Origin: Spirochaeta sp. LUC14_002_19_P3
GTDB taxonomy: Bacteria > Spirochaetota > Spirochaetia > DSM-2461
Reading direction: 5' to 3'
Length of the DNA stretch: 34,023 bases
Assembly: GCA_002084135.1 (NCBI GenBank)
Contig: MUIB01000086.1
Coordinates: 1 to 34,023, forward strand
The notes beneath the pieces are model-generated. The model was not told where the DNA came from, made no database searches, and saw only the letters and a list, made by a program, of their open reading frames with translations. Numbering within the stretch: position 1 is the stretch's first letter; each line of letters starts with the position of its first letter. Shown here in pieces: positions 1 through 34,023 of the stretch. A program made the position numbers and the translations under genes.

Positions 1-2
1 AA

Positions 3-83
3 TTATCGGCCAAACAGGAGATAAAACGCCATGTTATCGCAGATATGTATTCAAAAGAGATTAAGCAGCTATTTGAGAGGTAG
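3..83 (+). CDS. C-terminal end of an upstream CDS (truncated by window start)
   Basis: Frame 3 is open from the window edge to TAG at 81-83 (…LSAKQEIKRHVIADMYSKEIKQLFER*), directly before the ATG at 87. Confidence 0.5.
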   Translation, partial: LSAKQEIKRHVIADMYSKEIKQLFER

Positions 84-86
84 CTT

Positions 87-2141
87 ATGAAACTAACCTT
101 GGGACTTTTGGTTTTCGGCGTCCTTGTATTTTCAATCCAGGCTAAGACCATAATACTGGATGAGAATATCGACCATTATAAAATGGACTCTTCCATTGAA
201 ATATTTGAAGACAGGGATAAGGTTTTTGATGCACCGGATGCCCGGCTGTTCAACGCTCCTTTTGTAAAGCACGATGGTTCCCTGCTGAGTTTTGGCTTTA
301 CCAAATCGGCATATTGGGTAAGATTTTCCCTGTATAATCCATCTCAGACACAGCAAAACCGTTTGCTGGAAATAGCCTATCCACCCCTGGACAGCGTAAA
401 ACTGTATGTCTTCGATAAGGACGGCGGAATAGTCAAAACGGTTGTTACAGGCGATTCACTGCCCTACAATTCACGGGAAATGCATTCTCCCGGTTATATT
501 TTCAGTCTTAGTCTGCCGCCGGAAACAGGGGAGGACGTTTACTTGCGCTTTGAAACATCCGGTTCAATGAAATTCCCTGTTTCAATTTGGAGCGCTGAAG
601 CATTTGCACAGACAAAGAACAAAAAATCCTCTGCGCACGGCTTTTATTACGGCCTTATGACGGTAATGTTTTTCTACACGCTTCTGCTCTATTTTTCACT
701 CAGAAACATGCAGCTGTTTTACTATGCGCTCTATATTATTAGTCTTCTTTTCTATCAGATGACTCTCGACGGTTCCGCCTATCAGATTTTATGGCCGAAT
801 TGGCCGTACTGGGCCAATGTTAGCCTGCCGGTGTTTATGGGGCTGGGGGTAATATCAACGATTTCCGTTTCGCAGCAATTCCTGAAAACGAAGAATAATG
901 TTCCCAAAATTCATACCGCATTGAATGTCATACGCATTCTGGGCGCTGTTGTAATGATATATTCGCTGATGGGGCAATACGTAATCGCAACAGTCAGCGC
1001 CATGCTGCTCGCCGCGCTTACGGCCCTGAGCATCGTTGTAATCAGCATAATGAGTTACAAACGTGGACAGAAACAGGCTTTGAATTACATGATAGCCTGG
1101 TATTTCTTTTTTGCCGGGGCCATTGTTTCCACCTTGCAGATATCAGGATTCATTCCGGTAAATTTTTTCACTGAAAATTGCCTTCTTATCGGCTCGGCCA
1201 TTACTGTTATGCTGCTGCCCCACTACATTTCCAATCAAATTCATCATCTGGAAAAAGAGAACGAAGCTCAAGACCAGATACTGGAAACCCAGCGCAAACT
1301 CACCGGTGCCTACCAGCGCTTTGTTCCAGAAGAAATACTGGCCATACTGAATAAACCTTCCATACTCAATGTAAACTTGGGCGACCAAGTAGAACGAAAT
1401 ATGACCATCCTCTTTTCCGATATAAATTCCTTCACCAATATATCCGAAAGCATGACCCCGGAGGAAAATTTTAATTTTCTCAATACCTATCTGGAAAAAA
1501 TGTGCCCCATGATTCGAAGCTACGGCGGTTTTATAGACAAATACATCGGCGATGCAATTATGGCCATATTCAGCGAATCCGTTGACGATTGTGTACAGGC
1601 TGCTATTACAATGAAAAAAATTCTGCTTGATTACAATAAAAATCATATAAACAGCAGTAGCTTGCCTATTGAAGTTGGAATTGGAATTAATACCGGAAGC
1701 CTTATGTTTGGAATAATAGGGGAAACTCATCGTATGGAAGGCACGGTAATCAGCGATGTGGTAAACATGGCTTCCCGCTTGGTAAGGATTGCCAAAACTC
1801 TTAAGACATCCATTCTTATCAGTGATAATACCTATATGGAGCTTGAAAACCCCTCCGCCATCTCAACACGGTTTATTGGCAGGTTTAAAGTAAAAGGCAA
1901 ATCAAAAGCTGTGAAAATTCACGAAGTATTCGATCCCGATCCTGAAGAATTAAAAAATCAGAAAATTGAAAACCTGGAAATATTTGAAAAATCTGTATCT
2001 TATTATATGAAAAAGAAATACAAACAGGCAATTCAAGGTTTTCAGCAATGTTTGAAAACCGCACCAAACGATTCAGTAAGCGCAATATATCTGGAGAATT
2101 GCCTGAAAGGCATCTCTGACAGCAGTGGACGTGGTGTGTAG
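87..2141 (+). CDS. 7TM-DISM sensor domain protein with class III adenylate/guanylate cyclase catalytic domain
   Basis: Signal peptide, 7TMR-DISMED2-like N-terminus (SAYWVRFSLYNPS…), multiple TM helices, cyclase motifs SDINSFT, FIDKYIGDAIMAIF and VVNMASRL; short TPR-like tail. Confidence 0.9.
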   Translation: MKLTLGLLVFGVLVFSIQAKTIILDENIDHYKMDSSIEIFEDRDKVFDAPDARLFNAPFVKHDGSLLSFGFTKSAYWVRFSLYNPSQTQQNRLLEIAYPPLDSVKLYVFDKDGGIVKTVVTGDSLPYNSREMHSPGYIFSLSLPPETGEDVYLRFETSGSMKFPVSIWSAEAFAQTKNKKSSAHGFYYGLMTVMFFYTLLLYFSLRNMQLFYYALYIISLLFYQMTLDGSAYQILWPNWPYWANVSLPVFMGLGVISTISVSQQFLKTKNNVPKIHTALNVIRILGAVVMIYSLMGQYVIATVSAMLLAALTALSIVVISIMSYKRGQKQALNYMIAWYFFFAGAIVSTLQISGFIPVNFFTENCLLIGSAITVMLLPHYISNQIHHLEKENEAQDQILETQRKLTGAYQRFVPEEILAILNKPSILNVNLGDQVERNMTILFSDINSFTNISESMTPEENFNFLNTYLEKMCPMIRSYGGFIDKYIGDAIMAIFSESVDDCVQAAITMKKILLDYNKNHINSSSLPIEVGIGINTGSLMFGIIGETHRMEGTVISDVVNMASRLVRIAKTLKTSILISDNTYMELENPSAISTRFIGRFKVKGKSKAVKIHEVFDPDPEELKNQKIENLEIFEKSVSYYMKKKYKQAIQGFQQCLKTAPNDSVSAIYLENCLKGISDSSGRGV

Positions 2142-2263
2142 AAAAATATGCGCCACCGAAAATTTTTACTCCCGTTTTTCATAATATTCATGACACATTC
2201 GAAATTTTATCCCGTAAAGATAACAAGCTTGTCAATAAGCAAGGGCGGTTGGTTCTATTGTAA

Positions 2264-2407
2264 GGGCACCTCTAAAAACCCATTTAGTTCTTGACTCGAA
2301 CTTTTCAGCCGCTCTTAAGTTGTCAAAATGCTCACGTAGCTTAAGCTTTTGCCGCCCGACAAAAAATTTCTCCGTCAATTTCCTAAAGCGGTTTTTTAGA
2401 GGTACCC
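2264..2407. repeat. MITE-like repeat copy A (144 bp, imperfect terminal inverted repeats)
   Basis: Left end GGGCACCTCTAAAAACC, right end GGTTTTTTAGAGGTACCC (near reverse complement). Body closely matches 11076-11231. Confidence 0.85.
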
Positions 2408-2437
2408 AAAAAATATTGAGTTATTCAGAGCCTTTTC

Positions 2438-2466
2438 TTGTTAAGAAGACAATTTTAGTGTATGGT
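2438..2466 (+). promoter_or_regulatory. Putative sigma70-type promoter for the ABC transporter operon
   Basis: TTGTTA - 17 nt - TATGGT, upstream of RBS-like AAAGGA and the TTG at 2509. Confidence 0.4.
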
Positions 2467-2508
2467 CTTTTGAAAATGATACAGTCAAGAGCGAGAAAAG
2501 GATCAATT

Positions 2509-3483
2509 TTGCTGAAAAACCTTTTTAGAATGCAATTATTACTGTTGCTTGCCGTGAAAGCCTTTGCCGGGGGAGGCTCTGAAAAGCCCACGGACTCACG
2601 GCAAATTACGATAGGGGTACTCAAGGGGCCCTCCGGGTTTGGCATAATACGGCTCATTGAAGAAACAAAGGAACTTCCCCGGAATACAGCGGTTCACTAT
2701 CTCATTTTACCGTCTCCTGAAGAAATGGTGGCGCGGCTTGGTTCTGGAGAGTTGCAGGCAGGTCTTTTGCCGCTGAACATGGCCGCCAAACTGTACACCC
2801 GTGGCGGCGGCTTTCCCATGGCGGCCCTTACCGGACGGGGAGCCCTGTACATTCTTTCCCGGGAACCCACCCTGAAGGACTGGATGGATTTGCCGGGACA
2901 TACAGTGTACGCCATAGGCAAAGGCGCCACCCCCGATTATCTTTTCCGTTATTATTTGGCCAATAAGGGCATCGATCCGGCGGCTCTTACCGTGGATTTT
3001 TCTATTCCAGCTGTTCAGTTAGCCCAGATGGCCACCGCAGGCAAGGTTGATACCATACTCATTTCCCAACCCTTTGCCGCGCTGATACAGCTCAAGGCCC
3101 CGGACATGCAGCCGCGCCTGGACTTTCAGCAGGCCTGGATGGATGTTCAGGCGGCCGATAAACCCTATCCCATTACAGCCTTTGTCGTAAGTCCCGCCCT
3201 TGCCCATGAGCGTCCCGAGGCTTATGCCCAGCTTCTGAAGGCTTACCGCGATTCCATCGCCTGGGTGTTGGCCAAGCCCGCTCAGGCCGCTGTGCTCATC
3301 GAAAAACACGGTATTCTGGCGGCTCCCGCCGCGCAGGCCGCCATTCCTTACTGCGGACTGGATTTCATTCCCGCCCCGGCGGCCAAAACGGAAACGGAAG
3401 CCTATCTGAAAGTACTGCTGGAGTTCGATCCGGTTTCGATTGGCGGCACCCTTCCTGATGAAAACTTTTATCTTGCGCCCTGA
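2509..3483 (+). CDS. ABC transporter substrate-binding protein (NitT/TauT/SsuA-like)
   Basis: Signal peptide then GGGSEKPTDSRQITIGVLKGPSGFG…; SBP fold motifs; followed by permease and ATPase. ORF track opens at 2320 inside the repeat; TTG at 2509 with AAAGGA is a better start. Confidence 0.8.
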   Translation: MLKNLFRMQLLLLLAVKAFAGGGSEKPTDSRQITIGVLKGPSGFGIIRLIEETKELPRNTAVHYLILPSPEEMVARLGSGELQAGLLPLNMAAKLYTRGGGFPMAALTGRGALYILSREPTLKDWMDLPGHTVYAIGKGATPDYLFRYYLANKGIDPAALTVDFSIPAVQLAQMATAGKVDTILISQPFAALIQLKAPDMQPRLDFQQAWMDVQAADKPYPITAFVVSPALAHERPEAYAQLLKAYRDSIAWVLAKPAQAAVLIEKHGILAAPAAQAAIPYCGLDFIPAPAAKTETEAYLKVLLEFDPVSIGGTLPDENFYLAP

Positions 3484-4261
3484 GGTGCCGCGGGGCCGCC
3501 TTCTCCGCAAACACATCATACCGATTCTGCAATCTCTCTCAGGCGTAATAATGCTGCTCCTGCTGTGGAAACTCATCGCTCTGGCAGCAGGTTCCGGCTT
3601 TTTGATGCCCCCGCCCGAATCGGCTGCCTATCGGTTGCTCCAGCTTCTTCCGCAAAAGGATTTCTGGGCTGCACTGGGCGCAACAGCCCTGCGTGCGCTT
3701 TACGGCTTTGGAATCAGCTTCATCCTGGCACTGGCCCTTGGAGCCACCGCCGGGCTCAGCCCATTTTGCAGGCGTTTTATCTCCCCCCTGCTCACAGCAC
3801 TGCGAACCGTACCCGTTTTGTCGGTGATTCTTCTGGCCATGCTGTGGTTCAAAACCAATACAGTACCGATTTTTGCCAGTTTCTTGATGATCTTCCCCCT
3901 GGTGTCGGCCAATGTCCTGCAAGGGGTGGAGCAGGTGGATGAACGGCTTGTGTCCATGGGAAGACTCTACCGGCTGGATGCCCGGCAGCGCTTCGCACAT
4001 ATTATTCTGCCCTCCCTGCTGCCCTTTCTTCTGGCCGCAGCCAATGCCGGTATTGGAATGGCCTGGAAGGTAAGCATCGCCGCGGAAATTCTGTGCCAGC
4101 CCCGTCATGCTATCGGCACCGGCATCCGCTACGCCCAGCTGAACCTGGAAATAGCCGAAATGATGGCCTGGACAGCCGCGGCCATCCTGCTCAGTGCGCT
4201 AACCGAAACACTCTTCAACCGGCTGAAACGCCTTTTCCCCTGGCAGCCGCAGCCCTTATGA
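3461..4261 (+). CDS. ABC transporter permease (SsuC/TauC-like, BPD_transp_1)
   Basis: Six hydrophobic segments; permease signature region (MAWKVSIAAEILCQPRHAIGTGIRYAQ). Overlaps the end of the SBP gene. Track ORF starts at 3440; ATG at 3461 also possible. Confidence 0.85.
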   Translation, partial: KTFILRPEVPRGRLLRKHIIPILQSLSGVIMLLLLWKLIALAAGSGFLMPPPESAAYRLLQLLPQKDFWAALGATALRALYGFGISFILALALGATAGLSPFCRRFISPLLTALRTVPVLSVILLAMLWFKTNTVPIFASFLMIFPLVSANVLQGVEQVDERLVSMGRLYRLDARQRFAHIILPSLLPFLLAAANAGIGMAWKVSIAAEILCQPRHAIGTGIRYAQLNLEIAEMMAWTAAAILLSALTETLFNRLKRLFPWQPQPL

Positions 4262-5019
4262 TTGCCCTGAAGAAAATCAGCTACAACCACGGTGCCCTGC
4301 CCGTGCTGGACGGGCTATCTTTTTCCATGCCGGAAAACAGCATAACCTGCATCATGGGTCCGTCTGGCTGCGGCAAAACCACCCTGCTCCGCCTTATCTC
4401 CGGAAGCCTTCCCCTGCGGGAAGGAAGCATTGAGGGCCTGCCAGAGGAAACACCCGCCTGTATGTTTCAGGATTCCCGGCTGCTTCCCTGGAAAACCCTA
4501 AGGGGCAACATCGATCTGATTCTTCAGAAAATTCATACTCTGCAAAAGCGCTCCCAAATAATAGCGGAACTGCTTCAAATGGTAGAATTGGAGGAGTTCG
4601 CGCACTACTATCCGCAGCAGCTGAGCGGCGGCATGTGCCAGAGGGGAGCGCTGGCCCGTGCATTTGCCCTGCCTTCCCGGCTTTTGCTGATGGATGAACC
4701 CTTTCAGGCCCTGGATATGGGCTTAAAGTTAGACCTTTTCAAGGTTTTTCGCCGTCTTTGGGAGCAATATCGCCGTACCGCCCTGCTGGTAACCCACAGC
4801 ATTCAGGAAGCCGTGCTGCTGGGGGATGAAATTCTGGTGCTAAGCGCAAGACCGGGACGGCTGCTGGCCCGCTTTGAGAACCCCCTGCCGCGGGAAGAAC
4901 GGCGTCCTTACGAATCCCAATTGCCGGAACTGGAACGGGAACTGCGTTTAACTTTAGTAAATGCCTGGCATGAAGGGCGAAAAAAGAAGGATGTGAGGGA
5001 AAAAGACAGGGGCTGTTAG
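4258..5019 (+). CDS. ABC transporter ATP-binding protein (SsuB/TauB-like)
   Basis: Walker A GPSGCGKTT, signature LSGGMCQRGALARAFA, Walker B LLLMDEP; ATG overlaps permease stop (ATGA). Confidence 0.92.
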   Translation: MIALKKISYNHGALPVLDGLSFSMPENSITCIMGPSGCGKTTLLRLISGSLPLREGSIEGLPEETPACMFQDSRLLPWKTLRGNIDLILQKIHTLQKRSQIIAELLQMVELEEFAHYYPQQLSGGMCQRGALARAFALPSRLLLMDEPFQALDMGLKLDLFKVFRRLWEQYRRTALLVTHSIQEAVLLGDEILVLSARPGRLLARFENPLPREERRPYESQLPELERELRLTLVNAWHEGRKKKDVREKDRGC

Positions 5020-5098
5020 GGCTCATCTGGGGCGGTTTCGGGGGGTGGGGAGGTGTCGGGTATTGAATTAAATCAAAGTAAGGTTCATCATCTTTTCC

Positions 5099-5836
5099 AT
5101 GAGCCGCAATATCAAGGCACCCGCTCTGGTGTTAAAAATGAACCCTGTTGGGGAAAATCATCGTGGACTGGCCATGCTAACCGCTGGCGAGGGACTGCTG
5201 CGGCCCATAGCCTACGGTGCCCAAAGTCGGCGCAGTGCGCTGCGAGCCTCCGCGGTGCCCTTCAACACCGGCATTGCGGATATGCACTATGATAGTGCCA
5301 AAGATCGATGGCGGCTTACGGCATTCGATGCACTCGATACCCACGATGGCCTTCGGGAAAATTTAGACCGCTTCTACATTGCTGCCGCCTGGGCGGAAGT
5401 GCTGCTGAACAGTCATGGAAGCGGCGAGGATTCACACAAACTGTACGGCTTGGCCGCAAAGGGCTTAACACTGCTCTCCACGGCAAACGAAGAGGCCGCA
5501 CAACGCTTGAAGACGGGATTCTTCTGGCATTTTTTAGCAATTGAAGGAGTAAAACCGGACATAAGCCGATGCGGTCGATGCACCACCACTCTCGGCGGCC
5601 GGGAAAGTGCCCGATTCTGGCCTAACGGTCTATTGCTGTGCCCTCAATGCTCTGAAAAGCGCGGCATGGAAATTTCGGACGGAGCCCGCGCCTGGCTGGA
5701 GCGCATCGCGGAAAATCTTGACGATGCTGTAAAAATCGGCCTGCATTCCGGCAGTATCAAGGCGGCGGAACGCTGGGTAATGGCAATAATTCAATCCCTG
5801 CTGGAAAAACCCCTGAAAACCCTTCCATTGGTATAG
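5099..5836 (+). CDS. recO: DNA repair protein RecO
   Basis: RecO-like OB-fold N-terminus and Zn-binding CGRC…CPQC segment; length 245 aa. Confidence 0.82.
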   Translation: MSRNIKAPALVLKMNPVGENHRGLAMLTAGEGLLRPIAYGAQSRRSALRASAVPFNTGIADMHYDSAKDRWRLTAFDALDTHDGLRENLDRFYIAAAWAEVLLNSHGSGEDSHKLYGLAAKGLTLLSTANEEAAQRLKTGFFWHFLAIEGVKPDISRCGRCTTTLGGRESARFWPNGLLLCPQCSEKRGMEISDGARAWLERIAENLDDAVKIGLHSGSIKAAERWVMAIIQSLLEKPLKTLPLV

Positions 5837-5914
5837 AGCCAGAACCTAATCCAAAGAATGGGGAACTAATTTACCATGCTCCCGTTAATAACATTTGAGT
5901 CTATTCGTATTGAA

Positions 5915-5943
5915 TTGCCAAGAACAATTTAATCTGATATAGA
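5915..5943 (+). promoter_or_regulatory. Putative promoter of the MMPL operon
   Basis: TTGCCA - 17 nt - TATAGA, 25 nt before the GTG start at 5969. Confidence 0.45.
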
Positions 5944-5968
5944 GTAGCTCTGCGGAAAGGATTATCTA

Positions 5969-8161
5969 GTGAAAAAGTTTATATTCCCGCTCGCCGCTGC
6001 GGTTATGATGGCGGTTTTTTACTTATGGTCGCCCTTTAATGCGGCGGGAGACAAAAATGAAGCGCTTATGGAAAGCGGAGGGAAGCTGCTTATCCCTCAG
6101 CGGAATGTTGCCATTGCGGCTGTAAGTTTGAAGGATGCGAACCTGGAGTTTACCAGGGCACGGGACATTGTTGGGCTACGTGCGCTTCAGGAGGCATTTA
6201 TTGCCCTGCCGGGGGTGTCGAAAGTGGAATCCATCCTCAGCGTTTCACGGGTTATTCTGGAGGGCGATGATATTATCATCTCCAGGGCCATTCCTCCCGA
6301 GGACGAGGATGTAACAGATGAGTACCTGGCAGAGCTCTCCGGTGAAATGGCATCTTTCCCGGAACTCGCTCCCTACATTAGCGCGGAACAGGATACGCTC
6401 CTGTTTTATGTTTACTATGCCAATTCAATATCCCCGCTGGAAATATACCGGGGGCTGAAGGCCTTGCAGGCCGAATGGCCTCTTCCCTTCGATTTTACCG
6501 GACGCGCTCCGATTATTGCCGCCGCGGAGTCGCTGCTTACCAAGGATGTGAGTCTGTTTTTTCCCATTCTCGGGATAATGGTTATTGTTATTCTATCGCT
6601 GTTTCGCAGCCTTATGGCGGTATTCATGTCGCTGGGGCTTATGAGTATTGCTATGGCGGCCTCCTGGCTTTTTGTTGGATTTTTAGGCATAGCAAACAGC
6701 CCGCTGCTTCTGCTCATACCCGTTTTTTCTCTGGGACTTTTGAGCGATTATCTCATCCATTATTTCTATCACAGACTGTATTCACCGCTAACGGCGCCAG
6801 AGGTCAGCTTGAAAAAACTGCTGATGTTTCCCTTGAGCTTAACGGCACTTTCCACCCTGATAGGCTTTCTTTCTCTGAGCCTCATAAACGGCTCGGGGCA
6901 TTTGCAGCTTGGTATACTCACGGCTTTTAGCGTGGCACTCACCTGGCTGGGTGTTTTTTATTGGTGCGATCTTGCGCCCTGCCGGAAATCTGCGAAGCCG
7001 CTTATGGTGCATTTTCAACGCTTTCAGGGGCGCTTGTTTGCCCGAATTACGAAGTACCGTTATCTGTATTTTGCGGCCATTGCCGCTGCGCTTGTCTGGG
7101 GCATTCTTTCCCTGTCGAAAATTACCATAGAACCGTATCCCATCGGCCAACTGCCGCCCGCCACTACGATTAAAAAAGCCGATGCAATTATTAACGATAA
7201 ATTCTTTGGATCGGTGCCTTTTTTTATTGAGATAGATACCGGGGAGGCAAACGGAATGCTGAAAAAGAGCGCAATGCTGGAGTTGGATAGAATTCACCGT
7301 GCTGTTGATAAGGCCGAAACCGGATTTTCCTATTCCGTTTTAACGGTATTAAAGCAGATGCACTATTATTTTACCGAAGAGCGGGATACCTTTTTAAGCA
7401 CGGCCCAATACGATGATTTTTACGATGCCCTTATTGAGCAGTATCTGCTCTATTTTTCCTCTGGCGTGGAACCGGCGGAATATGAATCCATGGCGGACAG
7501 CTCCTATCGGGTCTTTTCCATTAAGGGGCTCATTTACTATCGCGACTACAATGATTTGGACAGTTTTATCGGCCTGCTCCACTCTCTGGAAGCCGAATTT
7601 CCGGAAAACTGGAGCATGGAAATTCACGGCATGGCCCGGCAGCTCGAAACCGAACACAACAATCTCCGCGGCAACTGGATACTCTCCTTCACGGGGGGAA
7701 GTCTTCTTATTTTTATTATGGTGCTCATCTTCTACCGGAGTCTCTCTTTAGCCGCGCTGAGTTTGATACCTGGATTTGTCAGCATGATTATTTCCTTTGG
7801 GTTCATTCATCTGGCGGGGATAAGCATCGATGTGTTTTCCATTATCTTTGTATCCATTATTACTGGCTTGGTAATTGATTACAGCATTCATACCCTGGCC
7901 GCGCTGAATCATCTGGGGGATATTCAATCTCTGGAAGGCGCTTTCAGCGAAATAATCGGATTCAGCGGCATTCCGATATTCCTGAGCTTCCTCACTTCGC
8001 TGCTGTCCTTTTCGGTGCTGTTTCTTTCATCTTTCAGGGGAGCGCGGAGTTTGGGCTTTCTGCTGTTTGTCTCACTTGTCCTTTCCTTCTTTTTCAGTTT
8101 ATACTTGATTCCATTGATAATATTGCCAATAAAACTCAACAGGAGGAAGACCAATGGCTAA
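5969..8161 (+). CDS. MMPL/RND-family transporter (putative lipid exporter)
   Basis: 730 aa with duplicated architecture: periplasmic domain plus TM cluster, twice; motifs SLGLLSDYLIHYFYHR and SIITGLVIDYSIHTL. Confidence 0.88.
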   Translation: MKKFIFPLAAAVMMAVFYLWSPFNAAGDKNEALMESGGKLLIPQRNVAIAAVSLKDANLEFTRARDIVGLRALQEAFIALPGVSKVESILSVSRVILEGDDIIISRAIPPEDEDVTDEYLAELSGEMASFPELAPYISAEQDTLLFYVYYANSISPLEIYRGLKALQAEWPLPFDFTGRAPIIAAAESLLTKDVSLFFPILGIMVIVILSLFRSLMAVFMSLGLMSIAMAASWLFVGFLGIANSPLLLLIPVFSLGLLSDYLIHYFYHRLYSPLTAPEVSLKKLLMFPLSLTALSTLIGFLSLSLINGSGHLQLGILTAFSVALTWLGVFYWCDLAPCRKSAKPLMVHFQRFQGRLFARITKYRYLYFAAIAAALVWGILSLSKITIEPYPIGQLPPATTIKKADAIINDKFFGSVPFFIEIDTGEANGMLKKSAMLELDRIHRAVDKAETGFSYSVLTVLKQMHYYFTEERDTFLSTAQYDDFYDALIEQYLLYFSSGVEPAEYESMADSSYRVFSIKGLIYYRDYNDLDSFIGLLHSLEAEFPENWSMEIHGMARQLETEHNNLRGNWILSFTGGSLLIFIMVLIFYRSLSLAALSLIPGFVSMIISFGFIHLAGISIDVFSIIFVSIITGLVIDYSIHTLAALNHLGDIQSLEGAFSEIIGFSGIPIFLSFLTSLLSFSVLFLSSFRGARSLGFLLFVSLVLSFFFSLYLIPLIILPIKLNRRKTNG

Positions 8162-8936
8162 ATTTTATAAGTTCATGCTGGTTCTGCTATGTTCGGCCCT
8201 GCCGTTGCAGGCCATTACAGTTCAGGAAATTCTCGACGGGTTCGCGGAAAGGCTGTCCATTCCGGTGCTGGCGGGAACATTCAAGGTAAAGCTCATCGCC
8301 AAAAATGGAGATGAGAGGGAAATTGTGGCGAGGGCCTATCAGAAGATTGTTAGCGAAGATCAGAATAACCGGCTGTTTGTTTTCGACTTTCCGCCAACCG
8401 TGCGGGGCACCTCCCTGCTGCTGCATTCCTACTACGACGGCAGATCCAACAACATGTGGATATACCTTCCCGCCGTGCGCCGGGTAAAGCGCATCGCGCT
8501 GGAAAGCTCCGGCGGGGGCTACTTCATGGGGAGCGACTTTACCTACCGCGATCTCATTAACATCGACTTTACGAAGATGAACTATGAGCTAACCGAGGAG
8601 AAAACCATAGACGGCATAGACTATTATGTTGTTAAAGCCTGGGGTAAAACTCCTGAAATACAGCAGGATAATGGCTATTCCTATCTGTTAAGCTATTACC
8701 GCAAAGACAATTTTTTCCTTATGAGACGAGACTATTTCGATTTCGATGAAAAGCTGCTCAAAGTGTATCAGGTGGAAGATTTCATTGTTCTCGGCACCTC
8801 CATCTACCCAACCAACATTTCCATGTCCAATGTGCAGAACGGCCATAGATCGCTACTGGAAGTAACCGATGTAAGCACCGATGACATACCCGACCGCTAT
8901 TTCACCACCCGCTATCTCAAAGACAATCAGAGGTAA
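8154..8936 (+). CDS. LolA-like outer membrane lipoprotein-sorting family protein
   Basis: Signal peptide; VRRVKRIALESSGGGYFMGSDFTYRDL typical of the LolA_like family; overlaps the MMPL stop by 8 nt; AGGAGG RBS. Confidence 0.85.
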   Translation: MAKFYKFMLVLLCSALPLQAITVQEILDGFAERLSIPVLAGTFKVKLIAKNGDEREIVARAYQKIVSEDQNNRLFVFDFPPTVRGTSLLLHSYYDGRSNNMWIYLPAVRRVKRIALESSGGGYFMGSDFTYRDLINIDFTKMNYELTEEKTIDGIDYYVVKAWGKTPEIQQDNGYSYLLSYYRKDNFFLMRRDYFDFDEKLLKVYQVEDFIVLGTSIYPTNISMSNVQNGHRSLLEVTDVSTDDIPDRYFTTRYLKDNQR

Positions 8937-8938
8937 GC

Positions 8939-10237
8939 ATGAAGGGCACCTCTAATAAAATTCATGCTTTGTGCGCGATTCTGATCTGCGCAATAGCCCT
9001 GGCAGCGGGAGCGGAGCCGCGTTTTGAATTTCTCTCTTTTGCCGATTATTACGGCGGCATAGAACCAGGCGATGGCTACCAGAACTTACGGAGCCGTATT
9101 TTTATGCGGCCCACCTTTGGCGGCATCCATGACAGCAGCGGCTTTGAATGGCAGCTTTCGGCCAACCTGTGGGCGCAGCCTTTGGGGGAACCGAATTACA
9201 TAAACCTTTGGGACATTCCTTACGAAAGCTATATGTTTATGCCCTTTGATTTTTTCGATATTACTCTGGGCTTTAAAATTCTTTCTTACGGCTTTTCCGA
9301 CGTGAGTGGCCCGCTCAATGTAACCAACAGCGGCAATGCCATTCCCTATGGTTTAACGGAGGCCTTCGACGGGCGGCGTCCCGATCCCCTCTTGCAGTTA
9401 AAATTTTATCCCTCTTTCGAGGATACTATTGAGCTTACCTACATTCCCATAACCCGCCCGGACAGGGAACGCGGCGGCAGTATTGCCCTCCCCGATTCCA
9501 ATGACACCCTGGAATGGCGAGATGATTCCTGGCTCACCGATCCAGACACCATGCATTCCCTGTTTGCTGTTTACAGCCATTACGGCGAAAAGATTGATAT
9601 GCAGTTCTTTTACGGCTGGTACACCAGCCACAAACCGGACTTCCTTATCCCCGAAATGACAAACAGCATTGCCTCGGTTATTAAACCGGTATACCGCAAA
9701 AAGCACACCTTCGGCTTTGCCTATTCCCTGCGCTTATGGACCATGACTCTCGCCCAGGACATAGCGTTTACCATTACCAGCGACCTGGCTGGCACCGACA
9801 TTGGTGCCCAGAATTCCGAACTTACCGTAAATACTCAGCTCTTGGTGAATCTGCCCTGGAATATTTTAAGCCAATACAGCCTGGTATACGCCTTCTTTCC
9901 CAACCATAACCAGCACAGTGTTGGCACCGACAGCGCGGCGAGTGCCTACCTGGCGGAGGAAGTGCAGGGCTTCCACACACAGCCATTCCAGCACATAGCC
10001 TACATTATTACCCATTTCGAGAAAACATTTCTGCGGGAAAAGCTGAAAACATCCCTGAATATAGGCTTCTTCTTTTCGCCAAAAATTTATTTTGGCCCGC
10101 AAATTACCTATAACATAAGCGATTACTGGCAATTCGAGCTGGGCGCGGACATTACCCTCCTCGAACCGCCGGATAACGACTTACGGCGCAACACGGCAAA
10201 TGACAGTTTTTATGTAAGGCTGCTGTACCGCTATTAA
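8939..10237 (+). CDS. Putative outer-membrane beta-barrel protein of the MMPL operon
   Basis: Signal peptide, aromatic-rich alternating strands, C-terminal …YVRLLYRY ending in an aromatic residue; 2 nt after upstream stop. Confidence 0.72.
   Translation: MKGTSNKIHALCAILICAIALAAGAEPRFEFLSFADYYGGIEPGDGYQNLRSRIFMRPTFGGIHDSSGFEWQLSANLWAQPLGEPNYINLWDIPYESYMFMPFDFFDITLGFKILSYGFSDVSGPLNVTNSGNAIPYGLTEAFDGRRPDPLLQLKFYPSFEDTIELTYIPITRPDRERGGSIALPDSNDTLEWRDDSWLTDPDTMHSLFAVYSHYGEKIDMQFFYGWYTSHKPDFLIPEMTNSIASVIKPVYRKKHTFGFAYSLRLWTMTLAQDIAFTITSDLAGTDIGAQNSELTVNTQLLVNLPWNILSQYSLVYAFFPNHNQHSVGTDSAASAYLAEEVQGFHTQPFQHIAYIITHFEKTFLREKLKTSLNIGFFFSPKIYFGPQITYNISDYWQFELGADITLLEPPDNDLRRNTANDSFYVRLLYRY
8944..8956. 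repeat. Repeat-family terminus-like sequence (copy F) inside a signal-peptide coding region
   Basis: GGGCACCTCTAAT; 12 nt identical to the left end of copies A and B. Confidence 0.4.
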
Positions 10238-10241
10238 ACGG

Positions 10242-11087
10242 GTGGATACCGTAAGCGTTATTATTCCCACCTATAACCGTAGCATTATCCGTGCGCTGGA
10301 ATCGGTAATGGCTCAAACCTGGCGGAACCTGGAAATAATTATTGTCGACGATGGCAGCACTGACGGCAGCACCGATGGCACACGGATGAAAGCATGGATA
10401 GAACAGTCGGCGGTTCGGATTATCCGCACCGCTAACCGGGGTGTCGCCGCCGCACGGAATACTGGTGTGGAGGCCGCCGCCGGGCCCTGGATAGCCTTTC
10501 TCGATTCGGACGACACCTGGGCGGAATGCAAGCTGGAGAAACAAATGCGCCATATCCGCGCTCATCCCGATATTCGCATAGTCTATACCAGCGAGCGCTG
10601 GATACGCCGAGGTGTGCGGGTAAACCCGCCGAAGGCATACCGAAAATACGGCGGCGATGTTTTTCTCCACTGTCTGCCGGTCTGTCTGATTGCGCCTTCA
10701 TCGGTGCTGATGCAGCTTAGTTTGTTCAGGGAAATGGGAGGATTCGATCCAGCCTATCCTGTTTGCGAGGATTACGATCTTTGGCTGAGAATTTGCAGTC
10801 TTTATCCGGTGGGCTTAGTGGATGAAGAACTGACTGTGAAATATGGCGGCCATGCCGATCAGCTTTCCGCCTCATCGCCTGTAATGGACTACTGGCGGAT
10901 AAGGGCATTGTGCGGCATTCTCCAAACCCGGAAGCTCTCTCCCCCGCACCTTGAGGCCGTTCGGCGGGAAATAATCCGCAAAGCTAAAATTTTTCTTCCC
11001 GGCTGCCTCCGGCACGGACGCAGCGAACTCCATGAACAAACCACGGACATAATCCGCGCATCGGGAGTAACTCCAGGGCACCTCTAA
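10242..11087 (+). CDS. Glycosyltransferase family 2
   Basis: VSVIIPTYNRS, VDDGSTDGSTDGT, FLDSDDTW motifs; GTG start 4 nt after previous stop. Confidence 0.92.
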   Translation: MDTVSVIIPTYNRSIIRALESVMAQTWRNLEIIIVDDGSTDGSTDGTRMKAWIEQSAVRIIRTANRGVAAARNTGVEAAAGPWIAFLDSDDTWAECKLEKQMRHIRAHPDIRIVYTSERWIRRGVRVNPPKAYRKYGGDVFLHCLPVCLIAPSSVLMQLSLFREMGGFDPAYPVCEDYDLWLRICSLYPVGLVDEELTVKYGGHADQLSASSPVMDYWRIRALCGILQTRKLSPPHLEAVRREIIRKAKIFLPGCLRHGRSELHEQTTDIIRASGVTPGHL

Positions 11088-11231
11088 GAAAACCATTGAG
11101 TTCTTGACTCGAACTTTTCCGCCGCTACTGCATTGTCAAAATGTTCACGTAGCTTAAGCTGGCTTAAGCTTTTGCCGCCCGAGGTAAAAATTTCTTCGTC
11201 AATTTCCTAAAGCTGCTTTTTAGAGCTACCC
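11076..11231. repeat. MITE-like repeat copy B (156 bp)
   Basis: GGGCACCTCTAAGAAAACC…GCTTTTTAGAGCTACCC; same body as copy A with a ~10-nt internal duplication (CTTAAGCTGGCTTAAGCTT). A further end-like GGTGCCC lies at 11237-11243. Confidence 0.85.
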
Positions 11232-12263
11232 TTGTAGGTGCCCTTTATATGTTTTTTCAAGATTTTTACTGTAAGGCAACGATTTTATGTAATCTTCCAT
11301 GAATTGCCAGTCGGGATTGCCTTTAGCATCCACGGGAAGTTTAATATCGGAATTAGGCATTCTCATAGGTCTCCATTTCCTTCCATACGCCCACTTTAAC
11401 TTTTCTAGTTCGATAAGAGTGCATAAGAACATAGCGATATATGGAGAAAGTCCTTTATCCTTGATGTAGACAGGATTGACACTATGTGAGCAAGTAATCT
11501 CATAAGGATGATAAAATGCGTTTCCAACTGACCCGTCATTTGAAATTGTCAAGCAGTTAAAGAAGCATTTACTATCTAAATCGTGATTTTTTTCGCTTCC
11601 ATCTTTGGATGTGTCTTCTATCTCTTCTATAGAGTGCCACGATCTTATCCCGTTATTAAATTCAGATGCTCCAATAAAAGGAATATTTCCCAATGGGTCT
11701 ATATCTGGTTTTTTGTTATAATACCCATTTTTTATATAAAAAATATCCCCATACTTAAACCATTCCCATTTTCTATCACTTAACTTCAAATCGTTCTCAA
11801 AAAAAGGTTTAATTATAGGTTTTTGTGGAATTTGTATTTTCTCCACCCAATTAGGAATTTCTGAGATGTCAGGAATGTGTATATCCGCTAGAGTCTTGTT
11901 GGCTTGTCGCCCATAGCTATACCGATATTTGTTAGCTCGTAAAATCATGCAGTAGTAGAGCATTTGTCTATCGGTCATTTTCAATTTAGGTGATAGATAT
12001 AGTAAATCCCGCCCGCTGTAATATTCATTTTTTTGCAAAAACGATTCTAAAACAGAACCTCCAACAGAAACAGATATTGTATTAGCCGGATTAGGTTCTA
12101 TATCTTCTATTTCTTTTACAAATCCAACACAGCCGTTATTTGTTGAACCGCGAGCGATAAAAGGAATTCCTGTATCTGATTCTTCCATTTTGTAGTATTC
12201 AAGATTAACACCATATTGAATGTTAAACAAATCACTAACTTTTTTCATATAATCTATCTTCAT
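11226..12263 (-). CDS. Restriction-modification specificity subunit (BcgI-B / HsdS-like)
   Basis: 345 aa with two TRD-like halves (GIPFIARGSTNNG and NIPFIGASEFNNG); overlaps the end of the methylase gene. Confidence 0.85.
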   Translation of the reverse strand: MKIDYMKKVSDLFNIQYGVNLEYYKMEESDTGIPFIARGSTNNGCVGFVKEIEDIEPNPANTISVSVGGSVLESFLQKNEYYSGRDLLYLSPKLKMTDRQMLYYCMILRANKYRYSYGRQANKTLADIHIPDISEIPNWVEKIQIPQKPIIKPFFENDLKLSDRKWEWFKYGDIFYIKNGYYNKKPDIDPLGNIPFIGASEFNNGIRSWHSIEEIEDTSKDGSEKNHDLDSKCFFNCLTISNDGSVGNAFYHPYEITCSHSVNPVYIKDKGLSPYIAMFLCTLIELEKLKWAYGRKWRPMRMPNSDIKLPVDAKGNPDWQFMEDYIKSLPYSKNLEKTYKGHLQG

Positions 12264-14121
12264 TCAAAAATTGAAATGCTACAAAGCTCTTGATTGTCTT
12301 GATAAAGTCTTCTTCTGTAAGAGTTGAGTAATCCGTTTCCATATAGGCTTCTGCACACCATTCATCTTTGGCGGATACGAACTGAACAACGCTTAATCCG
12401 GGTAATGAATCTTTATTCCGGTAAGACCTAAGCCATTTTTCTTTAATATCAGACCACAGCCCACCATCAATCCGGCCTTTTTGCTTTCTTTTAACAAATC
12501 CATCATCTTTCCAATAGCCAAAAAATGTTTTATACCCTTCCGGGTGTGGGATATGAGCTTTTATTACAACACCGCATGTAACCACTGATACTTTGGAATT
12601 ATGGAATAATTCATTAGGAAGGCTTACAACTGCCTCTAGTGTATGGTGCTTTAATATTCTTCTTTTAAGCTCTAGCCCTTTACCCTTTTGTGCAAGAACA
12701 CACGACATGGGAATAATAGCAACGCATAAAGCATTTTGAGCCAAGCCCTCCAGATTGTTAAGGACAAATTCTAACTCCTCTTTATCTTCCTTGTCAGTTT
12801 TATATGGGGGGTTCAAAAGCCCTATAGAAGGGGCGAAAGTTCTTTTTATATGTTCTGTTATCCTTACTTCTTCGTCAACATCTGTAACTTTTCCGTTTCT
12901 TTCAGCTCTTATTTTTAAACCTGTATTGAATTTTGTATTAAAGCAATCATCATGAAACAGGTTTGTTTTTCCATCTCCATTTACTATCATATTAGAGCAG
13001 GCAAGCGGGAAAATGCTGTCTTGATATTCAATGCCAATAACTTGGTTCTTTTTTATTTCAGACTCTTTTGTTTTATCATGGTCGGCAAGCTTCATCATCT
13101 CACGCATTGAACTGATTAAGAAACCGCCTGTTCCGCAGCAATTATCAAAGACTACGCTATCCTTGGTTAGTCCCGCTATATCACAAAACAACTCGGTAAT
13201 ATGCTTTGGAGTGAGAACAATTCCCAGCCCTTTATCAGAATTAGCATACCTTAAAAATTCTATGTAGAAGTCTCCAAATATATCATAGAATCGATAGGTT
13301 TTCACAAAAGAATTTACCCTATCGTCTACTTCTGATATTAAATTGATAAACTTCTGTTTATCATTTGATAATGTAGCATTTGTCTTTATAAAGCTATATG
13401 CGTGTTTTAATGTTTCAACGTTTACATTGGGGATTTCTGCTTGACTTAATTGATCGACAACTGCATTGACCAGGCTGGCTGCTAGTTGCTTCGCGGTTTG
13501 ATACTTGGTATATCCATCCTTAAAAACATTATGACTTAGTGCTATAAGTATACCGCTTAATAGAAGGCTTCTATTTGCTTCTGGTATTTTATAGGAATGC
13601 AGTGTCTGGTTAAGGTTTTTGTTGTAATCAAGCAGTCTTTCATACCTTTGATGCCTTGTATCCTCCCTGTGAACATACTTTTCTTTGAATTCAGGCAGTG
13701 TTAGCAGTTTATCTGCAAATGGACTCGGTGCTTTTGAAGTTTTGAGCTGGAGAAAACTTGTAGCAAGTAATTCCTCCTCAGACTGGCCGCTGACGCCTAA
13801 GGAAATAACATCAAACTCTTTCGACAAATAGCTTGAATATAGCAGTGCACCATCTACAGCATAATCTTTGTACTTATCTAAACCTGGGCTTTGATGAAAT
13901 TGTGTTTGTGCCTTGCATTCCACCGTCATAAGGAAATCAGCATCTTCTTCAGACTGAATTATAAATTCAGGATACCCCTTGCCATCCCCGGCCTTAGATG
14001 CTGATTGCAGCAGTTTACTGATTTTAGGATTGCTGGATTTCTGTTCCTCAATAATAAACCCATTATTGTGAAACGGCCTGAATTTGTCTCTTACTATATT
14101 TTCTGTTATCCTTTCGCTCAT
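12235..14121 (-). CDS. Fused nuclease / N6-adenine DNA methyltransferase (BcgI-A-like)
   Basis: Motif I DNCCGTGGF, motif IV NPPY; N-terminal PD-(D/E)XK-like P51-E52…E68-C-K70 (YPEFIIQSEEDADFLMTVECKAQ). Confidence 0.87.
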   Translation of the reverse strand: MSERITENIVRDKFRPFHNNGFIIEEQKSSNPKISKLLQSASKAGDGKGYPEFIIQSEEDADFLMTVECKAQTQFHQSPGLDKYKDYAVDGALLYSSYLSKEFDVISLGVSGQSEEELLATSFLQLKTSKAPSPFADKLLTLPEFKEKYVHREDTRHQRYERLLDYNKNLNQTLHSYKIPEANRSLLLSGILIALSHNVFKDGYTKYQTAKQLAASLVNAVVDQLSQAEIPNVNVETLKHAYSFIKTNATLSNDKQKFINLISEVDDRVNSFVKTYRFYDIFGDFYIEFLRYANSDKGLGIVLTPKHITELFCDIAGLTKDSVVFDNCCGTGGFLISSMREMMKLADHDKTKESEIKKNQVIGIEYQDSIFPLACSNMIVNGDGKTNLFHDDCFNTKFNTGLKIRAERNGKVTDVDEEVRITEHIKRTFAPSIGLLNPPYKTDKEDKEELEFVLNNLEGLAQNALCVAIIPMSCVLAQKGKGLELKRRILKHHTLEAVVSLPNELFHNSKVSVVTCGVVIKAHIPHPEGYKTFFGYWKDDGFVKRKQKGRIDGGLWSDIKEKWLRSYRNKDSLPGLSVVQFVSAKDEWCAEAYMETDYSTLTEEDFIKTIKSFVAFQFLNEDRLYEKS

Positions 14122-14213
14122 ACATTACAGCCCTCCATCTCTAAAATATCGGCGATCCCATTTATAATGTCATTGTCCCACTTTTGGTGAATCAGTATAT
14201 ATCTTCCCTTACT
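14118..14213 (-). pseudogene. Orphan C-terminal reading frame directly upstream of the R-M gene
   Basis: Open frame SKGRYILIHQKWDNDIINGIADILEMEGCNV* with no usable start; its TGA overlaps the methylase ATG (ATGA). Confidence 0.35.
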
Positions 14214-14991
14214 TCATAACATTGTACAATGCGTCAGTCATCGCGTAGGCGGCTGCGGTATTACCGGTTTCCATGGCATAATCCATCATTCTCTTTATGT
14301 AATTCATTACGTCCATGGTAAGGTACACAAGGAATCCTTCATTGCCTTCCCTCTCCGCATTATCTCCGGCCAGCGATGTACGGATTAACGCGATAATTTC
14401 TGCGTTCACATTGAGCTGATTTTTAAATTCTTCGAGGGGATTGGGAACGAAGATTTTCACCACATCATAACGCTTGTAACGGAAAAAGAGCTCCTCGCAG
14501 GCCAGCCAATACTCCGGTGCCAACAGGGGCTGCTCATCCATGAGCCGTTCAAACAGCGCAATGGTTTTTTCCTCCTCCCCAAGCCGCCAATTTATATCGA
14601 CAACATCTCCAAACTGGTCAATATTACCCCGTGAGTGTATCACCTGGCTGGCTAATTCATTTCGTATTGCGCGTAAGCGTTCCAGAGCAGGCGGATAAAT
14701 CGCGCCAAATTCCATCCAATCCGAAAGAAAATATGAGGATCGCACCCCCGACAGGGAAGAATCGTAGTCCAGAGCATGGGAGAAAAACCATTCAAAGCGA
14801 TCCAGTGCCTCAGCATGGCGCTCCTCGCCCAGCATCGCCATGGTTCTCTCATGGTAGATACCAATATCCGCCGCTTCCTCGCCGCTGGGCAGAAGGGCTT
14901 GCTCCATACCGCGTCTTTGATACTCTCCCGCGGGCCGGGCCGCCACCGCAAACCCAATAAACAGAAGCAGCAGGGCCAGATAAACACGCAT
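14209..14991 (-). CDS. Hypothetical exported protein, helical/TPR-like
   Basis: 260-aa ORF with signal peptide MRVYLALLLLFIGFAVAARPAG and alpha-helical repeats. Confidence 0.65.
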   Translation of the reverse strand: MRVYLALLLLFIGFAVAARPAGEYQRRGMEQALLPSGEEAADIGIYHERTMAMLGEERHAEALDRFEWFFSHALDYDSSLSGVRSSYFLSDWMEFGAIYPPALERLRAIRNELASQVIHSRGNIDQFGDVVDINWRLGEEEKTIALFERLMDEQPLLAPEYWLACEELFFRYKRYDVVKIFVPNPLEEFKNQLNVNAEIIALIRTSLAGDNAEREGNEGFLVYLTMDVMNYIKRMMDYAMETGNTAAAYAMTDALYNVMK

Positions 14992-15007
14992 ACAGTTATC
15001 CTTTACG

Positions 15008-15030
15008 GGGCACCTCTAAGGTTCCATTAG
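15008..15030. repeat. Partial repeat-family terminus (copy E)
   Basis: GGGCACCTCTAAGGTTCCATTAG, compare GGGCACCTCTAAAAACCCATTTAG in copy A. Confidence 0.6.
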
Positions 15031-16199
15031 CCAAAAGTGCTTACATCGGCTTTGTAATCAATGCCCTGCCAGCCGAAGCCGTGCAGCTTCATAAAATCAT
15101 TCCGGAAACCGGCAATGTCGGTAAGCTGTTCCAGATTGTCCGTTGTAACGGAATCCCAGTTGGACTGAATTTCCTTCTGAACATCCTCACGCATTTCCCA
15201 GTCGTCCATTCGCACAAGGCCTTCGCTGTCGCGGATGGTGCCTTGTTTGCCGTAAACCTTGCTTGCCAGAAGCCGGTACATCTGCTCGATGCAACCTTCA
15301 TGGATGCCCTTGGCTTTCATTATTTTAAACAGCAGGGAAATGTAGAGCGGCACCACCGGTATTACGGAACTGGCCCGGGTTACCAGAGCCTTGTTTACTG
15401 ATACAAATGCCTCGCCGCCGTGAGCAGACAATGTATCGTTCAGGGTTTTGGATGTTTTTTCCAGATGCTCCTTGGCGGCCCCAATGGTTCCAGCCCGATA
15501 CACGGCATAAGTTACTTCAGGGCCAATGTAGGAATAGGCCATGGTTTTCGCGCCTTTGGCCAGAACGCCGCCCTTGAGGAGTGCATCCACCCACAGGGTC
15601 CAGTCATCGCCGCCCATAACTTTGATGGTTTGGTTCTTTTCATCGTCGCTGGCCGGTTCAATGGAGGCTTCCCCCACCGTGCCTTTAAGAAAATCCACCG
15701 ATTTGGCGGTGTAGGTTTTCCCCAGCGGCTTGAGTACCGACTTGTAGGCGGTGCCGCTATCAGGATCCGTGCGAACCGGCGAAGCAATGGAGTATACCAC
15801 GAGGTCAATCTCGCCAAAAAGCTCCTTTATCCGCTGAACAACAGCCGCGCGGGTTTGATGGGAGAAGGCATCCGCATTCATGCTTTCAGCCCTTATGCCA
15901 GCGGCTTTTGCCGCTTCATCGAAGTACTTGTTATTGTACCAGCCGGGGCTGGCAGGTTTGCGTTCGGAGGGCTCCCGCTCAAAGGAGACATTGAGGGTGC
16001 CAGCTCCGCCGCCAAAGGCCGCCGCAATGCGGGTGGCCAGTCCGTAGCCGGTTGAACCGCCTATAACAAGAACCCGTTTGGGCATGGTAATCGGCGGCTG
16101 TTTCTTCACATAGGCAATCTGCTCTTCAAGGGCTTTTTTTAGCCCTCCTGGATGGGCGGTGAGGCAAACTCCACCGATAATTTTTGGTTCTAAAATCAT
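15027..16199 (-). CDS. fabV: Trans-2-enoyl-CoA/ACP reductase FabV (TER)
   Basis: IIGGVCLTAHPGG N-terminus, VLVIGGSTGYGLATRI cofactor motif, WYNN, Y-x8-K (YRAGTIGAAK). Confidence 0.95.
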   Translation of the reverse strand: MILEPKIIGGVCLTAHPGGLKKALEEQIAYVKKQPPITMPKRVLVIGGSTGYGLATRIAAAFGGGAGTLNVSFEREPSERKPASPGWYNNKYFDEAAKAAGIRAESMNADAFSHQTRAAVVQRIKELFGEIDLVVYSIASPVRTDPDSGTAYKSVLKPLGKTYTAKSVDFLKGTVGEASIEPASDDEKNQTIKVMGGDDWTLWVDALLKGGVLAKGAKTMAYSYIGPEVTYAVYRAGTIGAAKEHLEKTSKTLNDTLSAHGGEAFVSVNKALVTRASSVIPVVPLYISLLFKIMKAKGIHEGCIEQMYRLLASKVYGKQGTIRDSEGLVRMDDWEMREDVQKEIQSNWDSVTTDNLEQLTDIAGFRNDFMKLHGFGWQGIDYKADVSTFG

Positions 16200-16628
16200 T
16201 TAACCCTCCTTATCGCCCATTAGGCATAGCCAGGAAGCCTCGGCCGCTAGCTGATCTCCCACGTAGGCCTTGCCGCTTTGGCGTATGCCCCGCGAGGTTA
16301 CCTGAACGTTTTCTATTTCAAAGCGCACTTCGTCGCCCGGTACCACCTGACGGCGGAATTTGGCCTTGTCCACGGTGGCCAGAAAAAACAGTTTGTCGCC
16401 GAGTATGCCGGACTGGGCCGCACCGGCCCCGCCGCACTGGGCCATGGACTCTACCAGAATGACTCCGGGCACAACCGGGTAGCCGGGAAAATGCCCCTGA
16501 AAGAAGTAGTCGTCTTTGGTGTATTTCCGGGTGCCGACAATGCGTGCATCGCTTACCTCAGTGAGTTTATCCACGTACAGAAAAGGTTCCCGATGGGGAA
16601 GCAGGTCTTTAATATCCTTATAAGCCAT
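16200..16628 (-). CDS. fabZ: 3-hydroxyacyl-ACP dehydratase FabZ
   Basis: LLPHREPFLYVD, HFPGYPVVPGVILVESMAQ active-site helix. Confidence 0.95.
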   Translation of the reverse strand: MAYKDIKDLLPHREPFLYVDKLTEVSDARIVGTRKYTKDDYFFQGHFPGYPVVPGVILVESMAQCGGAGAAQSGILGDKLFFLATVDKAKFRRQVVPGDEVRFEIENVQVTSRGIRQSGKAYVGDQLAAEASWLCLMGDKEG

Positions 16629-16661
16629 AATTTACCTCCAAATTATTGTATTTTAGGCTAT

Positions 16662-16693
16662 CTCCGAAAGCTCCATCTGTGGAGTTTTTAGAG
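16662..16693. other. Imperfect inverted repeat (hairpin) in fabF-fabZ gap
   Basis: CTCCGAAAGCTCCA-TCTG-TGGAGTTTTTAGAG; 13 of 14 positions pair if G-U allowed in the plus-strand RNA. Confidence 0.5.
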
Positions 16694-16720
16694 GGTTTCA
16701 GTCGTATTCCAGAGCATCCT

Positions 16721-16778
16721 ACCCTGAAAACGCGAGTGCGTCCATGCACCCGCGGGTAACTCTGAACGTTTTCAGGGT
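16721..16778. other. 12-bp perfect inverted repeat downstream of fabF
   Basis: ACCCTGAAAACG (16721-16732) and CGTTTTCAGGGT (16767-16778), adjacent to the fabF stop codon. Confidence 0.65.
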
Positions 16779-18028
16779 TACTCGTATTTCTTGTATATTA
16801 TCGTTCCATTGTGTCCGCCAAATCCCAGGTTATCCGACATTACTGCCCGCAGTTCGGCTTTGCGGCCAACTTTGGGCACGTAGTCCAGATCGCAGGCCTC
16901 ATCCGGGTTGTCCAAATTTATGGTGGGCGGGATAAAGCTGTTCCGCATGGCCAGAAGGCAGATAATGGATTCCAGGCCGCCGGCACCGCCTATCAGGTGG
17001 GCGGTCATGGACTTGGTGGAAGAGATGGGGAGCTTGTAGGCATAATCCCCGAAGGCCTTTTTGATGGCGATGGTTTCCAGCGGATCGTTGGTTGGGGTGG
17101 AGGTGCCGTGAGCATTCAAATAATCAATGTCTTCCGGCTGCATTCCCGCGTCCCGTAGCGCCCACTTGAACGCACGAGCCGGGCCATTGCCTTCGGCATC
17201 CGGGCTGGTAAGATGGTAAGCATCGCAGCTTATGCCATAGCCAGCCACTTCGGCATAAATTTTCGCTCCGCGCTTTAGGGCGTGGTTCAGCTCTTCCAAA
17301 ATCAATATACCTGCGCCTTCCCCCATAACAAAGCCGTCTCTGTCCTTGTCGAATGGACGGCTGGCAATGGCGGGATTGTCATTGTTGCGTGTAGACAGAG
17401 CGGTGAGCTTGAGAAATCCCGCCATTGAGAACCCGGTAATGGCGGCTTCCACGCCGCCGCTAACGGCGACATCAATCATACCGGAGCGCAGGGCAAGCAG
17501 GGCGTTGCCAAGTGCATCCGTACCGGATGTACAGGCCGTTACCACCGCATAACAGGGGCCCAGAAAGCCGTATCGGATAGCGATATTGGCCATGCCCTCG
17601 TTGATTATCATTTTGGGGATGGTCATGGGGGGGACGCCGCGGGGGCCCTTGGAGACAAAGTGAATAAGACTTTCCTCGGTGCATTCATAGCCGCCGATGC
17701 CGTTGCCGAGAATTATTCCAACCCGCTCCGGATCGGCTCCGCCTTTATCCAAACCCGCATCGGCCAGGGCTTCGGCGGCACCCGCTACGGCAAATTGGGA
17801 GAACCGTGCCATTTTGCGGGCATCCTTCTTGTCCATCCAGTTCTCAGGGTTGAAATTTTTCACTTCACCGGCAATTTTACAGGCGAACTCTTCCGTATCA
17901 AACAAGGTAATTGGAGCGATACCGCTCTTCCCGGCTTTAACGGCCTCCCAAGTGTCGGCGATATTGTGTCCCAAGGGGTTCACAGTTCCAATTCCAGAGA
18001 CAACGACTCTGCGGCGTTCCATGCTCAT
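16778..18028 (-). CDS. fabF: Beta-ketoacyl-ACP synthase II FabF
   Basis: RRVVVSGIGTVNPLG, active-site TACTSGTDA, NAHGTSTPTND, KSMTAHLIGGAGG. Confidence 0.95.
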   Translation of the reverse strand: MSMERRRVVVSGIGTVNPLGHNIADTWEAVKAGKSGIAPITLFDTEEFACKIAGEVKNFNPENWMDKKDARKMARFSQFAVAGAAEALADAGLDKGGADPERVGIILGNGIGGYECTEESLIHFVSKGPRGVPPMTIPKMIINEGMANIAIRYGFLGPCYAVVTACTSGTDALGNALLALRSGMIDVAVSGGVEAAITGFSMAGFLKLTALSTRNNDNPAIASRPFDKDRDGFVMGEGAGILILEELNHALKRGAKIYAEVAGYGISCDAYHLTSPDAEGNGPARAFKWALRDAGMQPEDIDYLNAHGTSTPTNDPLETIAIKKAFGDYAYKLPISSTKSMTAHLIGGAGGLESIICLLAMRNSFIPPTINLDNPDEACDLDYVPKVGRKAELRAVMSDNLGFGGHNGTIIYKKYE

Positions 18029-18033
18029 GCTCC

Positions 18034-18774
18034 CTACATTACCAGTCCGCCATCCACCCGTATCACCTGGCCGGTAATATAGGAGGATAGATCGCAGGCC
18101 AGAAACAAAACTGTGTTGGCAATATCCTCAGCCTGTCCCATTCTTCCCAGCGGAATGGCATTCACATAGCTAGCCTTTACTTCTTCGGGAAGTTTATCCG
18201 TCATCGCGGTTTCAATGAAGCCCGGCGCTACGGCGTTTACCCGAACATTGCGCTTGGCTGTTTCCTTGGCCAAACTTTTGGTAAAGCCTATAAGCCCCGC
18301 CTTGGATGCCGAATAGTTGGTTTGACCAGCATTGCCCATCTGCCCCACCACCGAGGCCATGTTTACGATGCTCCCTGACTTCTGTTTCAAGGCCATGAAG
18401 GCCGATGCCTCGCGGGAAACCAAAAATGCCCCGGTAAGGTTTACCTTAATTACCGATTCCCACTGATCCAGCGGCATTCGGAACACCATTCCGTCCCGGG
18501 TAATTCCGGCATTGTTCACCACAACATCCAGAGAACCGGAGGCGGTAATATCGCCGATGAGCTTTTTTACCTGATCCTCATCGGTAATGTTCGCGGAATG
18601 AAAGGTTACCGATGCGCCGTTTTTTGCGGCTGCATCCATGTCCTTTTTGAATGGGCCTTCCTCAAAGTCGCAATAATGCACCGAAGCCCCTTCGGAGAGG
18701 ACTTTCATAATAATCTCTTTGCCGATACCCCGGGCTCCGCCAGTTACCAGAACAACTTTTCCTCTTAACAACAT
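18034..18774 (-). CDS. fabG: 3-oxoacyl-ACP reductase FabG
   Basis: VTGGARGIGKEI, NNAGITRD, YSASKAGLIGFTKSLAKE, C-terminal GGLVM. Confidence 0.95.
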   Translation of the reverse strand: MLLRGKVVLVTGGARGIGKEIIMKVLSEGASVHYCDFEEGPFKKDMDAAAKNGASVTFHSANITDEDQVKKLIGDITASGSLDVVVNNAGITRDGMVFRMPLDQWESVIKVNLTGAFLVSREASAFMALKQKSGSIVNMASVVGQMGNAGQTNYSASKAGLIGFTKSLAKETAKRNVRVNAVAPGFIETAMTDKLPEEVKASYVNAIPLGRMGQAEDIANTVLFLACDLSSYITGQVIRVDGGLVM

Positions 18775-18859
18775 AACATCTCCTTTTTATTAGCTTATTA
18801 TATAATCAGAATGAATGAAATACATTTCCACGCATTCTCGGCAACATTTTATAGGGAAA

Positions 18860-19840
18860 TCACCAAATTATGTAATTTCCCCCGTAGGTTAAACCGCCGC
18901 CAAACCCCACGGTTAGAATTTTCATACCCCGTTTGAGCATTCCTTTCTTGTCCATTTCGGCCAGGGCGAGAGGTATGGATGCCGAAGAGGTGTTGGCAAA
19001 CTCTTCCATATTCAGATAATACTTTTCCATAGGAATATTGGCCCGCTTGGCCGCCGCAGCAATAATGCGGTAATTGGCCTGATGGGGAACAATGAAATCC
19101 ACATCCTCCTGACTCAAATCATTGCGCACCATCAGTTCGCTGACAATTTCGGTATTTACCCTTACCGCGAAATTATAAACCTTCTGGCCATCCATTGTTA
19201 AGCAGCCCTGTTCCTCATGGTTTTTCGTGTAGTCTACCGGGGTGGCCGTTCCGCCAGAGGGCATGTACAAAAATTCGGCACCGCTGCCATCGGTACGCAG
19301 GATGCTATCCTGTATGCCCCGCCCTTCATCTGTTTGGCCAAGAACAGCCGCACCAGCACCGTCGCCGAACAGCACGGCCGTTCTCCGGTCGTTCCAGTTC
19401 ATTATGGCCGAAAGTTTTTCCGATCCGATTACCAGCACCCTGGCGGCGGTTCCACCGAGGATTAAGCCCCGGCCCAACTCCAGTCCGTAGACAAAACCCG
19501 TGCAGGCAGCCTTGATATCAAATGAACCGGCATTGGTAATGGCCAAATCGCGCTGAACCAGATTCGCCGAAGCGGGGATATCTTTATAATCAGGAGTAAT
19601 CGTTGCAACAATAATGCTGTCGATATCGTCACTATCCAGCCCGGCACGGGACAGCGCATCTTTGGAGGCTTCGCTTGCCATGTAGGATGTTGTTTCCGTA
19701 TCCGAGGCAATGTGCCTATTTCCAATGCCGGTATGAGAGCGTATCCACTCATCCGATGTATCAAGAGACTTGGGTAATTCATCATTACTCATTCGCCGTT
19801 CTGGTATATAAGAACCCACAGACAGAATGCCGACAGCCAT
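18860..19840 (-). CDS. fabH: Beta-ketoacyl-ACP synthase III FabH
   Basis: AACTGF catalytic Cys, VPHQAN, ANTSSASIPLAL. ATG at 19840 (MAVGILSVGSYIPERRM) with AGGAGA RBS; longer track ORF runs into repeat. Confidence 0.95.
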   Translation of the reverse strand: MAVGILSVGSYIPERRMSNDELPKSLDTSDEWIRSHTGIGNRHIASDTETTSYMASEASKDALSRAGLDSDDIDSIIVATITPDYKDIPASANLVQRDLAITNAGSFDIKAACTGFVYGLELGRGLILGGTAARVLVIGSEKLSAIMNWNDRRTAVLFGDGAGAAVLGQTDEGRGIQDSILRTDGSGAEFLYMPSGGTATPVDYTKNHEEQGCLTMDGQKVYNFAVRVNTEIVSELMVRNDLSQEDVDFIVPHQANYRIIAAAAKRANIPMEKYYLNMEEFANTSSASIPLALAEMDKKGMLKRGMKILTVGFGGGLTYGGNYIIW

Positions 19841-19855
19841 GTTTTCTCCTATTAA

Positions 19856-19882
19856 GGGCAGCTCTAAAAAACCCATTGAGTT
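19856..19882. repeat. Partial repeat-family copy D upstream of fabH
   Basis: GGGCAGCTCTAAAAAACCCATTGAGTT matches the left end of copies A/B, then diverges. Confidence 0.7.
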
Positions 19883-19895
19883 AATTTGGAGTCTT

Positions 19896-19996
19896 TTCAA
19901 AAACCATCCGGCTGATTGCGGGGACACTCACGGACACCTCCCTACAATCAGAAGGATTGGAAGAACGGCGGGAGTCCCCCAAAGAGGATTTTTGAA
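19896..19996. other. Nested inverted-repeat structure in fabH / DHOD-like intergenic region
   Basis: TTCAAAAACCATCC/GGATTTTTGAA, GGGGA/TCCCC, CTCCC/GGGAG and CAATC-AGAAG-GATTG are nested in order. Confidence 0.5.
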
Positions 19997-20092
19997 TAGC
20001 CTCACGGGATTATCCCCATTTTATGGACATACTGTCAATAGCGGCATAGGGGGGTAGGCTAAATATTGAAAATTGATTATGCTAAGCGGAAA

Positions 20093-20130
20093 CTGCCGTA
20101 AAACATGTTAAGATTCTGTTTATCCGGCAG
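20093..20130 (+). promoter_or_regulatory. Imperfect inverted repeat in 5' region of DHOD-like gene
   Basis: CTGCCGTAAAACA…TGTTTATCCGGCAG, about 15 nt before AAGGAG RBS. Confidence 0.45.
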
Positions 20131-20156
20131 CTCTACACATTTTTAAGGAGATATAA

Positions 20157-21161
20157 ATGGCAGATTTAAAAACCAGCTATATGGGGATTCCCCTGGCTAA
20201 TCCGGTTATAGCCGGAGCCTCAGAGCTTACTTCACATGCGGACTCGATAAGGAAAATTGAAGATTCTGGAGCAGGTGCTCTGGTTATCAAGAGTCTTTTT
20301 GAGGAACAAATTCAGCTTGAGAGGGCACGTTTTGAAGAAGAACAGGGTATGTATAACGATTTGTCGGCGGAGATGCACAGTCTCTATCCCGAGGCACAAC
20401 ATTCCGGTCCCGAGAGTCATTTGTTGTGGGTAAGAAAAGCGAAGGAATCCGTTTCCATTCCGGTCATTGCCAGTTTGAATGCGGTAAATAAAGCCACTTG
20501 GTCGGAGTGGGCGATAAAACTCCAGGACACAGGAGTGAATGGTTTGGAATTGAACTTTTTCGCAAATCCGGATCAGCAGGCTGGCGATGCGGCATCTATT
20601 GAAAAAGATCAGATTGAAGCCGTGAAAGCTGTTGTGAAAGCCGTTAAAATTCCGGTCTCAATCAAAATGAGTCTGTTTTATACGGCTCCAATAGCCGCTG
20701 CCAAGGCATTTGCCGATGCTGGAGCCAAAGGACTGGTACTGTTCAATAAATTCTTTCAGCCGGATATTAACGTCGAAAAAGAGAGTAGCACCTTGCCTCT
20801 GAATTTAAGCATCGCTACGGACAACAGGCTCCCGCTGCGTTATGCCGGACTGCTACACGGAGAAACCAAAGCGAGTATCTGTGCCTCCAGCGGCATTATG
20901 GACGGCCTGGATGTGGCAAAAATGATATTGGCCGGAGCGGATGTTATACAAGTTGTAAGCACTCTTTACCGGAACAAAATTACTCAGATAGGCCGCATTG
21001 TAAAAGATTTGGAAAAATGGATGGACGGCAAGGGCTATAGTTCCCTTGAAGATTTCAGAGGGAAAATGAGCAAGAAAAACTCCAAAGATCCCTGGGCTTA
21101 CAAGCGGGCGCAGTATGTCAAACTCCTGATGAAGCCGGATCCGATGGGAATTATCCGCTAA
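20157..21161 (+). CDS. Dihydroorotate dehydrogenase-like protein
   Basis: TIM-barrel FMN-type DHOD-like sequence (GIPLANPVIAGASELT, VIASLNAVNKATW, ADVIQVVSTLYRN). Confidence 0.85.
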   Translation: MADLKTSYMGIPLANPVIAGASELTSHADSIRKIEDSGAGALVIKSLFEEQIQLERARFEEEQGMYNDLSAEMHSLYPEAQHSGPESHLLWVRKAKESVSIPVIASLNAVNKATWSEWAIKLQDTGVNGLELNFFANPDQQAGDAASIEKDQIEAVKAVVKAVKIPVSIKMSLFYTAPIAAAKAFADAGAKGLVLFNKFFQPDINVEKESSTLPLNLSIATDNRLPLRYAGLLHGETKASICASSGIMDGLDVAKMILAGADVIQVVSTLYRNKITQIGRIVKDLEKWMDGKGYSSLEDFRGKMSKKNSKDPWAYKRAQYVKLLMKPDPMGIIR

Positions 21162-21190
21162 AGTACGCACTGCTGTATAAGGAATTTTTT

Positions 21191-22483
21191 ATGTTAAAAT
21201 ATGTAATATCCCTATACGTATTACTGCCTATTGCTGTTATGGCTGGTACCATGACCGATGAAAGCTTTAAAAGCTATGATCCCTTTGTGGCTGATAAAGA
21301 TGGATTTGATTCCCTGTTTGTAAATCCGGCGGGCATGGCCAACCAAACAAAAATATTTTCACTCAGAGCCGAAGGTGGAACTTGGGGAAAAGCGGAAAAT
21401 TATCAGCTTCTGGATGATAATGTCGATGCGATGATAGCCATTACCGATGGAAATGTTACCGAGGACAACTTAAAAAAAATAGCACCAATGATAGCTTCTG
21501 CGGCGAGTCAGGAGACACTGGACAAAATTACCAAAAACACCTCTTTGTACAACATAACAATTGAAGACGCAAAACAGCCTTCTACCTGGAGTGGTACAAG
21601 CCAATCAGATAGAGAGGAAATTGGAAAAAATCTGCAGGATGAAGCCTTGCGGGTGGATCTCATGAAGCAGTTGGAATCTATCGGATTTAATCTGGAAGCG
21701 GAAGCCCGGATAGGCACTCTGATACGGGGAATAGGACTGGGACTGTATGCTAATACCTATCTGCTTTTTTCCCTGGGCGCCTTGGGTATTCAGGATTTAC
21801 TTTATGAAACTGGAATAATCGGTGGCTATGGTTTCGATGTTGGCAATTTCAGCCTGGGATTTAGCGGAAAATTTGCAACGCTGGCCGTAGACGATCCGAA
21901 TAAACCATTCAATATGAGAGATCCCAATTCCGGGGCAATTCTCTATGGATATGCCTGGGGAATAGATGCAGGTGTGATTTGGGAGCCGCTTGACAGCTTG
22001 AGGATTGGCTTGGTTCTCAACGATATTATAGGATCCAAAACCAAACTCGACAATATGTTACCCGGTACTTTAGGGGAGCTCATCAACACTTCCATACCGC
22101 TGCCTGAGTTCGATTATACCTTCTCCCTGGATTTAAGCATGGGAATAACCTGGGCACCGGAAGGTGGAATTGTAAAGCCGAAATTCGGACTGGATTTTTA
22201 CAATATTCTGGGAATGTTTCGCGCTATGGCTGATGGCGGAGCTAACTATTCCGGTCTTGAAGAATTTTATCAAACTGCGGCATCTACTCCTTTCCGCTAT
22301 ATGCGTATCGGAGCCAATATGGAATTTTGGGGCTTTCTTAATCTGGGAGCCAACTGGTATATGGAGTATATTACTTTCGGGATAGGGTTGGATATTGCGG
22401 TTTTTGAACTTTTTATTGATTTCAAAGTAAAGCAGGATTTCACGGAAATAGGCACTGAAGTCATGTTTAAAATCAAATTTTAA
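21191..22483 (+). CDS. Putative outer-membrane beta-barrel protein
   Basis: Signal peptide, DSLFVNPAGMA motif, Gly/aromatic-rich strands, C-terminal …EVMFKIKF. Confidence 0.65.
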   Translation: MLKYVISLYVLLPIAVMAGTMTDESFKSYDPFVADKDGFDSLFVNPAGMANQTKIFSLRAEGGTWGKAENYQLLDDNVDAMIAITDGNVTEDNLKKIAPMIASAASQETLDKITKNTSLYNITIEDAKQPSTWSGTSQSDREEIGKNLQDEALRVDLMKQLESIGFNLEAEARIGTLIRGIGLGLYANTYLLFSLGALGIQDLLYETGIIGGYGFDVGNFSLGFSGKFATLAVDDPNKPFNMRDPNSGAILYGYAWGIDAGVIWEPLDSLRIGLVLNDIIGSKTKLDNMLPGTLGELINTSIPLPEFDYTFSLDLSMGITWAPEGGIVKPKFGLDFYNILGMFRAMADGGANYSGLEEFYQTAASTPFRYMRIGANMEFWGFLNLGANWYMEYITFGIGLDIAVFELFIDFKVKQDFTEIGTEVMFKIKF

Positions 22484-22504
22484 AAAGCCGCACACCGGGT
22501 AGAA

Positions 22505-22909
22505 ATGCAGGTAATAACACTCGATGCCATAATGGCAGGGATTAGGGAAAAGGTAAGTGCCGATTACGACTTGGTGATAGCCATTGAACGCGGCGGGGTG
22601 TTGCCTGGTTGTCTGGCTGCCCGCTGGCTAAACATACCCCTTTTCCTGCTGTCTATCAGCTTCCGGGACGACAATAATCGTCCCTGCACTTCTGTGCCTG
22701 TGCTAATCCGGGGCCTTGAATGCCCTGTAAAAGGCCGCCGCATCCTTCTTGCCGACGATGTAAGCAATTCCGGTGCTACCCTAAAACGCGCCCGCGAAGA
22801 GCTGGCAGGGGCCTCGGTTACCACTCTGGTTATTTCCGGCAGTGCTGATATATCTCTCTTCGGCCCCCATACGGAATGTATTTTTTGGCCCTGGAGCAGG
22901 GAACAGTAG
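22505..22909 (+). CDS. Phosphoribosyltransferase-domain protein
   Basis: PRPP-binding motif RILLADDVSNSGATL and upstream IAIERGGVLPG loop. Confidence 0.85.
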   Translation: MQVITLDAIMAGIREKVSADYDLVIAIERGGVLPGCLAARWLNIPLFLLSISFRDDNNRPCTSVPVLIRGLECPVKGRRILLADDVSNSGATLKRAREELAGASVTTLVISGSADISLFGPHTECIFWPWSREQ

Positions 22910-23059
22910 AAAAAGTTATTTACCAGCAAGGTGCACTGTTCCGATATCCCGGTATGTTTAATCCAATCTGGAGGCAGTGCCCAGGAAGCGCAAACCGTCA
23001 AAATGCCTGCGTGTTAGGCTCTGTATACAAAAATCATCCAACCAGGAATTTGATCGCAG

Positions 23060-23078
23060 GAAAGCTGAACCAGCTTTC
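23060..23078. terminator. Perfect hairpin between convergent genes, possible terminator
   Basis: GAAAGCTG-AAC-CAGCTTTC, 8-bp stem; no clear T-tract. Confidence 0.35.
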
Positions 23079-23092
23079 AATGCCGCCGTTTA

Positions 23093-24589
23093 TCAAGGTT
23101 CATATAGAACAAAAACCTCATCCTGAATTGTATCTACCCCGGTAAACCCCTTGTTATCCAGAAAGGCCATAACAATTTCTGCCGCCAGTTTATTTTCCCG
23201 GCTGAAGGTATGCCCTTCATTGGGAAACAGTAAATGCCGGTGATTTTTCAACAGATCCAGATTTTTTGTAATCATGCCCGGCGGGGTTGCAAAGTCTTCG
23301 CCGCCGGAAAAAATTAAAATGGGCACCGAACTTTTAAGCGGCGTATTATCAAAATACATATCATCCCGGTATTGTTCCAAATCCAGTACTCCAAAGGTGC
23401 TATCCAGTGATTCCCCCACAAAATTAAATGAACCCTGGTATTCTTTTGCCAATTGGGTTGTTTTTGGACCAAAATCGTACGTATCCAAAATGGAATAATC
23501 GGTTCTTAAATAACTTTCAGCTTCTACTCCAAAAAGGGTTATAAATGATATGATTCTATTTTCATCAAACCAGTATTTCCCATATTTTTCCTTGAGTTTC
23601 TCCATCTCGCTGGATTTTTCAACATTTTCTTCTTTTTTCTCGGCCATTTTATATGTATTGGAATCAATGGAATCCAAAATGGCCTTTGCCTCATCCTCGG
23701 CGCCATTTTTATAGGCTAAAAATGGGAGCTGGATCAACATGACATGCTCTATCGCCTCCTGTGGCAGGGAGCTTTCAAATACCTTTTCAATCCGTTGTTT
23801 AAAACCATCCCCATATTTGGCATCATATTTTTCTGCCAGAATCTTTAATTTATTCAAAACCCCATCTCCCGCCAGAAAAGCCATGTCATCCTTGGTAACG
23901 ACACCGTCCAGAATTACCTTGTTAATCTTTTTGGGATAATCCTGAATAAAGTAGGAGGCCACCAGAGTTCCAAATGAAAAGCCGTAAACATCAATTTTAT
24001 CAATGTTTTCGGCCTTTAGAATCATATTTAGGTCATAAGCAATATTTTTGGCACCATAATCGCTTAATTTAATGCCCTTTTCCTTTACTTCTTCATGCTT
24101 CTCCGTTAGTAATTTTCCATACTCTGCATCAGTCATGGTGTTTACATAAAAAAAACTTTCAATAAAGGGTTCACTGTAGCCGGTTCCCCGGTAGTCCATT
24201 AGCAAAACATCCCGGTTTGCATTGATTTTGTTAAAATAAGCAGTTTCATCCAAAAGAATGCCATGAATCATGGGGCTGCCAAAGTAATGCTGTCCGCTAA
24301 TTGCCGGCCCTCCCTGCAACAGAAAAATCGGTTCTTTCTTGTTTTCCTGGTTTTTGGCCGGAATAACCGTGTATAAGATTTCAAATGTGGTGGTATCTTC
24401 CGGATCGTTTGGCGATGCCTTTGTTTCTACCGTATAGCTCTTTGCCCCTATGTCCACAAAATACGGGCTTGGAGTGTTTACTTCCTTTCTGAGTACGGTA
24501 TCGTCCTTTTGCGGGCTCCCTTGTGTTTGGCATCCTGCGATAAAAATTACAAGAAGAGCAATAATGCCTGAGAATACTGATTTAGTCAT
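23093..24589 (-). CDS. Alpha/beta hydrolase lipoprotein (prolyl aminopeptidase/TAP-like)
   Basis: Lipobox IAGC after signal peptide; LLMDYRGTGYSEP, nucleophile GFSFGT, NEGHTF. Confidence 0.85.
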   Translation of the reverse strand: MTKSVFSGIIALLVIFIAGCQTQGSPQKDDTVLRKEVNTPSPYFVDIGAKSYTVETKASPNDPEDTTTFEILYTVIPAKNQENKKEPIFLLQGGPAISGQHYFGSPMIHGILLDETAYFNKINANRDVLLMDYRGTGYSEPFIESFFYVNTMTDAEYGKLLTEKHEEVKEKGIKLSDYGAKNIAYDLNMILKAENIDKIDVYGFSFGTLVASYFIQDYPKKINKVILDGVVTKDDMAFLAGDGVLNKLKILAEKYDAKYGDGFKQRIEKVFESSLPQEAIEHVMLIQLPFLAYKNGAEDEAKAILDSIDSNTYKMAEKKEENVEKSSEMEKLKEKYGKYWFDENRIISFITLFGVEAESYLRTDYSILDTYDFGPKTTQLAKEYQGSFNFVGESLDSTFGVLDLEQYRDDMYFDNTPLKSSVPILIFSGGEDFATPPGMITKNLDLLKNHRHLLFPNEGHTFSRENKLAAEIVMAFLDNKGFTGVDTIQDEVFVLYEP

Positions 24590-24716
24590 TTTTTCCTTCC
24601 TTTTTATAGAGATGTGAGGATATTAGGAAAAATATTTTAAAGTGTCAAGGGCTAAATACTGGAAGAGCTTTTTGTGCGGTAGACTGTTTTGTGAAATATA
24701 CCTATAGCCACTGGAT

Positions 24717-24821
24717 TTATCCTGGTTTATCAAACCACGCCATTGAAGGCCTTCGGCATACCGCAAAGATATCCCGCGGAATTGGGGCGGCATTACAATC
24801 CGCGCAAGCTGGTAAATCCAT
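24717..24821 (-). CDS. Candidate 34-aa Cys-containing microprotein coupled to korB
   Basis: ATG overlaps korB stop (TGATG): MDLPACADCNAAPIPRDIFAVCRRPSMAWFDKPG*. Confidence 0.3.
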   Translation of the reverse strand: MDLPACADCNAAPIPRDIFAVCRRPSMAWFDKPG

Positions 24822-25876
24822 CAGTGCAGTATGTCCTGAAACTTTTGCAGGGCGGCGTTTCCGGGGATGAGTGTTTCCATGGGCAGTTCTACCAGAGGGG
24901 TGTCGCAAATTCGACCGTGGTCGTGCATGTCGATGGAATCGCGATCGATGTAGAGCAGGCCAGTGGCTACCTGTCCCTTGCGGGCGCAGTCGCGGATGTA
25001 GGTGAGGGAGCGGATGGAGTCGGTGGGATCGAAGTCGGTATCAATTTTGTCGAGTATGAGGCGGGAGCCGTCGTGGAGGGTAAGGGCTTTTGTTGTGCCT
25101 TCCTGATAGTCGGCGGTAATGGTTTGGGCATCTCGTATGAGGTCGATATGGGCGGCTTCATGAATGTTTTCCCGGGTGTGCATGTAGCTTTTGGTGGAGC
25201 TTTCGTGGTCGTTGAAGGAGACGCAGGGGGATATAACGTCGATGAAGGCGAAGCCGTAGTGGCTCAGACCGGCTTTGATGAGAGGGACAAGCTGGGCCTT
25301 ATCACCGGAGAAGGAGCGCGCGACAAAGGATGCTCCCATGTTGATGGCAATTTGGGCGGGGTCGATGGGGCCGAAGGGATTTTTTTCACCTTTTTTGAGC
25401 TGGGAGCCAACATCGGCAGAGGCAGAGAATTGGCCTTTGGTAAGACCATAGACACCATTGTTTTCGAGTATGTAGAGCATGTTCACGTTGCGCCGGGCCG
25501 TGTGCGCGAACTGGCCGAGTCCGATGGACAGGGAGTCGCCGTCTCCAGATATGCCGATGAGGATAAGATCGCGGTTGGCGGCGGAGGCACCAGTGGCTAC
25601 GGCGGCCATTCTGCCATGGACGGAGTTTATGCCGTGAGCATCGGATGCGAAGTAGGTGGGGGTTTTTGAGGAGCAGCCTATGCCGCTGAGCTTGGCAATG
25701 CGGTGGGGGGGCAGGGAAAGCTCCCAGATGGCATGGATGATAGCCGCGGTTACCGAGTCGTGGCCGCATCCGGCGCAAAGGGTAGAAAGGGCACCTTCAT
25801 AGTCCCGTCGGGTAAGGCCTTCTTTGTTTTTTGTTACCGATGGATGGGCAACTTTGGGTTTTTGATTAAAACTCAT
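24821..25876 (-). CDS. 2-oxoacid:ferredoxin oxidoreductase beta subunit (KorB-like)
   Basis: LCAGCGHDSV, GIGCSSKTPTYF, TPP-binding GDGDSLSIG…NNGVYGLTKGQFS. Confidence 0.93.
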   Translation of the reverse strand: MSFNQKPKVAHPSVTKNKEGLTRRDYEGALSTLCAGCGHDSVTAAIIHAIWELSLPPHRIAKLSGIGCSSKTPTYFASDAHGINSVHGRMAAVATGASAANRDLILIGISGDGDSLSIGLGQFAHTARRNVNMLYILENNGVYGLTKGQFSASADVGSQLKKGEKNPFGPIDPAQIAINMGASFVARSFSGDKAQLVPLIKAGLSHYGFAFIDVISPCVSFNDHESSTKSYMHTRENIHEAAHIDLIRDAQTITADYQEGTTKALTLHDGSRLILDKIDTDFDPTDSIRSLTYIRDCARKGQVATGLLYIDRDSIDMHDHGRICDTPLVELPMETLIPGNAALQKFQDILH

Positions 25877-27678
25877 TGGGAAATCTCCTTTTGAATGGCC
25901 CCGCGCAGTTTGGCTGTTACGGCCTGTGCGTCGAGGGGCATGCCGCCGTATTCGAGTATGGGAACCAGCTGGGATTTTTTTGCACGGGTTTCCAGTATGA
26001 GCAGGCTGCGCAACTGGGCATCGCGGTTCTGCTCTATAACGAAGCAGCGCTCATGGGCATCAATGTACTCTTCTGCCTGGGGGCTGAAGGGGAAGCCGCG
26101 TATGCGCATGTAGTCCAGCTTTATGCCGTCTTTTGCCAGTTCGGCGAGTGCTTCCTTTACGGCCAAATGGCAGCCGCCGACGGTGATAACGCCGTATTTA
26201 TTTTCTGCTGTTTCAATAATGGGCGGCGGCAGGGTTTTCGCGGAGGATTGAACCTTGCGGCGCAGGCGATCTACCACTTCAATATATTCTGCGGATTTTT
26301 CCGTGTATTGACCATACTTGTTGTGCCCTGAGCCGCGAAGAAAGTAGGAGCCTTTGGGATGGACTCCAGGGAGGGTACGGGCGGCAATTTCATCGCCGTC
26401 GTCGTCGAGATAGCGGTAAAATTTTTCGATTTTTTCCAGTTCCTCCGCGCTGAGGACTTTGCCTCGATCCGGCTTGTAATTATCGTCCCAGCTAAGCCGT
26501 GGGGTTATCCACTCGTTCATGCCAATGTCCAGGTCGGTAAGGACGAGTACGGGGGTTTGGAAATGTTCGGCCATGTCGAAGGCCTGTACTGTGAAATAGA
26601 AGCATTCTTCCGGGTTGGCAGGCAGGAGCAGTATGTGTTTGGTATCGCCGTGGGAGGCGTAAGCGGCAGGGAGAATATCACACTGCTGGGTGCGGGTCGG
26701 CATACCGGTTGAGGGACCTACCCGCTGAACATCGAAGATAACAACTGGTATTTCGGTAAAGTAGGCAAAGCCGATGAGTTCATTCATAAGGGAAAGGCCG
26801 GGGCCGCTGGTGGGAGTAAAGGCTCTGGCACCGCACCAGCCAGCACCGATGCCTATGCCTACGGCTGCGAGTTCATCTTCAGCCTGAATAATGGCGGCGT
26901 TCAGCTTGCCTGTGTCGGCATCGCGGCGAAAGCGTTGGCAGAGCTGTCCGAAAACATTGATTATGGACGTGGCCGGGGTAATGGGGTACCAGCCTGTTAC
27001 GGTGGCACCCGCATAGATGCAGCCCAGCGCACAGGCTCCGTTTCCGGTTATAATAATGCTGTTGGAGACTGTTTCATTCCGTTCCACCCGCACGGGCAGG
27101 GGGCAGGTGAAATTTTCGGAGGCATATTTATGGCTCATGGTAATGGCCTTCATATTGGCTTCCGCCAGGGAGGGCTTGCGGGCATAGGTTTCATTGAGCA
27201 GGGTTTGGAGGATGGAAAGCTCAATGTTCAGAAAGGCGGCCGCAGCTCCCACATAGGTAATGTTTTTCATTAGCATGCGCACTTTAACATCGGGGAATGC
27301 CTCTACGCTGAGTTCCGCCAGGGGGATGGGGAGAAAAGTCACATCGTTGCGCATCAGTTCTTTATTTAAAGGACGGGTGGAATCGTAGAGAAAATAGCCG
27401 CCGGGGCTTACCGAAGCTATGTCTTCGGCTATGGTGCGCGGATTCATGGCTATGAAAAAATCCACCCTCGGAGAGCGGGAAACATGCCCCTCGGCACTGG
27501 CCCGTATTTCGTACCAGGTGGGGAGCCCCTGTATGTTGGAGGGGAATATGTTCTTTGCGGAAACCGGAATGCCGGAATGGTGAATGGACTTGTACAGCAG
27601 GCTGTTGGCACTGGCTGAACCCGAACCGTTTACATTGGCAATTTTCAGGACAAAATCGTTAATTCTTTCAGTTTTCAT
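25873..27678 (-). CDS. 2-oxoacid:acceptor oxidoreductase alpha subunit with N-terminal gamma domain (KorA-like)
   Basis: Gamma domain N-terminus and YPITPATSIIN, TSGPGLSLMNE, QRVGPSTGMPTRTQQCD. ATG at 27678; 4-nt overlap with korB. Confidence 0.93.
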   Translation of the reverse strand: MKTERINDFVLKIANVNGSGSASANSLLYKSIHHSGIPVSAKNIFPSNIQGLPTWYEIRASAEGHVSRSPRVDFFIAMNPRTIAEDIASVSPGGYFLYDSTRPLNKELMRNDVTFLPIPLAELSVEAFPDVKVRMLMKNITYVGAAAAFLNIELSILQTLLNETYARKPSLAEANMKAITMSHKYASENFTCPLPVRVERNETVSNSIIITGNGACALGCIYAGATVTGWYPITPATSIINVFGQLCQRFRRDADTGKLNAAIIQAEDELAAVGIGIGAGWCGARAFTPTSGPGLSLMNELIGFAYFTEIPVVIFDVQRVGPSTGMPTRTQQCDILPAAYASHGDTKHILLLPANPEECFYFTVQAFDMAEHFQTPVLVLTDLDIGMNEWITPRLSWDDNYKPDRGKVLSAEELEKIEKFYRYLDDDGDEIAARTLPGVHPKGSYFLRGSGHNKYGQYTEKSAEYIEVVDRLRRKVQSSAKTLPPPIIETAENKYGVITVGGCHLAVKEALAELAKDGIKLDYMRIRGFPFSPQAEEYIDAHERCFVIEQNRDAQLRSLLILETRAKKSQLVPILEYGGMPLDAQAVTAKLRGAIQKEISQ

Positions 27679-29467
27679 TGTAATCCTCGGCGTGGGGTAT
27701 ATGGACAATGGATTTCTTCATGTCCCAGGCTCCAGTGGGGCAGCGTTCTGCACACATGCCGCAATGAATGCACACATCCTCATCCTTCACCATTACCCGC
27801 CCGGTTTGGGTTAGGTTTTCCGAAACGAACAGGGGCTGCTCCTGGTTGAGTGCTGGTGCGGTAAGACGGGAGCGCAGCTCTTCTTCCGAGCCGTTAGGGA
27901 CAATGGTTAAACAATCCACGGGGCAGGCATCAATACAGGCATCGCATTCTATGCACAGCGAGTGCGTGAAATCGGTCTGCATATCGCAGTTCAGGCAGCG
28001 CTCAGCCTCCACCGCGGCTTCATCTATATCGAAACCCTTTTCCACTTCCAGCTTCAGATCGACAAAGCGTTCTTTAAGGGATAGGTGCGGCACGATACGG
28101 CGTTTGGCGGCATCCCAGTCGTTGCTGTAGCTCCACTCTTGCAAACCCATCCGCTGACTTACCAGATTGATGCCCCGTGGCAGCCGCTGCTCCACCGGTA
28201 TGCCCCGGCAATAGTTATGAATGGAAATGGCGGCTTCATGGCCGTGCGCTACCGCCCAGATAATGTTCAGGGGGCCGAATGCGGCATCTCCCCCAAAGAA
28301 CACCCCGGCGCGTGTGGACTGATAGGTTGTCTTGTCCACAATCGGCAGGTCCCATTTGTCGAATTCGATGCCGATGTCCTTCTCTATAAAAGGAAAGGCA
28401 TTCTCCTGTCCCACGGCGAGAATTACCGCATCGCAGGGAAGAATAACATCGTCCAGCTTCTTCGATTTCAGCCGTCCGGTTTCATCCTTATGCCATTCAA
28501 CACTCTCAAAATGAACCCCGGTAAGCACTCCGTCTTCAACGATGAAGCGACTGGGTGAATGATTGGTAATAATGTCAATGGCTTCTTCTTCGGCGTCTTC
28601 AAGTTCCCATTCCGAGGCTTTGAGCATGCTGTGCGGCTTGCGGGCTACCACTTTCACGTTCTCGCCGCCGATGCGCTTGGCGGTGCGGCAGCAGTCCATG
28701 GCGGTGTTGCCGCCGCCGATAACCAGAACCCGGGGGGCAATGGAATGGACATGGCCAAAGGCCACGGCCTCCAGCCAGGCAATGCCAACATAAATATTCT
28801 CCGAATCATGGCGGCCAGGTATTTCCAGCTCCTTGCCCATAGGCGCTCCGCAACCTACAAACACCGCATCGAAATGACCTTTTTCATCGCCCTTTTCCAG
28901 CAGTTCCTTCATGCTGGTAACCGGGGTGTTTAGCCGAAGTTCCGCGCCCATATCGATAATAGTGTTAATCTCTTCATCAATTACCTTGGCGGGCAGGCGA
29001 AAGGCCGGTATGCTGGAGCGCATTAAACCGCCGGTAGTATTCAGTTTTTCATAGATAACAACTTCGTATCCGAGAGGGAGGAGATCGTTTGCGACTGTTA
29101 GTGAAGCCGGTCCGGCCCCGATAAGGGCGATGCGCTTGCCATTTTTTTCTTTGGGGACTTTCGGCAGCCGGGCACTGATGTCTTCTTTGAAGTCTGCGGT
29201 TACCCGCTTGAGGCGGCAGATTGCCACGGGCTTTTCCTCTATGCGCCGCCTTCGGCAGGCCGGTTCGCAAGGCCGATCACAAACCCGCCCCAAAATGCCC
29301 GGAAAAACATTCGATACCCGGTTCATCATGTAGGCATCCGTGTAGCGTCCCTGAGCGATAAGCCGTATATAAGCCGGAACCGGAGTGTGCGCGGGACATG
29401 CCCATTGGCAGTCAACAACTTTATGATAATAATCCGGATTACTCGTATCGGTTGGTTTCATGTACAT
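27668..29467 (-). CDS. GltD/NfnB-like FAD-dependent oxidoreductase with C-terminal 2x[4Fe-4S] domain
   Basis: N-terminal CQWACPAHTPVPAYI…CDRPCEPAC; ALIGAGPASL; VLVIGGGNTAMD; C-terminal CIECDACIDACP and CIHCGMCAERCP. Confidence 0.92.
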   Translation of the reverse strand: MYMKPTDTSNPDYYHKVVDCQWACPAHTPVPAYIRLIAQGRYTDAYMMNRVSNVFPGILGRVCDRPCEPACRRRRIEEKPVAICRLKRVTADFKEDISARLPKVPKEKNGKRIALIGAGPASLTVANDLLPLGYEVVIYEKLNTTGGLMRSSIPAFRLPAKVIDEEINTIIDMGAELRLNTPVTSMKELLEKGDEKGHFDAVFVGCGAPMGKELEIPGRHDSENIYVGIAWLEAVAFGHVHSIAPRVLVIGGGNTAMDCCRTAKRIGGENVKVVARKPHSMLKASEWELEDAEEEAIDIITNHSPSRFIVEDGVLTGVHFESVEWHKDETGRLKSKKLDDVILPCDAVILAVGQENAFPFIEKDIGIEFDKWDLPIVDKTTYQSTRAGVFFGGDAAFGPLNIIWAVAHGHEAAISIHNYCRGIPVEQRLPRGINLVSQRMGLQEWSYSNDWDAAKRRIVPHLSLKERFVDLKLEVEKGFDIDEAAVEAERCLNCDMQTDFTHSLCIECDACIDACPVDCLTIVPNGSEEELRSRLTAPALNQEQPLFVSENLTQTGRVMVKDEDVCIHCGMCAERCPTGAWDMKKSIVHIPHAEDYNEN

Positions 29468-29503
29468 TCCTTATTTTTTTAGGTATCCTTAAGCTGCTAG
29501 TGT

Positions 29504-29532
29504 ATTATACACGGAACAGCAGAGTGTGGTAA
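29504..29532 (-). promoter_or_regulatory. Putative promoter of the GltD-like/korAB operon
   Basis: On minus strand TTACCA - 17 nt - TATAAT, upstream of 29467. Confidence 0.5.
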
Positions 29533-29686
29533 CCGCTTACATGGAATTTTTCATTCAATATAAGAAATTTTCGTGCATATCCTAAAAGAGCTGCGGATAA
29601 TTTGCTTTAATAAGGTTGTTTGTGCAGTGTAGGCAGAAGTATATTTTGCCGGAGGTATCTTCAATTTCTACCGCCTCCAGGGTAAT

Positions 29687-32227
29687 TTACAGCAATTCTT
29701 CCGCCCGCCGGTATATGTGGCTCACTTTTCGTTCTGTATTTTTATCCTCACCGATGAAATCGGCCAGGGTATCAAGGCTGGCCAGGCTGGCCGAAACCGC
29801 GCCGTGAAAGCTGCGCACGGTTTTGAACCAGTAGTGGCCTTTCCTGTCCGTATACAGGGCAATGAATCCCATGGGTTTCTTTTTGGTGCTTTTAGTGCTT
29901 CCGGTAACCTTGAGGAGGTTGTCCAGTTCGGCGAGGAGCTTGTTTCGGTGCTGTACTTTGTGGATATGGAAGTTCCCCCGCGGGCAGTTTTCCCGCACGT
30001 CTTCGCGGGGGTTAAGAAAGCGGGCGGCTTTTATAATGGTGCTGATCTTCGAATCCGGCAGTATTTCATCTTTTCCCATCATCAAAGACCCGCGCATGGA
30101 GCCGAAATCGGGTACAGTTTCGCTACTTCCGCTCAGGGCGGCGTGAAGCCGCTGCCATTCAAACACAGCCCGCTTTTTCCCTTTCCTGCCGCGGCTAACA
30201 GGGAAGGCTTCCCCGGCAATCCATAGCTGATTCGTGGTATCCCGTGCCGATTCCTGTTCATGTCCGCCGCCGCGCCGCTGTCTTCTGCCGCCGGAAAGCA
30301 GCATTTTGGGCAGCAGGGGATGAATTTCCGCCAGCCAGGATTTCTGTAGCGGGGAAACTGACCGGGCGTATATGCGGCTGGTTTGAACAATTTCCCCGGC
30401 GGCGATGAACTCTGGATTGTCCTTGAACAGGACCGAACCGGGATGGATTATAATGCGATCCGCGCCGACGCTTCTGTAGTCGAAACGGCCATCTTTTACA
30501 CAGACGAAGGGAATGAGTCCGCGGGCGCAGGCTTTGAGAAAGTCTTCTGTTGCGCCGCCTTCCCCGATGGGCACGCCAAGTTCCCCGGTTATGTCTTCAA
30601 GCTGCTGCGTTATGGCCAGAATTTCATCAAGGATTTTCGCGTCCAGATAGTAGCGGTCGGCAAAGGCGGCACGGTTTTTGCTCTCCGTATAATCCCAGTA
30701 CAGGTTGATGTAGCTGGCAAAGTCGCCGTAGCGTTCGGAACGGAAGCTGTGATGGGCTTTGCGGGCTTCCATTTCCTCGCCTTGAGGAAGCAGAAAGGGG
30801 GAGTTCACCGATAGAAAGGCCGCGGCGATGATGGTTTCGCGGATAACAGAGGGGTAGCGGAGCACGGCTTCGACAATCATGCGTGCGTGGCGGGGCATAA
30901 GGGGATAGGGCACCATCATCCGGCCAATGTCGGTAAGCGCGTTTTCTTCGTCAATGGCATCCAGCAGCCGCAGGGTATCTACCGCCCCATGAATGTCTTT
31001 GGCCGAGGGCGGATCGATGAAGGGGAAGGATTCAAAGTCGCGGATACCAATTTCGGCCATGCGCAGGACAACTTCGGCCAGGTCGGTACGATAGATTTCT
31101 TCGCGGGTGAATTCCGGCCGCTCCTGGTAGTTTTTTTCTGCATAAAGGCGGAAGCAGATTCCCGGGCCGGTACGGCCTGCACGGCCTTTGCGCTGTTCGG
31201 CCGAGGCGCGGGAGATAGGGGTTTCTATTAAGGCGCTGGTGAAGGTGCGGGGGTTGTAGAAATTCAGCTTGGCCAGACCGGTATCCATAACCGCCTTGAT
31301 GCCATCTATGGTAACGCTGGTTTCGGCCACGTTGGTAGCTACTACCACTTTCTTCAAACCTTTGGGTGCCGGATCGAAGACTTTTTCCTGTTCTTCGCTA
31401 CCCAGCCGCCCGTAGAGAGGCATAATGTGTATCTTTCGGCGCACTTTGCAGCCCGAGAGCCGGGCGGCTGTTTCTTTTATAATTTTTTCACCGGGACAAA
31501 AGATGAGAATGCCGCCATCTTCCAGAGAACCATAGTCCATGCTATGGACAGTTTTTTCCACAATGGATGTTATGGTATTCAGCAAAATTTCTTCGTCGCC
31601 TTCTATGGACAGAGGCTTGTACACCACTTCTACCGGAAAAACCGGGGTGTCGATGCTCACGATGGGACAGTTTCCAAAATAATCGCTGAAAACTTTTGGA
31701 TTAAGGGTGGCCGATGAGATGATAACTTTCAGATCCGGGCGGAGGGGGAGAAGTTCTTTGAGCAGCCCGAGAATAAAGTCTATGTTCAGGGTGCGCTCAT
31801 GGGCCTCGTCTATCATTAAGACATTGTAGCGGGTAAGCAGCCGGTCGCCTTTCATCTCCTGGAGAAGGGTGCCATCTGTGAGTATTTTCAGACGGGTTTC
31901 CGGGCCGGTAATGTCTTCAAAGCGCATTTTATAGCCAACATAAGCACCTACCGGACATTCCAGCTGTCGAGCGATGTAGCGACTTACCCCTACGGCGGCA
32001 ATGCGCCGCGGCTGGGTTATGCCGATAACGCCATTTTCGGCATAACCGGCTTCGTGCAAAATAATGGGAATCTGGGTGGTTTTTCCTGAACCGGTAGTGC
32101 TCTCAACGACAATAACCTGATGTTCCTTCAGGGCATCCAGTATGCGCTGCTTCTGGGCATAAACCGGCAGATTATGGGGATCTAATAACATGTTCCCTAT
32201 GCTAGGGTATGAGCGAAAAATCTGCAA
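29687..32227 (-). CDS. ATP-dependent DEAH-box helicase (HrpA-like)
   Basis: TTGSGKTTQIP, DEAH, SATL, QRKGRAGRTGPG motifs. Actual start could be Met at 32191. Confidence 0.9.
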   Translation of the reverse strand: MQIFRSYPSIGNMLLDPHNLPVYAQKQRILDALKEHQVIVVESTTGSGKTTQIPIILHEAGYAENGVIGITQPRRIAAVGVSRYIARQLECPVGAYVGYKMRFEDITGPETRLKILTDGTLLQEMKGDRLLTRYNVLMIDEAHERTLNIDFILGLLKELLPLRPDLKVIISSATLNPKVFSDYFGNCPIVSIDTPVFPVEVVYKPLSIEGDEEILLNTITSIVEKTVHSMDYGSLEDGGILIFCPGEKIIKETAARLSGCKVRRKIHIMPLYGRLGSEEQEKVFDPAPKGLKKVVVATNVAETSVTIDGIKAVMDTGLAKLNFYNPRTFTSALIETPISRASAEQRKGRAGRTGPGICFRLYAEKNYQERPEFTREEIYRTDLAEVVLRMAEIGIRDFESFPFIDPPSAKDIHGAVDTLRLLDAIDEENALTDIGRMMVPYPLMPRHARMIVEAVLRYPSVIRETIIAAAFLSVNSPFLLPQGEEMEARKAHHSFRSERYGDFASYINLYWDYTESKNRAAFADRYYLDAKILDEILAITQQLEDITGELGVPIGEGGATEDFLKACARGLIPFVCVKDGRFDYRSVGADRIIIHPGSVLFKDNPEFIAAGEIVQTSRIYARSVSPLQKSWLAEIHPLLPKMLLSGGRRQRRGGGHEQESARDTTNQLWIAGEAFPVSRGRKGKKRAVFEWQRLHAALSGSSETVPDFGSMRGSLMMGKDEILPDSKISTIIKAARFLNPREDVRENCPRGNFHIHKVQHRNKLLAELDNLLKVTGSTKSTKKKPMGFIALYTDRKGHYWFKTVRSFHGAVSASLASLDTLADFIGEDKNTERKVSHIYRRAEELL

Positions 32228-32236
32228 GCGGGGGCA

Positions 32237-32283
32237 GCGGAAAAGTTCGAGTCAAGAACTAAATGGGTTTTTTTGAGGTGCCC
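32237..32283. repeat. Partial repeat-family copy C (inverted relative to A/B)
   Basis: Reverse complement GGGCACCTCAAAAAAACCCATTTAGTTCTTGACTCGAACTTTTCCGC matches the left ~47 nt of copies A/B. Confidence 0.85.
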
Positions 32284-32329
32284 AACTTCATATCTTCAGC
32301 CGTAAGGCCAGCGCAGCTTATGCACACAA

Positions 32330-32860
32330 TCAGCCCTTAACCAGCCCAATTCCCTGCCTTAAATAAGCATCTTTTTGTTCCACATAGTGCGCTGAGTTCT
32401 GATGGCATTTGGAAATAGCCTCTTCCGTGAGAGACTTGATTGTTTTCGCCGGTGCTCCCAGCACCATCATACCATCGGGCACATCCATGGTGCCTGTAAG
32501 CAGAGCTCCGGCACCGATAAGGCAGTTTCTGCCAATTCTTGCCCCGGTAAGAATAACCGCCCCCATTCCTATTAAACTGCCATCGCCGATAACACAGCCG
32601 TGAATAACGCAGTTATGGCCCACGGTAACATTCTCTCCTATTATCACAGGATACCCCATATCGGTGTGTACGGAGCTGCCATCCTGAATATTCGATCCCC
32701 GGCCTACGCTTATGGGTTCCAAATCCCCCCTTAGAGTGGCATTAAACCACACACTGGAGTCTTCGGCCAAAGAGACTCTTCCAATAATATCGGCACCAGG
32801 CGCGACAAAGATTTTCGTGCCGACAAAACTTGGGCTGTGTTCGTCAAAGTTGTAAATCAT
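32330..32860 (-). CDS. Gamma-class carbonic anhydrase family protein (left-handed beta-helix)
   Basis: Hexapeptide repeats, RGDLEPISVGRGSNIQDGSSVH, VGHNCVIHGCVIGDGSLIGMGA; ATG at 32860. Confidence 0.92.
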   Translation of the reverse strand: MIYNFDEHSPSFVGTKIFVAPGADIIGRVSLAEDSSVWFNATLRGDLEPISVGRGSNIQDGSSVHTDMGYPVIIGENVTVGHNCVIHGCVIGDGSLIGMGAVILTGARIGRNCLIGAGALLTGTMDVPDGMMVLGAPAKTIKSLTEEAISKCHQNSAHYVEQKDAYLRQGIGLVKG

Positions 32861-33792
32861 AGTCGAACTCCCTGTGCGGTTTGCACCACGGCCTTCAGTG
32901 CATCCAAGTCCATGTGGCCCGGTGTGCTGCAACCGTTGGCCAGAAAGAAGCGCTCTTGGCCGCCCAGAGCCATGCCCTGCCGGGTATGCTCAACAATGTA
33001 CCGCGGAGTATGGCGGGTAAGAATGGTGTGATCGATTCCGCCCATGACGCAGCCGGGCCATTTTTTCTTGACTTCCCGCAGGGAGGGGTTGCCGGGGAGC
33101 CGGTCTTCCCAGCTTAAAATGGACACGGGAAAGTCCAGGCAGTTTTCAATATCTATGTCTTTGCCGTGGAGGTGGGCGGTGTTCATTGGGCCGCTGTCTT
33201 TTACCGCTTCAAACACCCGCATCGCAAAGGGTTTAACGAATGCAAGAAAGTGTTCACGGCTCATCTCGGAGCGGCCCGCCAGAGAGGACATGAATATGCC
33301 GTGAGTGCCGGAGGCCATAACCCGGCGGGCATATTCGCTCACCATATCGGTAACCACATCGAGGGCGGCGAGGAGATCATCAGGATAATCGGCTATTAAA
33401 TGCGGCAGATGCTCGCCCACAGGACTGCGTTGTAGCACCTGCCAGGGATCGAAAATGGTGTCGCAGAAGTATGCTTTGCCCTCCAGTGCCTCCGCGATGA
33501 TGGAGAGGGCTTTGAGCTGTTCCCCCCAGGGTGAATCGTCTATGCGAAAGGGCTTGAGTTTGCGCAAATCAGCGGGGCTTTTCAGTTCCAGCATACCGTC
33601 GGGCATGGGGTAGTAGTAGTCGTTCATTACCTTCAGCCAGTCAAAATCAAAATGCCGGAAAAAGGCGAGTACAATTTCGGCAAACTTCTCTCCCGGCATG
33701 AACTGCACCCCGAAGTGATACCAGCATGAAATGGGTGCCCTGTCTGGCTGCTGGTGCTTCAAGACAGCGTCAATACGTTCTGTTTTGGTCAT
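32857..33792 (-). CDS. Uroporphyrinogen decarboxylase (URO-D)-family protein
   Basis: MTKTERIDAVLKHQQPDRAPISCWYHFG, HLHGKDIDIE, GGIDHTIL; 4-nt overlap with the next gene; ATG at 33792. Confidence 0.85.
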   Translation of the reverse strand: MTKTERIDAVLKHQQPDRAPISCWYHFGVQFMPGEKFAEIVLAFFRHFDFDWLKVMNDYYYPMPDGMLELKSPADLRKLKPFRIDDSPWGEQLKALSIIAEALEGKAYFCDTIFDPWQVLQRSPVGEHLPHLIADYPDDLLAALDVVTDMVSEYARRVMASGTHGIFMSSLAGRSEMSREHFLAFVKPFAMRVFEAVKDSGPMNTAHLHGKDIDIENCLDFPVSILSWEDRLPGNPSLREVKKKWPGCVMGGIDHTILTRHTPRYIVEHTRQGMALGGQERFFLANGCSTPGHMDLDALKAVVQTAQGVRL

Positions 33793-33867
33793 AGTACCTC
33801 CGGGGGTATTATGACACGGGAGAAGGCGGGGAGCAATAGGCAGCAGTGCGCCCGGCACCAAATCGTA

Positions 33868-33896
33868 TTCACCTTTTCAAAGCAATATGGTACACT
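33868..33896 (+). promoter_or_regulatory. Putative promoter for the terminal CDS
   Basis: TTCACC - 17 nt - TACACT ending 6 nt before ATG 33903. Confidence 0.35.
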
Positions 33897-33902
33897 TAGC
33901 CC

Positions 33903-34023
33903 ATGCTAAGGACATTCAAGGATTACTTGTTCCAGTATATTTTTCGCTCATCGGCCAATTTCAGGCTGTTGTACCGCTGGGCAGCCAAAAAGGAGCTTCC
34001 CAAAGACATAAAAATATACCGAA
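33903..34023 (+). CDS. 5' end of an unidentified CDS (truncated by window end)
   Basis: ATG followed by open frame MLRTFKDYLFQYIFRSSANFRLLYRWAAKKELPKDIKIYR. Confidence 0.5.
   Translation, partial: MLRTFKDYLFQYIFRSSANFRLLYRWAAKKELPKDIKIYR

Follow-up and report, generated by a model that had tools for sequence, protein, structure and literature searches.

A short sequence with inverted ends that occurs several times within one bacterial contig raises the question of whether it is a mobile element and, if so, how it moves and what becomes of its copies. The window examined here, i.e., the whole stretch of 34,023 nucleotides that was analysed, is the entire contig C13 of the draft genome of Spirochaeta sp. 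LUC14_002_19_P3, which has 1,945,966 bases in 177 contigs and is 77.5% complete. In a preliminary description, a MITE-like, non-autonomous element had been proposed, with a full copy (2264-2407), a near-full copy (11076-11231), end fragments at 15008, 19856 and 32237-32283, and a possible further end at 8944. The coordinates of the full copies (A and B) were right, and the two can be aligned over their whole length, the centre of B being longer by 10 bases. The fragments and the possible end are also real: eight matches to the end motif GGGCACCTCTAAAAA with three or fewer mismatches were found in the window, while 1.23 were expected and at most 5 were obtained in 100 shuffled sequences. The features are listed in Table 1.

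Table 1. Copies and fragments of the element in the window.
Feature	Position	Strand	Description
MITE copy A	2264..2407	+	144 bp, short-centre form; in the gap after an ORF that ends at 2141, before the next gene
MITE copy B	11076..11231	+	156 bp; extra central AGCTGGCTTA
Truncated copy	32233..32283	-	left end and about 50 bp of the element
Lone left end	19856..19882	+	27 bp (GGGCAGCTCTAAAAAACCCATTGAGTT); TTAA immediately before
Lone left end	15008..15019	+	12 bp (GGGCACCTCTAA); between ORFs 14209-14991 and 15027-16199
Lone left end	8944..8955	+	12 bp (GGGCACCTCTAA); just past the start codon of ORF 8939-10237; TGAA before

Copy A has the ends GGGCACCTCTAAAAA and TTTTTTAGAGGTACCC, and its terminal inverted repeats form 26-nt arms that are 81% complementary. 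With a profile HMM built from 28 copies, copies A and B scored 161 and 154 bits, and they diverge from the family consensus by 2.8% and 9.1%, respectively. Copy B sits between the convergent ORFs 10242-11087 (+) and 11226-12263 (-), and the stop codons of both ORFs are supplied by its ends. The truncated copy corresponds to element positions 1-51 (nhmmer, E 2.3e-12 in 380 kb). The lone ends at 8944 and 19856 have one mismatch each to the end motif, and that at 15008, the weakest, has three, its first 12 bases being exact. It had also been remarked that no clear target-site duplication is visible, which is true of both full copies in the window (GTAA/AAAA for A and TCCA/TTGT for B), and that no transposase is present; contig C13 gave zero transposase matches, and the only two in the genome fall on contigs C34 and C135.

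Abundance and mobility of the family

The copies are not limited to the window. When copy A was used as a query against the same genome, at least 40 near-full copies were found, 88-100% identical among the matches listed, and the whole genome contains 524 matches (265 + 259) to the end motif GGGYACCTCTAAAAA at two mismatches or fewer, compared with 11 (7 + 4) for the reversed control. Detailed counts were obtained from 919 kb of the genome, taken in stretches (L numbers) of which the first 20 were partly picked for matches. Since the 245 end motifs in this sample scale to 519 per genome, close to the 524 counted, the sample is representative. An HMM of the element gave 107 non-overlapping matches in it, of which 70 are full length; by scaling, the whole genome would have some 148 full copies (about 150), or about 200 with fragments included. 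This is a dense MITE burst, with about one element per 10 kb and one lone end per 17 kb.

The full copies are short (122-196 bp, mostly 144-161), non-coding and without a transposase gene. Their median divergence from the consensus is 3.5%, suggesting that the spread was rather recent. The sequence was not found in 8 genomes of the same genus and 32 more distant ones, so that a non-mobile element conserved in distant species is not what was seen there; a 31-bp match in one genome of the same genus (G001) is located within coding sequence rich in GC and was rejected as a copy, being taken as chance. Phage records, plasmid records and viral contigs gave no match, and a literature search with the end sequence gave no result.

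The element is mobile. An exact 4-bp target duplication flanks 23 of the 70 full copies, while 1.9 were obtained with shuffled flanks, and duplications of 2, 3 or at least 6 bp showed no excess among the first 55 copies. The favoured target has T as its first base and A as its last. MITE insertions are seen inside a transposase gene and inside other MITE copies, and paralogous empty sites exist at duplicated loci. Together with the repetition, the sharp ends and the ends in common with an IS5-family element (see below), these duplications bear out the assignment to MITEs. An exact duplication is present at only about one-third of the full copies; for the others we infer decay and recombination. 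Two sites have direct repeats exceeding the usual 4 bp: a full MITE at L051:15360-15547 is bordered on both sides by the 14-bp repeat ATAAATATACTTGG, and a lone end at L103:1480-1510 by the 11-bp repeat CCCTTTTTTTG.

The element is hypervariable in its centre, which exists as a 17-base short form, as several forms of 26-27 bases and, in about one-fifth of the copies, as a degenerate heptamer array such as TCACTTTTCATTTTTCAC. Similar tandem arrays of 7 bp were observed elsewhere in the genome, and arrays both inside and outside MITEs (L091:4124-4190, L077:14286-14321, L070:12404-12482, L032:11112-11144 and others) have degenerate heptamers such as CAATTCT, TCACCCT and GAATTGA. Fifteen of 53 array calls (period 7, 14 or 21) are in or adjoining a MITE, and some period-21 arrays resemble coding repeats. 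Cyanobacteria and Beggiatoaceae are likewise reported to have heptamer repeats (PMC4679880).

Two other explanations of the repeats were weighed against a mobile element. The copies could belong to a REP/ERIC-like functional intergenic repeat with an RNA job (terminator, processing or stability) and without any transposon, as their position and folding may suggest. Only one of the 70 full copies lies inside an ORF predicted with a simple codon-score script, without a gene finder, at a coding fraction of 82%, and convergent gene pairs hold 15 of the 49 classifiable copies, compared with 76 of 603 gene pairs overall. In addition, stop codons can come from the copies, as at 11076-11231, and the whole element folds into a long hairpin (-52.9 kcal/mol and z -5.1 on the minus strand; z -3.1 on the plus strand). 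However, selection against harmful insertions would equally give intergenic and convergent placement, and the placement fits selection rather than function. Covariation as a REP/ERIC-type repeat would have it is nearly absent, a two-sided, pair-keeping change being found in 1 of 31 predicted pairs among 32 aligned copies; the centre is hypervariable; and none of the Rfam families matches the window. The 4-bp duplications, empty sites, insertions into the transposase gene and into other copies, and IS5-type ends show that the element is mobile, and a maintained RNA role is unlikely, such a functional repeat being in our judgement very improbable.

An artefact of assembly or binning might be suspected from the contig ends, 22 of 134 of which carry an element within their last 150 bp, compared with an element share of 1.6% of the sequence. 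This excess means that the assembly breaks at MITEs, and the burst thus accounts for where the draft genome breaks. However, short-read assembly breaks at genuine repeats too, and most copies are located deep inside contigs with unique flanks, sharp ends and target duplications; we regard the chance of an artefact as negligible. Other repeats are present as well. A second high-copy intergenic repeat occurs around GCCTGCCTGCCGAAGCCTCGGCGCAGGCAGGTG (L035:11690-11865 and L105:15800-15860, among others), with GCCTGCCTG present 38 times in the 919-kb sample, compared with 5 occurrences of the reversed sequence. A 26-bp sequence, GTGGACAGTTAACTTGACAAGTTACC, was found six times with unrelated continuations (L081:90-130, L079:88-122 and 5054-5096, L047:86-120, L041:773-807 and L090:12391-12425) and may represent one end of a further mobile element.

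The probable parent, an IS5-family element

The Pfam models DDE_Tnp_1 (PF01609) and DUF4096 (PF13340) match nothing in the genome, and the parent was reached via its ends instead. Two IS remnants, at L049:11977 and L117:18969, have the same ends as the MITE; they are the only two copies of the parent IS in the genome, and both are broken. The L049 transposase matches DUF772 (E 1e-18), and its 204-aa fragment passes the IS5 model NF033581 with 141.5 bits at a cut-off of 140; the gene is cut by a MITE copy after 204 residues, near the contig end. In L117, 81 residues of the transposase start are kept and then joined to the apparent gene end, the middle being lost. The DDE catalytic domain is therefore mostly missing from both copies, by the MITE cut in L049 and by the internal deletion in L117. 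Of the full IS with matching ends that the preliminary description had proposed to look for, IS5-family remnants were thus found, but no intact transposase in this 77.5%-complete assembly. Among 25 further genomes from the family, none gave a relative with an E value of 1e-20 or lower. A candidate IS of about 1 kb at C7:1723-2719, suggested by paired ends, was rejected, because it consists of two MITE copies around an endonuclease III-like gene.

Relatives were found in an Ignavibacteria genome (L124, 49% identical) and in a Sulfurospirillum genome (L126, Sulfurospirillum sp. UBA12182, 48% identical), and the ends of both are GGGCAC(C/T)TCTAAAAA. In L124, which has the layout TTAA-GGGCACTTCTAAAAAC...GTTTTTAGAAGTGCCC-TTAA, one side of the gene carries TTAAGGGCACTTCTAAAAAC and the other side its perfect reverse complement, each flanked by TTAA. 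In L126 (TTAT-GGGCACCTCTAAAAA...TTTTTAGAGGTTCCC-TTAT), the two ends read GGGCACCTCTAAAAA and GGGAACCTCTAAAAA, and TTAT lies next to each. These IS of the NF033581 (transpos_IS5_4) type have the same ends and the same kind of 4-bp AT-rich duplication (TTAA, TTAT) as the MITE. They differ from it in being about 1.24-1.28 kb long with a transposase gene, whereas the MITE is 144-155 bp long and non-coding, and little is common beyond the ends. Judged from its ends and transposase sequence, the parent is an IS5-family element, and its transposase probably mobilised the MITE in trans.

The main MITE resembles the local IS in its ends and in a stretch of about 38 bp, 79% identical to the right end of the IS, and in nothing further. 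Since the interior of the MITE is unlike the remnant IS, its direct descent from the IS in L049 and L117 is only a candidate reading. Other MITE-like derivatives, with the right end of the same IS, are present in L045, L078 and L084.

Lone ends and the life history of the element

Many ends in the genome stand alone. In the 919-kb sample, 76 lone ends were counted (reversed control, 9), and 54 unpaired ones were left after removal of paired and IS ends. Their origin can be followed at duplicated loci, where three clear pairs of scarred and empty sites, paralogous within the genome rather than from sister strains, were found. At locus 1, L100 and L115 are empty (CTTAACAATAATTG), L088 is scarred (CTTAA-GGGCACCTCTAA-CAATAATTG), and L042 is occupied by a full element (...GGTACCC-TTAACAATAATTG). 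Locus 2, within L077, has the empty state TTCAAAAATAAC and the scarred state TTCA-GGGCACCTCT-AAAAATAAC, and at locus 3 the empty L044 (GCCCAAAACAATCC) corresponds to the scarred L041 (GCCCAA-GGGCACCTCT-AAAACAATCC). The net insert is 10-12 bp at all three loci, and each join falls on 3-5 bases common to the interior of the left end and to the right target duplication with its flank. Both the join position and the insert length at all three loci are predicted by deletion of a full element between short repeats.

Lone ends could instead be separate short mobile units or target motifs, such as aborted insertions of about 10 bp, and their number, together with T at position -4 in 44 of 54 and A at -1 in 41 of 54, as in a real insertion target, would agree with this. 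The breakpoints, however, lie exactly on the 3-5 bp repeat, as predicted by deletion of a full element and not by insertion of a short unit. Moreover, TAAA, which equals the inside of the end, stands to the left of 15 of the 54 lone ends compared with 6 of the 70 full copies (Fisher p = 0.007). We therefore consider short mobile units or target motifs improbable. The simple deletion model does not account for every case, and several lone ends, for instance ones preceded by TTAA, extend deeper into the element than it predicts.

With loss of full elements as the preferred reading, the ends might promote their own loss, because the A-tract resembles the AT-rich duplication and so would favour frequent microhomology deletion of the hairpin, leaving scars of 10-12 bp; we hold the chances of this to be about even. 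If true, scars may outlast the element in their hundreds, the genome would be a countable record of insertion and loss, and genes would sometimes receive in-frame inserts of four codons. The lone end at 8944 is possibly such an in-frame scar, by analogy with the paralogous loci elsewhere in the genome; if so, the scar-free start of the ORF (window 8939-8980) would be MNKIHALC in place of the present MKGTSNKIHALC, so that four residues would have been added at the beginning of an apparent signal peptide. The end at 15008 may also be a scar, the weakest of the window set, and as a single case could be a chance match.

The best explanation for the whole, which we consider highly probable, is an IS5-type MITE that was moved in trans, spread in one species and decays by three routes. 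An element of 144-155 bp (as much as about 196 bp where the centre is longer) that lacks its own transposase would be moved by an IS5-family transposase recognising the GGGYACCTCTAAAAA ends, AT-rich TNNA targets being cut with a 4-bp stagger. It spread within one species and survives almost exclusively between genes. Recombination between copies would give the many copies with unmatched flanks; by nesting, one copy is inserted into another; and deletion from the A-tract (TCTAAAAAA) on the inner side of the left end to matching A/T bases in the right duplication and flank would leave a scar, namely a lone end 10-12 bp long. This deletion presumably occurs by replication slippage across the hairpin, and RecA-independent loss at a TAAA target would yield TAAA-GGGCACCTC-TAAA. 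L077 and L085 have the left flank and TTAA in common and different right flanks, and recombination between copies probably reshapes the genome also. The family may no longer be able to move, given that the two transposase copies found are both broken. The target duplications and the parent IS go beyond the preliminary description, and what it listed as end fragments are for the most part remnants and scars left by deletion.

Comparison with known MITE systems

The IS5-type MITE family described here is a new representative of a well-known kind and has an unusually high density; what is notable in it is this density, the scars and the hypervariable centre. Because empty, occupied and scarred states are visible and the parent IS is known, the loss of a bacterial MITE, usually invisible, becomes countable.

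Three systems invite comparison. MITECca01 of Cardinium cOegib, a strain-restricted burst of 169 copies making up 3.5% of the chromosome (PMC9769881), is likewise mostly intergenic, invades other mobile elements and has ends in common with a resident IS; its parent, however, belongs to the IS982 family and intact copies remain (PMC9769881), whereas the present one is of the IS5 family and both copies found are broken. BrickBuilt of Porphyromonas gingivalis, with 19 copies and a 23-bp repeat unit (PMC4596501), is similar in being intergenic and species-restricted and in having an interior tandem repeat. In contrast to it, the present family is far larger, and its arrays are of heptamers and occur in only about one-fifth of the copies. 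In Haloquadratum walsbyi, a MITE is present for which all matching transposase copies are broken, and deletions occur at direct repeats of 4-20 bp (PMC3119063). The lack of an intact transposase and the deletions at short direct repeats are as found here, but that system is archaeal and its deletions concern strain-specific sequence generally (PMC3119063), whereas here the MITE is removed and its end is left.
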